Of a stretch of 64,000 nucleotides of DNA, positions 1-64,000 are shown piece after piece. The position numbers and the translations under genes were made by a program. Below the pieces are notes generated by a model. That model had not been told where the DNA came from and ran no database searches. It worked only from the letters and a program-made list of their open reading frames with translations. Source of the stretch: Collinsella sp. An2 (GTDB lineage Bacteria; Actinomycetota; Coriobacteriia; Coriobacteriales; Coriobacteriaceae). Positions within the stretch are counted from its first letter, which is position 1; each line of letters opens with the position of its first letter. The stretch spans positions 62,001 to 126,000 of the forward strand of contig NZ_NFJW01000005.1 in assembly GCF_002160065.1 (NCBI RefSeq), given 5' to 3'.

Positions 1-1135
<1,135 letters not shown>

Positions 1136-1251
1136 TCGTACCTCCTGTGTTTGTTTCTACGTTCTCATGTGGCCTTCACGTCGCACCGACACGGGCCGGT
1201 GCCCATAGGAATCGGACCGCCGGCAAGCCGACGGCCCGGAATCATCCAACG

Positions 1252-2742
1252 TTAATACGTCTTGCGCGCTTCGGCGCCCTTGGCACGGACCTCGGAAACG
1301 AAGACCACGTTGGTGGAATAAAGCCCGTCAGGCAGAAGCACCGAGGTGCGGGGATCGCCGACCGTGATGACGGCGATGTCACCCTCCTTGATAAGCTCAG
1401 TCTGCTCGGCCACCTTCACGGCGTTCTCCACCGTCGGCGTGACCCAGTCGCTCTGGAAGTCGTCGAGCACAGGGTCGACGCCCCAGTACACCGTCATGCG
1501 GCGCTGCGCCCAATCGTTGTGCGTGACCGCCTGAATGGGCAGCGACGGGCGGAAGTTGGAGACGAGCCGCGCCGAGCGTCCCGAGGAGGTCGGCGTGAGA
1601 ATCGCTCGCGCACCTACGCTGTAGGCGGTGGTCACCGCGGCAAGGCCGACGGCGTTGTTGATTACGTTCGAGCCCTTCTCGTTGGTGTGGATGTCGAGGC
1701 GGGCGTGCTCGGGCATGATCGCCTCGGCGATGAGCGCCACGTTTGCCATCATCTGGACCGCCTTGAGCGGGTACTTGCCAGCGGCCGTCTCTCCGGAGAG
1801 CATCGTGGCGTCCGTACCGTCCGCAATGGCGTTGGCCACGTCGGTGACCTCGGCGCGCGTGGGCCGGGGGTTGCGAATCATGGAGTCGAGCATCTGGGTG
1901 GCGGTGATCACGGGCTTGTAGGCCGCGTTGCACTTGGAGATGATCTCCTTCTGGATCGTGGGGCACACCTCGGGCGCCACCTCGACGCCCAGGTCGCCGC
2001 GGGCGACCATGATGCCGTCGGAGGGCTCGAGGATGTCATCGAAGTGGTAGACGGCGGTGGCGCACTCGATCTTGGGGAAGATGAGGACGTGCTCCCCGCC
2101 GTTCTCGTCGCAGAGCTTGCGGATCTCACGCACACCATCGGCGTCGCGGATGAAGGAGGCCGCGATGAAGTCGATGCCTTCCTTCAGGCCAAAGAGGATG
2201 TCGGCGCGGTCCTGCTCGGTGATGGCGGGCAGCGACAGGTGCGCGTTGGGCACGTTCACGCCCTTCTTCTCGCCCAGCTCGCCGCCGTTTTGCACGGTGC
2301 AGTAGATGTCCTGGCCGTCAATGGAGTCGACCGTGAGGCCGATGAGGCCGTCGTCGATGAGGATGGTGCCGCCCACGGCGACCTCGCGCGGGAGGGCAAG
2401 ATGGTCGAGGTAGAAGTGCTCGGCGGTGCCCAGCAGGTCCTCGGAGGTCTCTGCCGCCGTAACGGTGACCTTCTCGCCTGTGACGAGCGTGACTTTGGCG
2501 TGGTCCTTGAGCAGGCCCGTACGGATCTCGGGACCCTTGGTGTCGAGCAGGATGCCCACTGGGATTCCTAGCTCGCGGGAGATGCGCTTCACGCGCTCCA
2601 TGCGCGTGTGATGCTCCTCGTGGCTGCCATGGCTGAAGTTGAAGCGAGCGACGTTCATGCCCGCAAGGATCATCTGTCGAAGCGTCTCCTCGTCGTCGCA
2701 GGCGGGACCCATGGTGCAAACGATCTTTGTGCGCTTGTTCAT
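1252..2742 (-). CDS. pyk: Pyruvate kinase, copy 2
   Basis: A complete 496-residue pyruvate kinase, final ATP-yielding step of glycolysis. Visible motifs are NFSHGSHEEHH (residues 35-45, K+ and substrate site), LLDTKGPEIRTG (65-76), catalytic Lys224 in FPKIECATAV, MVARGDLGVEVAPE, and TATQMLDSMIRNPRPTRAEVTDVANAIADGTDA, followed by an A and C domain of normal size. GGGAGAAGG precedes the ATG. It lies directly upstream of the second pyruvate kinase and downstream of the ketose-bisphosphate aldolase gene, all on the same strand. Separate regulation by an allosteric effector or growth phase is possible for the two copies but nothing in the sequence proves it. Confidence 0.97.
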   Translation of the reverse strand: MNKRTKIVCTMGPACDDEETLRQMILAGMNVARFNFSHGSHEEHHTRMERVKRISRELGIPVGILLDTKGPEIRTGLLKDHAKVTLVTGEKVTVTAAETSEDLLGTAEHFYLDHLALPREVAVGGTILIDDGLIGLTVDSIDGQDIYCTVQNGGELGEKKGVNVPNAHLSLPAITEQDRADILFGLKEGIDFIAASFIRDADGVREIRKLCDENGGEHVLIFPKIECATAVYHFDDILEPSDGIMVARGDLGVEVAPEVCPTIQKEIISKCNAAYKPVITATQMLDSMIRNPRPTRAEVTDVANAIADGTDATMLSGETAAGKYPLKAVQMMANVALIAEAIMPEHARLDIHTNEKGSNVINNAVGLAAVTTAYSVGARAILTPTSSGRSARLVSNFRPSLPIQAVTHNDWAQRRMTVYWGVDPVLDDFQSDWVTPTVENAVKVAEQTELIKEGDIAVITVGDPRTSVLLPDGLYSTNVVFVSEVRAKGAEARKTY

Positions 2743-3178
2743 ATGCCTTCTCCCTCGTGCGCTGTACTACCTGTCTTCTAGGCGATGTAAACCTGACCTT
2801 CTAAGGATACGGGATGCTATCAGCATACCGGCCCAATAGGACAGACGCGCCAATTCCGTCGGCAGGCGGCAAGACGCTCGCGTGTCTTTCGACACTCTTA
2901 ACGGCCCCTTCACAGACATATTACATGCCCGTGCACACATTGCCCCCCCCCGCTCGCCCGGGTATCGACGGCCTTCACAACAAAGCCCCCCGCACGCCCG
3001 GCAGCCGTCACAACAAAGGCCCCCACACGCGCAGAGGCCCGTTCAGCATCTATTTCATTACGCGAGGTGATCGCGAAGCGCAGGGCGGGCCGATGGCCGT
3101 TTCCTAAGCGAACATTCCGCAGGCCGAAGGCCGAGGACGTTCGCGTGGAAACGGCCGTTGGCCCGCCCGATCGGGAAG
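2743..3178. other. Intergenic region upstream of pyk copy 2
   Basis: No convincing gene. It must hold the pyruvate kinase promoter, but no clear -35/-10 pair stands out. It has a run of nine C residues near 2943-2951 and a short direct repeat TCACAACAAAGCCCCC at 2974 and TCACAACAAAGGCCCCC at 3008 (34 bp apart). The part next to the aldolase stop codon is occupied by a long hairpin described separately. Confidence 0.6.
3083..3168. repeat. Long imperfect inverted repeat (30-bp arms)
   Basis: Arms 3083-3112 (starts GGGCGGGCC, ends AAGCGAAC) and 3139-3168 (starts GTTCGCGTGG, ends TTGGCCCGCCC) are complementary over about 30 bp with a few mismatches and a 26-nt loop that itself contains GGCCGAAGGCC. 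It starts 11 bp past the aldolase stop codon, so it could act as a terminator or 3' stabilising hairpin for the upstream amino-sugar operon, although there is no T tract. Confidence 0.7.
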
Positions 3179-4030
3179 CTACGCCCGGCCGACCGAGCCC
3201 AGGTTCTCCATGCGGATCTTCACGATGTTCGTAATCTCGGCCATGCCCTGCTTTGCCGGCTTCTTGGGGTCGAAGCAGCCGGGATTCTCGGCCATGTACG
3301 CCATGAAGCCCTTGGTGTAGGCCTGGCGCAGCTCGGTGGCATAGTTGACCTTGCAGATGCCGTTCTTCACGGCCTCGGCCACCTGTTCGTCGGGCACGCC
3401 GGAGGTGCCGTGCAGCACGAGCGGCACGTCCACGGCGGCGCGGATGGCACGCACGACGTCCTGCTCGATGTGCGGGGTCTCGGTGTACACGCCGTGCGCG
3501 GTGCCCACGCCGATGGCCAGCGAGGTGCAGCCGGTGCGCTCGACGAACTCACGTGCCTCGTCCGGGTCGGTATAGGGGTTCTCGCCCTCCACGGCCGGGC
3601 CGTCGTCCTCTTTGCCGCCGACCTTGCCGAGCTCAGCCTCAACCGGCACGCCCATCGCGGCGCCCACCGCGGCGACGCTCTTGGTAAGGGCGATGTTGTC
3701 CTCGAAGGACTCGTGGGAGCCGTCGATCATAACGGAGGTGTAGCCCGTGCGCAGGGCCTGCATGCAGCGGTCGAAGCCGTCACCGTGGTCGAGGTGCAGG
3801 GCCACCGGGACCTCGGTGCGCGCGGCGGCCGCGGCGACCATGCCATAGAAGTAGTCGAGACCGGCGGACTTCACGGTGCCCGGCGTGGTCTGCATGATGA
3901 CGGGGGACTTGGTCTCCTCCGCGGCGGCGAGCACCGCCATGACGAACTCAAGGTTCTCGATGTTGAAGGCGCCCACGGCGTAGTGGTTCTTCTGAGCGTC
4001 GAGCAGCATTTCCTTGGTGGTAACGAGCAT
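3179..4030 (-). CDS. Class II ketose-bisphosphate aldolase (tagatose-/fructose-1,6-bisphosphate)
   Basis: Cleaves a ketohexose 1,6-bisphosphate to dihydroxyacetone phosphate and glyceraldehyde 3-phosphate. The 283-residue protein has the size of GatY/KbaY enzymes. Asp81 and His82 in HLDHGD, His179 in GTAHGVY and His207 in LHGTSG match the catalytic Asp and the three zinc ligands. Start ATG has AAGGAGAG upstream. It is the last sugar-specific gene of a run that includes a PfkB kinase, a NagA-type deacetylase, an AgaS-type enzyme and a mannose-family PTS, so tagatose-1,6-bisphosphate from galactosamine breakdown is the preferred substrate. A housekeeping fructose-bisphosphate aldolase role cannot be excluded, since no other aldolase is visible here. 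Confidence 0.9.
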   Translation of the reverse strand: MLVTTKEMLLDAQKNHYAVGAFNIENLEFVMAVLAAAEETKSPVIMQTTPGTVKSAGLDYFYGMVAAAAARTEVPVALHLDHGDGFDRCMQALRTGYTSVMIDGSHESFEDNIALTKSVAAVGAAMGVPVEAELGKVGGKEDDGPAVEGENPYTDPDEAREFVERTGCTSLAIGVGTAHGVYTETPHIEQDVVRAIRAAVDVPLVLHGTSGVPDEQVAEAVKNGICKVNYATELRQAYTKGFMAYMAENPGCFDPKKPAKQGMAEITNIVKIRMENLGSVGRA

Positions 4031-4200
4031 CGTGCTCTCCTTTCGTCTCCGCCCACGAGGGCGAATTTCTCCGCGTTTTATTCTAGGTTACGGACCCAGC
4101 GCAAACTGGGCCAAAATGGGCGTACCAGCAGGGAGGCCAGCTACCGCGGGCGGTGTCTCCCGGACGCAAAGACCACCCAGGCAGCAGGAGGAACGACCCC

Positions 4201-5136
4201 CTACAGCTCCGTGATCTGGATGGCGCCGCAGACCTCGTCCCAGCGGTCCATGACCAAATGTCCCGTCTGCGGGTCCATGGCGTTGAGCTTGCCGCAGGTG
4301 TTGCCGCACCGCAAGACCTCGTCGTCATCGGCGCCGCGCGCGATGGCGTGGGCGAAGCCAGCGATGGTGGAGTCGCCGGAGCCCGTGGCGTTCACCGCGG
4401 GAATGGGCGGCGTCACCACGCGATACCCCTTCTTGTCATGGAAGGCCACGGCACCCGCGCCGCCCATGGTCACCACGACCCAGGGAATGCCGGCAAACCG
4501 CTCGTCAGCGGCAAGGGCGGCCTTGAGCGCTGGCAGATCGTCGGGCGTAAAGGAAGTCCCCAGAAGCCCGTTGATCTCCGTGAGGTTGGGCTTGATGAGC
4601 GTCGGCTTGACCTCCGCCTCAAGCGCGGCGTCGAGTGCGGCACCCGAGGTGTCAAGCAGCACGGACTTGCCCGCCGCAGCCGCCGTCCTCACCATGCCGA
4701 CGTAGCAATCCGCGGGCACGCCCTTCGGCAGGCTGCCCGAGATGGTCACGCAGTCAGCATCCGCCACAAGCTCGGTGTAGTTCGCCAAAAACACCTCGAG
4801 CTCTTCGGGCGCGACAGTGGGGCCACTCTCCAGAAGCTCGGTCTGCTTCCCGTCGTGCAGCAGCGCCACACAGGTGCGCGACTCCCCCGCAATGGGCGTG
4901 AACCGATGCGGAATATGGTCGTCGTCCATCAGGTTTCCCAGGTAGGCACCTGCATGTCCGCCCAGCAGGCCCGTCGCCAGCACGTCGTCGCCCAGCTGCA
5001 CGAGCACGCGCGAGACGTTGAGCCCCTTGCCGCCCGCCGTCTTTTTGGGCGTCACGCGGTTCACGTCATCGATGACCAGATGATCGATTGCATACGCCGT
5101 ATCGATCGACGGGTTCATAGTGACGGTGAGAATCAT
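4201..5136 (-). CDS. PfkB-family sugar-phosphate kinase (tagatose-6-phosphate kinase / 1-phosphofructokinase type)
   Basis: ATP-dependent phosphorylation of a ketose phosphate. The 311-residue protein starts MILTVTMNPSID, the hallmark of the LacC/FruK branch, then KTAGGKGLNVSRVL (substrate loop, residues 32-45), VTMGGAGAVAF, and GSGDSTIAGF near residue 254 with the catalytic Asp. GAGGAGG lies before the ATG; the open frame extends far upstream but overlaps nagA and has no family similarity there. In this locus it would make tagatose-1,6-bisphosphate for the neighbouring aldolase. LacC and FruK cannot be separated by eye, so the substrate is inferred from context. Confidence 0.9.
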   Translation of the reverse strand: MILTVTMNPSIDTAYAIDHLVIDDVNRVTPKKTAGGKGLNVSRVLVQLGDDVLATGLLGGHAGAYLGNLMDDDHIPHRFTPIAGESRTCVALLHDGKQTELLESGPTVAPEELEVFLANYTELVADADCVTISGSLPKGVPADCYVGMVRTAAAAGKSVLLDTSGAALDAALEAEVKPTLIKPNLTEINGLLGTSFTPDDLPALKAALAADERFAGIPWVVVTMGGAGAVAFHDKKGYRVVTPPIPAVNATGSGDSTIAGFAHAIARGADDDEVLRCGNTCGKLNAMDPQTGHLVMDRWDEVCGAIQITEL

Positions 5137-5210
5137 GATTCCTCCTCTAAGAGACAAAAGTCCCCAGGGGAGGCCGTCGATGCGGCCGAACCTCTGGGGA
5201 ACCCGTCGCG

Positions 5211-6383
5211 CTAGGCCTCGATGAGCGCGCCACCCACGAAGGTCGCGGCGAGCGTCATGTCGGCATTGAAGATGGTCATGTCCGCCTTGCGGCCGGGCTT
5301 GATGGAACCAAAGCGGCCGTCGACGCGGGCAGAGCGGGCGGGAATCTCGGTTGCCATGCGAATGGCCTGCTCGGCCGTGACGATCTGCCAGTCCACCATG
5401 TTCTTCACGCCGCGGGCGAGCGTGAGCACCGAGCCCGCGATGCTGCCCGTGGTGCCGTCCTCGTTCTTGAGGTAGCACAGGCCGTCCTTCATGACGACGG
5501 GAAGCCCGCCCGAGACGTAGTCGCCCTCGGGCATGCCGCCGCAGATGAGGCAGTCGGTGATGAGGACGCAGTGCTGCCAGCCCTTGGCGTCCACGAGCGC
5601 CTTGATAGCGCCCGGCACCACGTGCTTGCCGTCGCAGATGATCTCGGCGTAGGTCTCCGGCGTGGTCATGGCGGCACCGGTCACGCCTGGGTCGCGATGG
5701 TGCAGGCCGCGCTGGCCGTTGTAGGTGTGCACGAAGCAGCTCGCGCCGGCGTTCACCGCGGCAAGAGCCTCGTCGTAATGGGCATCGGAGTGGCCGATCG
5801 CGGTCACGACGCCGCGGGCATCGAGCGCGGCGCAGTACTCGCACGCACCCGGCTTCTCGGCGGCAAGGGCGCTTTTCACAATGCGGCCGCCCGCCTGTTT
5901 CTGCCAGCCGTCGAAGACCTCGACGTCCGGGTCGATGAGGTAGGCCGGGTTCTGCGCGCCCACGTGCGCCGTCGTGAAGAACGGACCCTCCAGGAAGATA
6001 CCCGCGATGCGTGCGCCCGGGAAATCGTCGGGTCGATGCTCGTCGGCCTCGGCGATGGCTGCGCAGGCGCGGCCGATGTTCTCGACGGACTCGGTGAAGG
6101 TGGTGGGAATCCACGCCGTCGTGCCACGCTTGGCAAGCGCGATGCTCGAGTCGTCGATGCTCGCCGGGTCGCAGTCGGTCGTGGCATGGTTGTGGAAGCC
6201 ATGGATATGCGTATCCACCAGACCCGGTCCGACGATGCAGCCGGTGTAGTCCTTGATCTCGACGCCCTCAGGGGCCTCGGCAGACCAGCTGCCAAAGACG
6301 TCGTCCACAACGGTAAGGTAACCGCCCTGCATGGTGGCACCAGGCAACACGAAACGGTCGGCCTTGATAGCAAACGTACTCAT
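5211..6383 (-). CDS. N-acetyl-hexosamine-6-phosphate deacetylase (NagA/AgaA family)
   Basis: Removes acetate from GlcNAc-6-P or GalNAc-6-P in the cytoplasm. The 390-residue amidohydrolase has GPGLVDTHIHGFHNHATTD near residue 55 (metal-binding HxH), FLEGPFF, VTAIGHSDAHYDEALAAV, HTYNGQRGLHHRDPG and LITDCLICGGMPEGDY. The ATG at 6383 has GGGAGG. It is followed 74 bp later by the PfkB kinase. Being grouped with an AgaS-type gene and a mannose-family PTS, GalNAc-6-phosphate (AgaA role) is the likelier substrate; GlcNAc-6-phosphate is the alternative. Confidence 0.93.
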   Translation of the reverse strand: MSTFAIKADRFVLPGATMQGGYLTVVDDVFGSWSAEAPEGVEIKDYTGCIVGPGLVDTHIHGFHNHATTDCDPASIDDSSIALAKRGTTAWIPTTFTESVENIGRACAAIAEADEHRPDDFPGARIAGIFLEGPFFTTAHVGAQNPAYLIDPDVEVFDGWQKQAGGRIVKSALAAEKPGACEYCAALDARGVVTAIGHSDAHYDEALAAVNAGASCFVHTYNGQRGLHHRDPGVTGAAMTTPETYAEIICDGKHVVPGAIKALVDAKGWQHCVLITDCLICGGMPEGDYVSGGLPVVMKDGLCYLKNEDGTTGSIAGSVLTLARGVKNMVDWQIVTAEQAIRMATEIPARSARVDGRFGSIKPGRKADMTIFNADMTLAATFVGGALIEA

Positions 6384-6744
6384 GAAAACCTCCCATGAGA
6401 TTCGAATCGAGAATGATGTGGGCGAGGGGACACGCCCCCAGCCGGGATGCCGGCCTCCCGTGGCACGCATCTGCCAAACGTACCCGTCCCCAATGGCAGG
6501 TGAATGACAGGTGGCTCGCACATCTGTCATATGTACCCGTCCCCAATGGCAAACGTACCCGTCCCCAATGACAGGTGGCTCGCACATCTGTCAAATGTAC
6601 CCGTCCCCAATGACAGAACCACGGCCACGATTACGGCCTTCCGTAGTGCCCGAGGTCGCCGCGAAAGAGGAGGGAGGACGCCTAGGGGCGCCGACCGACG
6701 ATTGAACGGCGAGATCGGGTGCTACGGGAGGCCGTCCGGGTCAG
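6384..6744. other. Intergenic region between agaS-type gene and deacetylase gene
   Basis: No gene. About 150 bp in its middle are a repeat array (6472-6615, listed separately). The rest holds the ribosome binding site of the deacetylase gene and about 125 bp of unremarkable sequence after the AgaS-type stop codon. Confidence 0.6.
6472..6615. repeat. Array of four 27-nt palindrome-ended repeats (GTACCCGTCCCCAAT core)
   Basis: Four units share the core GTACCCGTCCCCAATG and the ends TGNCA...TGNCA: 6472-6498, 6525-6551, 6547-6573 (overlapping by 5 nt) and 6589-6615. Spacers of 26 and 15 nt share GGTGGCTCGCACATC. The same 27-nt unit, with GAACCC instead of GTACCC, occurs twice in inverted orientation inside pcrA at 47684-47781. 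Short, palindrome-ended, intergenic and multi-copy are properties of REP-type elements mobilised by Y1/RAYT transposases; no transposase is in this window. Confidence 0.85.
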
Positions 6745-7911
6745 TTACCCCTCAAAGGGATGAATGGTCACACCCTTCACCACACGGTTGACGGTGCCCG
6801 TGGGGCTCGGCGTGTCGGGGGTGTTGCCCACACGCACCGAGTTCAGCAGCGAGACGGTCTGCGCCACCATGACGAACGGCAGCGCCAGATACGCCTCGGG
6901 AAGCGCCTCGTGGCCCTCGAAGGTGAAGGACTCATGCTCAAACGCCGAGGAGCCCGCCTGCTGCACGGCGATGGTCTTCTGCGCGATACCGTCGCCGTCG
7001 ATCTCGTGCAGGATGTCGAGGTCGTACTGGCGGGTGTAGGCGTCGTTGTTCACAAACACGAACACAAGCGTCTTGTCGTCCACGAAGCTCTTCGGTCCGT
7101 GGCGATAGCCCATGGAGGTGTCGTACGACGTCGCGACGAGGCCGTGCGCAAGCTCGAGGATCTTGAGCTGAGCCTCCTGCGCAAGGCCGCCGAAGGCGCC
7201 GGAGCCCAGGTAGGTCACGCGGTTGAAGTCGCCCGCCAGGAAGGCCGCGACCTCGCCCTCGCGCTCGATGACCTCGCGGCCCATGGCGGCGGCGTCACGC
7301 ACCCAGGCGAGCTTCTGCTCGTCAGGGGCGGTATCGAAGATGAGCGTCGAGAGCAGCGCCATGCACGAATAGCTGCCCGTCATGGCAAAGCCCTTGTCGT
7401 TGGCGCGCGGAATAAGCAGGGTGAGCGCATCGGGGTCGTCGGCGCTCTCGACGGCAAGCTTGCCCTCGGGCGCGCAGGTGATGTTCAAGAACTTGATGTT
7501 CTTTACCACGGTGTGCGCGACCTGGACGGCGGCCAGGCTCTCGGGGCTATTGCCCGAGCGGGCAAAGGACACGAGCAGCGTCGGGTCGTCGGCGCGCAGG
7601 AAGTCGAGCGGCGCCGAGACGATGTCGGTCGTGGCGATGGGCTTAAAGTCAAAGCGGTCGGTGTCGCCCGAGCGGCGCAGGTACGGCGCAACCGTGTCGC
7701 CCACGTAGTCCGAGGTGCCGGCACCAGTGAAGATGACCGAGAGGCGTCCCTCGCCCATGACGCAGGCGTCGGCGAGCAGCTTCTCGATAGCCTCTTTGTT
7801 GTCCTGGTAGATCTGGTAGGTGTCCTCCCAAAGCTCTGGCTGCTGCTTGATCTCGGCGGTGGTGATATCGGCGCCGAGGCCCTTCAGCTCCTCAAGGCTC
7901 TTCTCAAACAT
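6745..7911 (-). CDS. agaS: AgaS-type SIS-domain sugar isomerase/deaminase
   Basis: The 388-residue protein has two SIS sugar-phosphate-binding domains, as in AgaS and the isomerase half of GlmS: GAGTSDYVGDTVAPYL, SFARSGNSPESLAAV, YLGSGAFGGLAQEAQLKILEL and YDTSMGYRHGPKSFVDD. AgaS enzymes convert galactosamine-6-phosphate to tagatose-6-phosphate with release of ammonia. Length agrees with E. coli AgaS (384). The ATG at 7911 (MFEKSLEEL) has AAGGGAG; a longer frame to 8040 overlaps the regulator gene and has no family match. It lies between the GntR regulator and the deacetylase, the strongest sign that the locus handles galactosamine rather than glucosamine. Confidence 0.9.
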   Translation of the reverse strand: MFEKSLEELKGLGADITTAEIKQQPELWEDTYQIYQDNKEAIEKLLADACVMGEGRLSVIFTGAGTSDYVGDTVAPYLRRSGDTDRFDFKPIATTDIVSAPLDFLRADDPTLLVSFARSGNSPESLAAVQVAHTVVKNIKFLNITCAPEGKLAVESADDPDALTLLIPRANDKGFAMTGSYSCMALLSTLIFDTAPDEQKLAWVRDAAAMGREVIEREGEVAAFLAGDFNRVTYLGSGAFGGLAQEAQLKILELAHGLVATSYDTSMGYRHGPKSFVDDKTLVFVFVNNDAYTRQYDLDILHEIDGDGIAQKTIAVQQAGSSAFEHESFTFEGHEALPEAYLALPFVMVAQTVSLLNSVRVGNTPDTPSPTGTVNRVVKGVTIHPFEG

Positions 7912-8036
7912 GGACAGCTCCCTTTCTGCTATCTCGCGTCGGTCGGCATCCACCGACAGACCCAATACCCTACACGCGGCGGCACGTCCCTCGCCCGCCG
8001 CAGCATACAAACGGGGCGTCGAGCCCCGTGTTGTAC

Positions 8037-8771
8037 TCACTCCATGCGCTGGTGGTAGACCTTGTACTTGAACTGGTCGGCACGCGCGACCGAAAGCGTA
8101 TACTCGACGATTTCGTTCGACACGTTGAAGGTGGTACGCACCAGGTCGAGCACCGGCGAGTTCTCCGAGATGTCCAGCAGGCGCGCATCCGCCGGACGGG
8201 CGATGCTGGCAAAGAACTCCTCCTCGGCAACGCGGATCTTCTCGTGATAGTCGTTTTCGATGATGTCGTAGAGCGACTTGCTCTCGAGCTGCGGCCGCTT
8301 GAGCGAGAGGAACTTCCGAACCGGAAGATAGGTACGCTCGACCATGAGCGGCATGCCATCTGCAGAGCGCAGGCGCTTCAGCTTGAAGAGCTTGTCTCCG
8401 ATCTTGGTGTGCATGTGCTCGGCGAGGTTCTTGTCGGCCTCCATCTCGGCAAACTCGAGAATCGTCGTCTCGGGAACACGTCCCAGCTCACGCATCTGCT
8501 CGGTAAAGCTGTAGGTTTGCATGAGGTTCGTCGTTTGGGCCGAACGGTCTGCCACGAAGGTTCCGCGCCCATGTTGACGCACCACCAACCCCAGACGCTC
8601 CAGCTCCTGAAGCGCCAGGCGCACGGTGGTACGGGAGAGACCGTAGCGCTCAGAGAGCTCACGCTCGGAGGGCATGAGGTCTCCGGGGCGAAACTCGTGG
8701 TCGATCTTCTCGGTGAGAATATCGACCAGCTGATCGTAGAGCGGCTGCTTGCGCACGCCATATGCTGCCAC
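8037..8771 (-). CDS. GntR-family regulator with UTRA domain (HutC subfamily)
   Basis: Winged-helix repressor-like protein of 244 residues. An N-terminal GntR helix-turn-helix (PLYDQLVDILTEKI, then MPSERELSERYGLSRTTVRLALQELERLGLV) is followed by a UTRA ligand domain ending SVARADQFKYKVYHQRM. HutC-type regulators beside amino-sugar genes usually sense a sugar phosphate. I start at GTG 8771 because AAGGAGG sits 8 nt upstream; an ATG at 8810 would add 13 residues but lacks a good site. It lies between PTS IID and agaS. Candidate operators are upstream of PTS IIA at 12426-12468. Confidence 0.9.
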   Translation of the reverse strand: MAAYGVRKQPLYDQLVDILTEKIDHEFRPGDLMPSERELSERYGLSRTTVRLALQELERLGLVVRQHGRGTFVADRSAQTTNLMQTYSFTEQMRELGRVPETTILEFAEMEADKNLAEHMHTKIGDKLFKLKRLRSADGMPLMVERTYLPVRKFLSLKRPQLESKSLYDIIENDYHEKIRVAEEEFFASIARPADARLLDISENSPVLDLVRTTFNVSNEIVEYTLSVARADQFKYKVYHQRME

Positions 8772-9025
8772 GGCACTCGCCTCCTTAGCTTGTAGATCGA
8801 CGGTTCGCATCAGGACAGGCGTTTATGGACGCTTCAAACGACTGTCCTCAGGCGAACGGCGCTTGCGGCAAACGGTTCGGCAGACCCCCTCTTGCAAGAC
8901 CCGCCATACCATCTTGCCGGCGACAAAAGGCCGCGCCCCCGACGATGCGGAGGACGCGGCCTTTCCCAGGTACTCGAATGAGCGGGGCGCACGACCGCGC
9001 GGTGCGCGCCCCAGTCGCATGCGAC
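8772..9025. other. Intergenic region between PTS IID and the GntR gene
   Basis: About 250 bp without a gene. It contains the terminator of the PTS genes (8926-8964) and, close to the regulator, an AGGACAG/CTGTCCT inverted repeat (8811-8856 area) that could be a regulatory site. Confidence 0.45.
8926..8964 (-). terminator. Terminator downstream of PTS IID
   Basis: On the minus strand AAAGGCCGCGTCC pairs with GGCGCGGCCTTT across a 13-nt loop and is followed by TTTTG. It lies about 60 bp after the IID stop codon and would separate the PTS genes from the downstream regulator. Confidence 0.75.
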
Positions 9026-10126
9026 TTACCAGATACCGGTGTACCAGGACATGCCCGGGATCCACTCGCCCAGCGGAAGGGCGCCGAGGATGCCGATGAT
9101 GAACAGCAGGACGATGCCCTTGATCGGCGTGAAGTTCTTCTTGGCGAACAGGAAGTACAGCAGAAGAACGAGCGCCAGCGGGACGAGCTTCGGCAGGACG
9201 GAGTCCAGCGTGGACGCCACGGAGTAGGAGACCGGGGTCTCGGTGACGGTGGCGTAGGTGACGGAGCTCATGCCGTTGCCCAAGTCGGTGATGCCGGTCT
9301 CGACAGCGTTGCCGTCGGCGTCGGCCGCGGTGAGGGCGTTGCCCTCCATGTCGGTCATGCCGAGGGTGCCGGCGTCAGCGGTCTCGGTGTCGATGGCGAG
9401 GTCGGCGAAGTTCTCGGCCTCATCATTGGACACGACGACCGTCTGGGCGGACAGGCCGCGGGTGGAGCCGTTGGGGATGGACAGGTTGATCTGGGTGGAG
9501 CCCATGGTGACCGTGAGCGCGCCCACGACGAAGACGCCGAGGATGGAGGCCGCACGGGTGAACGCCTGCATGTTGGCGGTCAGGGAGTCGATCGCGGAGG
9601 TACCGACCTTGTAGGCCCAGTTCATGAGGCCGAAGCGGCAGGCAGCCTGAGCGATGTTGAAGATGATCAGGAAGATGAACGGAGCGGCGAGGTTGCCCTC
9701 GATGGCCATGTTCGAGGTGATGCCGGCCGTGATGGGCACGAGCGTCAGCCAGAACAGGGCGTCGCCGATGCCGCCGAGCGGCGAGGCCGCGGAGATGCGG
9801 ACGGCGCGGATGGTCTGCGTGTCGACCTTGTTCTGCTCAAGGGCGAGCACGATGCCCATGACGAAGGTCACGAGGAACGGGTGCGTGTTGATGAAGTCCA
9901 GGTTGTGGTACATCGACGCAGCGAGGTCCTTCTTGTTGGTGTGGACCTTCTCGAGGCCGGGGATCATGGCGAACAGCCAGCCACCGGACTGCATGGTCTC
10001 GTAGTTGAACGAAGACTGGAGCCAGTAGGAGCGCAGAGCCATGCGGTTCAGCGTCTTCTGGTCGACCTGAGGCGCCGGAGTGAGGTCCTCGTAGCGCTCG
10101 GGAATCACGAACTCATTAGATGCCAT
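9026..10126 (-). CDS. PTS mannose-family IID component, with a large internal insertion
   Basis: Membrane subunit of a mannose/GalNAc-family PTS permease. N-terminal LNRMALRSYWLQSSFNYETMQSGGW and AASPLGGIGDALFWLTLVPITAG are characteristic of IID. At 366 residues it is about 90 longer than usual (around 270-285). The excess lies at about residues 215-305 between two membrane segments: an acidic, Ala/Thr/Asp-rich stretch (DEAENFADLAIDTETADAG and on) followed by a normal C-terminal part ending in hydrophobic segments (LALVLLLYFLFA, GIVLLFIIGILGAL). I start at ATG 10126; a GTG at 10138 would sit on the ribosome binding site. Its start overlaps the end of IIC, indicating translational coupling. 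Confidence 0.93.
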   Translation of the reverse strand: MASNEFVIPERYEDLTPAPQVDQKTLNRMALRSYWLQSSFNYETMQSGGWLFAMIPGLEKVHTNKKDLAASMYHNLDFINTHPFLVTFVMGIVLALEQNKVDTQTIRAVRISAASPLGGIGDALFWLTLVPITAGITSNMAIEGNLAAPFIFLIIFNIAQAACRFGLMNWAYKVGTSAIDSLTANMQAFTRAASILGVFVVGALTVTMGSTQINLSIPNGSTRGLSAQTVVVSNDEAENFADLAIDTETADAGTLGMTDMEGNALTAADADGNAVETGITDLGNGMSSVTYATVTETPVSYSVASTLDSVLPKLVPLALVLLLYFLFAKKNFTPIKGIVLLFIIGILGALPLGEWIPGMSWYTGIW

Positions 10127-10916
10127 CGGAGAAGTCACCTCCGTCAGAGATAGCGCCCTTCAGCTCGGTCTGCTGCTGGAAATCCCAGAAGGCGATGCCG
10201 AAGCCGATGAGGGTGAGGATGAGCAGGGCAGGGCCGGCGATGGCCTCGACGTTGCTCGCGATGAGGGCAAGGCCGAAGCCCATGAAGAAGAAGCCCCACA
10301 TATCGCGATTCATCATGACCTTGAGCAGGATGGCGAAGCCGACGAACTTCATCATATTGCCCGCAGCGGACAGACCGTTGTTGACCCACTCGGGGATCGC
10401 GTCGACGACCTGCTGGCCGAAGGCCTGGCCGCCGATGAAGAACAGGGTCACGATGAGGGCGAAGAGCAGACCGAGGATGCACTCGGAGACGATCGTCCAC
10501 TTGGTGATGCCCTTGGTATCGGCGTTCTCGGCGCAGCCGCGGAAGAACTCAAGGAGCGGAGCGCGGAGCGTGAAGAAGAGGGTCACGCCATACTGGCCCA
10601 GAAGTGCGAACGGCATTGCGAGCGCGACGGCGGCATTGGTGTCCACACCGTCGAGCGTGCAGGCGAAGATGGCGGCCATGATGCCACCGATGACCGCGTT
10701 AGGCGGCTGAGCGCCACCGATCGGCATGTTGCCGATGGTCATGAGCTGATAGGTGCCGCCAACAACCAGGCCGGTGTTGAGGTCACCGAGGATAGCACCG
10801 ACGACAGCACCAGTCACGATAGGCTGGTACAGGGACTCCAGAAAGTCGTACTGATCGATAGCCGCGATAAACGTGACGATGAAGATGAGAACGATCTGGA
10901 CAATATTGACGTCCAT
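10116..10916 (-). CDS. PTS mannose-family IIC component
   Basis: Polytopic membrane permease subunit of 266 residues (MDVNIVQIVLIFIVTFIAAIDQ at the N-terminus, then GAILGDLNTGLVVGGTYQLMTIG and the PNAVIGGIMAA loop), as in AgaC/ManY. It works with IID to form the sugar channel. Its stop codon overlaps the IID start and it lies 93 bp after IIB. The family does not by itself fix the sugar; the neighbouring AgaS/deacetylase genes point to GalNAc or galactosamine. Confidence 0.94.
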   Translation of the reverse strand: MDVNIVQIVLIFIVTFIAAIDQYDFLESLYQPIVTGAVVGAILGDLNTGLVVGGTYQLMTIGNMPIGGAQPPNAVIGGIMAAIFACTLDGVDTNAAVALAMPFALLGQYGVTLFFTLRAPLLEFFRGCAENADTKGITKWTIVSECILGLLFALIVTLFFIGGQAFGQQVVDAIPEWVNNGLSAAGNMMKFVGFAILLKVMMNRDMWGFFFMGFGLALIASNVEAIAGPALLILTLIGFGIAFWDFQQQTELKGAISDGGDFSDGI

Positions 10917-11009
10917 CTGATGCTCCTCCTTTCAAAGAATACGTGCGAGCGTCCTGCTCGCTGGTGTACCTACCGAGTACAACCCGGGGACACGACCCCG
11001 TGGGTGCCC

Positions 11010-11492
11010 TTACGAGAACAGCTTGTTGATGTCCTCGACCGGCGTGCTCGGAACACGCTGGATTTGCAGCTCCACCCCCCTATCCTGAAGCTCCTTGAAG
11101 GCGGCGACATCGGCATCGTCGACAGCCACAGACGTGGCAACCTGCCGCTTTCCCTCCGACATGTGCATGTTGCCGATGTTGACTTTCTTTATGGGCACCC
11201 CGCCCTTGACGAGCTCGAGCACGTCGTGCGGGTTCTCGGCCACAATGAAGATCTTCTGCTTGGGCGACGCCTTGCCGATGATGTCGATGGTGTGCTGCAG
11301 CGAGAAGAAACGGGTGGCGACGCCGGCGGGCGCGGCCATCTTCATAAGGTTCTGACGCATGGTGTTCTGCGACACCTCGTCGTTAGCGACGAGGATGAGG
11401 TTGGCGCCGATGGTGGAGTTCCACTGCGTGGCCACCTGGCCATGGATCAGACGGTTGTCGATGCGGGTGAGAAGAATGTTGGGCTCTGCCAT
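11010..11492 (-). CDS. PTS mannose-family IIB component
   Basis: Cytoplasmic phosphocarrier, 160 residues. His17 in RIDNRLIHGQVATQW is the phosphorylation site; the end VPSTPVEDINKLF is family-typical. It passes phosphate from IIA to the incoming sugar. Order IIA, YajC-like, IIB, IIC, IID is the usual one for this family. The 117-bp gap to the YajC-like gene and the 93-bp gap to IIC hold no further gene. Confidence 0.95.
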   Translation of the reverse strand: MAEPNILLTRIDNRLIHGQVATQWNSTIGANLILVANDEVSQNTMRQNLMKMAAPAGVATRFFSLQHTIDIIGKASPKQKIFIVAENPHDVLELVKGGVPIKKVNIGNMHMSEGKRQVATSVAVDDADVAAFKELQDRGVELQIQRVPSTPVEDINKLFS

Positions 11493-11609
11493 AGTCCGCT
11501 TCCTTTCGTCCTGTGTTCCTACCTACCGAAAAGGCTGCGCCGAGTCGCTTCGTCGCATCCCGTTGGTACCTGCGTTGCCCCAACCCTGTCTGGGGCGCAG
11601 AAAATCGCG

Positions 11610-11894
11610 CTACTCGGTGATCTCCTGCACGGCATAGCGCGAGACGTCCATGACGGCGCCGGATTTGACCCGGACCTCGACGCGGTCGCCGTTTACCGCC
11701 TGGACCACGCCAAAGATGCCGCCGCCAAACATGACCTCCTTGCCGGGGGCAAGCTCGGTATGGAGCTCTTTGAAGTAGTTGCGCTTCTTGCGCATGTTCA
11801 CCTGCGTCCAGATGGTGTAGATGACGCCCATGATCACCATGAGCGCCAAGATCACGATGGACGAGGCGAGGATGTTCGGTCCGAGGTCGCCCAT
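11610..11894 (-). CDS. YajC-family protein in the PTS operon
   Basis: Small membrane protein of 94 residues with one N-terminal transmembrane helix (ILASSIVILALMVIMGVIYTIW, about residues 8-29; the basic NMRKKRNYF follows) and a YajC-like soluble domain (LAPGKEVMFGGGIFGVVQAVNGDRVEVRVKSGAVMDVSRYAV). Classical YajC joins SecDF, but YajC paralogues are also found inside mannose-family PTS operons, for example in glycosaminoglycan loci of streptococci, where their role is unsettled. Its ATG overlaps the IIA stop (TGATG), so it is co-translated with the PTS. Confidence 0.88.
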   Translation of the reverse strand: MGDLGPNILASSIVILALMVIMGVIYTIWTQVNMRKKRNYFKELHTELAPGKEVMFGGGIFGVVQAVNGDRVEVRVKSGAVMDVSRYAVQEITE

Positions 11895-12334
11895 CAGATG
11901 CCGTCCATATCGTCGACGTCATCCTCGACGGCCGTCATGGAGGCAATGGACTGATGCGTGACGCCTGCCTGGCCCACGGCCACCGCCTGCTCGGCGAGCT
12001 CTGAGAGGCTCGAGCCTGCGCCGCGGGTAAGCAGCAGCTCGATGAGCATGGGCAGGTTGGTGCCGGTAACGACCTCGACGTTGTCGACGTCGGCGGCGAT
12101 CATCATGGCCTGGTTGAACGGCGTGCCGCCCAGCAGGTCCACGAACACGAGCACACCCTCGCAGTCCTCACGCATGGAGGTGATAGCCTGACGCAGGTCC
12201 TCGCCGTAGCTTGCGGCCTGAGAGCCCTCGAACGGAACGATTTGAAATGCCGGCTGATCGCCCGCGACCATATCGATTGCACTTGCTAGACCATTGGAGA
12301 ATTGTCCGTGTCCGGTGAGGATGAAACCGATCAT
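11894..12334 (-). CDS. PTS mannose-family IIA component
   Basis: First phosphocarrier of the system, 146 residues. GFILTGHGQFSNGLASAIDMVAG contains the phosphorylated His9; VFVDLLGGTPFNQA is the conserved central strand. It is the promoter-proximal gene of the run. A roughly 15-residue acidic end (VEDDVDDMDGI) is unusual but short. Confidence 0.95.
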   Translation of the reverse strand: MIGFILTGHGQFSNGLASAIDMVAGDQPAFQIVPFEGSQAASYGEDLRQAITSMREDCEGVLVFVDLLGGTPFNQAMMIAADVDNVEVVTGTNLPMLIELLLTRGAGSSLSELAEQAVAVGQAGVTHQSIASMTAVEDDVDDMDGI

Positions 12335-12908
12335 CCAAGGTCCCCTTTCTCAACGTTGCGCGAGGCGCATGATGTCGTGTCTCTCTGCGGCCCGCCCGTC
12401 CTTGTAAACCGACGGTCCTACCGCTGTACCACGCCCTGTGGTATGTACGTGGTACTGGTAGTAACCACATAACGAGTTTTTCACATCATAACACCCTTTT
12501 CTTTTTGCATTTTTTTGGGTAGCCAAGCGGTTGCCTAGGACCGTTGACGGCTATATTCTGACCGTTCGCGGATAGAATCGCAGGTAATCTGCGTGTGTAA
12601 TTGATTTTTATCGGGTTGGTCATGAATTTGAAATCTGTCAAGGGCTTTTTCGCACACGTTTCCAAACGCGCCTTGGACCTGCGCTTTTTTTGAACAGAAT
12701 ATGAAGAGGTTCAAACTTGTATCAGAAAAAGTAAACAAGTTGGCCCTATAATCACATACCAGTGTATCGTGCCATTTCTTTCGGCAAGCGGTCTGTATTC
12801 TTCTGTATACGGTATGAAACAATGCGGATTCGAAGAGATATCTTGCGTCTGAGCCCCATACCACGTATCATAACCACTCGCCGGTCCACTGCGACCGTGC
12901 GCACATGT
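12335..12908. other. Long AT-rich upstream region of the PTS operon
   Basis: About 570 bp between PTS IIA and tRNA-Thr. The half near IIA has the candidate operators; 12470-12850 is clearly richer in A/T than the rest of the window, with runs such as TTTTTCACATCATAACACCC and CTTTTTGCATTTTTTTGGG. Open frames of 74-109 codons here show no family motif, no good ribosome binding site and mutually overlap, so I call no gene. The region fits a promoter and regulatory leader. Confidence 0.5.
12426..12468. promoter_or_regulatory. Candidate GntR/HutC operator pair upstream of PTS IIA
   Basis: Two adjoining inverted repeats: GTACCAC (12426-12432) with GTGGTATGTAC (12438-12448), and GTGGTAC (12449-12455) with GTAACCAC (12461-12468). 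The GTGGT/ACCAC half sites resemble the TGGT...ACCA operators of NagR/DasR-type HutC regulators, and such a regulator is encoded at 8037-8771. Confidence 0.5.
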
Positions 12909-12984
12909 GCCAGCATAGCTCAGTTGGTAGAGCACCGCTCTCGTAAAGCGGGGGTCATCGGTTCGAGTCCGATTGCTGGCTCCA
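12909..12984 (+). tRNA. tRNA-Thr (anticodon CGT)
   Basis: A full cloverleaf: acceptor GCCAGCA/TGCTGGC, D arm GCTC/GAGC, anticodon stem CCGCT/AGCGG with loop CTCGTAA, variable GGGTC, T arm ATCGG-TTCGAGT-CCGAT, discriminator T and an encoded CCA at 12982-12984. Anticodon CGT reads the threonine codon ACG. Confidence 0.98.
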
Positions 12985-12991
12985 GACTCTT

Positions 12992-13017
12992 AAAGGGTGT
13001 CCGTGAGGGCACCCTTT
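12992..13017 (+). terminator. Terminator after tRNA-Thr
   Basis: AAAGGGTGTCC, loop GTGA, GGGCACCCTTT, then TCTGG. It begins 8 nt after the encoded CCA. Confidence 0.7.
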
Positions 13018-13117
13018 CTGGTTGATGTCCCCTTTCTTTGGTGCATGTCCCCCTTGCGGGTTTATTCGGAGCGCGCACCACCTCGAACGGCATTGCCCTC
13101 CGGCGCACAACCGTACG

Positions 13118-13287
13118 AATTGCGCACACTTAGCGAAAGTTACGTGCGCCAAACGCGAGTTGCGTGCGGCAGACGAAAATTACGTGCGTGATTCGGTCAT
13201 TTGAGTCCCCATTTGGAGGTGACTTTGGCCGAAATCCTCTATCAACTTCTGAAGAGCGCACGCAACTGCGCCGCTCGGAACGCAATT
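13118..13287. repeat. 20-nt-period motif array with central hairpin
   Basis: An 11-nt motif recurs at exactly 20-nt steps: AATTGCGCACA (13118), AGTTACGTGCG (13138), AGTTGCGTGCG (13158), AATTACGTGCG (13178). A stem-forming segment follows (GATTCGGTCATTTGAGTCCCC... to ...GGCCGAAATC, 13190-13234), then the motif in reverse complement, again 20 nt apart: CGCACGCAACT (13257) and GGAACGCAATT (13277). A related array is at 28311-28401. It lies between the tRNA and the end of the YhcH-family gene; no gene is visible in 12985-13396. Confidence 0.85.
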
Positions 13288-13396
13288 ACGCAGCGCGGCA
13301 CGGGGACTACGTCGCGCGGCGCAAAACCAAGGCCCCTTACGCAAAAAGGCCCCATGCACCAAGACGCATGGGGCCTGCTGCTCGCTGAGGTGATGC

Positions 13397-13870
13397 CTAC
13401 TCCTGGAAATACTCGTCCAAGATCAACTTGAAGCAAATCTTGCGCACCGGGCACGGACCGTCTCCGGGATACACGAGCGTCGGCATGTGCGGCTCGTTTG
13501 CCATGAACACCGCGAACTTGCCGTCTGCCAGGTTGCCGTCAATGCTTCCTGCCGCATCGACGAGCTCGAAATCATCCGCATCGTTGAACGGCTCTACAAG
13601 CGTCTGCTCGCCAAGCGCCACCTTGAATGCCTCGCGACCCTCAAGGTCGATCTGCAGGTCCATATAGCGATGATGGGTCTCGTAGTGCGCGTCTTCGGGC
13701 ATGCGCGTGGTCGCCTCCATGACGTTGGCAAACACGTTCTCACCTTCGATGGGATTGCTGCCCAGCGGAAGCTCCGCCGGGTCGTTTTGCGCAAGCCAGT
13801 CGATCAGGATGTCCAGGCTGCGATACATACCGCGGTACCTGCCCAGGTCCTCAAGCGCTCCGTAGATCAT
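13397..13870 (-). CDS. YhcH/YjgK/YiaL family protein
   Basis: A 157-residue cupin-like protein of the DUF386 family. MIYGALEDLGRYRGMYRSLD at the N-terminus, HYETHHRYMDLQIDLEGREAF in the middle (potential metal His/Asp cluster) and GDGPCPVRKICFKLILDEYF at the end are family-typical. Members such as NanQ act as anomerases for sialic acid or related sugars. The ATG at 13870 is preceded by GAGAGGGG. It stands alone between the foldase gene and tRNA-Thr, so the sugar cannot be named from context. Confidence 0.88.
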   Translation of the reverse strand: MIYGALEDLGRYRGMYRSLDILIDWLAQNDPAELPLGSNPIEGENVFANVMEATTRMPEDAHYETHHRYMDLQIDLEGREAFKVALGEQTLVEPFNDADDFELVDAAGSIDGNLADGKFAVFMANEPHMPTLVYPGDGPCPVRKICFKLILDEYFQE

Positions 13871-13909
13871 GGCTGTCCCCTCTCTTTGGGTCGTTAGCAA
13901 GACACGCGT

Positions 13910-15139
13910 CTAGGCATACAGGCCATACAGCGAAAGGTCGGAGTTCGCAAACAGCGTGTTGGCGTAATCCGTCCACGTCGAGCTCGCCTCGGTCGCCGCC
14001 TTGGTGTACTGCTGGTAGGCAACGTAGTAGGCGGTCATCGCCTGATTATAGGTAGCAGAGTCGGCCGTGAAGCTCTCGTTCTGCAGCGCCTGATAGTACG
14101 GGCCGTCGGTCGAGGCCCAGGTCCCTGTCTCGGAGTCCCACTCATCGCCCGCAAGGTTGATGATGTAGTCGGCGTATTCCTTCGAGGACGGATTGGAGTC
14201 GGAGTCATCCGACGGCTGGGTAGGCGCATCGGGCATGGTTGCGGTGCTCTCGGGCACCACCTGGTCGTGCAACTTCTGAATCATAAGGTTCTGGCGCACG
14301 ATGTCCTTTGCCTGGTCCTCGTCCACGCCGTACTGCGTAGCGATCGTGGAGTAGTCAGAGGTGCCCAGGTTGGTCTCGGCGTAGTCGGACATCTCGTCGT
14401 CGGTCACCTCGATGCCGCGCGACTGGGCGTCGGCAAGCAGGATCTGGTTGCGCACATAGGTGAGAATGCTGTCCGCCGAGGGCGCGGGATAGGTGTCGTC
14501 ATCGTTCTTGACGCTATCCAGGCTGTACTGACTCTCGATAGCCTCGCGCGCCGTGACCTCGTGGTTCTCGCCGTTATAGGTCCACGACGCCACAACGGTA
14601 TCCAGCTGGTCGTCGGTGAGCGACGAGCTTGCCAGGCCCTTGGCCGAGCTGAACCCGCCCGTTCCCACGAAGTAGCCAAGAATAGCCGCGGCGATGACCG
14701 CCACGACCGCAATCGCAATGAAGATCGGGGCGTGTCCGCTCTTGTGGTCGCCACCGTTGCCGCCCGCGTCCTTGTCGTCCTTGCTGGGAGTCTGCTCCAC
14801 GCCGTGGGTCTTATCGGCTGCGGCGTCGCTCGGCGCGGCGTCGGAGGTGTCGGGGCCGCCCTGCGCCGTGGCGTTGCCCTGCGCCGGCGCGGCAGCGACC
14901 GCGGCATCCGCCACGTCGTCCTCGTGGTCGCCGAAGGGGGTCAGCGGCACCTCGTCCTTGTCGGGAACGTCCTCTCCCCGCTCGTGGCGGCCGGCGGCAG
15001 CGATGTCCTCAGCCGAAGCGCCGCCGATCAGATCGACCTTCTGAGACGTCTCGTCTCCCGGCGTATCTCCGCTCTCAATGATCTCGATATCTCCAAGCAG
15101 CTCGTCGCCATCCTGCTCCTTGCGCTGGATCAGACCCAT
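13910..15139 (-). CDS. Membrane-anchored SurA N-terminal-like foldase
   Basis: A 409-residue protein with an acidic, Ala/Asp-rich cytoplasmic N-terminus (1-136), a transmembrane helix (IFIAIAVVAVIAAAILGYFV, about 139-158) and an extracytoplasmic part resembling the SurA/PrsA N-terminal chaperone domain (WTYNGENHEVTAREAIES, LTYVRNQILLADAQSRGIEVTDDEM, QNLMIQKLHDQVV). No rotamase domain can be seen between this and the Tyr/Ala-rich C-terminus, so a holdase role outside the membrane is more likely than prolyl isomerisation. The ATG at 15139 has AAAGGAG. The next gene upstream, icd-type, ends 60 bp away. Confidence 0.8.
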   Translation of the reverse strand: MGLIQRKEQDGDELLGDIEIIESGDTPGDETSQKVDLIGGASAEDIAAAGRHERGEDVPDKDEVPLTPFGDHEDDVADAAVAAAPAQGNATAQGGPDTSDAAPSDAAADKTHGVEQTPSKDDKDAGGNGGDHKSGHAPIFIAIAVVAVIAAAILGYFVGTGGFSSAKGLASSSLTDDQLDTVVASWTYNGENHEVTAREAIESQYSLDSVKNDDDTYPAPSADSILTYVRNQILLADAQSRGIEVTDDEMSDYAETNLGTSDYSTIATQYGVDEDQAKDIVRQNLMIQKLHDQVVPESTATMPDAPTQPSDDSDSNPSSKEYADYIINLAGDEWDSETGTWASTDGPYYQALQNESFTADSATYNQAMTAYYVAYQQYTKAATEASSTWTDYANTLFANSDLSLYGLYA

Positions 15140-15198
15140 GCTCGGGCTCCTTTCGTCATCTTGATACAACAACAGGCGCCCATCGGGGCGCCTGCACG

Positions 15199-16284
15199 CT
15201 ATGCGAGGTTGGCAATAACCGCGTCGGCAAACGCCTGCGTGCCAACCGCGCCCTCCTCGCTTCCGGTAAGGCTGCGACGAATATCGGCCGTCACCTGCTC
15301 ACCGGCCTCAAGCGTCGTCGCGACCGCCGCGCGGATGCGCGACGCAGCCTCGAGCTCGCCCAGATGATCGAGCATCATGGCCGCAGAGAGAATCTCGGCC
15401 GTGGGATTGGCGATATCCTTGCCCGCGATGTCCGGCGCAGAGCCGTGGGTCGCCTCGAAGACCGCGCACGTCTCGCCGATGTTGGCTCCGGGCGCCATAC
15501 CCAGGCCGCCCACCAGGCCGGCGCAGAGGTCGGACACGATGTCGCCATAGAGGTTGGGAAGCACGAGCACGTCGAAGTCGTGCGGGTCCATGACCAGGCC
15601 CATGCAGGTCGCGTCCACGATTTTGTCCTCGAACGCGATGTCCGGATACGACGCCGCGACCTCGCGCGCCACGCGCAGGAACAGCCCGTCGGTGGCCTTC
15701 ATGATGTTTGCCTTGTGCACGGCCGTCACCTTGCTGCGCCCCATGCGGCGGGCGTAGTCGAAGGCGTAGGTCACGATGCGTCGAGACCCTTCGGCAGAGA
15801 TAGGCTTGATCGAGATCGCCGAGCCGGGACGGAACGAGCGGTCGCCGTTGCGCTCCAGCAGGCGAGCCAGTCGATCGGCCTCGAACGAGCCGGGGTCGAA
15901 CTCGATGCCGGCGTAGAGGTCCTCGGTGTTCTCGCGCACCACCACCAGGTCGATGTCGCTATAGCGCGACGTCGCGCCCGGCAGGGTCACGCAGGGACGA
16001 ACGCAGGCATAGAGGTCGAAGGCATGGCGCAGGGCCACGTTGACACTGCGGAATCCCGTACCGATCGGCGTGGTGACAGGCCCCTTGATGGCGACGCCCG
16101 TCTGAGCGATCGCGTCGAGCACGTGCGGCGGCAGCGGCGTGCCGTACTCCTCCATGACGCCTGCACCGGCGTCGACGACCTGCCATGCAATGTCGACGCC
16201 CGTCGCGTCGACCACGCGGCGCATCGCCGCGGTGATCTCGGGGCCAATACCGTCTCCGGGAATGAGAACAACGTCATGTGCCAT
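15199..16284 (-). CDS. icd: NAD-type isocitrate dehydrogenase (beta-decarboxylating dehydrogenase family)
   Basis: Oxidative decarboxylation of isocitrate to 2-oxoglutarate is the likely reaction. The 361 residues show IPGDGIGPEIT, TPIGTGFRSVNVALRHAFDLYACVRP (substrate Ser and Arg), VVRENTEDLYAGIE, AVHKANIMKATDGLF, the metal-site Asp residues in VLVLPNLYGDIVSDL, and FEATHGSAPDIAGKDIANP. The FRSVNVALR and ENTEDLYAGIE wording favours IDH over isopropylmalate dehydrogenase; homoisocitrate or tartrate dehydrogenase are less likely alternatives. It begins 2 bp after the stop codon of the HEAT-like gene, so the two are translationally coupled. Confidence 0.88.
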   Translation of the reverse strand: MAHDVVLIPGDGIGPEITAAMRRVVDATGVDIAWQVVDAGAGVMEEYGTPLPPHVLDAIAQTGVAIKGPVTTPIGTGFRSVNVALRHAFDLYACVRPCVTLPGATSRYSDIDLVVVRENTEDLYAGIEFDPGSFEADRLARLLERNGDRSFRPGSAISIKPISAEGSRRIVTYAFDYARRMGRSKVTAVHKANIMKATDGLFLRVAREVAASYPDIAFEDKIVDATCMGLVMDPHDFDVLVLPNLYGDIVSDLCAGLVGGLGMAPGANIGETCAVFEATHGSAPDIAGKDIANPTAEILSAAMMLDHLGELEAASRIRAAVATTLEAGEQVTADIRRSLTGSEEGAVGTQAFADAVIANLA

Positions 16285-16286
16285 GG

Positions 16287-16979
16287 TTACTCCTCGTCGT
16301 CGGAATCGTCGGAAGCGGCCTTGCGCTCGCGACGCTTGGGAGAATCCAACTTGAAACGCTTGACGAGAGACTCGTAGATCTCGCTCGAACGCACCTTGAG
16401 ATAGCTGCCCTTGCCGTTCTCGGCATCGAAGTGCAGGCGCGCCGCAAGCTCCTCGGCGACCTCGCCCGGAATCTTGCCCAGGGCGTACTCGTGCAGCGAA
16501 CCCAGCATGTCGCGGTATTCCAGGTCGCCGTGGTAGCACTGAATTGCCTCGTCAAGGATGGGCCAGACCTTCTTGGCCCGCGAGCGATCGGTGGCTCCCC
16601 ACAGGCACAGGAAGCGGAACGCCGAAAGCCTGAGCGTCGAGGAGAGCTCGTCGAACAGGGCAGCCTCGGCGCCCTCGAAGGCTCCGCCGACTTCCTTGGC
16701 GTGCTCAGGCACCAGAAGCGTCAGCGCGTCGAGCACCTCCCAGCGGGTCTGGGCCTCGGGGCGGTAGAGCGCGTCCATCAGCTCGTCGATATACGGCACG
16801 AGCATCTCGGGCTCGCGATGGGCAACGAGGCCCACCACGCGTGCGGCAAACTGGCGCTTGCGCCGGCTCGAGCTTGCCAGGTCTTCGACGAGCACGCCCA
16901 GAGCGCTCCCGTCGGACTCGATTTGAGCGAGCTGTTCGGCCTCTTCGGCACTCAGCTCCTGTTCGTTGGAATCAGCCAT
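16287..16979 (-). CDS. HEAT-repeat-like protein of unknown function
   Basis: A 230-residue soluble alpha-helical protein. After an acidic start, repeated helical units such as ASSSRRKRQFAARVVGLVA, MLVPYIDELMDALYRPEAQ and RWEVLDALTLLVPEHAKEV resemble HEAT repeats. The end is basic then acidic (PKRRERKAASDDSDDEE). I do not recognise a specific family. AGAGGGG precedes the ATG. It is tightly coupled to the downstream isocitrate dehydrogenase gene and 19 bp downstream of a small membrane protein gene. Confidence 0.8.
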   Translation of the reverse strand: MADSNEQELSAEEAEQLAQIESDGSALGVLVEDLASSSRRKRQFAARVVGLVAHREPEMLVPYIDELMDALYRPEAQTRWEVLDALTLLVPEHAKEVGGAFEGAEAALFDELSSTLRLSAFRFLCLWGATDRSRAKKVWPILDEAIQCYHGDLEYRDMLGSLHEYALGKIPGEVAEELAARLHFDAENGKGSYLKVRSSEIYESLVKRFKLDSPKRRERKAASDDSDDEE

Positions 16980-16998
16980 ATGTGGTTACCCCTCTTTA

Positions 16999-17463
16999 CT
17001 ATCGTTTCCGCCCGCCCTTGCGCGACGGCGCCGAATCCTCAGCCGCCGTCGCGGTGGCGGACTTGGAGTTGTCCGAGACCGACATAAGGTCGGGCGCGGG
17101 CGCTCCCTCGCGCTTGCGGCGCCGACGGTCCTCGCCGCCGCCGCGCTGCGTCGCCTCACGCTGCTTACGGTTCACGTTGAACACGCGGTCGTGCACGGCC
17201 CACGGGCCGACGGACTCGCCGAATCCCATCTTGAGGCCCGCGATACCGCCGCCGAGCGCGCCCAGCGGCACGGCGTAGAGCAGCGGCACCCACGAGATCA
17301 GCGCCGTCACCACAACGCAGCCCACGATGGCCACGATGTTGTACTTCCAGTAGTCCCGCGTGGTGACCGCGCGCTGCCCCGCCCAGCTGCCCACCGTGAA
17401 ACCCATGTAGATGCTGAAGATGAGCAGGACGATGAAGCAGATGATGAAGGCCTGATCGTTCAT
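16999..17463 (-). CDS. Small membrane protein with basic tail
   Basis: 154 residues. Transmembrane segments are visible at about 6-26 (FIICFIVLLIFSIYMGFTVG) and 42-62 (NIVAIVGCVVVTALISWVPL), with a third weaker one at 62-80 rich in Gly. The last 55 residues are basic and low-complexity (NRKQREATQRGGGEDRRRRK). No family recognised. It lies 3 bp downstream of the dehydrogenase stop codon and belongs to the same minus-strand run. Confidence 0.75.
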   Translation of the reverse strand: MNDQAFIICFIVLLIFSIYMGFTVGSWAGQRAVTTRDYWKYNIVAIVGCVVVTALISWVPLLYAVPLGALGGGIAGLKMGFGESVGPWAVHDRVFNVNRKQREATQRGGGEDRRRRKREGAPAPDLMSVSDNSKSATATAAEDSAPSRKGGRKR

Positions 17464-17466
17464 GCG

Positions 17467-18591
17467 TTACTCCCCGTGGTGGTGGCAGCAGCCCTCGCCG
17501 TGGGCGTGGCCCTCGCCGTGGTGCCCATGGCAGCACTCGTGGTCGCCGTCCTCGTGCCCATGCCCGTGGCAGCACTCGTGGTCGTCGCCGTGGTCGTGGT
17601 GATGACCGCAACCGCAGCCGTCGTCGCCATGGTCGTGGCCGCAACCGCACTCGTCGTCATGCTCGTGCTGCGAGGTGTAGAGCGACCAGTCGAGACCGGC
17701 TGCCACAGCCTCGGACTCCTCCTGGTACAGCAGGGTGATGGCCTGCGTTCCCAGGCGGCCGCCGCCGATAGCGTCGAGCATGTCATACAGGGCAAAGGCG
17801 GTGTCGGCGCCGGGAAGGGCGATCTCGCGCTCCTCGGCCTCCTGAAGGGCCAGCCCCAGGTCCTTGATGAAGTGCTGCACCATGAAGCCGGGCTTCCAGT
17901 CGCCCACGAGCGCCTTAGGCGCCAAGGTGTCCATGGCCCCCGAGGCGCCAGTGCCGGCCATGATCATCTCGCGGGTCTGCTCGAGGTCGAGTCCCTCCTG
18001 CTGCGCAAGCGAGAGCGCGTCCGCCATGCCCACCATGCTGGCGGCAAGCGCGACCTGGTTGGCAAGCTTTGCGGCCTGTCCCTTGCCGGCGCCACCGAAG
18101 CAGCAGATACGGCTCGAGAAGGTCTCCAGCAGGGCGCGCACCGGCTCGATGTCGTGCTCGGTCGCGCCGGCGATGGCTGTCAGGGTGCCTGCGATGGCTC
18201 CGGACTCGCCGCCGGTCACGGGGCAGTCAAAGGCCATACGGCCCTCGACCTGCGCGGCGCCGGCGATGTCGCGCGCCAGCGACGGGGAGCTCGTGGTGAG
18301 GTCGATGAGGACGGCACCGGGCTTCGAGGAGCTCAGCAGGCCGTCGCCGGCAAGGTAGATCTCCTCGACGTCTTCGGGGAATCCCACCATGGTGAAGATG
18401 ACGTCGGCTTCGCGGGCAGCATCCGCCACGCTCGGCGCCCACACGGCGCCGCGCTCCACCAGGCCATCAGCCTTCGCCTTGGTGCGGTTGTACACGGTCA
18501 GCGGATATCCGGCGTCCAGGATGTGGCCCGCGATGGGTGCACCCATGATCCCGGTGCCGATGAACGCGACGCGCTGCTTGGTATCTGCCAT
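17467..18591 (-). CDS. 3-hydroxyisobutyrate/6-phosphogluconate-type dehydrogenase with His/Cys-rich tail
   Basis: NAD(P)-dependent beta-hydroxyacid dehydrogenase. The N-terminal Rossmann motif is FIGTGIMGAPIAGHIL; DCPVTGGESGAIAGTL is the substrate-binding loop and GKGQAAKLANQ carries the catalytic Lys, as in GarR/MmsB enzymes. The catalytic part ends near residue 308, the normal length of about 290-300. The last 66 residues contain 21 His, 10 Cys and many Asp/Glu in patterns like HECCHGHGHEDGDHECCHGH, like the metal-storage tails of nickel chaperones. The ATG at 18591 has AAAGGAAAG. Substrate unknown. Confidence 0.88.
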   Translation of the reverse strand: MADTKQRVAFIGTGIMGAPIAGHILDAGYPLTVYNRTKAKADGLVERGAVWAPSVADAAREADVIFTMVGFPEDVEEIYLAGDGLLSSSKPGAVLIDLTTSSPSLARDIAGAAQVEGRMAFDCPVTGGESGAIAGTLTAIAGATEHDIEPVRALLETFSSRICCFGGAGKGQAAKLANQVALAASMVGMADALSLAQQEGLDLEQTREMIMAGTGASGAMDTLAPKALVGDWKPGFMVQHFIKDLGLALQEAEEREIALPGADTAFALYDMLDAIGGGRLGTQAITLLYQEESEAVAAGLDWSLYTSQHEHDDECGCGHDHGDDGCGCGHHHDHGDDHECCHGHGHEDGDHECCHGHHGEGHAHGEGCCHHHGE

Positions 18592-18646
18592 ATCTCTTTC
18601 CTTTCGCAATCCATTGTGAAGCATGGTTGTTTCTATTTATGTTCAT

Positions 18647-18737
18647 GATGGCCCCTCTGGGGACGGGGCCGTGCCGGGCAATCGCAAGCAACGCCGCCCG
18701 GACGGCTCGAGACGATCCCGTCCCGAGAGGGGCCACC
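18647..18737. repeat. Inverted repeat between degV and the dehydrogenase gene
   Basis: GATGGCCCCTCTGGGGACGGG (18647-18667) pairs with CCCGTCCCGAGAGGGGCCACC (18717-18737), 19 of 21 positions, with an inner GCCGTGCCGGGC/GCCCGGACGGC stem. It follows the degV stop codon (minus strand) by 13 bp and is a plausible transcription stop for degV, without a T run. Confidence 0.65.
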
Positions 18738-18749
18738 ACGGTATATGCG

Positions 18750-19700
18750 CTAGCTGCGGACCTTCTTGGCAATGCGGTCCGTCAGCGACACCTTTTCGGC
18801 GCGGTCGCGTCCCCAGAAAATGAGTGCGACCATGCCCGGCCCGACGTGCGCGCCGATGGTGGGGCCCACCGCGCCGCGGATGATGGTCACGTCCGAGCAG
18901 CCATCCTCCTTGCGTACGGCGGCCTCGACCCAGTCGCCGTCCTTCTCGGCGTCGGCCGTGACGATGGTGATGGGAAGCGTGGGGTCGTGAACGTAGTTTT
19001 CCCTAAACGCCTTGATGAGGGACTTGAGCGCCTTCTTGCGGCCGCGGTTCACGCCGGTAAGCGTAAGCGAGCCGGCCAGGTCGAACGAGAGGCTTGGCTT
19101 GATGTCGAGCTTGCTGGAAAGCTGCGCCGCAGCAGGCGGGATGCGGCCGCCCGCGGCCAGCGAGTCCAGGCTGTCCAAGGTGAAATAGCCATGCACGCAG
19201 GTCTTGGCCTGGTTGGCCCACTCCACAAGCTGCGCGGCGGTAAGGCCGGCAGAGCGCTGACGCACCGCCTCAAGCGCAAGGAGCTCGCCGCAGGCGCAGG
19301 GCAGCGCGTTGTCCACGACATAGAGCTCGAAATCGGGATGCTCGGCGCGCACCTGATCGGCCGCCTGACATGCGAAGTCGTAACTCGCCGAGAGGGCAGA
19401 CGTGAAGCACAGGTACACCGTGGGCGTCCCCTCCTCGGCGCACTGGGTGAAAAACTCCAGGTAGCGGCCGAGCGAGATGGCAGAGGTGGAGGCGTGCACA
19501 CCAGAGCGGATCTTGTCGTAGAACTGCGCGGGCGTGATGGATGTCCAAATGTCGTCGGTATGCTCGACGCCGTCGAGCATATAGGGGAAGCCCAGGATGT
19601 CCACGTCGAGCGTGGCCGCAATCTCGGGCGTGAGGTCGGCACAGGTGTCGACCACGATGCGGTAGCGGTTCGCGTGTCCGGCGGATGCGGCAGCAGTCAT
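18750..19700 (-). CDS. DegV family fatty-acid-binding protein
   Basis: 316 residues. YRIVVDTCADLTPEIA at the N-terminus and LCFTSALSASYDFACQAA, then GYFTLDSLDSLAAGGRIP and GPTIGAHVGPGMVALIFWG are typical of DegV/FakB proteins, which bind a fatty acid and present it to the FakA kinase. The Thr-rich fatty-acid loop region is present. No fakA is nearby. ATG at 19700 with AAAGGG upstream. Confidence 0.92.
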   Translation of the reverse strand: MTAAASAGHANRYRIVVDTCADLTPEIAATLDVDILGFPYMLDGVEHTDDIWTSITPAQFYDKIRSGVHASTSAISLGRYLEFFTQCAEEGTPTVYLCFTSALSASYDFACQAADQVRAEHPDFELYVVDNALPCACGELLALEAVRQRSAGLTAAQLVEWANQAKTCVHGYFTLDSLDSLAAGGRIPPAAAQLSSKLDIKPSLSFDLAGSLTLTGVNRGRKKALKSLIKAFRENYVHDPTLPITIVTADAEKDGDWVEAAVRKEDGCSDVTIIRGAVGPTIGAHVGPGMVALIFWGRDRAEKVSLTDRIAKKVRS

Positions 19701-19723
19701 CGCACATGCCCTTTCATACCGAA

Positions 19724-19754
19724 GCGGGCGGCCGCCCGCATGGGATGGCCGCCC
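19724..19754. repeat. GC-rich palindrome between hpf and degV
   Basis: GCGGGCGGCCGCCCGC (19724-19739) is a perfect 16-bp palindrome and its GGGCGGCC also pairs with GGCCGCCC at 19747-19754. A terminator for hpf without a T run, or simply a GC-rich hairpin, are possible readings. Confidence 0.5.
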
Positions 19755-19783
19755 ACCTATTCACATGCCTAGAGGGCTTTATT

Positions 19784-20368
19784 TTACTCGTCAAGCGTCT
19801 CGATCTTCGGCTTGATGATGCCATATCCACCATTCTTACGGTGATACACCACATTGATGAGGCCGGTCGTGGCGTTCTCGAACACGTAGAAATCGTGGCC
19901 CAGAAGATCGGTCTGGATAAGCGCCTGCTCTTCGGTCATAGGCGTGATGTCAATGATCTTCTCGCGTACGAGCAGGTCGTCTTCCTCTTCGGGCAGCAGC
20001 AGGTCGGCGAGGTCCTCGACGTGCTCGGCCGGCATGACCTCGGCTGCCGACGCACCCTGCTGGCGGTTATCGACCACTTTCGTCTTGTACTTGCGCAGCT
20101 GCCGCGTGACCTTGTCGGCGGCCTGGTCGATGGCCGCATACATATCGCCGCCGTGCTCGGCCACGCGAATCACCGAGCCACGGACGCGCACCGTGACCTC
20201 GACGATTGCCGGCTGGGGATTCGAGGGGTTTTTCTCATAGCGCAATACGACATCGACCGTCATGGGCTCGATGTCGAAGACCTTGAGGGCCGCACCGATC
20301 TTCTCATCGACATGCGCACGCAGAGCATCGGTTACCGTGGTCTTACGTCCCGATACCGTGATATCCAT
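19784..20368 (-). CDS. hpf: Ribosome hibernation promoting factor, long form
   Basis: Dimerises 70S ribosomes in stationary phase. 194 residues: N-terminal S30AE/YfiA domain (MDITVSGRKTTVTDALRAHV to QLRKYKTKV) and C-terminal long-HPF domain (VREKIIDITPMTEEQALIQTD, HDFYVFENATTGLINVVYHRKNGGYG) that mediates dimerisation. ATG at 20368 with GGAG 6 nt upstream; a TTG four codons earlier is less likely. It is monocistronic by position. Confidence 0.96.
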   Translation of the reverse strand: MDITVSGRKTTVTDALRAHVDEKIGAALKVFDIEPMTVDVVLRYEKNPSNPQPAIVEVTVRVRGSVIRVAEHGGDMYAAIDQAADKVTRQLRKYKTKVVDNRQQGASAAEVMPAEHVEDLADLLLPEEEDDLLVREKIIDITPMTEEQALIQTDLLGHDFYVFENATTGLINVVYHRKNGGYGIIKPKIETLDE

Positions 20369-20537
20369 ACGTGGCTCCAATCTATCCGGGGACCTTACGT
20401 ATGCTTGTTGTACCCATTCGCGCCACCATCGAGCGCGCAGGCGCGCATCTCCCGTTAGCGACCCAATCCCAGCCGAACGCCGAATCCTCGACGCCGGTGG
20501 GGCGCGAGTTGGCTATACGGCCGTGACGGGCGGGATG

Positions 20538-21638
20538 CTAGCGCGCAGACGTCGTGCCGTCCGCGCTTGCTGTGCTTGTGGAGGTGTCCGTTGTAGTGGT
20601 GGAAGCGCTCGAGCCGGATGCCGTCGACGTCGAGCTGTCGTCGCCCGCAGCCGTGTCCGTATCGGAAGTGCCCGCACCCGTGGCGCTGGTGCCGGCGGCG
20701 GTACCGGTATCGGTGTCGGCGCCGTCTTCGTCGTCCGTCGCGTCGTCGTCAAAGGTGAGACCGTGGTCCTCGGCCGCCGCGGGGTCGACCCCGTCGATCA
20801 GCTGGTCTTCCAGGTTGCTCGGCAGGTCTCCGTACCAGGCGCAGCGTATCGCGTCGAGCGTTCCGTCGCTTTCCAGCTGGGAAAACGCGCTCATGACGTC
20901 GTCGGCGAGCTCGGTTGCACGGGAGGAAAAGGCGATGCCGTAGGCGTCCGCGTTGCTCAGAGCCCCGCAGAACGACACGTCACGCTGGGCGCGGGCCAGA
21001 TATGCCCCCGCCGTGGCGTCGCAGGCGACGTAGTCGACCTCACCCGCCGCAAGGGCGTCGAAGCACTCGTTGATGTTGGCGTAGGTGCGAACCTGCGATG
21101 TGGGGACGACGTTGTAGACGACCTCCTCGGTCGCAGAGCCAGACTGCACGCCGACCGTGGCGGCGGCCAGGTCGTCGGCCGTAAGCGCGCCCGAGGCAGG
21201 ACGCGTGCCAAACACGGCGGTGGCGCTCTCGAGATAGGTTCCTGTCACCGTGACGCCAGAGCCTGCATCGTCTTCGGCAGCACCAAGATAGATGTCGGCC
21301 TCGCCGCTGGTTATCGGTTTGTCGGGGGATGATGCCGACACAAGTTGCACGTCCACCCCCAGCTTCTGGGACAGAGCGCGCGCGACGTCCACGGCGTAGC
21401 CCACCAGCTCGCCGTCGGCGGAAGACATCGCCTGGGGAGCATCGCTCGTATCGAGCGCGACGGTCAACGTGCCCGGCGTGACCAGCAACGAGTTGTCGAT
21501 GGTCTGATGCACCGTGGGCGCCTGGACTTCTGAGAGCGGAGGGGTGAGCAGCGAGCAGCCAGCGCAGCCGGTCGCGACCGCCGTTGCGCACGCCATCGTC
21601 GCCAGCATCTTGCACAGCACCCGTGTTCCACGCCTCAT
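20538..21638 (-). CDS. Family 3 extracellular solute-binding lipoprotein with low-complexity tail
   Basis: A secreted lipoprotein of 366 residues. Signal peptide residues 1-28 end in a lipobox region (AVATGCAGCS). The SBP_bac_3 fold is visible: GTLTVALDTSDAPQAMSSAD, VGYAVDVARALSQKLGV, TVGVQSGSATEEVVYN, FDALAAGEVDYVACDATAGA, YGIAFSSRATELADDVMSAF and the closing LDAIRCAWYGD. Such proteins usually bind amino acids. The last 75 residues are almost only Asp, Thr, Ser, Ala and Gly, unlike normal binding proteins, and may be a wall-spanning linker. No ABC permease or ATPase is adjacent. ATG at 21638 has GGAGGG; ATG 21677 is an alternative. Confidence 0.85.
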   Translation of the reverse strand: MRRGTRVLCKMLATMACATAVATGCAGCSLLTPPLSEVQAPTVHQTIDNSLLVTPGTLTVALDTSDAPQAMSSADGELVGYAVDVARALSQKLGVDVQLVSASSPDKPITSGEADIYLGAAEDDAGSGVTVTGTYLESATAVFGTRPASGALTADDLAAATVGVQSGSATEEVVYNVVPTSQVRTYANINECFDALAAGEVDYVACDATAGAYLARAQRDVSFCGALSNADAYGIAFSSRATELADDVMSAFSQLESDGTLDAIRCAWYGDLPSNLEDQLIDGVDPAAAEDHGLTFDDDATDDEDGADTDTGTAAGTSATGAGTSDTDTAAGDDSSTSTASGSSASTTTTDTSTSTASADGTTSAR

Positions 21639-22202
21639 GGCCGCCGCCCTCCCTCGCCCACCTATGCGGACGTGCATCGCCTTGCAACTGTTGTACAAGA
21701 CCCCCCGGACACCGATTGGCACCGGAGGGTCTACTTTTGTGAACCCCTCGTCTGACCTGGTCTTTGACCCCACACCTGCGCACTGGGACGTTTGCTGCTG
21801 CCGCCGCGGCGACATCACGACTAGCCCGCTCGCCCGCGGGGCGGAATTGCCCTCAAGTAGACGGACGGTGCGACTTACCTCTAGGACGCGCCATGATCGC
21901 GTTCGCGCGCACGCGAACGCTTACGTGGGTCCCTTTGACCGCGTCTGTCATGGACTAGGGCGCGCGCCATGCGCGCCGGCAACCACAGCACGGGGGGATG
22001 CGCAGAAAAGTATAGCAGTTCACAGGCACGATTGAGCGCCGCCCGGCATGTGATGAAATGGAAACAGACACCCCGAGCGACAGACCCCCTAGGCGCATGT
22101 CGAGCTCGTATGGGCACGGCGGCGCGCGGTGTCGCTTGCCGCCGGCGGTTGGCTGTCGGGACGTCTCATGGACGGCCCCGCCCTGTGCGGCGAGCGCTCC
22201 GG
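21639..22202. other. 564-bp intergenic region upstream of the solute-binding lipoprotein gene
   Basis: No supported gene. It holds a perfect inverted repeat GCGTTCGCG-CGCA-CGCGAACGC (21899-21920) and, near the comF end, ordinary GC-rich sequence. The lipoprotein promoter should be near 21640-21760 but I see no clear consensus. Confidence 0.5.
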
Positions 22203-22985
22203 CTACCACACGCGCGCGAGCGCCAGCGCATCCACCCGTCGTGCGCCGGCGTCGCGCAGGGCGCCGGCCGCTGCCGACATCGTAGCGCCCGTGGTCACCA
22301 CATCATCAAGCAGCAACAGGTCTTTGTCCTGCACATCGTCCACCACCTGGTAAAGGTCGCGCGACCCAGCAAGGCGGTCGGCGCGGCCAAGCTTTCGCTG
22401 GTCGCCGGCTCCATGCTTTGCCAGCGCATCGCAGAGGGGCACATCCGCAAGGCAGGCAAATTCGCGCGCAATGGCCTCCATGTGGTCGAACCCGCGCCGC
22501 TTGAATGCGGCGGCAGTCGCAGGAACAAAGACGACCCCCTGCGCCTGCGAGACCAGACCTCCGTAGCGCTCCGGCGCCACCTGCTCGGCATGGCAGGCGG
22601 CATCCCATAGCAGCTCTGCCAAGACCGGCGCCAGCCGTCGCTCCCCTGCATCCTTATACGTTCGGATGACGCGCGGCAGCGGCCCATCGAAGCACGCCGC
22701 AGCAAGGCAGCGGTCGGGCGATGCGCGGTCGCGGTCCTCCGTGCACTCGCCTCGTCCTGCTCCTTCTTGCGTGCCCACGCCCAATGCCCGATCGCCCGTG
22801 GCGCACTCCGTACACAGAACGTCTCCGTGCGACGCGCCACAGCGCAGGCACGCATGGCGCGGGTCTATGGGCACCAGAGCAGCCAGGCACCGGTCGCACA
22901 GAAGCGCTCCCGGACGCTCGCAACCCGCGCAGCGCGTGGGAGACAGAACCTCGGCCACAAGGTGGCCCACCTGCTGCACAAACAC
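22203..22985 (-). CDS. comF: ComF-family phosphoribosyltransferase-like protein
   Basis: About 260 residues. An N-terminal zinc-binding Cys cluster (CAGCERPGALLCDRC, CLRCGASHGDVLCTEC) is followed by ComF motifs (IRTYKDAGERRLAPVLAELL, VFVPATAAAFKRRGFDHMEAIARE, QRKLGRADRLAG) and the PRPP loop LLLLDDVVTTGATMSAAA. ComF is needed for DNA uptake in competent bacteria. The start is uncertain: the frame opens at 23063, but the ATG there lies before a strong terminator hairpin (22982-23026); GTG at 22985 or 22979 follows GGGAGGG. A stand-alone gene here, no competence operon next to it. Confidence 0.82.
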   Translation of the reverse strand: MFVQQVGHLVAEVLSPTRCAGCERPGALLCDRCLAALVPIDPRHACLRCGASHGDVLCTECATGDRALGVGTQEGAGRGECTEDRDRASPDRCLAAACFDGPLPRVIRTYKDAGERRLAPVLAELLWDAACHAEQVAPERYGGLVSQAQGVVFVPATAAAFKRRGFDHMEAIAREFACLADVPLCDALAKHGAGDQRKLGRADRLAGSRDLYQVVDDVQDKDLLLLDDVVTTGATMSAAAGALRDAGARRVDALALARVW

Positions 22986-23026
22986 AAAACCCTCCCCCAC
23001 GGCAACATGAGCGTGGAGGAGGGTTT
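22982..23026 (-). terminator. Terminator downstream of ricT
   Basis: On the minus strand AAACCCTCCTCCACG (23026-23012) pairs with CGTGGGGGAGGGTTT (23001-22987), then TTTTGTGTTTG. It ends the tmk-holB-ricT run and overlaps the beginning of the comF reading frame. Confidence 0.8.
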
Positions 23027-23090
23027 CAAGCAATGCCAGTATATCACGGGCCTGGAGCATCACGGGCCCGGGGGACGCCGGCAGTCGGGG

Positions 23091-24755
23091 CTACGCGTCG
23101 TTCCGCGGCGTCTCGGGCGAGCCGCCGTCGCCGCGCATGCCCTTGCCGCCTTCATCGTCGCGCCGCGGCTTGCGGGACCGACGGCGCCGGCGCTTCTTGG
23201 GAGCCTGGTCATCGGCGGGCGCACCGGCGCCCTCCGCCGAGCGGTCACGCACGCTCCCCCGCTCAGGACGGTCTGCGTTCTTCGCACGAGCCGCCTTGGC
23301 GCCTCCGCCATCTCCCGGACGACGGCGCGTCACCTTGACGTCTCCGGTCGCAAGCTGCTCGGCCACCGACGGGACATCCGGCTTCTGCGCGGCCGAAACG
23401 TGCTTGCGGCGGCGCGAGCGGCCCTGCCCCTGGTCCTCGCCCGAGGAAGCCTTTGCCGCGGCGTCGCGCTTGGCGGCGGCGCGGAAGGCCTCGTCGCGCT
23501 CCTCGCTGGAAAGATGACGGCGACGTCGACGCGATGGCTGCTGCTGGGCCGGAGCCTGGCCCGCCGACCCCTTGGCAGCCGAGGCGGCGCGGCTGGCTTG
23601 GGTAGGCTCGGGAGCGGCGCCCGCCGAGCGCTTGCGACGCTTGCGGCCCGACGACGCCGAAGACGCCTCGGGTTCCGCGGCCTGGCCCTTCTTCTTGCGC
23701 GACCCACGCGAGGACTTCCCCAGGTTCTCGTAGGCGGCAGCGGCCTCCTCGCGCTGGCGGCGACGACGCGGCGTGGGGCCCGAGGTCACAATGCGGTCCG
23801 CCTTGTCCAGGCCATCGCCCACGTCCACGCCCATCTCGCGATCGAGCTCCATGAGCGCAAGGGTGATCTCGGGGGACTCGATACGCTCGAGCACGTCGCG
23901 CGTCACGCAGTCGGGGCGGCAGGCGCAGTTCTGCTCGGACGCCTTCTTCTTGGCAGCGTCGGAGCACGTCATGTCCGACAGGTTAACCCGGAAGACCTTG
24001 CCGTTCTCCAGGCGAAGCACCAGCTGCTCACGCGGGGTGTCGTACTCCTGAATGCGCGCCTTTCCCAGCGGGGTGTCGATGACCGCCTTCTTCTTGGGCG
24101 CACGGCTCTTGAAGTCTTTGTACGCCTCGAACTCGTAGCGCAGGCAGCACATGAGGCGACCGCACACGCCCGAGATCTTGGCAGAGTTGAGCGGCAGATC
24201 CTGCTCTTTCGCCATGCGGATGGAAACCGGCTCGAACTGTCCGCCGAAGCGTGTGCAGCACAGCTCCTGGCCGCAGTGGGCAAAACCACCCACCAGACGG
24301 GTCTCGTCGCGCACACCGATCTGGCGCATGTCGACGCGCGTATGCAGGCACGCCGAAAGGTCCTTCACCAGCTGGCGGAAGTCGACGCGTTCCTCGGCGG
24401 CGAAGTAGAACACGGCCTTCTCGCCGCCAAACAAGTATTCGACGCCCACCGGCTTCATGTCCAGGTCGTTTTGCTTCACCAGGCGACGGAAGTCGGCCAT
24501 AGCGGCCTCTCCCTTGCGGGCAAGGCCGTCGGCGCGGTCGAGGTCGGACTCGTCGGCAATGCGCAGCACCGACTTGAGCGGCGCCGAAAGATCGCTCTCC
24601 TCCACCTCAAAGGGGTCGCGGGTCACCAGGCCGATCTCGGTGCCGCGCTCCGTGGAGCAAATAGCGTGGTCGCCCTCGATGATGTCGAGCCCCTGCGGGT
24701 CGAACCACAGGTCGCGCGAAGCGAAGGCAAACTTAACGGGAACAACTACGGGCAT
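23091..24755 (-). CDS. ricT: PSP1/RicT-family protein with long basic C-terminal tail
   Basis: 554 residues; the first 285 are RicT (YaaT): MPVVVPVKFAFASRDLWFD, EYLFGGEKAVFYFAAEERVDFRQLV, HCGQELCCTRFGG, SAKISGVCGRLMCCLRYEFEAY and GKVFRVNLSDM, with Cys pairs that bind Fe-S clusters in the Ric complex. RicT partners RNase Y in mRNA processing in firmicutes. The remaining 250 residues are low-complexity and strongly basic (RKKKGQAAEPEASSASSGRK and several RRRRR runs), absent from standard RicT proteins of about 275-300 residues, and may bind RNA. It overlaps the end of holB by 10 bp, in the classic holB-ricT order. Confidence 0.9.
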   Translation of the reverse strand: MPVVVPVKFAFASRDLWFDPQGLDIIEGDHAICSTERGTEIGLVTRDPFEVEESDLSAPLKSVLRIADESDLDRADGLARKGEAAMADFRRLVKQNDLDMKPVGVEYLFGGEKAVFYFAAEERVDFRQLVKDLSACLHTRVDMRQIGVRDETRLVGGFAHCGQELCCTRFGGQFEPVSIRMAKEQDLPLNSAKISGVCGRLMCCLRYEFEAYKDFKSRAPKKKAVIDTPLGKARIQEYDTPREQLVLRLENGKVFRVNLSDMTCSDAAKKKASEQNCACRPDCVTRDVLERIESPEITLALMELDREMGVDVGDGLDKADRIVTSGPTPRRRRQREEAAAAYENLGKSSRGSRKKKGQAAEPEASSASSGRKRRKRSAGAAPEPTQASRAASAAKGSAGQAPAQQQPSRRRRRHLSSEERDEAFRAAAKRDAAAKASSGEDQGQGRSRRRKHVSAAQKPDVPSVAEQLATGDVKVTRRRPGDGGGAKAARAKNADRPERGSVRDRSAEGAGAPADDQAPKKRRRRRSRKPRRDDEGGKGMRGDGGSPETPRNDA

Positions 24756-25888
24756 GACAGGGCCTTCCTGATATCGAAGAGCATGACCTCGAAGGTCAGC
24801 TGGGGAGTTATGTTGCGGGCGATGGATCGCTCCGCGGCGGCAACGGCATCAAGCGCCCCTACCGCGCCCGGGACCGTCGTCACCTGCGCGAGACGTCCCA
24901 CGATGTCGGCGACGTCCTCGTTGACGATGTCGGCCGACGCATCCGTGAGGCTCGTCAAGACGTCGCGCAGCAGCGAGCGGACGCTCGCCAGCACTTCCAT
25001 GATACCCGAACGTTCGCGGGCGTTGAGCTCGCGCTTGTTGCGGTCCTCAAGCTGCTTCAACGCTCCACGGGACAGGTAGTCGACATTTTGGTCGAGGACC
25101 GCCTGCTGGGTCGATTTGACCTCGGCGAGCGGTGCGCGCACAGCCCCCATGATCTCTTTCGCGGCGTCCAGGATGTCGGCCTCGTCGGCGTGGGGCAACG
25201 CGTCGACAGCGCGCAGCATGCGCCGCCGAGCATCCTGGCGGTCGGCGCTTTTAAGGAACTCGGTCGCACGCTGCGGACTTCCGGCCACCGCGACCGCCAT
25301 GCGGCAGCGCGCGGCGGGCAGCCCTGTGGCCCGAGAGACCGCCTGAGCAGCCGCGACGGGAGAGATGGTGCGAAACGGCACGCACTGGCAGCGCGAGACA
25401 ATGGTGGGCAGAATGATATCCTGCGACGTTCCCAACAGTATGAACGTCACACCTTCCGGCGGCTCTTCAAGCGTTTTGAGCAGGGCGTTTGCCGAGTTCG
25501 CACGCAACTGCTCGGCGCGCTCGATAATGTAGACCTTGCGCCGCGCGCGAATGGGCGCAAGTGCAACATCGTCCAGAAGATCACGCGTCTGCGAGATGAG
25601 GTAGCCGGTCGCGCTCTCGGGCGCCAGATGATGGACGTCGGGATGCGTGTGACGCGCGACGCGAATGCAGGAGTCGCACGCGCCGCAGCCACCGTCCTCG
25701 CAAAGGAGCGCCTGCGCGAGGGCCCAGGCGGCATCGAGCTTGCCCGAGCCGGGCGCGCCTACAAACAGGTACGCATGACTCGCTCGGCCGCTCTCGACGG
25801 CACGCTGCAAAAAGTCGCGCACCCGAGGCTGTGTCTCAAGATGGGCCAGCAGCGCGGCGGGCGGCGCCGAGTTCTGTGCAGCCGACAT
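24746..25888 (-). CDS. holB: DNA polymerase III delta' subunit
   Basis: Clamp-loader subunit, 380 residues. Walker A is GAPGSGK (residues 44-50), followed by the zinc Cys motif CEDGGCGACDSC, HPDVHHL, IIERAEQLRANSANALLKTLEEPPEGVTFILL and SRCQ (SRC sensor). The frame sits between tmk and ricT, an order conserved in many bacteria. The start ATG lies 3 bp from the tmk stop codon; the end overlaps ricT. Confidence 0.92.
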   Translation of the reverse strand: MSAAQNSAPPAALLAHLETQPRVRDFLQRAVESGRASHAYLFVGAPGSGKLDAAWALAQALLCEDGGCGACDSCIRVARHTHPDVHHLAPESATGYLISQTRDLLDDVALAPIRARRKVYIIERAEQLRANSANALLKTLEEPPEGVTFILLGTSQDIILPTIVSRCQCVPFRTISPVAAAQAVSRATGLPAARCRMAVAVAGSPQRATEFLKSADRQDARRRMLRAVDALPHADEADILDAAKEIMGAVRAPLAEVKSTQQAVLDQNVDYLSRGALKQLEDRNKRELNARERSGIMEVLASVRSLLRDVLTSLTDASADIVNEDVADIVGRLAQVTTVPGAVGALDAVAAAERSIARNITPQLTFEVMLFDIRKALSCP

Positions 25889-25891
25889 GGC

Positions 25892-26647
25892 CTACGCCTC
25901 CTCAGAAAGCTCGGCCAAAGCCGACCGCGCCGCCTTGGCCGGCACGGAGAGGCCCGCGCGGCAGACCTCGGCCAGCACGCACGCAAAGACCACGTCCACG
26001 CCCGGCTTGGCGTCAATCAGGCGCACGCGCTCCGGCTCCTCACGCGAGATGGTGCGAAAACCGGCGGCGACGCGCTCCTGGTAGGCGATGCCCTTGGCCT
26101 CCATGCGATCGGCCGTGCGCCCCGCCGTGCGTGCCGCAGCGTCTGCGGGGTCGATATCCATAACAAGGGTGAGGTCCGGATGACACGAGCCCACGGCAAG
26201 GGCGTTTGCCATCGCGGCCTGTTCGCGCGGGACGCTGCCCGCAAACGACTGATAGGCGGTAGTGGAGTCGTAGAAGCGGTCGCACACCACTACGGTGCCC
26301 GCTTCCAGCGCAGGCGCGATCACCTCGTGCACAAGCTGGGCGCGCGCCGCCTCGTACAGCAACAGCTCGCAGGTGTCACTCATCTCCGCGTTGTCCGGAT
26401 CAAGCAGAAGCGCGCGAATCTTCTCGGAGATCGCGACGCCGCCCGGCTCCCGCAGCAAAAGCGTGTCGTAGCCCGCATGACGCAGGGCGGCAGCCAGCAG
26501 ACGCGCCTGTGTGGACTTGCCACAGCCATCGATACCTTCCAGTGTGATGAACGCCGGCGACGGCTTGGGGCTTTCCGATTGAGCGAACTCGCCCTCCGGG
26601 GTGTGTCCGGAACCGTGGAGCATATCGTCCGCAAGCCGCTCTGCCAT
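25892..26647 (-). CDS. tmk: Thymidylate kinase
   Basis: Phosphorylates dTMP to dTDP. 251 residues: P-loop FITLEGIDGCGKSTQARLL, LLREPGG, the DR motif in VVVCDRFYDSTTAYQ and the LID region RMEAKGIAYQERVAAGF. The ATG at 26647 has GGGAGG; it adds about 30 residues before the P-loop domain (AERLADDMLHGSG), which are longer than typical. Upstream in-frame ATGs at 26680-26683 lack a ribosome site. Confidence 0.93.
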   Translation of the reverse strand: MAERLADDMLHGSGHTPEGEFAQSESPKPSPAFITLEGIDGCGKSTQARLLAAALRHAGYDTLLLREPGGVAISEKIRALLLDPDNAEMSDTCELLLYEAARAQLVHEVIAPALEAGTVVVCDRFYDSTTAYQSFAGSVPREQAAMANALAVGSCHPDLTLVMDIDPADAAARTAGRTADRMEAKGIAYQERVAAGFRTISREEPERVRLIDAKPGVDVVFACVLAEVCRAGLSVPAKAARSALAELSEEA

Positions 26648-26776
26648 GTGTCCTCCCAACGTATATTCGATCTCGACCATCATACCCGTTCGGCGCGACG
26701 CAAGTACCCGTTGGAACTTTGGCAACGCCCGTGAGCCGTCAGGAGGCACCTGCTGGAAATTCGACGCGGCTGCGAA

Positions 26777-26877
26777 AAGTTCGGGGCGCCTGCAGAAAGT
26801 TTCCGCACCGAGAGTCCAAATCACCCCCGTTTTTCGAGATTTTTTGGACTCTCGGGGCCGTAACTTCTGCGAGGCAC
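26777..26877. repeat. Direct repeat copy A (about 100 bp, with internal hairpin)
   Basis: Nearly identical (about 97 percent by eye) to 28233-28333, in the same orientation. Contains the inverted repeat GAGAGTCCAAA (26810-26820) / TTTGGACTCTC (26843-26853), extended outward by GCAGAAAGTTTCCGC / GCCGTAACTTCTGC. The two copies flank the gene at 26902-27882. Confidence 0.9.
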
Positions 26878-26901
26878 ACCCTGCCGCTGGCTTGGCTACA
26901 G

Positions 26902-27882
26902 TTACGACCTCAAGGGAACGCCGGCCTGAAACAGCAGGCGAAAGAGATAGGCTTCATCAGTCGCCTGCGTAAAGGAGGCCCTCAGCACCGTGGCTCCGGT
27001 CAGATTGATATGAGACTCGCGCAAGCGCTCCTCCGACATGCGCCGAGCGACCTCTCGCACGTCTTGCGCATCAGACCGTCCTCTGCCCGCATAGTACTTT
27101 CCCAGACCATCGAGCTCCAGGATGATGACCCTCCCATCTAGAAGGCACCAATAGTAGTCGACGTTTCGAGGAGCTCCCGGCCTCATAGGATCGTCGACCT
27201 CGACCTGAAGCTCGGGAATCACAAACCCAAGTTCTATGATGATCGCCCGCACAATGGACTCACCGCCGTTTTCGCTTCTTCCGTCCATGTAGCGCGCCAC
27301 CATACGAGCCGCATCAATCCCATGCCTGCCTTTCCCGCGATGCTCGACATATGCTCGAAATCGCTCGGGAGTAACAAGCTTCCAATGAAGCGCCGCGTCA
27401 CAAACTGCCAATCCGTGGCGAAACCCACCGTGACAGGCGCAGTCGAGCATCGTACGTTCTATGGAGGTCGCCTTGACTCCCCGCATAACGACGGGCGTAT
27501 CGTCGGTAACGCATTGGCATTGCACCAGCCCCCGCATGCGCCGCTTGTGGCCGTTTGGCCCAATGCCCACGGTAAGAGGCAGCAGCTGGGAGTTTGGCAC
27601 ATCAAGCCCCCAGGCCAGCGCGGCAGAAAACGAGCAGAACGTCCAATCGGGGTGAAGGAACGCGGCGGTACGCAGTACATGCAGGGCAAACTCACGCTTC
27701 GAAAGGTGTTGCCGATAGTCTCGGTATGCATACATGCCAAAGTAGGGAGAGACAAGCTCGCCTCGTTCGACGCGTCGGTCCAGCGCCTTTCGTTCGTTGG
27801 ACGATGAAGCCACTGCAAATCTGCCCTGCCGCTGCGCCGCCAACAGCTTATGTCTGAGTTCCAACGTTTTGCCGCGCCACAT
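26902..27882 (-). CDS. AbiEi-like N-terminal domain with DUF559/PD-(D/E)XK-like C-terminus
   Basis: A 326-residue protein whose N-terminal half looks like AbiEi-type regulators (ERKALDRRVERGELVSPYFG, TFCSFSAALAWGLDVPNSQ, SIERTMLDCACHGGF) and whose C-terminal half has VDYYWCLLDGRVIILELDG, followed by MSEERLRES and a hydrophobic strand, similar to DUF559/Vsr-type nuclease cores found in actinobacterial proteins. Function unknown; it might be an antitoxin-like regulator or a defence protein. It has no partner toxin gene adjacent. It is framed by 100-bp direct repeats at 26777-26877 and 28233-28333, which suggests insertion or repeat-mediated rearrangement. Confidence 0.75.
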   Translation of the reverse strand: MWRGKTLELRHKLLAAQRQGRFAVASSSNERKALDRRVERGELVSPYFGMYAYRDYRQHLSKREFALHVLRTAAFLHPDWTFCSFSAALAWGLDVPNSQLLPLTVGIGPNGHKRRMRGLVQCQCVTDDTPVVMRGVKATSIERTMLDCACHGGFRHGLAVCDAALHWKLVTPERFRAYVEHRGKGRHGIDAARMVARYMDGRSENGGESIVRAIIIELGFVIPELQVEVDDPMRPGAPRNVDYYWCLLDGRVIILELDGLGKYYAGRGRSDAQDVREVARRMSEERLRESHINLTGATVLRASFTQATDEAYLFRLLFQAGVPLRS

Positions 27883-28232
27883 GCTGCCCCCTATCCATAT
27901 AGGTAGATAGCTGCATCGTAAGGCGCATGTCTTACAGGCTTCTCACGCTGGTCTCTCCGTGCTCTCCCCCAAAGCTCACCCAAATCTAACAAGGCAATGA
28001 AGCGTCCAGAAATGCGCAGGTAGAGCTGCGATTGTGCGCAGCTTTGTGTGTATTATTCCAGCGTGATACAGGCGGAACATGGAAACCGATCATCGCCCAA
28101 CGGTTACATGCAGGCTCTGAGCGGCCTGTCAGCGCGGATATAGAGGACGTGGGCGTCCATATGGAAATGCGGGGCAAAGACTTTGGCATTGGGCTCGACG
28201 CGGACGAATATGCTGCTGAGATCGCTCCATGG
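27883..28232. other. Intergenic region upstream of the AbiEi-like gene
   Basis: About 350 bp without a supported gene; lower GC than its neighbours, with ATATAGGTAGATAGCTGC near 27897 and CTAACAAGGCAATG near 27986. It may contain the promoter of the AbiEi-like gene. Small frames here (up to 95 codons) show no family motif. Confidence 0.4.
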
Positions 28233-28333
28233 AAGTTCGGGGCGTCTGCAGAAAGTTTCCGCACCGAGAGTCCAAATCACCCCCGTTTTTCGAGAATTTT
28301 TGGACTCTCAGGGCCGTAACTTCTGCGAGATGC
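28233..28333. repeat. Direct repeat copy B (about 100 bp, with internal hairpin)
   Basis: Second copy of the repeat at 26777-26877; only scattered substitutions (for example C/T near position 11, T/A in the loop, G/A after the right arm). Its right end runs directly into the 20-nt-period array at 28311-28401. Confidence 0.9.
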
Positions 28334-28401
28334 ACGTAACTCGGAAATGCCACACGCAACCAGGAACAACCGTACGCAACTTGAGAGCGGAGCACGTAAC
28401 T
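28311..28401. repeat. 20-nt-period motif array (five units)
   Basis: Units lie exactly 20 nt apart: GGGCCGTAACT (28311), TGCACGTAACT (28331), CACACGCAACC (28351), CGTACGCAACT (28371), AGCACGTAACT (28391); on the minus strand these read AGTTACGTGC-like, as at 13118-13188. The hairpin of direct repeat B follows on the minus strand, then one unit in opposite orientation (AGTTTCCGCAC, 28254). It lies just beyond the topA terminator. Confidence 0.85.
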
Positions 28402-28420
28402 CACAGACGACAGGCAGCGA

Positions 28421-28472
28421 TAAAAAAGAGCCGCGTCGGCTACGGCCAACAACCGGAAGCTGACGCGGCTCT
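28421..28472 (-). terminator. Rho-independent terminator of topA
   Basis: Minus strand: AGAGCCGCGTCAGCT, a 16-nt loop, AGCCGACGCGGCTCT (14 of 15 paired), then TTTTTA. It lies 8 bp after the topA stop codon. Confidence 0.9.
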
Positions 28473-28480
28473 ATCGCCCT

Positions 28481-31084
28481 TTACTGGGACGCCGACGTCT
28501 TTGTTGCAGCCTTCGAGCCAGACTTCGTCGACGTCTTTTTAGCGGTCGACTTTGCCGTCTTGGCAGCAGACGTTGCCGCTTTTGCCGACGACTTCGCCGA
28601 CGCGCCCTTGCGCCCACGGCCGCGCCCAGAAGCGGGCTTCTTCTCCTTACCGGGGCAGTCCATGTTCACGCAGATGCGCCACGGTCCGCGCGCGGTCTCC
28701 ACCACCACGACGGGCGCTCCGCAATGCTCGCACACCTCGCCGGTGGCCGTGAGCTTGCCGCGCGCCGGCAGCGGATACGAAACCCCGCACTCGTCGTAGT
28801 TGGTGCAGCGGATGAATCGCTTGCCGCTGCGCTCGCTCTTATGCGCCACCAGGTCGCCGTGACGACCGGCCTCCTTGCACACCGAGCACTCGCCCACCAC
28901 CAGATCGGGCTCGTAGTTCGTGGGGCATTTGGGATTCACGCACGTCTCGTAGGCCTTCTGCCTAAACGGCTGGCACTTGATCCGCGGAGCCCCGCATTCG
29001 GGACACACGGCGCCCTCGCCCTCAATCGGCGAGACCTTGACGCCGCTCGGCACGGGATAGGTGACGTCGCAATCGGGCCATCCCATGCAGCCGATGAAGC
29101 TGCCACGAGTTTTGGCCGAAGTCTTCATGACCAGGTCCTTGCCGCACTTGGGGCAGGTGCCCACCTTGGCATCGGCGGTCACCGCGTCGGCAATCGCCTC
29201 GCCCAGATCGTCCTTGTGCTCGATCAGGTCGTCGAGCATGCCGGCCAGCAACGCACGGGAGTGATCGACCACGTGGTCCTGCGTGTCCTGGCCCTCGGCA
29301 ACCTTGGTCATATCTTCGTCGAGCTCGGCCGTCATCTCGGGCGTCGTGATGCGCGGCGCAAACTCATGCAGCGCGTCTACGATGGCCATGCCGAGCTGAC
29401 TGGGCTCGATGGGGTCGTTTTTGAGGTAACGCACCTGGTAGAGACGCTCGATGATGCTTGCGCGCGTGGACTTGGTGCCCAGCCCGCGCTTCTCCATCTC
29501 CTGCACCAGACGCCCCTGGCTGTAGCGCGCCGGCGGCTCGGTCTGCTTGGCCTCGAGCTTGATATCGTGCACGTCCACCGCATCGCCCTCGGAAAGCGGA
29601 GGCAGCTGCTCGTCGCGCTTGAGGCCATACGGATACGCCTCGCGGAAGCCCGGGCTCACCAGCACATCGCCCGACGCCGTGAACGGCTCGCCCGCAACAT
29701 CGATTGCAAGCTTCGTGTTCTCAATGGTCGCAGGACCCATAAGCGTAGCCAGGAAGCGCCGCGCGATGAGCATGTAGAGCTTCTTCTGTCCGCCATCGAG
29801 CGTCTCGGGATTGCCCTGGCCCGTGGGATGAATGGGCGGGTGGTCGGTTGTCTCGGTCTTGCCGCGTGTAGGCTTCATGGGCCCCGCCAGCACCTTCTTG
29901 CACACAGGCGCCAGCGCAGGCGAGCCCGCGGCAAGCCCCTTGACGATGCCGCCCAGATCGAGCGAGCGCGGGTACACGGTGTTGTCGACGCGCGGGTACG
30001 AGATAAAGCCCGCCATATAGAGGCTCTCCGCGATGCGCATGGTGCGCGCGGGGCTGATGCCCTCGGCCGCCGCCGCGGCCTGCAGCGACGTGGTGTTGAA
30101 CGGCGTGGGCGGCTGCTGTTTGCGCGAGCGCTTGGCAACAGACGTCACCGTGCCCTTGGTGGCGCCGTCGACGTGCGCGAACGCCTGCTCAGCCGCCGTT
30201 TTGTCGGTAAAGCGAGCGGTGGCGTGACTGATCTTGAACTCGGTCTCGGGCTGTCCCGACGCCGCAGCCAGACCGCGAATCTGCCAGTAGTCCTCGGGTA
30301 CAAACGCCATGCGCTCGCGCTCGCGCTCCACGACGAGCGCCAGGGTGGGCGTCTGCACGCGACCGGCCGAGCGCACATTGCCAAAGCCGCCGAAACGCGC
30401 CAAGGTGAGGTAGCGGGTAAGCACCGCGCCCCAGATGAGGTCGATGTACTGACGGCTCTCGCCCGCGTCGGCCAGGTTCTGGTCGAGCTCCACAAGGTTG
30501 TCGAACGCCGCGGTTACCTCGCCCTTGATAAGGGCCGAGTACCGGGCGCGATAGGCCGGCACATCGGGCGCGACCTCGCGCACCATATCAAGAGCATCCG
30601 AGCCGATGAGCTCGCCCTCGCGGTCGAAGTCGGTGGCGATAATCACCGCGTCGGATTTCTTGGCCAGGTTCTTGAGCGCGCGGATGATCTCCTTCTCCGC
30701 CGGCTTCTTTACGATGGGTGCCCAGGTAAGATACGGCAGGCTCTCGACCTTCCAGCCCTTGATATTGATGCCGTTGGGCAGATACGGACGACGTTTGGAG
30801 CTGTACGGAGGCCGCGCAAGACCGTCCGGCACGTCGGCCGGCAGCACCTCGCCGTCTTCGGAAACGCTGTACCAGCCCTGTTTCTTGTCGAACAGGATCT
30901 CGTCGGGGAAATCGGGCGCCAGGATATGACCGGCAAGGCCCATGGACACCCAATCCTCACCCTTCACGGTGAATCGATAGACCGCGGTGTTGTACACCTT
31001 GTCGTTCTTTGGTTTGCCGGCGTCACTCAGCAGCTGAGCAATCTTTTGCGCGGCGATGTTTTTCTCTGCAATGACGAGCTTCAC
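28481..31084 (-). CDS. topA: Type IA DNA topoisomerase I, archaeal-type
   Basis: Relaxes negatively supercoiled DNA. 867 residues from GTG 31084 (GGAG 6 nt upstream). N-terminal MKLVIAEKNIAAQKIAQLL, MGLAGHILAPDFP, TOPRIM motif IIATDFDREGELIGSDALD, NLADAGESRQYIDLIWGA, SAGRVQTPTLALVVERERE and the active-site region FISYPRVDNTVYP. TDFDREGELIG and ESRQYIDLIWGAVLTRY are the wording of archaeal TopA, not the bacterial TDPDREGEAIA form. The C-terminus has four zinc ribbons (for example CPKCGKDLVMK, CPECGAPRIKC, CSVCKEAGRHGDL, CEHCGAPVVVV) and a Lys/Ala/Thr/Ser tail of about 45 residues. Confidence 0.93.
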   Translation of the reverse strand: MKLVIAEKNIAAQKIAQLLSDAGKPKNDKVYNTAVYRFTVKGEDWVSMGLAGHILAPDFPDEILFDKKQGWYSVSEDGEVLPADVPDGLARPPYSSKRRPYLPNGINIKGWKVESLPYLTWAPIVKKPAEKEIIRALKNLAKKSDAVIIATDFDREGELIGSDALDMVREVAPDVPAYRARYSALIKGEVTAAFDNLVELDQNLADAGESRQYIDLIWGAVLTRYLTLARFGGFGNVRSAGRVQTPTLALVVERERERMAFVPEDYWQIRGLAAASGQPETEFKISHATARFTDKTAAEQAFAHVDGATKGTVTSVAKRSRKQQPPTPFNTTSLQAAAAAEGISPARTMRIAESLYMAGFISYPRVDNTVYPRSLDLGGIVKGLAAGSPALAPVCKKVLAGPMKPTRGKTETTDHPPIHPTGQGNPETLDGGQKKLYMLIARRFLATLMGPATIENTKLAIDVAGEPFTASGDVLVSPGFREAYPYGLKRDEQLPPLSEGDAVDVHDIKLEAKQTEPPARYSQGRLVQEMEKRGLGTKSTRASIIERLYQVRYLKNDPIEPSQLGMAIVDALHEFAPRITTPEMTAELDEDMTKVAEGQDTQDHVVDHSRALLAGMLDDLIEHKDDLGEAIADAVTADAKVGTCPKCGKDLVMKTSAKTRGSFIGCMGWPDCDVTYPVPSGVKVSPIEGEGAVCPECGAPRIKCQPFRQKAYETCVNPKCPTNYEPDLVVGECSVCKEAGRHGDLVAHKSERSGKRFIRCTNYDECGVSYPLPARGKLTATGEVCEHCGAPVVVVETARGPWRICVNMDCPGKEKKPASGRGRGRKGASAKSSAKAATSAAKTAKSTAKKTSTKSGSKAATKTSASQ

Positions 31085-31559
31085 CGAAGGCTCCTTGTCT
31101 ATATGCATCCTCGGCGCAGCGACATGGCCGTGCGGCGCGCGGCGACCGCAGGCCGCAGCACGCGCCCGAGCAGCGGACGATGTCCGCGCGGGGTTTCTTT
31201 CGATACCGCACCATACCATGAAGCATGGATATACGCGAACAGGACACATTTTTTAGCAATGAACCACGTCGAGAGACATGGACGTTTGCAGCCAGCTGGC
31301 CACAGATGCAGCGGGCCGCAGGGAGTCGGCGACTGCGCGGACGGCAGAGCCGAGACCCCACGACACCCGAGCGGAACGTGGGGCCCGCGGAAGATGCAGG
31401 GCCGCGCGAGCTGCGTGAGGCGGTGCGGCGCCCCTCCACACCCAAAACCTCGACAGCACAGGCCGGCCCGCCGCTCATCCCTCGCGACGGGCCGGCCTGA
31501 AACCAGCGCATAGGTTTGTGACATCCATCTCGGCGCGCGCTTCGCTGCGCCCCGACCCG
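31085..31559. other. 475-bp intergenic region upstream of topA
   Basis: No supported gene; several antiparallel frames lack motifs. It includes the topA leader and, close to the DUF4097 stop codon, the stem-loop 31459-31499. Confidence 0.5.
31459..31499. terminator. Stem-loop after the DUF4097 gene
   Basis: CAGGCCGGCCC (31459-31469) and GGGCCGGCCTG (31489-31499) pair perfectly across a 19-nt loop. It lies about 60 bp past the DUF4097 stop codon on the minus strand. No T run follows, so intrinsic termination is only probable. Confidence 0.55.
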
Positions 31560-32501
31560 CTATCGAACGGTCACCGACCCCGAGACGGAGTCTGCCGTGA
31601 TCTTCGCCGCGCCGTCGCCCGCCACCACGCGGGCGCTCGGGCCGTTCTCCGTGGTCTCGCCAAGCGCGCTCGAAAAGCTGCCCGAAACGCGATCGCTCGT
31701 AAGAGTAAAGCCGGCGTCGTCCGGAAGGTCGAGCAAGATCGCCCCGCTCGTCGTGCTAGCGTCCAGACTGGGCGGCAGCGAACCGGTCGGAGATACCTTG
31801 ATGTCGCCGGAAACCGTACTGATATCGAGGGACCCCGTCGCCGACCCGTCGAGAGCAATGGCGCCGGAAATCGTTGCGACCGAGACGCCTCCCGCGTCAA
31901 GCCCGCTCACCGTGACATCCGAACTCACCGTGGCCACGTCGAGGTTATCGCAGGCGAGGTCCGCAAGCGACAGGCTCGCCACAGTGCTTTTCAGCGACAC
32001 CGAGCCAAGCGACACGCCCTGAGGAAGTTCGATCTCGAGCTCCATCGGAGGAAGGTCATATGTGCTGTCGATTCCCTTGGGCAGTCCGTCGTCCACAGAA
32101 AGCGTGCCTGCGCCCTCGTCCAGCTTGACCGTAGCCTTGGTCGGGTCCATGTCGTAGGTGCCGATGCCCACCCTCTCGTGGACAGCCACCTGGTCGCCCG
32201 TGCCGCGCTTCACGGACACCGAGCCGACGTTCCAGGTGATGTCGAGCGCTTTGACGCTCTCCGCGTCGAACGTCCACCGCTCGCCGATGGGCGAATCGAC
32301 CGTCGTGCGATGCGCCGCGCTCCGTGTCCCGCCATCCGAAACGATGTCTCCCAAATCGATATTCAGACCCGAAAGCACGTTTGAGACCCGAGCCTGCAGT
32401 CCACCGGTCGCCAGATAGACCAGCGGAGCCGCGATGAGCGCGATAATCAGCGCGGCCGCGACGATGACCTTGACCTTCTCGTTCTTCTGCAGACGCACCA
32501 T
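31560..32501 (-). CDS. DUF4097-family envelope protein
   Basis: 313 residues. A basic N-terminus and one transmembrane helix (VIVAAALIIALIAAPLVYLAT, about 12-32) precede a repetitive beta-solenoid-like domain rich in Ser/Thr/Val/Asp (TVSSDVTVSGLDAGGVSVAT, TTSGAILLDLPDDAGF, DRVSGSFSSAL), typical of DUF4097 adhesin-like proteins. The role is not known; these genes commonly sit beside a PadR or HTH membrane regulator. Here it lies 2 bp downstream of the HTH membrane protein and is probably its partner. Confidence 0.85.
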   Translation of the reverse strand: MVRLQKNEKVKVIVAAALIIALIAAPLVYLATGGLQARVSNVLSGLNIDLGDIVSDGGTRSAAHRTTVDSPIGERWTFDAESVKALDITWNVGSVSVKRGTGDQVAVHERVGIGTYDMDPTKATVKLDEGAGTLSVDDGLPKGIDSTYDLPPMELEIELPQGVSLGSVSLKSTVASLSLADLACDNLDVATVSSDVTVSGLDAGGVSVATISGAIALDGSATGSLDISTVSGDIKVSPTGSLPPSLDASTTSGAILLDLPDDAGFTLTSDRVSGSFSSALGETTENGPSARVVAGDGAAKITADSVSGSVTVR

Positions 32502-32503
32502 GC

Positions 32504-33172
32504 CTATCGCCTCCCCTCAGGGTCGCGCGGGTCGGCGGGACGGTCACTCATGCCCTCGCCAGCGCCCTTGGCAGCAGCGGGCGGAACATCCTCGGCCTCA
32601 CGGGCCAAGGCCCCGTCGAGGATATTTGCCAGCCAGTGATACACCGGGATGGTGAAAAACACCAGGAACGAGTAGGGAGCCGCACCGGCAAGCGTCAGTA
32701 TGAACCACAGCGGTATCATGAGGACGCCGTAGGGGAATGAGCGCCAGGGACCCTTGGTGCGGGCACGGCGGGCGTCGTCGGTCGCCCGCGTGGCCTGGGT
32801 GCTCGCCTGCGTCGCGGCCTCTGCGGCCCGCGCAGCAGCCTGACTCGCCTGCGTGGCGGCAGCGACCGCTTGCGCCGCGGCCTCGCGGTCGGCGGCGCGA
32901 GAAGCTTGCTCGGCCCCCGCCTGCTCCGCGCGCTCGGCGTTCTCAAACGCGACGTCGTCCTCAATCTCTTTGTCGACACTCAACAAATCGTCCAGGCTCA
33001 CCCCATAAAGATGCGCGAGGGCAATAAGATTCTCGGTGTCGGGCGAGCTCTCCGCACGCTCCCACTTCGAGACGGCCTGCCGCGAGAGCCCAAGCTCGTT
33101 GGCAAGCGCCTCCTGGCTATATCCCTTCGCGCGTCTAAGCTCAGCCAGACGCTGTGCGATCTGCACGTTCAT
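32504..33172 (-). CDS. HTH (XRE) protein with Ala-rich coiled segment and membrane domain
   Basis: 222 residues. An N-terminal helix-turn-helix (QIAQRLAELRRAKGYSQEALANELGLSRQAVSKWE; residues 4-40) precedes a DDLLSVDKE linker, a long Ala/Arg/Thr-rich helix (residues 80-135), two transmembrane segments (PYGVLMIPLWFILTLAGAAP and YSFLVFFTIPVYHWLANIL) and a charged end. It looks like a membrane-tethered transcriptional regulator. It is co-transcribed with the DUF4097 gene, which it may sense or control. Confidence 0.85.
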   Translation of the reverse strand: MNVQIAQRLAELRRAKGYSQEALANELGLSRQAVSKWERAESSPDTENLIALAHLYGVSLDDLLSVDKEIEDDVAFENAERAEQAGAEQASRAADREAAAQAVAAATQASQAAARAAEAATQASTQATRATDDARRARTKGPWRSFPYGVLMIPLWFILTLAGAAPYSFLVFFTIPVYHWLANILDGALAREAEDVPPAAAKGAGEGMSDRPADPRDPEGRR

Positions 33173-33442
33173 GATGACCCCAATCCGCCGGAGCCCGATG
33201 CCCCGGGCCGTTATTCACTCGTTTTGCGGCGCCGTTGGCTATACCGTAGCCGGCGGACCGGTCGCCACACCAGCAAGTCTGGTGGGAATTTCCCGCAACT
33301 GCCGGTTGCGGAGCCTCTGAGCTGGGAAAACGCCAACCTGTTCCCCTTGCACCCCGCAGGCTGGAGACCGGGGAACACCACGCCCAGCAGGACCGTGCGG
33401 ATTGTACAACAGCCACAGGCAAGCGACGGGACGGGACGCAAG

Positions 33443-34126
33443 CTAGCTGCGGGCGGCCTCGATGCGGTCGACGAGCCACGTGACCCACTCGTCCATGCCG
33501 TCCCCCTTGGTGGCGCTTACGCTAAAGCGCGGTGCCTGAGGATTGAGGTCGTCAAGCGTGCCGTTATATGCCTTCTGGTCGAAGTCGAACGCAGGCGCAA
33601 CGTCGATCTTGTTCAGCAGGATCGCGCCGGCATGCTGGAAGATGCCCGGATACTTGACCGGCTTGTCGTCGCCTTCGGGCACCGAGAGGATCATCACGCT
33701 GAGGTTCTCGCCCAGATCAAAATCCACGGGGCATACGAGGTTGCCCACGTTCTCGATAAAGATGACGTCGATGGCATCGAGCCCCACCCCGGCGTCCAGC
33801 GCATCGACGGCCTCGCGAATCATGTTTCCCTCGAGATGGCAGAGCCCGCCGGTGTTGATCTGCACGGCGGGGATGCCGGCCTCTTTCATGGTCACGGCAT
33901 CTACATCGGACGCGATGTCGCCCTCGATGACCGCGCAGCGCAGCCCATGGCCGTCGCGCAGCCGCTCGTTGGTCGCAAGAATCGTGGAGGTCTTTCCCGA
34001 GCCGGGGCTGGAAAGCACGTTGATCACAAAGGTATGGCTGCCGCGGAACCGGTCACGCAGCTCGGCGGCCAGGCGGTCGTTGCGCGAGAGGATAGGCGTG
34101 GAAATGTCGACGGTACGCTCGGACAT
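33443..34126 (-). CDS. hypB: Hydrogenase nickel incorporation GTPase HypB
   Basis: GTP-dependent nickel delivery to [NiFe]-hydrogenase. 227 residues: P-loop NVLSSPGSGKTS (residues 37-46), VIEGDIASDVDA, the metal-site motif QINTGGLCHLEGNM (Cys and His), FIENVGNLVCPVDFDLGE, and LNKIDVAPAFDFD. No N-terminal His-rich nickel store and no CxxC high-affinity site, so it is a short HypB. The ATG at 34126 follows AAGGAGG. It is 181 bp downstream of hypA; other hyp genes and hydrogenase subunits are not in the window. Confidence 0.95.
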   Translation of the reverse strand: MSERTVDISTPILSRNDRLAAELRDRFRGSHTFVINVLSSPGSGKTSTILATNERLRDGHGLRCAVIEGDIASDVDAVTMKEAGIPAVQINTGGLCHLEGNMIREAVDALDAGVGLDAIDVIFIENVGNLVCPVDFDLGENLSVMILSVPEGDDKPVKYPGIFQHAGAILLNKIDVAPAFDFDQKAYNGTLDDLNPQAPRFSVSATKGDGMDEWVTWLVDRIEAARS

Positions 34127-34307
34127 GGTTCCTCCTTGGATCGTGGTATGGGTGGTGCGCAGGCACAGGACCGACACCTTGCGATGTTGGCCGGACGGCG
34201 CAGGGGACGGCGCAGGGCCTCTCCGACGGCGGCCCGGCAGCGGCGCGAATACACAGGACCGCCCGGGCCACGCGGCGCCGAAGCGGTCCTGAACAGCAGT
34301 ATCTGGA

Positions 34308-34661
34308 TTAGTCGGGCGTCTCGATTTCGACCGAGACGATATCGAGATCACGGCCGTGCACGAGGCGCGTGTCTCCACTGCCACAGGCGGGACAGCGCAG
34401 ATGGCGCACGTCGTGGTCGAACTCGTTGCCGCATGCCCGGCAAACGCTGTGCGGATGGACCTCCTCGACCGTCAGCTCGCAGGCCGCGGTCTGCGGATCC
34501 TCCTCGCGCAGAACCTCCCACGCAAAGTCCAACGACTCACGCACGACCTCGGTCATGTCCCCGATGCGCAGCGTCACGCCCACGGCGCGCGTCGCGCCCT
34601 CGTGCTGCACGGTGGCGCGCACGGTGGAAAGCACGCCGTCCACGATGCCCATCTCGTGCAT
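34308..34661 (-). CDS. hypA: Hydrogenase nickel metallochaperone HypA
   Basis: 117 residues. MHEMGI begins with the conserved nickel-binding His2; zinc loop CRACGNE...CPACGSG; DLDIVSVEIE at the end. Starts 7 bp after the tatC stop codon, linking it to the Tat genes. HypA works with HypB to insert nickel. Confidence 0.95.
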   Translation of the reverse strand: MHEMGIVDGVLSTVRATVQHEGATRAVGVTLRIGDMTEVVRESLDFAWEVLREEDPQTAACELTVEEVHPHSVCRACGNEFDHDVRHLRCPACGSGDTRLVHGRDLDIVSVEIETPD

Positions 34662-34668
34662 GAGCGCG

Positions 34669-35457
34669 CTAAGCCTCCTCGTCCTCTTCCGAGAAGAAGC
34701 CCAGGCGGCTGCCCGTGAGCCCCGCCTTGCCCTCGCGCGCCACGATCACGAAGCGCGTAATGGCCAGCGAGAGCTCGTAGAGCGACAGCATGACCGCATA
34801 GAGCAGCAACAGCGTCACCGGGCTGGCGTCCGGGGTCACGGAAGCCGAGATGACAAGCATGACCACGTAGATGTAGCGCCACGCCTTGCGGAAGCTGGCG
34901 TAGGGCACGATGTGGAACGTGGCCAGATAGAACACCACGAGCGGCAGCTCGAAGGAGATGCCAAAGCCCACCATCAGCAGGATCTCGGTGTTCACGTAGT
35001 TCTCGAGGTCGGGAAGCGCGGTCGCGATGGCGTTCGTCTCGCCGATCAGCCACTCGAAAGCCGCCGGAATGATGAGCGCATAGGCGAAGATGGCGCCCGC
35101 AAAGAACAGCACGACGGCGATGAGCAGCGTCGGCACCACCCAGCGGCGCTCGTTGGGCTTAAGCGCCGGCAGGAAGAAAGCGAGCACCTGCCAAACGATC
35201 ATGGGGGTGCACGCCACCGCGGCGATCTTGATGGCGATGCTGAAACGCAGCGAGAAGCCGCCGAGCGAGGACATGATGTAGAACTGGCCGCTCGGCACAT
35301 ACGGGGCGATGGGATCGCTCAGGATGTCCACGATCGTAGGGGTGGCGAAGTACATGACGACCGTCATGACGAGCACCGTCACCACAATGATGGTAAGACG
35401 GCGACGAAGCTCTCCCAGATGGTCAAGAAGCGGCATGCGCGCAGGTCCGATAGGCAC
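34669..35457 (-). CDS. tatC: Sec-independent protein translocase TatC
   Basis: Membrane receptor for twin-arginine substrates. 262 residues with six transmembrane segments; MPLLDHLGELRRRL is the typical N-terminus, SSLGGFSLRFSIAIKIA and FALIPAAFEWLIGE-like loops (written ALIIPAAFEWLIGE here), FGISFELPLVVFYL, RKAWRYIYVVMLVISASVTPD. GTG start at 35457 overlaps the tatA stop (TAGTG) with GGAGG 9 nt upstream. Close linkage to hypAB fits export of a hydrogenase by the Tat route. Confidence 0.95.
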   Translation of the reverse strand: MPIGPARMPLLDHLGELRRRLTIIVVTVLVMTVVMYFATPTIVDILSDPIAPYVPSGQFYIMSSLGGFSLRFSIAIKIAAVACTPMIVWQVLAFFLPALKPNERRWVVPTLLIAVVLFFAGAIFAYALIIPAAFEWLIGETNAIATALPDLENYVNTEILLMVGFGISFELPLVVFYLATFHIVPYASFRKAWRYIYVVMLVISASVTPDASPVTLLLLYAVMLSLYELSLAITRFVIVAREGKAGLTGSRLGFFSEEDEEA

Positions 35458-36155
35458 TACCGCTCACCTCCTTCCACGGCCGGGGCGTCCGGGGCGGTCT
35501 TGGGGGCGTCGGCGTTGGCGCCGGCCTCGGGGGCAGCGCCGGTGCTGGCATCAGCGGCCTCGGCGGCGTTGTCGGCTGCGGCCTCCTCGGCCTCCACCGC
35601 GTGATGCTTGCGGGGACGGCGAGCGTAGAGGTCCTCGGTCGTGCGCACGGGGTCGGCGGCAGGCTCGTCCTGGTTCGCCGCAGACGCATCCGCGGCCTTC
35701 GACGCGTCGTCTGCGGAAGCGCTCGCCGGAGCGGTCGCGGCCGTCGCAGTGGCGGCTGCGGCCTTGTCGTCTGACGGAGCAGCGGAAGCCGTCTCGCCCG
35801 ACGTGCCTTCAGCCTCGGCCTCCTTCGCCGCCTTCTCGGCAGCAAGGCGTGCACGGCGCTCTGCGAACGTCTCTTTACGGGCCTCGGCGGCCTTCTCGGT
35901 CGCGATATCGGCATCCTCGTCGTCCGCTGCGGCGGAAGCACCCGCCTTCTTGGGCTTCAAGGGCGCCTGGGCGGCAGCCGTCATGGGGTCGATGACCTCG
36001 GCCTGCACGACGGACGTCATCTTTTCCTGGGTCTCTCGGAACTGCCGCAGAGCACGGCCGATCGTCCGACCCATCTGGGGCAGCTTGTCTGGTCCAAAAA
36101 GAAGAAAAGCGAAGACCACGATGATTAGCAGCTCGCCCTCGCCGATACCGAACAC
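35457..36155 (-). CDS. tatA: TatA/TatB-family translocase subunit with long Ala-rich tail
   Basis: 232 residues. N-terminal helix GELLIIVVFAFLLFGPDKLPQM (about 7-28) and amphipathic helix GRTIGRALRQFRETQEKM are classical. The following 170 residues are low-complexity and Ala/Glu/Asp-rich (KAAEARKETFAERRARLAAE and on), longer than TatA. Only one such subunit is visible next to tatC, as in minimal TatAC systems; whether it should be called TatA or TatB is undecided. Starts with GTG at 36155 after GGAGG. A TATACT element is at 36231-36236. Confidence 0.9.
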   Translation of the reverse strand: MFGIGEGELLIIVVFAFLLFGPDKLPQMGRTIGRALRQFRETQEKMTSVVQAEVIDPMTAAAQAPLKPKKAGASAAADDEDADIATEKAAEARKETFAERRARLAAEKAAKEAEAEGTSGETASAAPSDDKAAAATATAATAPASASADDASKAADASAANQDEPAADPVRTTEDLYARRPRKHHAVEAEEAAADNAAEAADASTGAAPEAGANADAPKTAPDAPAVEGGER

Positions 36156-36230
36156 GCGAAACCTCCAAGGGGATTCGTTTGAAGGTCATGCGGCAAGACC
36201 ACATGACCAGCATGAGCACATAACCGTATG

Positions 36231-36236
36231 AGTATA
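36231..36236 (-). promoter_or_regulatory. Candidate -10 element upstream of tatA
   Basis: TATACT on the minus strand, about 75 bp before the tatA GTG. No convincing -35. The same hexamer precedes other minus-strand genes here. Confidence 0.35.
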
Positions 36237-36275
36237 CCGCCCCAGCCCCTTCGTGAGCCCGGGTGCTGGAGTTCT

Positions 36276-36590
36276 TTACAGGGGCGTGATGGAAATCTCC
36301 TGATCCACGCCCAGAAGCTGGGCCACGCGCATGACGCCCGGCTGCGCGTTCACAACCGAGAAGCGCATGCCGTGCTCGGCCGCATGGTGCGCGGCGCCCA
36401 CGAGCACGCCGATGCCCGTGGAGTCGATATAGGCCACCTTCTCGAAGTCGAGGCAGACCTCCTCGGTGGGCTGCTCGAGAGCCAAATCGATGGCGTCACG
36501 CAGCTTGTTCGCGTTCGAGATGTCGACCTCGCCCGCCACAGACACGCTATAGCGCTCGGGCGCGGGCTGTGTGGTGATAGTGAGCTCCAT
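36276..36590 (-). CDS. STAS-domain anti-sigma factor antagonist
   Basis: 104 residues, SpoIIAA/RsbV type: VSVAGEVDISNANKLRDAI, LDFEKVAYIDSTGIGVLVGAAHHA, phosphorylatable Ser57 in DSTGIG. Such proteins bind an anti-sigma kinase when unphosphorylated. AGGAG precedes the ATG. No kinase or sigma factor gene is next to it. Confidence 0.92.
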   Translation of the reverse strand: MELTITTQPAPERYSVSVAGEVDISNANKLRDAIDLALEQPTEEVCLDFEKVAYIDSTGIGVLVGAAHHAAEHGMRFSVVNAQPGVMRVAQLLGVDQEISITPL

Positions 36591-36656
36591 GGTTACTCCT
36601 TCTATATAGCGGTAGGGTCGCGCGTTGGTACGACCCCGCGATTTCCTATGTCTGAC

Positions 36657-37352
36657 CTACTCGGACGCCTGGAGCGCGTCCAGGCGCTGCTGCGCATAGT
36701 CTTTTACATTGTACGCGTCGTCGTCGCCTGCGGCATCAATCGCTCGCTGATAGGCCGTGGCAGCGTCGTCGGTGCGTCCGTCGGTCTCGTAGAACATGCC
36801 CAGATTGGCCCACGCCGGTGCAAACGAGTCGTCGTCGGCAAGCAGGTTCTCAAGCGCAGTGATGGCCGCGTCGTGGTCCCCGGTGTAAAAGACGCAGATG
36901 GCTCGGTCGACCACCACCGACTTGGACCCAGGATTGCCATCCAGGTATTCGTCGTAGTACTCGATCGCGTTGGTGAAGATCTCGCGCGCATGCGCCTCGT
37001 CTTCGGTGCCATCCGAATGGTTGAGGGCGGCCACACCCCAGTCGAAGTAGCCGTTGGCCAGGTTGAGGAGCGCCGACGGATTGGAGGGATCAGCCTCGTA
37101 CTGGGTGCGAAGCGTCTGGGCCGCCGTGCCGTACTGGGCGTCGACGGTCTCCATGACATCCTCGTCCTGGGCATCCTGAGAGCCGTCGCTTTGGGCCTGG
37201 GCCGCATTCTGCGCAGAGGCGTCCGCCGATCCCGTCGTGGCCGGCGTGGCCAGCTGAAGAACCAGCGCCACGGCGATTCCCGCCACCGCAACGAGCGCCA
37301 CGATGATGACCGCGATGCGGGCGCGGCCCGTCTGTTGCGCATTGAACGCCAT
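36657..37352 (-). CDS. Membrane-anchored TPR protein
   Basis: 231 residues. A basic N-terminus (MAFNAQQTGRARIA), one transmembrane helix (VIIVALVAVAGIAVALVLQ, 15-34), a disordered Ala/Gln/Asp linker and TPR units (PSALLNLANGYFDWGVAAL; ESYYDEYL-like; PAWANLGMFYETDGRTDDAATAY). The domain faces outward. Function unknown. AGGAGG precedes the ATG; it lies 8 bp after the neighbouring acidic membrane protein gene. Confidence 0.85.
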   Translation of the reverse strand: MAFNAQQTGRARIAVIIVALVAVAGIAVALVLQLATPATTGSADASAQNAAQAQSDGSQDAQDEDVMETVDAQYGTAAQTLRTQYEADPSNPSALLNLANGYFDWGVAALNHSDGTEDEAHAREIFTNAIEYYDEYLDGNPGSKSVVVDRAICVFYTGDHDAAITALENLLADDDSFAPAWANLGMFYETDGRTDDAATAYQRAIDAAGDDDAYNVKDYAQQRLDALQASE

Positions 37353-37360
37353 GGGTCCTC

Positions 37361-37855
37361 CTATTCGGCCGAGGCGGCGTCCGACTGGGCGCCTTCAGCC
37401 GCACCGTCGTTTCCGGCGGCGTCGGCAGAGTCACCGGCCGTCGTGTCATCCTCTACATGCGCGGTGCCGTCCTCGTCGACCGTGACGTTTGGATGCCCCT
37501 CGGGCAGGCTGTACGAGGAGTCCAGGTCGTCAGTGGACTGATACTGCGCCTGCTGCTCGAGCGCCCCCAGCGTGGCGGACGACCCCAGCAAATAACCGAT
37601 CACCACGCCCAAAAGCAGGGCGATGACGGCAATGGCAAGCACCATCCAGAACGGCGGCGGGTCGCGACGGGCGACGCTGTCGTCCCCCTCCTGGGGGCGA
37701 GGGTCGTCCTCTTGCGCGGCGCGCCGCTTTGAGCGCGCCTGCTTGCGCGACGCCTTCGGGGCAACGCCCTCGGCAGAAGCACCCGCTTCGGGGGCGGCTT
37801 CCTGTTCCTCGGATTCCATGAGCTCCTGCTCGTCGTCGAAGAATTCGTCGGCCAT
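37361..37855 (-). CDS. Single-pass membrane protein with acidic ends
   Basis: 164 residues: acidic N-terminus (FFDDEQELMESEEQEAAPEA), basic patch (ASRKQARSKRRAAQ), transmembrane helix (FWMVLAIAVIALLLGVVIGYLL, about 69-90) and an Asp/Ala-rich extracytoplasmic end. I recognise no family. Its start overlaps the aminotransferase stop (TAATG) and it runs into the TPR gene, so the three form one operon. Confidence 0.75.
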   Translation of the reverse strand: MADEFFDDEQELMESEEQEAAPEAGASAEGVAPKASRKQARSKRRAAQEDDPRPQEGDDSVARRDPPPFWMVLAIAVIALLLGVVIGYLLGSSATLGALEQQAQYQSTDDLDSSYSLPEGHPNVTVDEDGTAHVEDDTTAGDSADAAGNDGAAEGAQSDAASAE

Positions 37856-39141
37856 TATGCGCGCTCCTCGGCAGCCAGCTGTGCGCACACCAGCTTGGTG
37901 GCAAGCACCAAGATGTCCAGCGCGGCCCCCAGTTCCTCGAGCGAGGGATACGTGGGCGCAATACGGATGTTGGTGTCCTGGGGATCCTTGCCGTACGGCC
38001 AGGTGGCGCCCGCCGGCGTCAGCTTCACGCCCATCTGCAGGCACAGAGCAACGATGCGCTTGGCGGAACCCGGCTGCGCGTCAAACGAGACAAAGTAGCC
38101 GCCGTTGGGGTTCGTCCAGGTGGCGCAACCCGTATCTCCCAGGCCCTCGCCCAGCTTCTGCTGCACGAGCGCAAAGCGCGGACGCAGGAACTCGGCGTGC
38201 TTCGCCATGTGGGCGCGCAGGGCCTCCATGGTGGGCAGGAAGCGAGCGTGGGCAAGCTGGTTGAGCTTGTTCGCGCTGATGAGGCCCACCTGCAGGGTGC
38301 GCGAGACCTCGGCCATGTTGGCAAACGACGAACCGAAGAAGGCCACGCCCGCGCCCGGGAAGGTGATCTTGGAGGTCGAGGCGAACTCGAGCACGCGGTC
38401 CTCGTTGCCGGCCTCGAGCGCCACGTCGTGGATGTTCAGCAACTTGTCGCCGTGATCGGTGAGGTCGTGCACGCAGTACGCGTTGTCCCACACGATGCGG
38501 AAGTCCGGGGCGGCACACTTCATGGTGGCCAGGCGACGGACCGTCTCGTCGGAGTACGTGATGCCCGTGGGGTTGGAATACTTGGGCACGCAGAACATGC
38601 CCTTGATCGAGGCGTCCTCGGCAACGAGGCGCTCGACCTCGTCCATGTCGGGGCCCGTGGGCGTCATGCGAACGGGGATGTTCTCGATACCCAGATCCTG
38701 CGTGAGGCCGAAGTGGCGGTCGTAGCCGGGGGCGGGGCACAGGAACTTCACGTGGTCGAGCTTGTTCCAGGGGGTGTAGCCCGGCACTCCCTTCTCCCAG
38801 TAGTGCACGAGCACCGACTGCATGATGTTTAGGCTCGAGGAACCCAAAACGATGGTCTGGCCCGCAGGTACGCCCAGGAATGCGCCAGCAAGACGACGAG
38901 CCGACGGGATTCCCTCGAAGCAGCCGTAGTTGCTGCAGTCCACGCCCTCGTCCATGAGGTCGGCGGAGCTGCTGAGCACGTCGAGCAAGGGGCGCGAGAT
39001 GGCAACCTGCTCGGGGCTGGGCTTGCCGCGCGCCATATCGAGCTTGAGGCCTTTTGCGGTGACCTCGGCAACCTCGGCCTCGAGCTGCGAAATTGCTGCA
39101 GCCAGCTCCTCGTTGCCCATGCGCTGGTACATGGTCTCCAT
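37855..39141 (-). CDS. Aspartate aminotransferase-like, Aminotran_MocR/type Ic
   Basis: PLP enzyme of 428 residues. DMARGKPSPEQVAISRPLLD, NYGCFEGIPSARRL, LGSSSLNIMQSVL, FLCPAPGYDRHFGLTQDLGI, FCVPKYSNPTGITYSDETV, DNAYCVHDL and the PLP-lysine motif EFASTSKITFPGAG are typical of class I aminotransferases of the bacterial type Ic group. Probable reaction is aspartate plus 2-oxoglutarate to oxaloacetate plus glutamate. ATG 39141 has GGGAGG; the upstream reading frame has no motif. Confidence 0.88.
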   Translation of the reverse strand: METMYQRMGNEELAAAISQLEAEVAEVTAKGLKLDMARGKPSPEQVAISRPLLDVLSSSADLMDEGVDCSNYGCFEGIPSARRLAGAFLGVPAGQTIVLGSSSLNIMQSVLVHYWEKGVPGYTPWNKLDHVKFLCPAPGYDRHFGLTQDLGIENIPVRMTPTGPDMDEVERLVAEDASIKGMFCVPKYSNPTGITYSDETVRRLATMKCAAPDFRIVWDNAYCVHDLTDHGDKLLNIHDVALEAGNEDRVLEFASTSKITFPGAGVAFFGSSFANMAEVSRTLQVGLISANKLNQLAHARFLPTMEALRAHMAKHAEFLRPRFALVQQKLGEGLGDTGCATWTNPNGGYFVSFDAQPGSAKRIVALCLQMGVKLTPAGATWPYGKDPQDTNIRIAPTYPSLEELGAALDILVLATKLVCAQLAAEERA

Positions 39142-39247
39142 GTGCTTCCTCCCCATCGCCATAAACCGGGGCGGCGCCCTGCCGCGCCGACCAGCCGGGC
39201 CCGCGCCGGCATGCAGGCGCCGGCGGGACGGTATGTCAATCCCGCCT

Positions 39248-39253
39248 AGTATA
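39248..39253 (-). promoter_or_regulatory. Candidate -10 element for the aminotransferase operon
   Basis: TATACT on the minus strand (GTAGGTATACTAGG), about 107 bp before the ATG. The -35 region is not recognisable. Confidence 0.35.
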
Positions 39254-39433
39254 CCTACACCGACGGGCCCTCGACGGGCCCAAGCTGCCTCCGCAACAGA
39301 ACCTACGCCGAAAACCGAAATGCAGACGGCCGGTATCGGCGGGCAGGTGTCGGGTATAGTGGTTTCGCGCGTCAGGACGTCAGCGCCCGGACGCGCCCGC
39401 ACGAATCGCACGCGCCCGCTGAAAGGATGTCCC

Positions 39434-39688
39434 ATGGATATGGAAATGATTCGCTCGGAGTCCTTTGGCGAGCTCCAACGCCTGGTGGACAGCCTGTACG
39501 TTGGCCGCGAAGTCGTTGACCGCCTGGACCTCGTCGTGCAGGCGGAGATACTTGACCTCGATGCCGACCTGCAGGAAATCGTCACTCTCGTACCGCCCGG
39601 GGCCTATGAGCGCCAGCGCCTGTGCGACCAGTTGAACTCCGCGCTGGCTGCCCACGGCTGGGGCGCGGTATACGGCACGGTAGAGTAG
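39434..39688 (+). CDS. Small conserved-looking protein of unknown function
   Basis: 84 residues, MDMEMIRSESFGELQRLVDS and on, helical, acidic, ending HGWGAVYGTVE. AAAGGA precedes the ATG and a TATAGT at 39355 could be its -10. It is divergent from the aminotransferase. I see no family. Confidence 0.65.
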   Translation: MDMEMIRSESFGELQRLVDSLYVGREVVDRLDLVVQAEILDLDADLQEIVTLVPPGAYERQRLCDQLNSALAAHGWGAVYGTVE

Positions 39689-40093
39689 CGCATCGGGCGG
39701 GGCACCGGGACAGCACATCGGGTTAGGCTCCGGGATGGCGTGCCGGGTCAGGCGCCGGGACAACGCGCCGACCGAGCCGTCGCCTGCACCATATTTAGGG
39801 ACGCGTCCCATCGCCGTAAACGACAACTCGCCGATGAAGTCCTAGATTTGGACGTTTTAGAGGCCCAAAATGGCAAAATCTAGGACTTCAATTGCATGCG
39901 AGGGATACGCCGGGGGCCGGCCTTGGAATTCCGGATGAGCGAGCGCGCCGCGCGGCATATGGACGGGCAAGCGGGCGGCGTGTGGCCCGCCCCACGCACA
40001 ATTCGCGCGGCACCGCGGACAAGCGGGCGCCACAGGGCCCGCCACGCGCACGACTCGCACAGTCCCGCGCAGGCGGCCGGCGCGCTCGACCAC
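39689..40093. other. 405-bp region between the small gene and nhaA
   Basis: Convergent intergenic stretch with no gene. Contains the AT-rich hairpin at 39836-39889 and a GC-rich part with two AAGCGGGCG...GGCCCGCC units near 39968 and 40021. Confidence 0.5.
39836..39889. repeat. Perfect 14-bp inverted repeat, AT-rich
   Basis: GAAGTCCTAGATTT (39836-39849) and AAATCTAGGACTTC (39876-39889) pair exactly with a 26-nt loop containing TTTTAGAGGCCCAAAA. Next to it is AATTGCATGCG (39890), resembling the array motif at 13118. It lies in convergent intergenic DNA, so a bidirectional transcription stop is possible. Confidence 0.75.
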
Positions 40094-41521
40094 CTATCGC
40101 TTCTTTCCGCGACAAACAACGTGCATGTATGCCAGGCCAATCAGCGCTGCCGACACCGAGGCGGCAAGGATCGCCGTCTTCGAGGCAAGCAGCTCGGCGG
40201 GAATCTCGGTAAACGCCAGACCCGAGATGAGAATCGACATGGTAAAGCCGATGCCGCCCAGAATGCCCACGCCCACGATATGCGGCCAGCGCACGCCCTT
40301 CGGAAGGTCGGCCAGACCAACCTTAACCAGCACGAACGTTACGCCCACAATACCGATCGGCTTGCCCAGAAGCATGCCCAGATACGTTCCGAGTGCCACT
40401 GGATCGAATACCAGAGACAGCGGGTCAACACCCACCAGGCGAACCTGGGCGTTCACAAAGGCGAACAGCGGAAGAATCAAGAAGTTCACCGGGGTCGAAA
40501 TGTAGTGCTCGAGACGCTGAAGCGGCGGCGTTACGCGGTGCATGACGCGCTCTACGCCGCGAACGGCATGGGTGAAGTCGTGCTGCCCCAGGATATGCGA
40601 CTCGTCGTCGAAGCGATCGTCAAGCTCGGGAAGCTTGGAACCCAGCCAGGAGACAAGGCTGCCGGCGTTGATGTCGGACCGGGCGGGGATGGTGAACGCC
40701 AGGATCACGCCGGCGAGCGTCGCGTGGATTCCGCTCTGGAACAGGCAGAACCACAGCACCAGGCCAAGCGCCAGATACGGGGCAAGCCGAAAGTGTCGGC
40801 GCCGATTGAGCACCACCAGCAGAATCGTCACCACGGCCGCGGCGGCAAGCCACACCAAGCTTGGCGCGTGTCCGTAAAACAGCGCGATCGCGGCGATCGC
40901 CAGCAGGTCGTCGGCGATGGCGAGCGTCGAGAAGAACACCTTGATCGCAGGCGGAACGCTGCTGCCCAGCAGCGACAGCACGCCAAGGGCAAACGCGATG
41001 TCGGTCGCCATCGGGATGGCCCATCCATAGACGGCGCCCCCGCGGTTCAGCACCGCATAGATCGTGGCAGGCACCACCACGCCGCCGACCGCGGCCAGCA
41101 TGGGCAGCATGGCCTGGCGCGGACGACGCAGCTCACCGACCGTCATCTCGTACTTCAGCTCGATGCCCACAAGCAAAAAGAAGATGGCCATGAGGAAGTC
41201 GTTGACGAACAGCTCGAAGGAAAGCGAGAACTCCCAGCCGCCAATGGCGACGGTCACGGGCTGCATGAACCAGTCATGAAGGGCAAAGAACGCATCGGTG
41301 TTTGCGCAGATGACCGCCGCGACAGCAGCCACGATCATCACGAGAGCCGAGATCGTTCCGTTGGAGGTGATGCGCTCCAGCACGCTCCGGCGCTCCAGCC
41401 GACGACGCTGCCGGGCGCTGACGAGCCAGGACGTCTCGCCGCCCGGCTCCATCACAAGCGCCTTGCGCTCAGCCACCTTGGGCGTCGCGGCGTCGATGCG
41501 GTTTTCGGAACGCTTGGTCAT
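40094..41521 (-). CDS. nhaA: Na+/H+ antiporter NhaA
   Basis: 475 residues with twelve membrane segments. Asp174 in MATDIAFALG and Asp204-Asp205 in LAIADDLLAIAAI match the essential aspartates of NhaA; FFLLVGIELKYEM and LGKPIGIVGVTFVLVKVGLADLP are also typical. A basic N-terminal extension of about 50 residues precedes the first helix. ATG 41521 lacks a closely placed ribosome binding site (GGGGAG is 16 nt away); alternative starts are worse. Confidence 0.95.
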   Translation of the reverse strand: MTKRSENRIDAATPKVAERKALVMEPGGETSWLVSARQRRRLERRSVLERITSNGTISALVMIVAAVAAVICANTDAFFALHDWFMQPVTVAIGGWEFSLSFELFVNDFLMAIFFLLVGIELKYEMTVGELRRPRQAMLPMLAAVGGVVVPATIYAVLNRGGAVYGWAIPMATDIAFALGVLSLLGSSVPPAIKVFFSTLAIADDLLAIAAIALFYGHAPSLVWLAAAAVVTILLVVLNRRRHFRLAPYLALGLVLWFCLFQSGIHATLAGVILAFTIPARSDINAGSLVSWLGSKLPELDDRFDDESHILGQHDFTHAVRGVERVMHRVTPPLQRLEHYISTPVNFLILPLFAFVNAQVRLVGVDPLSLVFDPVALGTYLGMLLGKPIGIVGVTFVLVKVGLADLPKGVRWPHIVGVGILGGIGFTMSILISGLAFTEIPAELLASKTAILAASVSAALIGLAYMHVVCRGKKR

Positions 41522-41587
41522 GATGTGCTTGGCACTCCCCTCGTCTCGCGCGGGCTGCGGTCGCATGTCGCGCGCCAGCCCGCTCTC

Positions 41588-41622
41588 TAAAAAGGCGAGG
41601 CACCCAAGATGGATACCTCGCC
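41588..41622 (-). terminator. Terminator after the pyrophosphatase gene
   Basis: Minus strand: GGCGAGG, 15-nt loop, CCTCGCC, then TTTTTAGAG. It lies about 110 bp past the stop codon. Confidence 0.8.
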
Positions 41623-41731
41623 ATTGCTTGCTGATATGAGCCTACCCGAAGGCGGCGCACGTCATCCGCATATCCCGACCGGCTCCACAGGTACTCCGAA
41701 ACCTGAGGCGCCGCATCGTGACCGCCCGCGC

Positions 41732-42676
41732 TTACTCGCCGGCAGCGATGATGGGAGCGGCGACCTGCTTCTTGCGGGACAGCACGCCGGGCATCCACAC
41801 GCCCTCGGCGACGTCCTTGATGCCCAGGCCCTTCTGCGCCACGGCGGTCTCGCCCTCGAAGAGCACCTGGGAGCCCTCCTCCATGATGTCGGTGATGCAC
41901 AGCACGATGCCATCGGCACCCTTCTTCTTCATGTAGGCCTTCATAGCCGTACGAATCTCGGGAACCATGCCGAGCGCGCGGGACTTATCGACCGTCTCGT
42001 ACTGGCCGATGAGCAGCTTCTTGCCGCCCACCTCGAAAAGCTTGATGTCGTTGCCGACCATCTGCTCGGGCGTGAAGGAGCCGGACGGACGGGACAGGAA
42101 GACCTCCATGCCAAACTTGACGGGGTCGACACCCAGCTTGGAGCCGAGCTCGGCGGCGATGGCGCGGTCGACCTCGGTGGTGGTGGGGCTCTTGAGCATG
42201 AGCGTGTCGGTCATCATGGCCGAGAGCAGCAGCTTGGCCTGGGTCTCGGTGGGCTCGACGCCCAGGATGTCGAAGAGCCAGGTGACGATGGTGCAGCTGG
42301 AGCCCCAGGGCAGCGCCACGATGTGGAGCGGTGCGGCAGTGGTGAGGCCACCAAAGCGATGGTGGTCGACGACGCCGATGATCTCGGCATGCTCGAGACC
42401 CTCGACCGACTGGCCGGCCTCGTTGTGATCGGTGAGGACCACCTTCTGCGGGGCCTTGTTGGCGGCAGGCGCCTTGATGCCCTTTAGCAGACGCGGCTTG
42501 TCGACGCCGTTGTCGGCAAGAAGCTTGGCGGACTCGGCGGGCAGCGGGCCCAGGCAGCGGGCCTCGTAGGTGTCGCCGTTGTAGTTGAGCTGGTTGAGCA
42601 GCTGGGTCAGGACGACCGAAGACATGATGGCGTCGTTATCAGGATTCTGATGACCAAAAACGAAAACGGTGCTCAT
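41732..42676 (-). CDS. ppaC: Manganese-dependent inorganic pyrophosphatase (DHH family)
   Basis: Hydrolyses pyrophosphate. 314 residues: His9, Asp13 and Asp15 in FGHQNPDNDA, LTDHNEAGQS, DHH motif VVDHHRFGG, SAMMTDTLMLKSPTTTE and the C-terminal DHHA2 domain with SRPSGSFTPEQMVGND and PGVLSRKKQVAAP. AGGGA precedes the ATG. Confidence 0.97.
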   Translation of the reverse strand: MSTVFVFGHQNPDNDAIMSSVVLTQLLNQLNYNGDTYEARCLGPLPAESAKLLADNGVDKPRLLKGIKAPAANKAPQKVVLTDHNEAGQSVEGLEHAEIIGVVDHHRFGGLTTAAPLHIVALPWGSSCTIVTWLFDILGVEPTETQAKLLLSAMMTDTLMLKSPTTTEVDRAIAAELGSKLGVDPVKFGMEVFLSRPSGSFTPEQMVGNDIKLFEVGGKKLLIGQYETVDKSRALGMVPEIRTAMKAYMKKKGADGIVLCITDIMEEGSQVLFEGETAVAQKGLGIKDVAEGVWMPGVLSRKKQVAAPIIAAGE

Positions 42677-42814
42677 GGGGATTCCCTTCGGATGATGAGG
42701 CGGGGCGAGCGCTCCGCCGAATGGATTGAGCAGCCTTTATCGTAGCACGAACCGGCAGCGACCCCCGGCTTTCATAGCATTGTGACGCACCGGCTCAAAG
42801 CCTTCCGACAGCAC

Positions 42815-42865
42815 AAGGCGGGCGACCCGCTCCCCGCGATGCAGGGAAGCGCAGCCGCCCGCCTT
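42815..42865. terminator. Stem-loop downstream of the ROK kinase gene
   Basis: AAGGCGGGCGAC (42815-42826) and GCCGCCCGCCTT (42854-42865) pair. It lies about 40 bp past the kinase stop codon. No T run. Confidence 0.55.
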
Positions 42866-42902
42866 CAAATTCCGCTGACGTGCGATTACGGGTGAACGAC
42901 GC

Positions 42903-43859
42903 CTAGGCGCCCGCCGCCTGAAGCGCCACGTAGGCGGCGCCGAAGATGCCGGCGTCGTTGCCGAGCGATGCGACCTCGATGGGGGTCTCGGTGCACACGG
43001 CAAGCGCGTAGCTCTTGTAGCGCTCCACGAGACGGTCCAGGAACATGTCGGACGAGTTGGAGGTGCCGCCGCCCAGCACGAACGCCTCGGGATCCACGAC
43101 GCTCGAAATGATGGCGAGCGCGCGGCCCAGATAGTCGCACATGGTATCGATGGCCGCCCACGCCGCCTCGTCACCACTCTTGGCGGCCGCGAACACCGAA
43201 CGCGAATCGCTGGGGCCCTCGAGCTCGACCGGCTCGGTGCCGCGCGCGGCGCACTCGGCTTTGTAGCTCGTGACGATGCCCGTCGCAGAGGCATACTGCT
43301 CAAGATGGCCCTTCCCGCCGCAGCCGCACACGCGTGTCTCCGCCGGGTTCATGCACATATGTCCAATCTCGCCACCTGCGCCCACGGCGCCCGCGACGAG
43401 ATGGCGATTGACGATGACACCGCCGCCGACACCCGTTCCCAGTGTCACGAAGACGAGGTTTTGATAGTCGCGTCCGCTGCCCGCCCAAAGCTCGCCCATG
43501 GCGGCGGCGTTGGCGTCGTTGGCAAACTGCACCGTGACGTTGGGGCACACCTTCTCAAGCGCCGCCTTGAGGCCGGCCTCGTTGAGCTGGATGTTGGCCT
43601 GCAGGCGAATCTTGCCGTCCGCGGGGACCGGGCACGGCACGGCCAGCCCGATGCCCACCACCTGGTCGAGAGTAAACCCTGCGGTCGTGACCAGCTCTTC
43701 GACGCCGTCGGTTACCGCTGCGTATCCGGCCTCGTCGACGATGGGCGGCGTGGGCACGCTATTGCGCCCCAGCAGGCGACCACCCTTGTCGAACAGACCC
43801 ATTTTGACGGACGTCCCGCCCACATCGAATCCGATGAACAGCTCTTTGGCCTCGGCCAT
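42903..43859 (-). CDS. ROK-family glucokinase
   Basis: 318 residues. FIGFDVGGTSVKMGLFD (ATP loop), ANDANAAAMGELWAGSG (catalytic Asp region), LGTGVGGGVIVNRHLVAGA, GEIGHM and the zinc motif CGCGGKGHLEQ, as in glucokinases of actinobacteria. Phosphorylates glucose with ATP (or polyphosphate). AAGGGGAG precedes the ATG. A -10 candidate is at 44009-44014 and phased repeats lie further upstream. Confidence 0.9.
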   Translation of the reverse strand: MAEAKELFIGFDVGGTSVKMGLFDKGGRLLGRNSVPTPPIVDEAGYAAVTDGVEELVTTAGFTLDQVVGIGLAVPCPVPADGKIRLQANIQLNEAGLKAALEKVCPNVTVQFANDANAAAMGELWAGSGRDYQNLVFVTLGTGVGGGVIVNRHLVAGAVGAGGEIGHMCMNPAETRVCGCGGKGHLEQYASATGIVTSYKAECAARGTEPVELEGPSDSRSVFAAAKSGDEAAWAAIDTMCDYLGRALAIISSVVDPEAFVLGGGTSNSSDMFLDRLVERYKSYALAVCTETPIEVASLGNDAGIFGAAYVALQAAGA

Positions 43860-44008
43860 GATCTCCCCTTTCGTATAGGCTGCTCGAGCGACCGCGATGC
43901 GGCCACGTCACGCGAGGAAGCAGTTCCGCTGGGCGCCTTCCGACACCCCGCCAAAGCAGGACGCCGGCCAACCGAGAGTGCACCGCCCGCGTTGGTTACC
44001 GAAAAGAG

Positions 44009-44014
44009 AGTATA
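44009..44014 (-). promoter_or_regulatory. Candidate -10 element upstream of the glucokinase gene
   Basis: TATACT on the minus strand (CCCTATACTCTC), 150 bp before the ATG. No clear -35. Confidence 0.35.
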
Positions 44015-44155
44015 GGGTCCACAGCGCGCATTCCACGCCACGACTGCGCGAGAGTCCCGGTCGCGTCGGCGAACGTGCCGCGCCTATGGGCGCCGAGGTT
44101 GCAGCAGCACCGTCAGGCGCGCTCGATTCCGAACCTTTCTGCAGCGTAAACGCCA

Positions 44156-44215
44156 TTTCTATCATTTTCTAAATGTTTCTATCGCTTTCTAAAGCTTTCT
44201 ATCGTTTTCTAAACG
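44156..44215. repeat. Three 20-bp tandem repeats (10-bp-phased TAGAAA)
   Basis: TTTCTATCATTTTCTAAATG, TTTCTATCGCTTTCTAAAGC and TTTCTATCGTTTTCTAAACG follow each other without a gap. On the minus strand TAGAAA recurs every 10 nt, six times. This is the most A/T-rich stretch of the area. Confidence 0.93.
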
Positions 44216-44286
44216 GGCAGCGGCGCCTGTCCGCCACGGCGCCTGCCCGTCACAGCAACCAGAACATCCGATGCTGAAACGGAAGC

Positions 44287-45630
44287 TCAGCCGCGCGGCC
44301 TTGCCGCAAGGCGGGCATGCGCCACGCCCACCACGGCGGCCACTACGGCGGGCACCACCCAGCCGAGACCCACCGACGCAAACGGCAGCGCATCCAGCGG
44401 CAACGCCGCGGCCGGAAAGACGGCGTCGCGCAGGTTCGTCGCCACGCTCACCACGGCGGTCACCCCCACCACCCACGGCCACACCTGTGGCAGGGCGTCA
44501 CACGCACGGCGCAACATGCCCATGATCACCATCACGATCGCCACCGGGTAGAGCGCGCCCAGCAGCGGCACCGAAAACGCCAGGATCGCGTCGAGACCGA
44601 CGTTCGACACCGCGCACGAGAACAGCGCGAACCCGGCCGCCCATGCGCGATAGGGCACCCGTGGGGCCTCCTGCGAAAAATAGGTGCCGCAGCAGCTGAT
44701 AAGGCCGATGCAGACATTGAGGCAGGCAAGCAGGAAGATGGCCGCAACCACCACGGTCCCCGCCACGCCAAAGTGCAGCGTGGCCGAGGCGGTGAGCACA
44801 GCCGCCCCGTTGGTGGCACCTGCAAGCGACGAGCACAGGCGCACACCAACCACGGCCAAGCCGCCGTAGATAAGCATCATGAGCGCGCCCGCGATGACGC
44901 CCGCGCGACACACCTCGCGCGTCACGCCGCGAGATTCAGTCACACCCATGGTTCGGATGTTGGTCGCAATCACCAAGCCGAAGGTGAGCGACGCCAGAAG
45001 GTCCATGGTCTGATATCCGGTCAGAAAGCCCTGAACGGCGGCGTTCTCGTTATAGGGAGGTTGGGCCGCGCAAAGCGGCTCCCCCGCCGAGAACAGCGCC
45101 GACCCTACCACCGCCGCTATCAGCAGAATGAGCGCGGGACCCGTGATGCGGCCCAGCAGACGCGTGATTCGCCCCGGATGCATGGCGAGCACATAGGCCA
45201 CCACGAAAAACACAACCGAGAACACCAGGCGGGCAACGTCTATGGATACGTCCGCGGGCAGCAGCGGAGAGAGCATCTCGAACGCCGTGGACGACGTACG
45301 TGGAATGGCAAGGCACGGACCGATGGCCAGATAGACCGCCGCGACAAGAATTCGCGAGAACACAGGGTGCACGCGGTCGGCGAGCCCGCGCAGCGTGCCG
45401 GAGAGCGCCACGGCCACGATGCCCAGCACCGGCAAGCCCACGCCGGTAACGAAGAACCCGATGATGGCCGGAAGCGTATCCGCGCCCGCCTGCACGCCGA
45501 GCAGCGGCGGCAGGATGAGGTTTCCCGCGCCGAAAAACATAGAAAAGAGCGCCACGCCCACCGAAAGCAGCTGGCGGCGATCCAACCCGGCGCGCTCGCA
45601 CGCGGAGCCCGTCTTCACCTGTGTATCCAC
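44287..45630 (-). CDS. brnQ: Branched-chain amino acid:cation symporter BrnQ
   Basis: 447 residues with about twelve membrane segments. LLSVGVALFSMFFGAGNLILPPLLG is the family signature; MHPGRITRLLGRITGPALI, GYQTMDLLASLTFGLVIATNI and CLNVCIGLISCCGTYFS are also typical. Imports Leu, Ile and Val with Na+. Starts GTG at 45630 with AGGGGAG close by. Divergent from the Mrr-like gene. Confidence 0.95.
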   Translation of the reverse strand: MDTQVKTGSACERAGLDRRQLLSVGVALFSMFFGAGNLILPPLLGVQAGADTLPAIIGFFVTGVGLPVLGIVAVALSGTLRGLADRVHPVFSRILVAAVYLAIGPCLAIPRTSSTAFEMLSPLLPADVSIDVARLVFSVVFFVVAYVLAMHPGRITRLLGRITGPALILLIAAVVGSALFSAGEPLCAAQPPYNENAAVQGFLTGYQTMDLLASLTFGLVIATNIRTMGVTESRGVTREVCRAGVIAGALMMLIYGGLAVVGVRLCSSLAGATNGAAVLTASATLHFGVAGTVVVAAIFLLACLNVCIGLISCCGTYFSQEAPRVPYRAWAAGFALFSCAVSNVGLDAILAFSVPLLGALYPVAIVMVIMGMLRRACDALPQVWPWVVGVTAVVSVATNLRDAVFPAAALPLDALPFASVGLGWVVPAVVAAVVGVAHARLAARPRG

Positions 45631-45810
45631 GTCTCCCCTATCCCCCAGGGTCTCGTCTGCTCGACAACCATACCAGATGAAGGGCAGGGCGACGGAAGCA
45701 TGTCTGCGCAGCCATGCGCGATATGTATATATGCTGCATCTGGGCTGCGCTTTGATATATCGTATTCATCGAAGCGCCTTTATACGCGGCATGCCGTTTG
45801 GAGGTTTCCC

Positions 45811-46821
45811 ATGGATACCATCGATACGCTTCTCGAGCCCTTTCGCACCGCTGTAGAGAGCCTGTCCGCTGCGCTGGCTCCGCTCATTCAGGACCCGACC
45901 GTCTCCGCAACGCTTGACGCCGTGCTCCCGGTCGTCGTGCTCGCCGCGGGGGTCATCGTCGCCATCTTCCTTATCTGGGCCATCTACCACCTGGTGGCAC
46001 GCATTTCGTTTCGCGCGACCTATCATGTTGCGCCCCCGAAGGGCAGCCGCTTCTCGTTTCGGCACGATGATGGAACGAATCGCTTCGTCCTGAGATATCC
46101 GCGGTGGCGCTATGCGCGCAAAGACGGCGGACGCGATCGCCGCAGGTCGGTCAACGCCCTTGTCTGGAGCAAAAACGAGCTGTTCGTAGGCTCGCACAAG
46201 GCCGTATGCAAATCGCCGCGCAACATGATAATCCTCGTCTCGCGGCTCCGCGACACCGGCGTGAACATCGCCCCCTGCAAGGAGGAGGAAGCCAAGTTCC
46301 AGCAGGCGCGCGCCATGCGCCGTCACGACCGGTCTGCCGCCACGGCCCAAAGCGTCGTCGCCGCCTTCTCGGCAGACCCTACGCAGTTCGAGGACTTCAC
46401 TGCCTCTCTTTTCAGAGAGCTCGGGTATCGGGCGGAAGTCACGCCCAAAACCAACGACGGCGGGTTCGACATCGCCATGGTCGACCCCCAGGGCCGCAGC
46501 TGCATCGTCGAATGCAAGTGCTACGCGCCGACACACACCATCGGGCGGCCGTACCTGCAGAAGCTCGTCGGCGCCAACGAGACCCAGCGCGCGCAGCGCC
46601 TCATCTTCGTCACGACGTCGAGCTTCTCTTCCGAAGCCGTCGCATATGCGCGCGAGGCGCAGGTCGAGCTCATCGACGGCGAGCGCCTTACGTCCATCAT
46701 GGCCCAGGCGAGGGCGTCCGAAGCCCTCTGGGGACAGACGGGCCAGCCCGACCGCTCGGAGTGGGAGCTTTCGCTCGACGATGTCATGGGCCACTACCCG
46801 CCCGACTACCGCGGACGGTAG
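45811..46821 (+). CDS. Membrane-anchored Mrr-like restriction endonuclease domain protein
   Basis: 336 residues. A transmembrane helix (LPVVVLAAGVIVAIFLIWAIY, about 39-59), a linker, then an Mrr_cat/PD-(D/E)XK domain: QFEDFTASLFRELGY (about 192), KTNDGGFDIAMVD with Asp about 219, CIVECKCY with Glu about 234 and Lys about 236, IGRPYLQKLVGA and TTSSFSSEAVAYAR. TTTGGAGG precedes the ATG. Such fusions may cut modified or foreign DNA at the membrane. A few other Mrr-like proteins have no restriction role. Confidence 0.85.
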   Translation: MDTIDTLLEPFRTAVESLSAALAPLIQDPTVSATLDAVLPVVVLAAGVIVAIFLIWAIYHLVARISFRATYHVAPPKGSRFSFRHDDGTNRFVLRYPRWRYARKDGGRDRRRSVNALVWSKNELFVGSHKAVCKSPRNMIILVSRLRDTGVNIAPCKEEEAKFQQARAMRRHDRSAATAQSVVAAFSADPTQFEDFTASLFRELGYRAEVTPKTNDGGFDIAMVDPQGRSCIVECKCYAPTHTIGRPYLQKLVGANETQRAQRLIFVTTSSFSSEAVAYAREAQVELIDGERLTSIMAQARASEALWGQTGQPDRSEWELSLDDVMGHYPPDYRGR

Positions 46822-46857
46822 GCCGCGGCGAGCTGCGGCCTACCAGGCACAAGCGCC

Positions 46858-49623
46858 CTACATCTTCACGATGGGTGCGAAGCCCTTCATGAGCTTCTTG
46901 GTCTGGCCCGTCTTTTCAAACGTGACCTCGATCATGTCGCCCGAGACGCCGATGACCTCACCCACGCCAAACGTCTTGTGGCTCACCTTGTCGCCCACGG
47001 CAAAGGTCTCGGCGGCCTTCGACGCGTCGGGACGGCGGCGCTCCACCAGCGCGCCGTTGCGGTCGCGCGGCGGGCGCGGCGTGCCGCTACCAAAGGTGGC
47101 TGGCTTGCGCCCCGCGTCGGGACTGATGCCCGTATGCCGCGAGACGCTGCCGGTCGAACGCGTATAGGACCCAAAGACGTTGCCGCCATACATGTCCGAC
47201 CCCACGCCGGAACCGTACGTGCCACGGCGGTCGCCGCGCTTCTCCCAACCGGTGCCCTCGAAGCCGGCAGACCCGACGCCCGAGAACTCGATGTCCTCTG
47301 AAGGAATCTCGCCCACAAACCGGCTGCGGGGATTGGCCTGCGTGGAACCATAGGTACGGCGCGTGGCGGCATACGTGAGGAACAGGCGCTTACGGGCGCG
47401 CGTGATGGCGACGTAGGCCAGGCGGCGCTCCTCCTCGAGCTTCGCCGGATCGTCCGAGAAGCCGGCGACGTGCGGGAAGATCCCCTCCTCGAGGCCCGCC
47501 ACAAAGACGGCGGGGAACTCCAGACCCTTTGCGGAGTGCACGGTCATCATGGTGATGGCGCGTGTCTCGCCCGAAAGCGCGTCGAGGTCGCTGCGAAGCG
47601 CCAACCACTCGAGCAACGCTGGCAGGGCCCCGCAAGCAAGCGGGCCGTACGTGCGCTCAATCTCACTTGCAGCCTGCGCGGCGCTGCCATTGGGGACGGG
47701 TTCATTTGACAGACCGCCCCCCTGTCCGCCTGCGCCTGCACCGCCATCGGGTCTGTCAAATGAACCCGTCCCCAATGGCAGAGCGTCAGTCACATCAGCA
47801 ATACCGGCGGCTCGCAGCTCCTCCAGGCTCTCAAGCGTGCCCTCGATGTCGTCGTGGCTCTCCTCAAACTCCGCCGCGACGCCCAAGAATTCCTGGATGT
47901 TCTCAGCACGGCTCTCGGCCTCCATCGTGCCCTCGGCGCGGAAGGCCTGCACGAGTCCCGTCCGGTCGACAATGGCCTCGACCACGCGCTTGAGCTCCCC
48001 GTCCATGCGGCGCCCCTCACGCACGATCTGCACGAAGTCGCCAAGGGCGTTGCGAACCTTGGCGGTGAAGCGACCCGTCTCGGCCGTCGCGATCTCGCAC
48101 GCCTGGAAGAAACTGCAGCGGTTCTCACGCGCGAGCTCTTCGATCTTAGAGATGGACGTGGACCCGATGCCGCGGCGCGGGGTGTTGATGACGCGCTTCA
48201 CGCTCATCTCGTCCGCCGGGTTCACGATCATCTTGAGGTAGGCCATGACGTCGCGGATCTCGGCGCGATCGAAGAAGCGCGTGCCGCCCACGATCTTGTA
48301 GGGAACGCCCGCGCGCAGGAACATGTCTTCGAGGATGCGCGACTGCGCGTTGGTGCGATAGAACACGGCGATGTCGTCGTAGCTCATCCCGCCAAGGTGG
48401 AGCTTTTCGATCTCGGCAGCGATCCAGCGGCCCTCATCACGCTCGTCGGACGCCTGGTATGCCTGGATCTTCTCGCCATCGCCCAGCGCGGTATAGAGCC
48501 GCTTCTCCTTGCGCTGCGAGTTATGGCGCACCACGGCGTTGGCGGCGTTGAGGATATGCCCCGTCGAGCGGTAGTTCTGCTCGAGCTTGACGACCTTGGC
48601 CTTGGGAAAGTCCTGCTCAAAGTCGAGGATGTTGGAGATGTCGGCGCCGCGCCAGGAGTAGATCGACTGGTCGTCGTCGCCCACGACCATGAGGTTCTGG
48701 TACTTGGCGGCGAGCAGGTTGGCGATCTCGTACTGCACGTGGTTGGTGTCCTGGTACTCGTCCACGCTGATGTAGCGGAAGCGCTCCTGGTAGCGCTCGA
48801 GCACCTCGGGGCGCGTGCGGAGGAGCTCCAGCGCGCGCACGAGGAGGTCGTCGAAGTCCATGGCGTTGGCCGCGCGCAGGCGGCGCTCGAGCTCCTGGTA
48901 GACCTGGGCGGCCTTCTGCTCCTGCGGCGAGCTCGCGCGCGCCTGGAACTCGTCGGGCCCGACCATGGCGTTCTTGGCGGCGCTGATCTTGCTCCGGATC
49001 ATGTTGATGGGGTACTGCTTCTGCTCGATGCCGAGCGCCTGCATGATGTCGCGCACCATGCGACGCGAGTCGTCATCGTCGTAGATGGTGAACTGCCCCG
49101 TGTAGCCCAGCAGGTCGGCGTCCTCACGCAGCATGCGCACGCACATGGCATGGAAGGTGCAGACCCACATGCCGCGCGTGCCGTCGGGCAGCAGCGCCTG
49201 CAGACGCTCGCGCATCTCGGCCGCCGCCTTGTTGGTGAACGTGATGGCAAGAATCTGCCAGGGGCGAACGCCCAGGTCGGCAATCATGTGGGCGATACGG
49301 AAGGTAAGCACGCGCGTCTTGCCCGAGCCGGCACCCGCAAGCACGAGCAGCGGGCCCTCGGTGGTGAGCACCGCCTCGCGCTGCGCCGGGTTCAACGAGT
49401 CGATATCCACGACCGGCTTGGCCGGACGCGCGGGAACCGGCGCGTCGTAGACGTCGAGCGGCACTTGCTCAAAGACGGGAGCGCCACCCGATGCGACGCC
49501 CGGCATGGCACCCGTCGCGGTCGCGGACGCGGCGGCCCCGCCCGCAGCGACCCCGGCAGCGCCCTGCGCCCCCGGCACGGCCCCGGTCCTCATGTTCTTC
49601 TCCCACGGCAGCTCTTGCGGCAT
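46858..49623 (-). CDS. pcrA: UvrD/PcrA-type superfamily 1 DNA helicase, with a repeat-derived insertion
   Basis: 921 residues. Motifs: LNPAQREAVLTTEGPLLVLAGAGSGKT (Walker A about 95-101), ITFTNKAAAEM, SVDEYQDTNHVQYE (motif II), VGDDDQSIYSWRGA, LEQNYRST, ITMMTVHSAKGLEF and VAITRARKRLFLTYA. The C-terminal KDGVGTFTDR-like tail is replaced by a Tudor-like VGDKVSHKTFGVGEVIGV. Residues about 615-647, between helicase 2A/2B parts, encode a perfect 31-bp DNA inverted repeat (47684-47781, PVPN and LPLGTGSFDRP peptides) unlike any helicase. N-terminal 70 residues are Ala/Gly-rich. GGGGAG precedes the ATG; TATACT lies at 49681. Confidence 0.95.
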   Translation of the reverse strand: MPQELPWEKNMRTGAVPGAQGAAGVAAGGAAASATATGAMPGVASGGAPVFEQVPLDVYDAPVPARPAKPVVDIDSLNPAQREAVLTTEGPLLVLAGAGSGKTRVLTFRIAHMIADLGVRPWQILAITFTNKAAAEMRERLQALLPDGTRGMWVCTFHAMCVRMLREDADLLGYTGQFTIYDDDDSRRMVRDIMQALGIEQKQYPINMIRSKISAAKNAMVGPDEFQARASSPQEQKAAQVYQELERRLRAANAMDFDDLLVRALELLRTRPEVLERYQERFRYISVDEYQDTNHVQYEIANLLAAKYQNLMVVGDDDQSIYSWRGADISNILDFEQDFPKAKVVKLEQNYRSTGHILNAANAVVRHNSQRKEKRLYTALGDGEKIQAYQASDERDEGRWIAAEIEKLHLGGMSYDDIAVFYRTNAQSRILEDMFLRAGVPYKIVGGTRFFDRAEIRDVMAYLKMIVNPADEMSVKRVINTPRRGIGSTSISKIEELARENRCSFFQACEIATAETGRFTAKVRNALGDFVQIVREGRRMDGELKRVVEAIVDRTGLVQAFRAEGTMEAESRAENIQEFLGVAAEFEESHDDIEGTLESLEELRAAGIADVTDALPLGTGSFDRPDGGAGAGGQGGGLSNEPVPNGSAAQAASEIERTYGPLACGALPALLEWLALRSDLDALSGETRAITMMTVHSAKGLEFPAVFVAGLEEGIFPHVAGFSDDPAKLEEERRLAYVAITRARKRLFLTYAATRRTYGSTQANPRSRFVGEIPSEDIEFSGVGSAGFEGTGWEKRGDRRGTYGSGVGSDMYGGNVFGSYTRSTGSVSRHTGISPDAGRKPATFGSGTPRPPRDRNGALVERRRPDASKAAETFAVGDKVSHKTFGVGEVIGVSGDMIEVTFEKTGQTKKLMKGFAPIVKM
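47684..47781. repeat. Perfect 31-bp inverted repeat inside pcrA
   Basis: Arms 47684-47714 and 47751-47781 (CTGCCATTGGGGACGGG to GTCTGTC, exact reverse complements), 36-nt GC-rich loop. Each arm contains the 27-nt unit TGTCAAATGAACCCGTCCCC-AATGGCA of the intergenic array at 6472-6615. The frame stays open through it. Confidence 0.93.
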
Positions 49624-49680
49624 ACGTCAACTCCCCAGCGTTTGGCACCCGCTTCGGCGGGCGCGAGGTTTAGCCTGACC

Positions 49681-49686
49681 AGTATA
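49681..49686 (-). promoter_or_regulatory. Candidate -10 element upstream of pcrA
   Basis: TATACT on the minus strand (GCAGGTATACTGG), 58 bp before the ATG, an extended -10-like context. No clear -35. Confidence 0.4.
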
Positions 49687-49849
49687 CCTGCCCGCCGGGA
49701 CACCGATGCGTCGCGCGCGCCTTCCCATCCAAGCGACAGCGCGCCGGCACAGGACGACGGCAAAAGATGAAGCGAATGCACACAAACGCCTGTGCCACAA
49801 TGAAAGCCTGCCTAACAGTCCTGCACCATCGTCATAAGAAAGGGCCGTC

Positions 49850-50521
49850 ATGGATATCACACGCGACAAGCTGGCGTCCTATATGGACCACACGCTCCTC
49901 AAGCCCGAGGCGACTGCAGCGGACATCGACCGCGTCGTCGAGGAGGCGCGCCGCTTTCATACCGCATCCGTATGCGTGAACCCCTGTTGGGTTCCCCGCG
50001 TCGCCGAGGGCCTCAAGGGATCCGGTGTCTCCACCTGCACGGTGATCGGCTTCCCGCTGGGCGCCACCACGACCGCCACAAAGGTCGCCGAGGCCCGCGA
50101 GGCCGTCGACACCGGCGCGCAGGAGGTGGACATGGTGATCAACGTCGGCCGCCTCAAGGGCAACGAGGACGATGCGGTGCGCGGCGACATTGCCGCGGTC
50201 GCGGACGCCGCGCACGAAGGCGGGGCGCTGCTCAAGGTGATTATCGAAACCTGCCTGCTCACCGACGAGGAGAAGGTTCGCGCCTGCAAGCTCTCTCAAG
50301 AAGCCGGAGCCGACTTCGTAAAAACCTCGACCGGGTTCTCCACGGGCGGCGCCACCGCAGACGACGTGCGCCTCATGCGCGAGACCGCGGGAGCGAACAT
50401 GGGCGTCAAGGCGTCCGGCGGCATCCGCACCCTGGCCGACGCGATGACCATGATCGATGCCGGGGCCTCGCGCCTGGGAGTCTCCGCCGCAGTGAGCATC
50501 CTGGAAGAGCTTCCCGCCTAG
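49850..50521 (+). CDS. deoC: Deoxyribose-phosphate aldolase
   Basis: Cleaves 2-deoxyribose-5-phosphate to acetaldehyde and glyceraldehyde 3-phosphate. 223 residues, class [43 protein letters not shown] and Schiff-base Lys158 in [15 protein letters not shown], then [22 protein letters not shown] precedes the ATG. First of the deoC, deoD and deoB genes in this direction, but a long palindrome separates it from deoD. Confidence 0.97.
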
Positions 50522-50748
50522 GGAAACGCTGAATATGAGCCTTCGCGGCGGCCCCAAGGCACGCTCGCTTCGGAAAAGGGCGTCCCTTTCCCGAGTCGCC
50601 GAGTAGGCACTGAAGCCCCGAGCCATCTACCAGCGGTTTTGTCCGTCGGGTTTCCTGGTCTACTCGGCCGATCGCGTTTCGGACGCCCTTTTCCGAAGCG
50701 AGCGTGTATGAGGGGGCACAAGGAGCGGTAATCGGCATTTTCCTAGCC
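50518..50748. repeat. 230-bp near-palindromic element between deoC and deoD
   Basis: Core arms 50561-50585 (ACGCTCGCTTCGGAAAAGGG...) and 50681-50705 are perfect reverse complements over 25 bp. Outside them TAGGGAAACGC (50519) matches TAGGAAAATGC read from 50748 backwards with gaps, and inside CCGAGTCGCCGAGTAG (50591-50606) faces CTACTCGGCCGATCG (50660-50674). No coding frame is supported. It may be a MITE-like or structured RNA element. Confidence 0.85.
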
Positions 50749-50822
50749 TAACGAGACGCCCGTCCTACGCATTCGGGGCCGGCCGAGGTCGACCGGCCTT
50801 GGCCCGGCCCCGCCCCTCGCCC

Positions 50823-50854
50823 GCGTTTTCTGCCATGCATGTGGCAGAAAACGC
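50823..50854. repeat. Perfect 13-bp inverted repeat upstream of deoD
   Basis: GCGTTTTCTGCCA (50823-50835), loop TGCATG, TGGCAGAAAACGC (50842-50854). It lies between the long palindrome and deoD, with no T run; operator or terminator are both possible. A CCATAAT (50879) / ATTATGG (50897) pair follows, possibly part of a deoD promoter region. Confidence 0.75.
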
Positions 50855-51057
50855 ACGGGACACGGCCTTGCGCCGCCACCATAATGGAGCCATAGGATTA
50901 TGGCGAGATGTTGGCGGCGCTCGCACGAGCGTGCCCCGACAGAGCCCCGGCGCATCGGGGCCAGCGGCTTGTCATCGCCGCAGACCATCGGAGGCATGTC
51001 TCCAACGCCGCGCCAGCTCACGCTAGAAGGCCGCGCGATACGCAAAGGAGATAGACC

Positions 51058-51774
51058 ATGCCCCACACCCCCACCCCTCACAACGCTGCCCACGAGGGCG
51101 ACTTCGCACCCATCGTCCTTATGCCGGGCGACCCGCTGCGCGCCAAATACATTGCCGACACCTATCTTGACGACTGCCGCCAGGTGACCGCCGTGCGCGG
51201 CATGCTGGGATTCACCGGCACCTACAAGGGCAAGCCGGTATCGGTCATGGGTCATGGCATGGGCATGCCCTCCATTGGCATCTACTCCTACGAGCTCTAT
51301 CACAACTACGACGTCGAGGCCATCATCCGCGTGGGATCTGCCGGCGGCTACGCCGACGACCTTCAGCTGCGCGACGTCGTGGCCGCCCAGGGTGCCTGCA
51401 CCGATAGCAACTACGCCTTCCAGTTCAACCTGCCCGGCACCTTCGCGCCCATCGCCGACTTCGGCATGCTGTCCCGTGCCGTCGAGGTCGCCAAGGAGCG
51501 CGGCGTGAAGATTCGCGTGGGCAACGTGCTGTCGAGTGACGTCTTCTACGACGGCGGCGCGAACGAGCGCGCCTGGAAACCCATGGGTGTGCTCGCAACC
51601 GAGATGGAGTCCGCTGCGCTCTACATGAATGCCGCGGCCGCCGGCAAGCGCGCGCTCTGCCTGCTCACCATTTCGGACATCCCCTCGCGCGGCCTTGCCC
51701 TGCCCGCCGAAGAGCGCCAGACGAGCTTCAACCAGATGCTTGAGGTCGCGCTGGAAACGGCCATCACCTGCTAG
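51058..51774 (+). CDS. deoD: Purine-nucleoside phosphorylase, DeoD type
   Basis: Phosphorolysis of purine (deoxy)ribonucleosides. 238 residues: VLMPGDPLRAKYIADTYL, MGHGMGMPSIGIYSYELY, IIRVGSAGGYADDLQLRDV, SSDVFYDGG and LATEMESAALYMNAAAAGK (substrate Glu), as in hexameric PNPs. AAAGGAG precedes the ATG. Followed 84 bp later by deoB. Confidence 0.97.
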   Translation: MPHTPTPHNAAHEGDFAPIVLMPGDPLRAKYIADTYLDDCRQVTAVRGMLGFTGTYKGKPVSVMGHGMGMPSIGIYSYELYHNYDVEAIIRVGSAGGYADDLQLRDVVAAQGACTDSNYAFQFNLPGTFAPIADFGMLSRAVEVAKERGVKIRVGNVLSSDVFYDGGANERAWKPMGVLATEMESAALYMNAAAAGKRALCLLTISDIPSRGLALPAEERQTSFNQMLEVALETAITC

Positions 51775-51858
51775 ATGTCCTGGGGGCATGCGCAGCTCAC
51801 GCGTATGCCTCACTGCTTTAGCCAGCTTGGCACGTCGTCGCGAACATAAAGGAACACC

Positions 51859-53061
51859 ATGAGATACCGCCGCATGATCGTTATCGTCATCGACTCCGTC
51901 GGCGTCGGGCACGCCCCTGACGCCGCGCAATACAAGAGCTCGGGGGCCGACACGCTCGGCCACATCGCCGAGTACTTTGTGGACAAGCTGGGTCGTCCGC
52001 TCGAGATTCCCACCCTCGCCAGCATGGGAATCGGCTGCACCCATCCCAACGGCCTCGCCGGCATAAGCACCCCACGCCGGCCCTCGGCCGCCTTCGGGCG
52101 CATGCAGGTCACAAGCTTTGGCAACGACTCGCTGGACGGCCACTGGGAGATGATGTGCCTGCCCGCGCGCTTCCATGTGGACTACTTCCCCGAGGGCTTT
52201 CCGTCCGAGCTGCTCAGCAAGCTCGAAGACTTCTCTGGTCGCGGCATCATCTGCAACAAGCCGTATTCGGGCACGCAGGTCATCTACGACTACGGCGAGC
52301 GCCAGCTTGAGACCGGCGAGCTAATCGTGTACACCTCGGGCGACTCGGTGCTGCAGATCGCCGCCCACGAGGACGTCGTACCAGTAGACGAGCTCTACCG
52401 GATCTGCGAATACGCGCGCACGCTTATCAACGGCCCCGAGATCACCATGGGGCGCGTCATCGCCCGGCCGTATGTGGGCACGTGCAAAGAGGACTTCACG
52501 CGAACGGCCAACCGCCGCGACTACGGCCTGGAGCCCACGGGCGCAACCGTCCTCACCATGCTGAAAGACGCCGGCTTCGACGTCATTGCGGTGGGCAAGA
52601 CCTGGGACCTGTTCTGTGGCCAGGGCTTCACGCAGTCCTACCACAACGAGAGCAACATGGACGGCATGGACCACGTGGACGACGTTTTGAGCCAGGACTG
52701 GGAGGGACTCTGCTTCACCAACCTGGTCGACTTCGACACGGTCTACGGACATCGTCGCAACGCACAGGGCTATGGCGAGGCCCTCGAAGCCTTTGATCGC
52801 CGCCTTGCCCGCGTTGTGGATGAGCTGCGGCCGGACGACCTACTTATGGTCACGGCCGACCACGGCAACGACCCAACCTACGAGGGCACCGACCATACGC
52901 GCGAGCTCGTCCCGCTACTCGCCTGGTCGCCCTCCATGGCCCACGAGGGTGTCGACCTGGGCCTGCGAGGAACTTGCTCCGACCTGGGCGCCACCGTGCT
53001 CGACAACTTCGGCGTCACCGGCAACGGCGAGGGAACGAGCTTCCTTGCCCAGGTGAGCTAA
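51859..53061 (+). CDS. deoB: Phosphopentomutase
   Basis: Interconverts (deoxy)ribose 1-phosphate and 5-phosphate. 400 residues, alkaline-phosphatase-like: IVIVIDSVGVGHAPDA, SYGNDSLDGHWEMM-like (SFGNDSLDGHWEMMC), TSGDSVLQIAAHED, FTNLVDFDTVYGHRRN, VTADHGNDPTYEGTDHTRE. Metal ligands Asp, His and Asp are in place. AAAGGAAC precedes the ATG. Joins deoC and deoD in nucleoside salvage. Confidence 0.97.
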   Translation: MRYRRMIVIVIDSVGVGHAPDAAQYKSSGADTLGHIAEYFVDKLGRPLEIPTLASMGIGCTHPNGLAGISTPRRPSAAFGRMQVTSFGNDSLDGHWEMMCLPARFHVDYFPEGFPSELLSKLEDFSGRGIICNKPYSGTQVIYDYGERQLETGELIVYTSGDSVLQIAAHEDVVPVDELYRICEYARTLINGPEITMGRVIARPYVGTCKEDFTRTANRRDYGLEPTGATVLTMLKDAGFDVIAVGKTWDLFCGQGFTQSYHNESNMDGMDHVDDVLSQDWEGLCFTNLVDFDTVYGHRRNAQGYGEALEAFDRRLARVVDELRPDDLLMVTADHGNDPTYEGTDHTRELVPLLAWSPSMAHEGVDLGLRGTCSDLGATVLDNFGVTGNGEGTSFLAQVS

Positions 53062-53066
53062 TTGAG

Positions 53067-53098
53067 CGCGGCCGGTCGTATTGTCCCGACCGGCCGCG
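53067..53098 (+). terminator. Stem-loop after deoB
   Basis: CGCGGCCGGTCG (53067-53078), 8-nt loop, CGACCGGCCGCG (53087-53098), a perfect 12-bp stem 5 bp after the deoB stop codon. No T run. Confidence 0.65.
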
Positions 53099-53169
53099 TC
53101 GCACCGGCCAGCTGACCGCTCTGCCCCGTTCTGCCCTGCCCTGTCCCGACCGGCCGCGCCGCACCGGCC
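53082..53169. repeat. 28-bp direct repeat, 60-bp spaced
   Basis: TGTCCCGACCGGCCGCGTCG-CACCGGCC at 53082-53109 and the same with one change (GCCG for GTCG) at 53142-53169. The second copy repeats the right arm of the deoB terminator stem. Confidence 0.85.
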
Positions 53170-53211
53170 GCGCCGCCCCGCTCCGCCCTCGTCCCGACGG
53201 CGTCAAACGCA

Positions 53212-53250
53212 CAGCCGGCCGCCCGCCCCGATAGGACGGCCGGCCGGCTG
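53212..53250 (-). terminator. Stem-loop downstream of the MFS gene
   Basis: CAGCCGGCCG (53212-53221) and CGGCCGGCTG (53241-53250) pair with a 19-nt loop, about 45 bp past the MFS stop codon. No T run. Confidence 0.55.
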
Positions 53251-53295
53251 AAACGACAGATTGCTCGCATCCGCCCCGGCGCTTCGCGTGAGCCT

Positions 53296-54726
53296 TTATG
53301 CGGCGGCGCGGCGGCGCGCCCGGAAGGCGACGAGGTTGGCGACCACGGCCATCGCGATCACGGCGGCAAGCAGCATGAAGGCCGCGTGTCCGCCGGCGAC
53401 GGTACCGTCGTGCATGGAGGACGCTCCAGCCTGCGCCGCGCCCACCACGGCGGTCACGGCGCTGACGCCCACCGAGCCGCCCAGCTGCTGCAGCGTGTTG
53501 AAAACCGAGCTGCCGTCGGTCCGAAGCTCCTCGGGCAGGCCCTGAAGGCCATGGGTCATGGTGGTGCTCATGCCAAAGCCCTGGCCCACGCCGAAGAAGA
53601 TATAGAACCCCAGCATCAGCTCCGGTGTAAGAGCATCGGCAAACACGACAAAGAGCAGCGTCGACACCAGCAACAGCCCCATGCCGATAGCGATGGGAAC
53701 GCCTGCGCCCACCCGGTCGAGCACGCGTCCTCCCAGCGGCGCAAAGATCGCCACCAGGCCGCACCCGGGCAGCAGCAGCGTGCCGGAAAGCGAGGCCGAT
53801 GCGCCAAGTGCCAGCTGCGCATAGTTGGGCACGAGATAGGCAAAGCCCAGAATCGCAAAGGCGATTGCCGCGATCACGACCACCGACGCCACGAAGACAG
53901 GGTGCGCAAACAGACCGGGGTTGAGCAGCGGGTGGTCGGAGCGACGAATATGCAGGGCAAAAAGCACCAGCGCCGCCACAAACACCGCGAAGACGCCAGC
54001 CACCGTGGGGCTCGCCCCCTCGCGCGAGGCCATGTTGATGCCCAGGATGAGCGAGAAGAAGCACAGCGCCAGCAGCGCAAACCCGGGCACATCGAACCGC
54101 GGTCGGCTGAGCGGCGTGGCCTGGCGCACGCAGATGCTGCCCACCACAAACGAGATGAGGAGCAGCGGGACCAAGCATACGAACACCATGCGCCATCCCG
54201 CAATCTCCATGACCACGCCGCCGTAGGACGGACCCACCGCGGGAGCGACCGAGGTGATGAGCGAGGCCACGCCCATCATGAGGCCGGTCTGCTCATAGGG
54301 CACCTGATCCACCACGATGCTGAACATGAGCGGAATGGCGATGCCCGTTCCCACGCCCTGAACTACGCGGCCAAGCAGCAGCACCGGGAAGGCCGGCGCG
54401 GCCGCACAGAACAGCGTGCCTGCCAGGAACAGGCCCACGGCCGCGATGAACAGCCGCCGCGAACGGAAGCGCGCCTTCAAAAACGAGAAGGTGGGGATCA
54501 TCACCGAGAGCATGAGCAGATATCCCGAGGTGATCCACTGAATGGTGGCGGTATCGACCGCGAACTCCTCCATGAGCGCGGGCAGCGCGACGTTCATCGC
54601 CGTCTCAAAGACCACGGCAGAGAAAGACAGGCTTCCCGCTGCCACGATGGAGGCGATGAGCTTCGCGTCGAGCCTGCGCTCAAACGGCTCGAAGCTCTGG
54701 ACCTCGTTGGTCATCGTGTCAGACAA
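53296..54726 (-). CDS. MFS transporter, EmrB/QacA-type (DHA2)
   Basis: 476 residues with about 14 membrane segments. VFETAMNVALPALMEEFAVDTATIQWITSGYLLMLSV is typical of DHA2 drug exporters; LGRVVQGVGTGIAIPLMFSIV, GLMMGVASLITSVAPAVGPSYGG, GFGMSTTMTHGLQGLPEELRTDGSSVFNTLQQLGGSVGVS. Likely drug or small-molecule export by proton antiport. The start is TTG 54726 after AAAGGAG; ATG 54714 is the alternative. Confidence 0.92.
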   Translation of the reverse strand: MSDTMTNEVQSFEPFERRLDAKLIASIVAAGSLSFSAVVFETAMNVALPALMEEFAVDTATIQWITSGYLLMLSVMIPTFSFLKARFRSRRLFIAAVGLFLAGTLFCAAAPAFPVLLLGRVVQGVGTGIAIPLMFSIVVDQVPYEQTGLMMGVASLITSVAPAVGPSYGGVVMEIAGWRMVFVCLVPLLLISFVVGSICVRQATPLSRPRFDVPGFALLALCFFSLILGINMASREGASPTVAGVFAVFVAALVLFALHIRRSDHPLLNPGLFAHPVFVASVVVIAAIAFAILGFAYLVPNYAQLALGASASLSGTLLLPGCGLVAIFAPLGGRVLDRVGAGVPIAIGMGLLLVSTLLFVVFADALTPELMLGFYIFFGVGQGFGMSTTMTHGLQGLPEELRTDGSSVFNTLQQLGGSVGVSAVTAVVGAAQAGASSMHDGTVAGGHAAFMLLAAVIAMAVVANLVAFRARRRAAA

Positions 54727-54854
54727 CGTGTCTCCTTTCTGGCGCGGAGTTTCTCCGGGGATCCGCGCAAAGCGACCGCGCGCCCCAGAGCGAGGCGCGC
54801 GGCATGAGCTATGCATGTGCGCCACAAGGGCACGGTCACCGGTTCAAAGACCGC

Positions 54855-55457
54855 CTAGAAGCGGCCGATCGCGTACTGGAACGCGTCGGGCTCGACCTTG
54901 TCGGGGCTGTACTCCTTGAGTACCTCGCCGTAGCGGGCGCGATAGTCGTTGTCGACCTCGGCCTGCGGGAACACCAGGCAGCCCTCCTCGTAGAACTGAC
55001 GCGAGTCGCGCCCCATCTCGCGGCCGCGGCGGGTGTGCTTGTCAAGCGCGATGTCGGGCACCTCGGGCACCTGGCCCATGGCGGCGGTCTTGATCACGAT
55101 GTTCTTGAGGAAGTCCGTGGAGCGGTCCTTCTCGCTCGCGCACAGAATGCGGATCGCGTGCACGAAGAACATGGGCTGGTCGACGTCGTCGTAGGGATAG
55201 CCCTTGCGCATCTGGTTGAGGTTGTTGATGTACACGGCGGCGTTCAGGTTGCCAAAGCCGATATCCTCGACGGAGATGGAAACCAGACGGCTCCAAACCT
55301 TCTCCAGCAAAACCGGGCTTGTGATGTACAGCTCGTACGCGAAGCGGACCGCGTCCTCCTCCTTGGAGCGGCGAATGCACTTCTGCAGCGCCGAGACCGC
55401 CTCGTCGACGGCGATTCCATGCTTGGTCGTCGCGTTCTCCCACAGCGAATAACTCAT
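54855..55457 (-). CDS. Stand-alone RarA/MgsA C-terminal domain protein
   Basis: 200 residues. EEDAVRFAYELYITSP, RLVSISVEDIGFGN, VYINNLNQMRKGYPYDDVDQPMFFVHAIRILCASEKDRSTD and LDKHTRRGREMGRDSRQFYEEG match the C-terminal tetramerisation part of RarA/MgsA (PF12002), a replication-recombination ATPase of about 430-450 residues. No Walker motifs are present, so ATPase function is missing. AAAGGAG precedes the ATG. It lies between a GH4 glucosidase and an MFS gene, not beside DNA repair genes. Confidence 0.85.
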   Translation of the reverse strand: MSYSLWENATTKHGIAVDEAVSALQKCIRRSKEEDAVRFAYELYITSPVLLEKVWSRLVSISVEDIGFGNLNAAVYINNLNQMRKGYPYDDVDQPMFFVHAIRILCASEKDRSTDFLKNIVIKTAAMGQVPEVPDIALDKHTRRGREMGRDSRQFYEEGCLVFPQAEVDNDYRARYGEVLKEYSPDKVEPDAFQYAIGRF

Positions 55458-55762
55458 GGCGTCTCCTTTCTGCCTTGTTGCGCCATTCTGGGATGCGGTC
55501 GCTTTGGCACCGACGCGCGTGCACATCGACGTGCCGGCGTCCGGCGCGAAGCCGAACAGCCAACGCCACCGTAATGGCCGACGTCGCCGTCTATCGATAT
55601 ACAAAGCGATCGCATCCCCTAAGGGTGCGCAGGGATTCCGTGACGGGGCGCGCCGCACGGGCAAGCGCCCGCCACGTCATATGCCGGGGGCGACGCGGAC
55701 CAGGGGAGTTGGCACGCCGCCCCGCCGGACATCTAGAGAAAGGGGCCGTTAGCCCAGCGAGC
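55458..55762. other. 305-bp region between GH4 and the RarA-like gene
   Basis: Intergenic, same-strand neighbours. No gene, hairpin or promoter stands out; short GC-rich tracts only. Confidence 0.4.
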
Positions 55763-57118
<1,356 letters not shown>

Positions 57119-57299
57119 TCACTTGAACATACCGTTCGGCGGAAAGCCCCAGCGGCTCGGTCCCGCCCCCGCGCGCTCCGTCTGGGCCGGTATGCATGCG
57201 GTGCGCAAAGACGGGGGCAAGACCTGTCCAGCCAGGGCCGGAAGCCTATCTCAGGCGGGGCCAGGGGAGCGGCCCCGCCTTGAGGTCACAGTCCGAGGC

Positions 57300-58580
57300 C
57301 TATGCCTCGAGGCCCTTCTCCTCGGCCACCTGGTTCTTCTCCATAGCCTTGAAGAACGGGTAGTAGAGGATGCCCATGATGATGAGCAGCAGGAATACCA
57401 GCACGACCGACTTCCAGTCGAGGGTCATGAGGTAGGCGCTCACTCCGGGCGGGAGGAATCCGGGCGGGTTGATGATGGGCATGCCCACCAGGCCGCTCGT
57501 CATAGAGAAGTACGCGATGGCGGTGCAGATGCACGGACCAAACACGAACGGGATGAACAGGAACGGGTTCAGCATGATCGGGGCGCCGTAGATGACCGGC
57601 TCGTTGATGCCGAAGAGCGACGGCACGATGGCGGCGCGGCCGATGGCCTTATAGGTGTCGGACTTGGAGAACATCATGAAGATGACCAGGAAGAGCGTGA
57701 GGCCCGAACCCGTGACCTGCATGATGTTGTAGTAGAAGCCGTAGGTGAACACGTGGGTCACAGCCTCGCCGGCAGCGTAGGCGGCGGCGTTCTCGGCCGT
57801 GTAGGTAAGCGCGAAGGGCGCCCACACCGCCTGCGTGATGCTGGGACCGTGCAGGCCGAAGAACCACAGCAGCTGGGTGAGGAAGATCACGATGAGCAGC
57901 GCCGGCAGCGAATCCATGGAGCTGATCGCGGGGGCGAGCAGGCTCATGATGAGCGCCGGGAAAGTCTGGCCGGCAAAGACGCTGCACAGGGTGGAGATGA
58001 GCGAGGCCACGCCCGCCGTGGCGAACAGCGGGATGAGGGCCGAGAAGCTCTCGGCGACCATGGACGGCACGCTGTCGGGCAGGGTGATCACGATGTGGTG
58101 CTTCGTGAGGAAGTTCGTGATCTCGACCGTCATGATGGAGCCGATGATGCTCACGAACAGACCGGTCGCGCCGACATAGCTCGTGCCGAACGCCGTGACG
58201 CCATCGCCGGCGTCGACGGTGTAGCCCACCAAGATGAGCTGCACGGCGACGGCGGAGATGCCCATCATGGGGCCATCGATGTCGTATCGCTTAGCAAGCG
58301 AGCGCGCGATGAGGTAGGCAGCGTAGATGGACACCCAGTCGTTGGTGAAGCTGGCGATCTTGGAGAAGAACGGGTTCACCGTGTTCAGGACGTCGTAGAC
58401 CGCGTTGCCCTCGCCGATGAGGTTCATGAACGCGGTGGGGAGCAGTCACATAGAGCCGACGACGATGAAGGGGATGACGCCGATCATGCCGTCCTTGATG
58501 GACTGCAAGTGGCGCTGCTTCTCGACCTTCGAAGCGATCGGCATCAGCCATTTCTCAAGAAACTTCTGAAGGGCTTCCAT
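57300..58580 (-). pseudogene. PTS lactose/cellobiose-family IIC, interrupted by an in-frame TGA
   Basis: The frame from ATG 58580 (GGAGG upstream) would give 426 residues of a CelB-type permease: MEALQKFLEKWLMPIASKVE, then FIVVGSM, a TGA at 58446-58448 (codon 45), and LLPTAFMNLIGEG through ten membrane segments (VSIYAAYLIARSLAK, FGLHGPSITQAVWAPF, GINEPVIYGAPIMLNPFLFIPF) to FKAMEKNQVAEEKGLEA. Nothing else is wrong with the frame. It is either a nonsense mutation, a sequencing or assembly error, or, less likely, recoding. The second half could restart at ATG 58427. The neighbouring IIA, IIB and GH4 genes look intact. Confidence 0.85.
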
Positions 58581-58609
58581 GTTTCCTCCTTTCAGGGAAC
58601 TGGAAGGGA

Positions 58610-58909
58610 TTAGGCCATGAGCGAGTCGATCTGGGCGAAGATGTGCTCGCAGTTTCCGATGGCGTAGTCTGCCGGCGCGATGACACCGACCGGCTTGCCG
58701 CCGGAGCCCTCAAGTACGTCGTCCTTCTTGTACGAGATCTGCGGGCCGAGCAGGATCACGTCGTAGTTATCAACCACGTCACGGAACGTGCCCACGCCCA
58801 CGGCCGACACCTCGAAGTCCTCGATGCCGTTGGCAGCGGCATACTTCTCGAGCTTCTTCATCACCATGCTCGTGGACATGCCGCCTGCGCAGATAAGCAG
58901 CAGCTTCAT
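58610..58909 (-). CDS. PTS lactose/cellobiose-family IIB component
   Basis: 99 residues. MKLLLICAGGMSTSMVMKKLEKY contains the phosphorylated Cys7. It carries phosphate from IIA to the IIC-bound sugar. The ATG at 58909 is used because the family begins there; the frame extends upstream without motif. Confidence 0.94.
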   Translation of the reverse strand: MKLLLICAGGMSTSMVMKKLEKYAAANGIEDFEVSAVGVGTFRDVVDNYDVILLGPQISYKKDDVLEGSGGKPVGVIAPADYAIGNCEHIFAQIDSLMA

Positions 58910-58990
58910 CGTATTCCCTCCTTCTCTTTGTCTACCGGCCTTGGTTCCAACGACGCCCGCCAGCCGGCGGACGCACAGCAATGCCTGCCG

Positions 58991-59356
58991 TCACTCCTCC
59001 CTGTCCGCTTTGACCTTGTAGAGATTCACAAGCTCGCCGATGAGTTCCTGTGCGAGCATCGCCGTCATGAGATGGTCCTGGGCATGCACGAGCATCACGT
59101 CTACCGGGGTGTGCTCGCCGGCCGCCTCCTTGGACAGAAGATTGGTCTGCTGGTGGTGCGCCTCAAGCGCAGCGGAGCGAGACTCGCTGAGCAGGCGCTC
59201 CGCGGTCTCGAAGTCGCCGGCACGCGCCGCCTTGAGCGACTCGAAGGCAAGGCTGCGCGCCTGACCAGCCGATGCGATGATCCCAAACGAGATCATCTCT
59301 CGGGCCTCGCGCTCCTCCTCGGTCTCGGCCGCAGCCGTGATGGTCTCGTCTGCCAT
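58991..59356 (-). CDS. PTS lactose/cellobiose-family IIA component
   Basis: 121 residues, all alpha. ISFGIIASAGQARSLAFES, AHHQQTNLLSKEA and the phosphorylation site VHAQDHLMTAML (His91, metal-site Asp94). The second ATG (59356) has GGAGG at better spacing than ATG 59359. It overlaps the regulator stop codon (TGATG), so it is translated with the regulator. Confidence 0.94.
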   Translation of the reverse strand: MADETITAAAETEEEREAREMISFGIIASAGQARSLAFESLKAARAGDFETAERLLSESRSAALEAHHQQTNLLSKEAAGEHTPVDVMLVHAQDHLMTAMLAQELIGELVNLYKVKADREE

Positions 59357-61290
59357 CATCGTCCTCCTTCAAACTCGGACATGAATGTCTGCCAATCCTG
59401 ATGTTTGATCACCGTGCGCATGGCCTCCTCGTTCATGAAGAGGTCGGCCAGCTGGCTGAAGAAATCCCCCTGCTCGAAGTTGGACGCGCGGGAGAAGAAG
59501 ATGAGGAACACCGCCTGCACCTCGGTGCCGCGGTCGTCCCAGACAACCGGATGATCGAGCAGGCCGATGCATACGAAGGTCTCGTCGCTGACCGCCTCGA
59601 TGGGATGCGGCATGGCCACGAGGTTGCCGCAGCCGGTAGGAGCTGCCTCCTCGCGACGCGCGATCTTCTCGCGGAAATCGGCGTCGACCTGGCGATGCTC
59701 CTCGACGCGGTCGCATAGAAAGCCCATGACCTCTTCCTTGCTGGAGCAAGCCAGATGGGGAAAGAACATGCGCTCGTCGAGCTCGCGGAAGCTGCCCTGG
59801 GCATCGCGCGAGCCGCCGAGGATTTGCTTGATGTGGGCAGCCTCGGCGCTGTCGAGGAAATAGGTCACTTCGCGAACCGGCACCGGCACGGGATGCGGCA
59901 GCGGCACCGTGGTGAAGACGTAGTCGATGGTGCTGAAGTCCACCGACCCGATGCTCGCCACGTCGCAAGCCGTGCACGACCCGATAAGGTCGCCAAACTC
60001 GCGCCGATAGCGGGCCTCGAGCAAACGGGCGCTCCCCCGTCCCGACGCGCACACCACCAGAATGTTCTTCTTGGGCATCTCGGTGCGTTGACGCTCCAGG
60101 GCAAGCGCGAAGGCCATGGCGATAAAGCCGGTCTCTTCCTCGGAGGGAAAGGAGCCCCACGTGTCCTCGAGCACCTTGCCGGACTCGAGGGCCATGGAGT
60201 AGGCCAGCGGAAAACGGGTGCGGATATCGCTCAGGATGGGATTCTCGACCCGCATGTGATATTTCAGGCGCACGGACAGCGGCACCAAGTGCCGCGCGAG
60301 GTTCATGCGCAACTCCAGGTCCTGCCTAAAATCGAATTTGAACTGCTCGGCCACGCAGTCGAGCATGCGGCTCACCACGTCCCACACCCCATCCGAGATC
60401 ACGCCGGAGCCCTCGGAGGAATCCTCGGCGGCGCCATCGAAGACGAGGCTGTTCAGGGTCTTCTTCCCCGCCAGGTGGATGGCGATATAGGCCACCTCCA
60501 CGTCGGGCAGAGTAATGCCCGTCTCGCGCTCTATAGCGCAGGCGACCTCGGAGGCCACCTGGTACTCCGTCGAGCCCTGGATGCGCTCGAAATTGGTGGC
60601 GTCCATGGGCACGTAGCAGTTCTCGCGAATGCGCACGAGCGCCACATACACGTGGACCGCGAGGTTTTGAAACGCCAGACTGCCGATGGGAAAGCCTTCG
60701 CGCTCCACGACGTCCTCGAGGCAGCGCGTGACCGTGCCCAGCAGCTCCTGGGACTCCTCGCCTTTGGCGCCCAGCAGGTCGGAGAGCGTCGCGCGGGACG
60801 CAAGGCTCGCCAGACAGAGGCGACGCGCCATCTCTTCGCCCGCCACGCGAATGCCGTAGCGGGGGCGCTTCTCGATGCTCAGGCCAAACCGGGCGAGCTC
60901 GGCCTCGACGTCCTTGAGGTCGCGCGAGACGCGCTGAGGCGTTACGTAGAGCACGGAGGCAAGGTCCGCGAGCGTGACCCAGTCGTTGCGCGACAGCAGG
61001 TCGTTGAGCAGATAGTCGACGCGCTCCTGATGCACGTCCGCATCATCCGCGCCTTCAAGCGGGGCCATGCGGGCAAGCCAGGCATCGAGACGCGCTGCAT
61101 CGGACACCTCAAGGCGATACCCCGACGCTCGACGCGAAAAACGAATGGTGGCGATGCCCTCCAGCGACGCGTTGGTGTCGTGCACGTAGGCGCGGGCCGT
61201 CCGCGCGCTCACGCCCAGAAGCTCGGAGATCTCGTCCAGCGACATGGACGGACATCCCATCAGCTGCTTGACCAGCTTCGTCGACTGCAT
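59356..61290 (-). CDS. PRD-containing transcriptional activator with EIIB- and EIIA-like domains (LicR/MtlR type)
   Basis: 644 residues. N-terminal HTH regions (MSLDEISELLGVSARTARAY and VTLADLASVLYVTPQRVSRDL), two PRDs (IERETGITLPDVEVAYIAIHL with conserved His, and LVPLSVRLKYHMRVENP), an EIIB-Gat-like domain (NILVVCASGRGSARLLEARY) and an EIIA-Fru-like domain with AMPHPIEAVSDETF (His). PTS-controlled activator of the neighbouring sugar operon. ATG 61290 has AGGAGG; the upstream part of the open frame lacks motifs. Confidence 0.9.
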   Translation of the reverse strand: MQSTKLVKQLMGCPSMSLDEISELLGVSARTARAYVHDTNASLEGIATIRFSRRASGYRLEVSDAARLDAWLARMAPLEGADDADVHQERVDYLLNDLLSRNDWVTLADLASVLYVTPQRVSRDLKDVEAELARFGLSIEKRPRYGIRVAGEEMARRLCLASLASRATLSDLLGAKGEESQELLGTVTRCLEDVVEREGFPIGSLAFQNLAVHVYVALVRIRENCYVPMDATNFERIQGSTEYQVASEVACAIERETGITLPDVEVAYIAIHLAGKKTLNSLVFDGAAEDSSEGSGVISDGVWDVVSRMLDCVAEQFKFDFRQDLELRMNLARHLVPLSVRLKYHMRVENPILSDIRTRFPLAYSMALESGKVLEDTWGSFPSEEETGFIAMAFALALERQRTEMPKKNILVVCASGRGSARLLEARYRREFGDLIGSCTACDVASIGSVDFSTIDYVFTTVPLPHPVPVPVREVTYFLDSAEAAHIKQILGGSRDAQGSFRELDERMFFPHLACSSKEEVMGFLCDRVEEHRQVDADFREKIARREEAAPTGCGNLVAMPHPIEAVSDETFVCIGLLDHPVVWDDRGTEVQAVFLIFFSRASNFEQGDFFSQLADLFMNEEAMRTVIKHQDWQTFMSEFEGGR

Positions 61291-61554
61291 GGCGAACCAC
61301 CTCCTCACGCTATCCACTATATGAAAGGGCTCCAAGGCCACTCAACGTCTTCGATTGCCACCTACATGGCAAGATTCGAGAGCAAGAACCGTGCAGGCAG
61401 ATGGCCGGAAGCCCCTATAATGCATGCGTTCAGCACTCCGAGCCAAGAGGCGAGCATCGCGCCGGCCACGCCGGGCCGCGATCCCGTCATCGCCAGGGGT
61501 CTTCCCACCTCTCGCGGCGCCTCACGCGGCTCGCCAACGAGAAAGAGGGAACCC

Positions 61555-62949
61555 ATGCAAGCAGATGTTGCCATCGTCGGCGCCGGACCGTCGGGCATCT
61601 TCACCGCCCTGCGGCTCACCGAGCTGTGTCCCGACGCACATATCGTCATCGTCGAGAAGGGCCTGCCCGTCGAGCGCCGCAGCTGCCCCAAAGAGCAGGT
61701 GGGCCACTGCGTAGGCTGCACGCCCTGCCGCATCACCACGGGCTTTTCGGGCGCCGGGGCCTTCTCGGACGGCAAGCTCTCGCTCTCCCACGAGGTCGGC
61801 GGCGACCTGCCCGAGCTCATCGGCGCAGACCTTGCCCAGCGTACGATCTCTGAGGTCGACAAGATCTATCTGGCGTTTGGCGCCGACGAGCACGTCGAGG
61901 GAACCGAGTTCCCCGAAGCCGTGCGCAAGATCCGCCTGCGCGCCATCCAGGCCGGGCTCAAGCTGGTCGACTGCCCCATCCGTCATCTGGGCACCGAGAA
62001 GGCGCAGGAGATCTATCTGCGCATCGAGAAGCACCTGCAGGAGCACGGGGTCGAGATGCTCTTCAACACCGACTGCCGCGACCTGGTAATCGAGGACGGC
62101 GTGTGCCGCGGCGTCGTGGCCACCGGCCCCGACGGAGAGCTGCGCATCGACGCCAAGCACGTCATCGTGGCCACCGGCCGCCGCGGCGCCGACTGGCTCG
62201 AGCACCTGTGCACGACCCACGGCATCTCGCACCTGCCCGGACCTGTAGACATGGGCGTGCGCGTCGAGGTGCGCAACGAGGTCATGGAGCGCGTGAACGA
62301 CGTGCTGTACGAGAGCAAGCTCATCGGATACCCCAACCCGTTCCGCAACAAGGTGCGCACCTTCTGCCAGAACCCCGGCGGCTTCGTGAGCCAGGAGAAT
62401 TACGACGGCGGCCTTGCCGTCGTGAACGGCCACTCGTACAAGGAGCGCAAGTCCGAGAACACCAACCTCGCCGTGCTTGTTACCCATAACTTCCGCGAGC
62501 CCTTCAACCAGCCCATCGCCTACGCCCAGAACGTGGGACGCCTGTGCAACATGCTGGGCGACGGGCACATTCTGGTTCAGCGCTTCGGCGACATCCTGGA
62601 CGGCAAGCGCACCTGGCAAAAGGAGCTTTCGCGCTCCAACGTGCGCCCCACGCTGGTCGATGCGGTGGCGGGCGACATCACGAGCGCCCTTCCGTACCGC
62701 ACCATGACCTCGATCGTGAACTTCATGCTTGCCGTCGACCAGGCCATCCCCGGCTTTGCCTCGGCGGAGACCCTGCTGTATGCGCCGGAGCTCAAGTTCT
62801 ACAGCAACCGCGTGCGCATGGATGAGCGCTTCAACACCAACGTGACGGGCCTCCACTGCCTCGGCGACTCGAGCGGCTGGACGCGCGGCCTTATGATGGC
62901 AAGCGTCATGGGCCACCTCATGGGCGGGTATCTGGCCGAAGAGCTGTAA
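61555..62949 (+). CDS. FAD-dependent oxidoreductase (COG2509-like)
   Basis: 464 residues. VAIVGAGPSGIFTALRLTELCPDAHIVIVEKG is the FAD fold; HCVGCTPCRITTGFSGAGAFSDGKLSL has a CxxC, and VIVATGRRGADWLEHLC, GDIT and GLHCLGDSSGWTRGLMMASVMGHLMGGYLAEEL (C-terminal FAD part). Substrate unknown; similar proteins are called uncharacterised FAD-dependent dehydrogenases. GAAAGAGGG precedes the ATG. Divergent from the PRD regulator. Confidence 0.88.
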   Translation: MQADVAIVGAGPSGIFTALRLTELCPDAHIVIVEKGLPVERRSCPKEQVGHCVGCTPCRITTGFSGAGAFSDGKLSLSHEVGGDLPELIGADLAQRTISEVDKIYLAFGADEHVEGTEFPEAVRKIRLRAIQAGLKLVDCPIRHLGTEKAQEIYLRIEKHLQEHGVEMLFNTDCRDLVIEDGVCRGVVATGPDGELRIDAKHVIVATGRRGADWLEHLCTTHGISHLPGPVDMGVRVEVRNEVMERVNDVLYESKLIGYPNPFRNKVRTFCQNPGGFVSQENYDGGLAVVNGHSYKERKSENTNLAVLVTHNFREPFNQPIAYAQNVGRLCNMLGDGHILVQRFGDILDGKRTWQKELSRSNVRPTLVDAVAGDITSALPYRTMTSIVNFMLAVDQAIPGFASAETLLYAPELKFYSNRVRMDERFNTNVTGLHCLGDSSGWTRGLMMASVMGHLMGGYLAEEL

Positions 62950-63090
62950 GACTCGCCGCTCCGCTGATCGAAACCGTAGGCGGTACGCACCTGGCGGGGC
63001 CTGCTGCCTGAGCCCGGGCGTCGCGATGCGTGGTGCCCAGGCGCAGCCGCCGCTCCCGCGCCTGCTGCGGCCTCTCGCCTCGCCGCGCAC

Positions 63091-63135
63091 AAAGACCCCT
63101 GCAGACTTGCAATACGTCTGCAGGGGTCTTTTTTG
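63091..63135. terminator. Bidirectional terminator between oxidoreductase and uppP
   Basis: AAAGACCCCTGCAGAC (63091-63106), loop TTGCAATAC, GTCTGCAGGGGTCTTT (63116-63131), then TTTG. It serves both convergent genes. Confidence 0.92.
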
Positions 63136-63164
63136 CAACATATGAGCACTGTCGCGCGCAGGCG

Positions 63165-64000
63165 TTACGCCACGCTCGTCGGGATGCCCAGCGCCGGAGC
63201 GATCAGGAAAAAGAACGCAAGCACGGCAACGCCGAGGATGATGCGATACACGCCGAACGCCGAGAACGTGTGGCGCTTCACGAATCCCATGAGCCACTTG
63301 ATAGCGGCAAGCGACACCAGAAATGCCACGAGGCAGCCGACCACCATGATGGCGATCTCGGTTGAGCCAAACGTGCCACCGTCCAGGAAGATGTACTTCA
63401 CAAGGCGCAGCGCGCTTGCGCCAAACATGACGGGAATGGCCAAAAAGAACGTGAATTCCGCCGCGACCGAGCGGGTCGTGCCCAGAAGCAGGCCGCCGAT
63501 GATGGTCGAGCCGGAGCGCGACGTGCCCGGGATGAGCGACAGCACCTGGAACACGCCGATGCCAAACGCCGTCTTCCACGGCAGGTCCTCAAGCGTCGTG
63601 ATGGAGCCGAAGTCGCCGTCGGGCGTGGGCTCGATGGCCTCGGCGGGACGAGCGAAGTGCGCACCGGCGGGACGGCTGCCGGGCACGACGCCCTCGGCCT
63701 CGATGCGTGCCTTGAGCTTGTGGGCGCGCCACCGCTCGATCACGATGAACGCGATGCCATAGACGATGAGCGCCGCCGCGACGACGGGAGCGTTATAGAA
63801 GTGCTCTTCCATGAAATCGTCGAGCGGGATGCCGATCACCGCAGCCGGGATGCATCCGAGCACGACCTTGCCCCACAGTTTCCAGGTAGAGCGACGCCCC
63901 TCCTTGCCCTTGCTGGGGCTGAAAGGATTGAGCGTGTGGAAGAACAGCACGCACACGGCCAAGATGGCACCCAGCTGGATGACCACCTGGAACATGTTCC
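63165..64000 (-). CDS. uppP: Undecaprenyl-diphosphatase UppP (BacA), 5' end outside the window
   Basis: Dephosphorylates undecaprenyl diphosphate to recycle the lipid carrier for wall synthesis; confers bacitracin tolerance. The visible 278 residues start at ...MFQVVIQLGAILAVCVLF, the second conserved segment; the first, with the E/SSSAHL motif, lies past the window edge, so the ATG at 63995 is internal. PGTSRSGSTIIGGLLLG is the phosphatase loop. A short Pro/Ala-rich insertion (GVVPGSRPAGAHFARP) is seen before it. Confidence 0.94.
   Translation of the reverse strand, partial: NMFQVVIQLGAILAVCVLFFHTLNPFSPSKGKEGRRSTWKLWGKVVLGCIPAAVIGIPLDDFMEEHFYNAPVVAAALIVYGIAFIVIERWRAHKLKARIEAEGVVPGSRPAGAHFARPAEAIEPTPDGDFGSITTLEDLPWKTAFGIGVFQVLSLIPGTSRSGSTIIGGLLLGTTRSVAAEFTFFLAIPVMFGASALRLVKYIFLDGGTFGSTEIAIMVVGCLVAFLVSLAAIKWLMGFVKRHTFSAFGVYRIILGVAVLAFFFLIAPALGIPTSVA

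Follow-up and report, generated by a model that had tools for sequence, protein, structure and literature searches.

Phased arrays in the window

The window is a 64,000-nt stretch of a 2.54-Mb draft genome (G000), taken from contig 42 (bases 62001-126000). At 13118-13287, with tRNA-Thr as the upstream neighbour, lies the arrangement that an earlier note had described: four forward units, a core and two inverted units, all at an exact 20-nt step. The arrays face inward, which upholds the composite palindrome of that description, and the setting is intergenic, as is true of the whole family introduced below, no member of which substantially overlaps a predicted gene (gene calls stem from a GC-frame heuristic, not from a standard gene finder). 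The "same design" claimed for 28254-28401 was borne out in part: this locus has the core and an inverted 20-bp array, but it is one-sided, its left array consisting of one decayed unit. The features are as follows.

13119..13187, plus strand: left array of e01, four 9-bp units at 13119, 13139, 13159 and 13179 with an exact 20-bp step; the unit at 13119, ATTGCGCAC, has one mismatch to RTTRCGTRC
13195..13230, no strand: 36-bp core of e01, GGTC...GGCC
13236..13248, minus strand: variant inner unit of e01, AAGTTGATAGAGG, on the 20-bp lattice of e01; the class is described from 30 elements
13258..13286, minus strand: right array of e01, two inverted units at 13258 and 13278 (the latter with one mismatch)
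about 26800..26872, no strand: third element, truncated and absent from the earlier note, with a 36-bp core at 26814-26849 and one inner unit per side
28255..28269, plus strand: decayed left inner unit of e02, GTT 15 bp from the core, an offset as in the sister species G001
28270..28305, no strand: 36-bp core of e02, GTCC...GGAC
28312..28400, minus strand: right array of e02, inner unit GGCCGTAAC at 28312 (two mismatches to the motif), then inverted units at 28332, 28352, 28372 and 28392

The core of the third element is almost identical to that of e02, and together these two copies flank the gene at 26902-27882. In both of them, at 26.8 kb and 28.3 kb, an inner unit of the G001 type, GTTACGGCC, stands at 15 bp.

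About thirty copies of one element

The 10-mer on its own is no more frequent in the window than expected (25 found, 24.75 expected); it is the ordered arrangement that is enriched. Genome-wide, exact RTTRCGTGC pairs with a start-to-start distance of 20 bp number 33, as compared to 0 in the backward-read control, and RTTRCGTRC pairs at 20 bp with at most one mismatch occur 114 times (reversed control: 0). We catalogued 30 intergenic elements in G000, e01-e30, ranging from about 90 to 300 bp, so the copies are not confined to the two loci from which the earlier note had set out. Some members are weak—degenerate copies are e18 and e26, e19 came to light through its likeness to e09, and an insertion interrupts e11—and the catalogue is a lower bound, because the truncated copy in the window turned up later as a 31st. 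The G000 chromosome carries about thirty copies of one non-coding element, hitherto undescribed. Searches by motif letters (among the matches listed), Coriobacteria extragenic palindromes, Collinsella miniature inverted repeats and phased palindromic arrays found no published description, subscription papers being mostly outside their scope; the matches to the motif letters and to Coriobacteria palindromes were, judged by title, on other subjects. Likewise, Rfam at gathering score returned three matches in four sources (the window, L041, L050 and L055), none of them at an element, so the elements in these sources do not qualify as a known structured RNA, and the statement that no named element has this form stands. 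Elsewhere in the window, at 21743-21998 on the minus strand, there is a raiA RNA (RF03072; 143 bits, gathering score 101).

The spacing is rigid. Across the 30 elements, same-strand motif pairs with at most one mismatch number 121 at 20 bp, with one each at 19 and 21 bp. Of 128 distances of up to 130 bp from a forward start to an inverted start, 109 equal 59, 79, 99 or 119 (a 20k-1 lattice), and the off-lattice convergent distances are mostly 77/78, 97/98 and 117/118, that is, the lattice shifted by one or two bases. One lattice runs through the core and joins the forward and inverted arrays; divergent motif pairs number 0 in the 30 elements. Each element comprises two opposed arrays of 9-bp units and 11-bp spacers, left and right being of unequal length. 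The consensus of 205 units reads aRTTRCGTRC(s)C and has, at position +15, one isolated pyrimidine; information amounts to 1-1.8 bits per position in the motif, as compared to mostly <0.6 in the spacer. The core measures 36 bp in 27 of the 30 elements (e08 has 34 bp, that of e19 is shorter and that of e11 interrupted) and has the ends GKCC...GGMC; in many copies, the variant unit AAGTTGATAGAGG fills one lattice position beside it. Spacing is thus far more conserved than the sequence between sites, as would be expected from a repeating lattice of protein on the DNA. Phased sites every two turns on both sides of the core suggest a putative protein that would assemble along one face of the duplex; that a protein could bind in this manner had been proposed before, and the exact two-turn step of the 20-bp pairs upholds the proposal.

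Hairpin or double-stranded lattice

The hairpin reported earlier fared less evenly. A stem is present in the window copies e01 and e02 (single-strand DNA folding gives z = -1.4 at 13186-13250 and z = -4.5 at 28262-28310, respectively), but its pairing is not conserved across the family. Among 26 distinct cores, the outer CC/GG positions are paired in 24-26, but scarcely vary, and interior columns are paired in 10-17, near shuffled columns, with a few somewhat higher. For the R-Y positions of 58 rank-matched left/right units, we counted 103 Watson-Crick combinations (108.1 after shuffling) and 30 A-C mismatches (27.2); with left and right units not covarying, RNA pairing between the arms is not supported. 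Since pairing is mostly not maintained, the arms do not covary and the arrays are unequal, a double-stranded nucleoprotein array is a better fit than an RNA or a cruciform, and the element is better described as a putative double-stranded protein-binding lattice with a dyad centre.

Relatives and taxonomic spread

Neither G001 nor G002, both of the same genus, has exact 20-bp pairs. Yet, a position weight matrix of the 36-bp core, built from G000 cores alone, picked out four sites when run over 560 kb of G001; they score 23.6-27.6 bits, as compared to 12.6 for the next-best match there and up to 11.0 for reversed sequence. The four G001 elements carry GTTGYGTGC-like arrays with steps of 20-22 bp, mostly 21; in 8 of 8 arms, a distance of 15 bp separates the core from the start of the inner unit. 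Two of these elements sit on either side of the gene that is orthologous, in G001, to that at 26902-27882. With elements around the orthologous gene in both genomes, the family is probably older than the G000/G001 split, and its 20-bp form seems to have expanded later, in G000.

G002 has TGCARAAYGGMCG-type sites that recur at 31 bp (8 pairs, as compared to one at 30 and one at 61 bp). Opposed sites, set at 39 bp, enclose a 36-bp core. The two best cores score 18.4 and 20.9 bits; their homology is probable, not proven, because a coding match reaches 16.1 in the same scan. A relationship between this 31-bp element and the G000 family is probable, and the gap orthologous to e05 holds one G002 element.

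The spacing is conserved in the sister species G001, although not identical (20-22 bp, mostly 21). No 20-bp arrays were found in the other 394 genomes of the order (395 in total; G134 and G147 have one isolated pair each), in a search that demanded exact 20-bp spacing and missed the G001 family later found by the core matrix. In other genera, the core matrix gave nothing above 9.2 bits in 16 stretches (~306 kb, five genomes), a sample too small to exclude presence. A three-copy pattern run over all named genomes matched six loci in other phyla, which we rejected as one-orientation tandem minisatellites with no visible core or inverted partner (one is partly N-masked). Viral contigs yielded 11 matches to a two-copy pattern, each of them a single pair. 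Inverted repeats of any kind occupy 4 of 9 orthologous gaps in relatives and 3 of 17 control gaps (p 0.19), a count restricted to gaps meeting distance rules, with e03-e07, e13, e14 and e27, among others, outside it; positional conservation at this level is suggestive only.

Copying and placement

How do the copies relate to one another? Elements e03 and e04 lie 7.6 kb from each other and share 88% identity over the exact array-core-array span, their flanks being unrelated, and e12, e20, e22, e25 and e27 are mostly 75-86% alike at unrelated sites. Shared flank extends beyond the arrays in e09/e19, e06/e07 and e13/e14. The pairs e03/e04 and e13/e14 have one exact 20-nt array indel each. Such alignments show that whole elements have been copied to new sites and that 20-bp units are gained or lost. 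In seven similar pairs, fixed motif positions changed in 18 of 234 cases and all others in 157 of 1099 (p 0.005), the three R positions changing freely (18/117); the pairs are not independent (e12 and e20 recur), and marking units by motif match biases the test. The e13/e14 pair shows no constraint (9/72 and 22/197, respectively). Post-copy constraint on motif positions thus appears modest. We found neither a target-site duplication nor a fixed terminus: ends vary with unit number, and intergenic divergence blocks exact empty-site alignment. As regards a related autonomous element, the array pairs among the matches listed lie in the small elements. The likeness of related elements may also reflect homogenisation by gene conversion, not transposition.

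Genes flanking the elements are oriented ++ in 15 cases, -- in 8, +- in 6 and -+ in one. Divergent gaps accordingly host one of the 30 elements, as compared to 20 divergent ones among the 92 remaining gaps that measure 150 bp or more (p 0.024). Besides tRNA-Thr at e01, upstream neighbours include tmRNA (e08) and tRNA-Met (e19).

A second phased family and other repeats

G000 harbours a second composite family, in which GGTCRAT...CTGGGCA sites recur at 52 bp and have inverted partners, also at 52 bp. Its plan is like that of the 20-bp family, with five turns replacing two. In the G000 sequence examined, GGTCRAT pairs number 14 at 52 and 7 at 104 bp, with singles at other lags; G001 and G002 have a few pairs of this family, at 51 bp. 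The core loop of e11 houses one copy as an insertion. Copies lie at:

L044, 5712-6030
L052, 888-1204
L043, about 4059-4300
L053, 13490-13760
L053, 15471-15760

General helical quantisation of repeat lags was not seen across all intergenic DNA; after inspection, only 20 and 52 bp in G000 and 31 bp in G002 stand out.

Further inverted repeats populate these genomes. In G000, a ~200-bp element with GTTTTGTACGAC arms (L054 6213-6411, L055 6978-7176, L058 about 5752-5871) adjoins e24 and e25 and lies near e29. G001 has a 121-145-bp family, ATTTGTTGCAGTTT...AAACTGCAACAAAT (L060, L077-L083), with eight exact copies, one of them in the gap orthologous to e01. G002 has 51-bp palindromes, AACATGCA-N4-TTTACGTT (L061, L084-L091), whose N4 varies between copies and is usually complementary between the arms; one occupies the gap orthologous to e01 in that genome. 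A repeated ~170-bp inverted-repeat element with arms like AAGTTATGAAGCCCGTTTTCAGCGAAT in G003, from another genus (L160-L162), indicates that such families are widespread in the clade.

Interpretation

What might such an element be? Most likely, judging from sequence, these are miniature DNA elements, trans-mobilised or otherwise copied, that are bound by a putative oligomeric protein. That they form a dispersed non-coding platform for a host-encoded oligomerising DNA-binding protein, spread by whole-element copying, is a proposition we hold to be evenly balanced. The 36-bp dyad core would be the seat of a dimer or larger protein unit, from which further protomers would extend outward over the flanking 9-bp sites; because each step is two turns, at 20 bp as at 21, all protomers would lie on one helical face. 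Core and arrays would be copied as a whole into further intergenic sites, a trans-acting transposase or recombinase being the most likely agent—REPIN- or MITE-like behaviour—with array length changing through gain or loss of 20-bp units. Binding might be cooperative, a single protein might both move and use the element, and neighbouring genes could be affected. We identified no candidate binding protein.

Elements are retained at two orthologous positions in G001, which argues that movement is not the whole story. They could instead be host-maintained chromosomal sites, such as domain boundaries or insulators between transcription units, at which a nucleoprotein filament forms on the phased array and copying is secondary. 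The lattice that stays rigid despite strongly diverged spacers, the two elements kept around one gene in both species and the near-absence from divergent gaps speak for this; however, gaps orthologous to e17, e25 and e29 in G001 or G002 are without an element, whole-element copies sit in unrelated flanks, and the excess of inverted repeats in orthologous gaps is not significant, all of which leaves it doubtful. Direct-copy pairs might also act as recombination seams that let accessory operons enter and leave like cassettes. A PTS/GH1/GH5 operon (L045 6431-12892) lies between the direct copies e13 and e14 and is absent between the corresponding two genes in G001 and G002; e03 and e04 flank a PTS/amidohydrolase segment absent from that place in G001; and a Fic/DOC gene (L041 10075-11977) lies between the near-identical direct copies e06 and e07, its enclosing segment being absent there in G001 and G002. 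Yet, synteny breaks at element gaps in 17 of 26 informative comparisons and at control gaps in 29 of 58 (p 0.24), and a dnaX-ybaB segment in G002 is flanked by other repeats, so that we consider seams unlikely.

Two readings appear weaker still. Genus members encode a single-copy, divergent Y1_Tnp homologue (RAYT-like), one in each of G000, G001 and G002, which could move the elements as REP/REPIN sequences; their intergenic, palindromic and dispersed nature and their position 3' of genes would agree with that. REP/REPIN sequences are reported to bear, at one of their ends, a GTAG or CGTC tag that stays unpaired (PMC3733652). No such tag is seen here, CGKCC standing at both core ends within the symmetric part; no element array lies within about 1.5 kb of the Y1_Tnp genes, whose loci are flanked by other, GGGGACGTGTTC-like inverted repeats in G001 and G002 and by no array in G000; and hairpin pairing is unconserved. 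A RAYT as the mover is therefore very unlikely. The element might, alternatively, act as RNA, transcribed as a long imperfect hairpin that serves as terminator, small RNA or source of double-stranded RNA. The location downstream of genes would suit this, as would perfect, long core hairpins, which occur in only a few copies (e20, e25) and for which the double-stranded lattice offers no explanation. Against it stand the missing covariation, the unequal arrays and the near-shuffled core interior described above, as well as a simple terminator scan with hits within 350 bp of only 6 of the 30 elements, making an RNA role very unlikely as well.

Returning to a protein lattice on duplex DNA, a bolder version is conceivable, which we put forward tentatively: a new class of chromosomal nucleoprotein element, in which the conserved 36-bp dyad core would load a putative protein that polymerises outward on one face, the step being a whole number of turns, fixed per family and differing between families and species. 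The steps are 20 bp in G000, mostly 21 in G001, 31 in G002, 52 in the second G000 family and 51 in relatives. Binder and lattice would have co-evolved, and retained copies would be sites of chromosome architecture or insulation. If the lattice reading is true, the DNA predicts the repeat length of the putative protein assembly, and sister species with other steps offer a natural series for the evolution of binding-site phasing.

Comparison with known systems

The elements are reminiscent of REP, BIME and REPIN sequences in being dispersed, intergenic, inverted-repeat, non-coding, lineage-specific and copied within the genome; the 30 intergenic copies with inward-facing arms amount to dispersed extragenic palindromes in inverted-doublet form. 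In contrast to these, they have long phased arrays of 9-bp sites and a fixed, duplex-like 36-bp core, and the stem-loop is not kept across copies. Size range and copies in unrelated flanks recall bacterial MITEs, but neither a defined terminal inverted repeat nor a target duplication was found, and the ends shift with unit number. Short units, 11-bp spacers and two opposed arrays set them apart from CRISPR arrays.

ParR-type plasmid centromeres and iterons consist of direct repeats, spaced by roughly two turns of the helix, to which an oligomeric protein binds. Unlike these, the present elements are chromosomal and dispersed, with inverted arrays around a core, and no partition or replication genes adjoin them among the flanking genes examined, which are partly annotated. 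Ends of Tn7-like and Mu-like transposons consist of inverted arrays of multiple transposase sites; here, by contrast, the arrays meet at a 36-bp core, enclose no cargo, and no transposase was found. The comparison suggests that intergenic repeats in this genus are built on principles outside the definitions of REP or MITE.

Follow-up and report, generated by a model that had tools for sequence, protein, structure and literature searches.

Introduction

Metal-binding tails have been described on several bacterial chaperones and metal-delivery proteins. The tail of E. coli SlyD binds up to seven Ni(II) ions per protein, H. pylori SlyD binds both nickel and zinc, and the His-rich stretches of HypB and UreE serve as a nickel store (PMC7055735). 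In H. pylori HspA, a GroES protein and housekeeping co-chaperonin, nickel is stored by a His/Cys extension, which also gives protection against the metal, and the protein has been proposed to be both store and detoxifier (PMC3856676). Mycobacterial GroEL1 carries a metal-binding His tail, which tolerates the loss of single His residues (PMC10170517).

Here, we analyse a gene from Collinsella sp. An2, located in a 64,000-nucleotide stretch of contig NZ_NFJW01000005.1 (hereafter, the window), whose product combines a dehydrogenase core with a C-terminal tail rich in His and Cys.

Results

The gene and its conserved neighbours are listed in Table 1. The open reading frame spans 17467–18624 on the reverse strand, and we set the start at the internal ATG because homologues begin there (MAD..) and a GGAAAGAG ribosome-binding site precedes it; the stop codon occupies 17467–17469.

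Table 1 Features of the dehydrogenase locus and of the hydrogenase accessory genes in the window.
Feature	Coordinates	Strand	Remarks
Whole dehydrogenase gene	17467..18591	-	374 aa; ATG start at 18591 preceded by GGAAAGAG
Catalytic core, beta-hydroxyacid dehydrogenase	17737..18591	-	NAD_binding_2 and NAD_binding_11; GTGIMG and NRT cofactor motifs; DCPVTGG; Lys175
Order-specific C-terminal extension	17668..17736	-	Residues 286–308 (TLLYQEE..AGLDWSLYTSQ); helical, joins core to tail
His/Cys/acidic/Gly tail	17470..17667	-	Residues 309–374, 66 aa; predicted disordered
Predicted membrane protein	16999..17463	-	154 aa with a basic C-terminus; follows the dehydrogenase stop after 3 bp (translationally coupled layout)
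Repeat-like protein, conserved neighbour	16287..16979	-	230 aa; no Pfam match
DegV-family protein, conserved upstream neighbour	18750..19700	-	
Ribosome hibernation factor-like protein (HPF, named from sequence), conserved upstream neighbour	19784..20380	-	Synteny
HypB without His-rich region	33443..34126	-	
HypA	34308..34661	-	

The core places the protein in the beta-hydroxyacid dehydrogenase superfamily, with NAD_binding_2 (PF03446, residues 7–164, 152.3 bits against a gathering score of 21) followed by NAD_binding_11 (PF14833, residues 169–286, 95 bits against a gathering score of 30), and with a catalytic Lys in the G-x-G-x3-K-x2-N-Q motif. This residue, Lys175, does not vary among 40 homologues, and its counterpart in structure 3w6z is the Lys that was mutated there (K170M). 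By both sequence and fold, the best match is the archaeal NADP-dependent L-serine 3-dehydrogenase of Pyrobaculum calidifontis (3w6u/3w6z), the closest solved relative, to which the dehydrogenase is 41% identical in a structural alignment; the four best structures gave TM-scores of 0.89–0.93, normalised by target length. By analogy, the NRT motif that follows the second strand points to an enzyme that is probably NADP-dependent. An earlier note on this DNA had called it a 3-hydroxyisobutyrate dehydrogenase (HIBADH), a name that is unsupported, as is tartronate semialdehyde reductase, because the curated equivalog cut-offs were missed by wide margins (185.8 against 291.6 bits for TIGR01692 and 209.1 against 340.75 bits for TIGR01505, respectively). 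There was also no FKBP match in the dehydrogenase, which sets it outside the SlyD metallochaperone family. The core is modelled by AlphaFold with pLDDT values mostly above 95; it is intact, but the note's description of a normal catalytic length missed a short order-specific extension of ~23 residues (~residues 286–308), helical, which separates the tail from the point where the family usually ends (~residue 285). Extension and tail are both absent from the 20 other actinobacterial relatives that we compared.

Translation of 17470–17667 on the reverse strand confirmed the 66-residue tail with 21 His and 10 Cys that had been noted before; the other residues are 16 Gly, 10 Asp, 8 Glu and 1 Ala, with no Lys or Arg. 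Assuming a proteome-like His plus Cys frequency of 3.5%, finding 31 such residues among 66 has a binomial probability of ~1e-27. Residues G, H, C, D and E make up 97% of the tail, compared with 88% of the E. coli SlyD tail, and the tail is predicted to be disordered (AlphaFold pLDDT ~38). Nearly all Cys residues of the tails occur in CC or CxC pairs: 98.7% have another Cys no more than two residues away, whereas shuffling the tails lowers this share to 46%. With its C-terminal position, predicted disorder, richness in His, Cys, Asp and Glu, and CC/CxC pairs, the dehydrogenase tail would thus qualify as SlyD-type. A SlyD tail that was donated or replaced was rejected as its source, since no SlyD-like FKBP examined in the order is tailed and the dehydrogenase tail has no sequence relative elsewhere in the source genome or in the PDB.

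Homologues for comparison came from 24 genomes within the same family, from other members of the order and from 80 named loci. Among 98 classified homologues, 79 carry a tail with both His and Cys, six a His-only tail (for example L098, ...DDGHHHHHHH), three a tail with mainly Cys, and ten none, two of these ten being the class-level outgroup. The 79 His/Cys tails average 56 residues, with 14.7 His, 8 Cys, 15 Asp/Glu and 0.6 Lys/Arg. Every Coriobacteriaceae homologue examined (Collinsella, Enorma, Ca. Limicola and Ca. Coprousia) is tailed, that of genome G004 being the sole degraded example among them (3 His, 5 Cys), and the tail is also found in most Atopobiaceae (Olsenella, Atopobium, Lancefieldella, Thermophilibacter and Tractidigestivibacter). 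Ligand residues stay while the sequence and length of the tail drift, His-only versions such as HHHHHHH included, a pattern that, judged from the sequences, would be expected of loose metal binding. A quick maximum-likelihood tree showed at least 14 changes among the four tail states, with losses in several lineages; the best explanation is that an ancestor of this Coriobacteriales lineage added the tail, which was then lost a few times.

The frame of the tail is the real one, because its GC3 agrees with that of the enzyme (0.87 and 0.86, respectively) and most substitutions among 12 related species are synonymous. A frameshift or assembly error as the origin of the tail was ruled out because dozens of independent genomes share the tail. 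The danger foreseen in the earlier note, that close relatives might lack the tail and a frameshift might account for it, did not materialise, given an order-wide tail with mainly synonymous substitutions.

Inside the tail, at 17499–17601, lies an imperfect tandem repeat with a 39-bp (13-residue) unit, which suggests that slippage of the repeat lengthens and shortens the tail while its ligands are preserved by selection. Slippage did, then, shape the tail, and one might go further and regard it as no more than a GC-rich repeat that expanded neutrally into low-complexity sequence, with His and Cys arising by chance of frame. We find this hardly credible. In 12 species of the Collinsella aerofaciens group, pN/pS is 0.066 for the tail and 0.046 for the core, no Cys position has changed and His has changed in two cells only, both times to Arg; across these species, purifying selection acts on the tail with almost the same strength as on the enzyme, and this substitution pattern refutes a chance or neutral repeat. 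The same composition, moreover, occurs in two families despite different repeat units, and there is no similar stretch elsewhere in the genome.

The dehydrogenase gene occupies the same locus, downstream of degV, in 80 loci wherever the contig reaches, and the order HPF, DegV, dehydrogenase, (154-aa membrane protein), 230-aa repeat-like protein is common to Coriobacteriaceae and Atopobiaceae. Intergenic gaps are short, and in L032, L033, L035 and L043 the dehydrogenase begins ~20–40 bp past degV. This neighbourhood, conserved in two families and with short gaps, points to vertical inheritance among housekeeping genes and not to a metal operon. Inspection by eye of 23 upstream regions revealed no metal-responsive operator, leaving metal regulation without support. 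Between degV and the dehydrogenase, the window has a long imperfect inverted repeat (18640–18740, GGCCCCTCTCGGGACGGG...CCCCGTCCCCAGAGGGGCC), in a gap that gave no Rfam match; GGGACGGG-type repeats are found in the same gap of L034 and L036. In many Atopobiaceae (L070, L067, L084, L098), and not in Coriobacteriaceae, a gene for an NYN-domain-like nuclease, named from sequence, is inserted in the cluster downstream of the dehydrogenase. Elsewhere in the window, two adjacent and near-identical pyruvate-kinase-like genes (1–1135 and 1252–2742, reverse strand; N-termini inspected) represent a tandem duplication.

The 154-aa membrane protein, which has no Pfam or NCBIfam match, remains coupled with the dehydrogenase throughout Coriobacteriaceae and in some of the Atopobiaceae. 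Its basic C-terminal stretch, together with the 18 Asp/Glu and the lack of Lys/Arg in the tail, would suit a tail that holds no metal in vivo and acts either as a pH-sensitive acidic/His polyelectrolyte or as an anchor to a partner such as this translationally coupled neighbour. We consider such a role very improbable, however, as it leaves the Cys pairs, the most conserved feature, without a function, and as the tailless homologue L067 still has the membrane protein.

Locally, nickel looks like the natural ligand, because the source genome encodes HypA and HypB, a partial match to a hydrogenase large subunit, urease, UreE with a His-rich tail, and LarC. The earlier note had stated that the HypB of the window lacks its His-rich part, and indeed no His-rich stretch is present in it. 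The tail could accordingly be viewed as a nickel reservoir for the maturation of [NiFe]-hydrogenase, urease or lactate racemase, replacing the His regions missing from HypB and SlyD, and all Coriobacteriaceae tested have both HypB and the tail. Outside this family, however, there is no positive link: 24 tailed rows are without HypB and 16 with it, while five of eight tailless homologues come from HypB genomes (odds ratio 0.4, p 0.27). Furthermore, neither HypB, nor a NiFe-hydrogenase large subunit (PF00374), nor urease, nor LarA occurs in 18 tailed genomes, of which 15 have His/Cys tails; the metagenome assemblies among these may be incomplete, but two genomes (G028 and G036) are 99% complete. 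UreE and LarC of the source genome also have His-rich stretches of their own. Co-occurrence with these four markers therefore does not identify the tail as an accessory to nickel enzymes, a special nickel/hydrogenase link is unsupported, and we regard a nickel reservoir as improbable. Since the presence of the tail is independent of the nickel enzymes tested, a more general metal fits better.

Other His-rich proteins of the source genome were sought by DNA pattern alone, a search of low sensitivity that missed the dehydrogenase tail too. The UreE with the His-rich C-terminal tail (L161, G000:C1:188500-191500) adjoins the urease cluster. LarC, a nickel-pincer cofactor protein, is encoded by an ORF of 524 aa (L162, G000:C19:4000-7500) with a very long (His-Glu)n/His-rich insert; LarA (PF09861) was not found in this genome at E 1e-10. 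In a permease of the arsenic-efflux family (L165, G000:C46:43000-46000), a loop rich in His and Cys (CEHDHCGCDDDAEGHGHAHG...CCSHGHAHDHHGG) separates the two membrane halves.

A different lead comes from CbiM, a component of cobalt/nickel importers, which is inversely associated with the tail (Fisher p 6e-6): it was present in all eight tailless genomes (loci L082, L083, L066, L067, L078, L105, L110 and L028), four of six with His-only tails, seven of 54 with His/Cys tails and none of three with Cys-biased tails. Independent pairs that differ run in the inverse direction, although the test comprises 3–6 such pairs, only three of them well supported, and several markers were tried. All tailless genomes are large (2.7–3.2 Mb, p 1e-4), and among the 12 genomes of at least 2.7 Mb, CbiM is found in neither of the two with Cys-bearing tails and in all ten of the rest, which is suggestive but too few. 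Because the independent pairs are few, the markers several, and genome size and phylogeny confounded with the association, we treat it as a lead only. It would agree with a reading in which this order of gut Actinomycetota, with no metal tails on its SlyD or HypB, carries a main cytosolic transition-metal buffer on the dehydrogenase; that buffer would be dispensable or harmful in lineages where CbiM imports cobalt or nickel, and its role would lie in cobalt or zinc buffering and not in nickel delivery. We hold this possibility to be unlikely. ZnuA-type importers are absent from most genomes examined and hence uninformative as a zinc marker, so no independent sign for zinc was obtained.

Discussion

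Our analysis gives about an even chance that the protein, a dehydrogenase with an intact core and a SlyD-type tail predicted to be disordered, is a constitutive cytosolic transition-metal buffer or store. From its sequence, the tail probably binds metal, and a metal store is plausible because of the SlyD-like composition, the selection and conservation of the tail, and the tailless state of the FKBPs of the order and the HypB of the window. What the earlier note read as a real, selected and probably metal-binding tail thus stands, without the nickel/hydrogenase link and the HIBADH name. A constitutively made housekeeping dehydrogenase would be the carrier of the buffer, the His residues and Cys pairs of the tail would hold several ions per subunit, and these ions would be released or taken up as the supply of the cell shifts, with catalysis and metal holding being largely separate functions. 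H. pylori HspA employs its own His/Cys extension in this manner. A point against this explanation is that several lineages have lost the tail and manage without it. As the SlyD-like FKBPs of the order are tailless, a buffering role is not obviously filled by them, and the dehydrogenase may have taken over what SlyD tails do elsewhere. Zinc is our first, unproven guess for the buffered metal, since no nickel enzyme is required; nickel, cobalt or copper are possible.

A serious rival is a regulatory role on the enzyme itself, in which the tail would be a metal- or thiol-redox-sensitive arm, and metal binding or Cys oxidation would cross-link or occlude subunits and thereby switch dehydrogenase activity. 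The tail is carried by an intact enzyme and not by a dedicated storage protein, its Cys pairs could be redox-active, and binding of nickel to SlyD reversibly inhibits the isomerase activity of that protein (PMC7055735). Yet the core is still conserved in tailless homologues, and free drift in the length and order of the tail is more in keeping with a bulk property than with a precise switch; we therefore consider a regulatory arm rather unlikely, though it deserves to be taken seriously.

If the tail does bind metal, then in Collinsella, an abundant genus of the human gut, and in related bacteria a metal buffer resides on an enzyme that annotations list under ordinary metabolism, and because tailless relatives exist in nature, the role of the tail can be tested directly. 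The dehydrogenase should, in addition, bind strongly to nickel resin, so that it might be pulled directly out of native lysates.

As an enzyme, the protein shares fold, domains, NRT motif and catalytic Lys with other beta-hydroxyacid dehydrogenases (L-serine 3-dehydrogenase, tartronate semialdehyde reductase, HIBADH and GLYR1), and extension and tail distinguish it from its actinobacterial relatives. Its tail resembles that of SlyD from E. coli and H. pylori, likewise a predicted or known disordered C-terminal stretch of His, Cys, Asp, Glu and Gly with CC and CGC motifs; SlyD, however, carries it on an FKBP, whereas here the carrier is a dehydrogenase, the SlyD-like FKBPs of the order are without it, and its distribution does not follow nickel enzymes. 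With HspA, the dehydrogenase has in common a lineage-specific His/Cys extension at the C-terminus of a housekeeping protein, but HspA is a co-chaperonin under NikR control, while the dehydrogenase is a metabolic enzyme in a conserved housekeeping cluster where no such control was seen. GroEL1 similarly joins a housekeeping fold to a His-bearing C-terminal tail, although the His-rich fragment of this chaperonin, studied with Cu(II), has no Cys pairs and is shorter. The stretches of HypB and UreE, in contrast to the Cys-paired dehydrogenase tail, are His-dominated and belong to nickel-delivery proteins. We found no description of a SlyD- or HspA-type tail on a metabolic dehydrogenase in the open-access literature; the kind of device is known from chaperones and metal-delivery proteins, and, as far as we could find, its carrier and its conservation across an order are new.

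Follow-up and report, generated by a model that had tools for sequence, protein, structure and literature searches.

Next to a gene that an earlier note named as topA, the window (a 64,000-nucleotide stretch of contig C42 of a Coriobacteriaceae genome of 2.54 Mb in 46 contigs, G000, hereafter the source genome) carries a row of short repeats at a 20-nt period, a hairpin, and a unit in the opposite direction. This locus, at 28254-28401, raises the question of whether such an arrangement belongs to a real family of elements and, if so, of what kind. The earlier note had described five units at exact 20-nt steps joined to a hairpin and one reverse unit, and had pointed to the same order of parts at 13118-13287. 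The five units were confirmed on the plus strand, with true starts one base later than had been given; the first (GGCCGTAACT) and the third (ACACGCAACC) are imperfect. Both arms of the hairpin were also confirmed, and the order of array, hairpin, and reverse unit is common to the two loci as judged from their sequence, with the mirror arm better preserved at 13118-13287. The reverse unit itself is present, but not as a single unit of the design; it is instead the remnant of a full mirror-image arm, which holds 2-7 units in better copies. The features of both loci are given in Table 1.

Table 1. Features of the two loci in the window and of the DNA adjoining the locus at 28254-28401.
Feature	Position	Strand	Basis or remark
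Degenerate mirror-arm unit, AGTTTCCGCAC on the plus strand	28254-28264	-	Sequence and family architecture; about 2 nt off the family register
Centre, imperfect palindrome GAGAGTCCAAA (28266-28276) / TTTGGACTCTC (28299-28309)	28266-28309	.	
Five-unit array, 20-nt-phased (28312, 28332, 28352, 28372, 28392)	28312-28401	+	Consensus GCACGYAAYT
Terminator-like hairpin and T tract	28427-28472	-	Directly after the 922-aa ORF; adjoins the array yet is separate
922-aa ORF, putative topA (name from the earlier note)	28481-31249	-	ORF; 3' end points to the array
Minus-oriented array, four units (13118, 13138, 13158, 13178)	13118-13187	-	
70-nt centre, half-sites TTCGGTCA/TGGCCGAA	13188-13257	.	
Special unit AGTTGATAGAGG within the 70-nt centre	13236-13247	-	
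Mirror arm, unit 13258-13267 and worn unit 13278-13287	13258-13287	+	

When a motif matrix was trained with the two window loci left out, it recovered four-unit chains on the 20-nt grid at both of them, and no chain in 300 shuffled windows exceeded 2 units. A scan of the source genome for further copies returned 107 unit pairs at 20-nt spacing, as compared to 1 for the pattern read backwards, and these matches define at least 29 loci that share a single architecture. The claim of a real element family rather than chance is thus upheld; with unit pairs at this many loci genome-wide, the order is therefore not limited to the window, on which that claim had been made to depend.

We denote this family as A. 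Its unit comprises GCACGYAAYT (10 nt) and 10 weakly constrained bases, which together give the 20-nt period, and the number of units ranges from 2 to 7. In the complete design, a row of minus-oriented units leads into a centre and then into the same row mirrored, in plus orientation. The centre is 50, 70, or 90 nt long (distance between innermost units of 51, 69, 71, or 91) and has as its core the inverted pair TCGKCCA/TGGMCGA. Centres of the 71 type carry one special unit (AGTTGATAGAGG) on one side, or on both sides in two copies. The family core corresponding to the centre at 28266-28309 is GATTCGKCCA..TGGMCGAATC, and the locus at 28254-28401 is a worn copy of family A with a divergent core.

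Family A was absent from the 66 other Coriobacteriaceae genomes screened (67 including the source), and an exact three-unit pattern detected none in GTDB species genomes. No relative of the element was found among plasmids and phages, and viral matches to the two-unit pattern were rejected as family A, as they had no further units in phase. Other families of arrays were identified among relatives. Family B (TGGTCAAT-N11-CTGGGCA, period 51-53) occupies about 14 loci in the source genome and about 16 in Enorma phocaeensis (G002). Its centre measures 48-49 nt and lacks a hairpin or conserved sequence, or is displaced by one full period or one turn of the helix; centre spans are 102-103, with outliers at 50, 92, 154-155, and 166. 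A B-like family, denoted as B' (TGGTCA-N12-TATGGGY, period 52), gave 83 genome-wide matches in G009 and 45 in G021, which are two species of another genus than Enorma. Family C (ATYYGGAC-N8-YGTT-N-YCGGGC, period 30) gave 100 genome-wide matches in G006, from a third genus. All B' and C arrays are mirrored. A de novo array scan, which covered 360-400 kb per genome in several relatives, revealed B' in G009 and C in G006 and gave no convincing array in the congener G001; matches of its sensitive version in GC-rich stretches were mostly noise. The array families are lineage-specific.

Three B' arrays occupy matching positions in G009 and G021. Their motifs are 97.9% identical over 192 columns, a value biased somewhat upward because similarity to the consensus was the basis for calling units, with motif columns counted if the unit was present in either species. 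Spacers are 70.3% identical (789 columns), as compared to 69.3% for the flanks (934 columns), and gap columns number 1 in the spacers versus 131 in the flanks (Fisher p = 1e-20 for the identity of motifs against spacers and 6e-32 for the gap counts). The high motif identity and the near absence of indels relative to the flanks therefore indicate that purifying selection acts in place on the motifs and on the distances and leaves the spacer bases free, as measured on B', family A being present in one genome only. Motifs held at orthologous sites in turn argue that the copies are useful where they stand. In several places, arrays of family B likewise have the same neighbouring genes in the two Enorma species (the source genome and E. 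phocaeensis), with flanks that align at 65-84%, and in one array aligned between the two species the motif positions are kept and the spacers have diverged. Selection that preserves motif and helical phase but leaves the intervening sequence free is known for few families of intergenic repeats in bacteria, and it is measured directly here, in the orthologous B' arrays.

Selection in place bears on the main rival explanation, in which the arrays are non-autonomous mobile elements whose rows would be transposase-binding sites at the inverted ends of a miniature element, moved by an enzyme encoded elsewhere. Several observations fit such an origin, including the lineage specificity of the families, near-identical A copies with unrelated flanks (E0/E1, 88%, in the element only; E3/E4, 91%; E10/E11, 84%), and the close proximity of some near-duplicate copies. 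Moreover, in element E8 (L044 3655-4120; G000:C1 about 246654-247120) the hairpin loop at the A centre is interrupted by a mirrored family B array of about 330 bp, and this A element is uninterrupted at the homologous site. Ends of the Tn7 or Mu type carry repeated transposase sites in inverted orientation on both sides of a short element. The arrays differ from these in their variable unit number, without a fixed terminus, and the flanks of the 29 copies share no common terminus. Neither terminal inverted repeats nor a target duplication were seen, and none was evident at the nested insertion. Furthermore, motifs and spacing of B and B' are held at orthologous sites while spacers drift, unlike what is expected of unselected dead copies, and the lack of plasmid or phage relatives also speaks against mobility as the explanation. 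We therefore consider a mobile element unlikely as the full account of the arrays. Nevertheless, the near-duplicate copies and the nested insertion of B in A indicate that the elements do multiply, and usefulness in place and mobility are compatible, such that both can be true.

The idea of near-identical copies bracketing inserted cargo at dnaX-ybaB was evaluated and rejected, given that one of the cargo genes also precedes ybaB in G002 and G009, both of which lack family A. Three A loci (L054 4706-4934, L055 4679-4860, and L058 3883-4111) share an additional 180-230 bp of similarity (71-75%) outside the arrays, which had no match in Rfam.

REPs and BIMEs occur near gene 3' ends, as the arrays do, and BIMEs bind gyrase, IHF, and Pol I. 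These repetitive extragenic palindromes are also like the arrays in being dispersed, intergenic, and mirror-symmetric (PMC2817692, PMC3733652). They are, however, built from a palindromic unit of 20-40 bp, whereas the arrays are rows in which non-palindromic motifs stand in phase and the spacers are free: neither GCACGYAAYT nor the B and C units form the short imperfect palindrome with a GTAG- or CGTC-type tag that is characteristic of REPs. A transposase search that covered Y1 transposases identified REP-associated tyrosine transposases (RAYTs) in these genomes with their own, different palindromes. RAYT loci are flanked by GGGGACGGGTACAAATG palindromes rather than by array units, and a RAYT was rejected as the mover of the arrays. 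The RAYT-like Y1 transposase (L206, L205, and L204) is single-copy in each of the three Enorma genomes, where it directly follows an apparent phosphoglycerate mutase gene; it is only 51% identical between two of them, and its own REPs flank the gene. A 39-nt tandem repeat (GGTCATTATGGGACGGGTTTGTTTTGACC) at L239 15840-15960 resembles a RAYT-type REP.

The distances across the centres are quantised. B' centre spans (80, 91, 101, 111, 143, 164, 165, 195, 205, 206, 216, and 227) share one phase of the 10.45-bp DNA helical repeat (R = 0.96), with 0 of 5,000 random sets as good, and family B spans show the same phasing (R = 0.96, p = 0.001). Phasing alone is weaker for C (p = 0.008) and A (p = 0.08), with few distinct spans. 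Spacers of family A do not pair across arms (0.364 versus 0.373 expected from permutation); at the variable C/T positions of its motif, the two arms agree no better than the base frequencies predict. In family B, pairing of spacers is slightly above expectation (0.405 versus 0.342, sd 0.027). The hairpin, which the earlier note had counted among the parts of the design, is not central to it, since the centre of the sister 52-nt family B has none and the A spacers are unpaired across arms. With spacers unpaired and the centre hairpin dispensable, the readout is therefore of duplex DNA and not of RNA.

These results weigh heavily against an RNA element, that is, a hairpin-containing transcript that would act as a terminator, attenuator, or small RNA. 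The elements do follow gene 3' ends, and the copy at 28254-28401 folds better than shuffles on the strand shown (RNA folding, z = -3.6). Yet the absence of cross-arm pairing and of matched C/T positions means that a stem-forming RNA is not the shared feature, the stable hairpin of this locus notwithstanding, and B centres have no hairpin. Compensatory changes that would mark a structured RNA are not apparent, with pairing at the permuted expectation in A and slightly above it in B. In addition, Rfam gave no match of the elements to an ordinary RNA family, the terminator on the topA side is a separate hairpin, and a role in termination found no support among the results obtained. An RNA element is thus highly improbable.

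The arrays are intergenic. Only 2 of the 48 elements for which both neighbours are known lie in divergent gaps; among background gaps, taken at 150 bp or more, the figure is 34 of 159 (p = 0.004). In tandem cases, most elements are closer to the 3' end of the upstream gene, the exact distances being rough as the gene calls came from a simple codon-use model. The neighbouring genes seen are household genes with no evident common function. Another reading is that the arrays are operators of a single transcription factor that controls a large regulon, with tens of targets; cooperative phased sites are typical of regulators. The avoidance of divergent intergenic regions, the placement mostly near the upstream gene's end, and the lack of a common function among neighbours make such a regulon improbable.

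Plasmid iterons and parC-type centromere arrays consist of direct repeats of about two helical turns that are bound cooperatively. The family resembles them in both respects, which would suit centromere-like or segregation sites, that is, iteron-type arrays to which a ParR- or ParB-like protein would bind. The arrays differ in forming dozens of chromosomal copies, in mirrored rows, away from the origin. With parB as the origin marker, clustering of the kind seen for parS or parC sites, at the origin or on one replicon, was not observed: the parB contig of the source genome (C12, 264 kb) has 1 of the 29 A arrays, and the 32 arrays of G006 are spread over both large contigs rather than grouped around parB. 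Nor does the count of ParB_N proteins track the presence of arrays. We accordingly regard segregation sites as a poor prospect. Within G006, family C clusters away from parB at C1 520-720 kb (9 in 200 kb) and C2 137-242 kb (8 in 105 kb).

The reading that we prefer, with a confidence that is about evenly balanced, is that of a dispersed chromosomal cis-element in which the arrays would be docking sites for a lineage-specific DNA-binding protein, which would bridge the two arms and thereby form a fold-back loop. The mirror symmetry and the phasing suggest this bridge. Specifically, a sequence-specific protein would read each site on duplex DNA at helically phased distances, and dimers would bind cooperatively along both rows and link mirror-image sites to each other, such that the DNA folds back at the centre into a pinned loop. 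Such loops, mostly behind gene 3' ends, may act as topological or supercoiling anchors or as insulators between transcription units. The elements also multiply occasionally within a genome. The motif would differ between lineages because the cognate protein differs. More tentatively, and with doubts that outweigh our confidence, we propose that the arrays represent an undescribed class of chromosome-folding element, in which mirrored phased rows would be zipped by a dedicated, fast-changing protein, with each Coriobacteriaceae lineage having its own protein and motif. A literature search found no papers on such arrays. The proposal is a specific, testable claim of a chromosome-architecture system in gut bacteria, and the four lineages and three motif types would allow the protein to be identified by comparison.

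CRISPR and TIGR arrays also combine short repeats with variable spacers. In the arrays described here, by contrast, the arms are oppositely oriented and the spacers evolve neutrally, drifting like flanking DNA; no effector gene was noticed among the household genes seen as neighbours.

Different array families coincide in different species at the 3' end of coaX, at a PAS-domain-like gene, and between valS and clpX (stretches L053 4192-4382 with L147/L156, L126 with L283, and L332/L343 with L266/L269). Among orthologous sites drawn at random and checked in other genera, none had an array of another family except valS-clpX, and the intergenic places shared by different families in different genera may be due to chance. 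Within the window, a raiA RNA motif (Rfam RF03072, 143 bits) is located at 21743-21998 on the minus strand. An A array of the source genome (L059 4292-4426) and a B' array of G009 (L339 3861-4212) both stand directly behind the same gene, apparently of the YigZ type, in a shared gene order.
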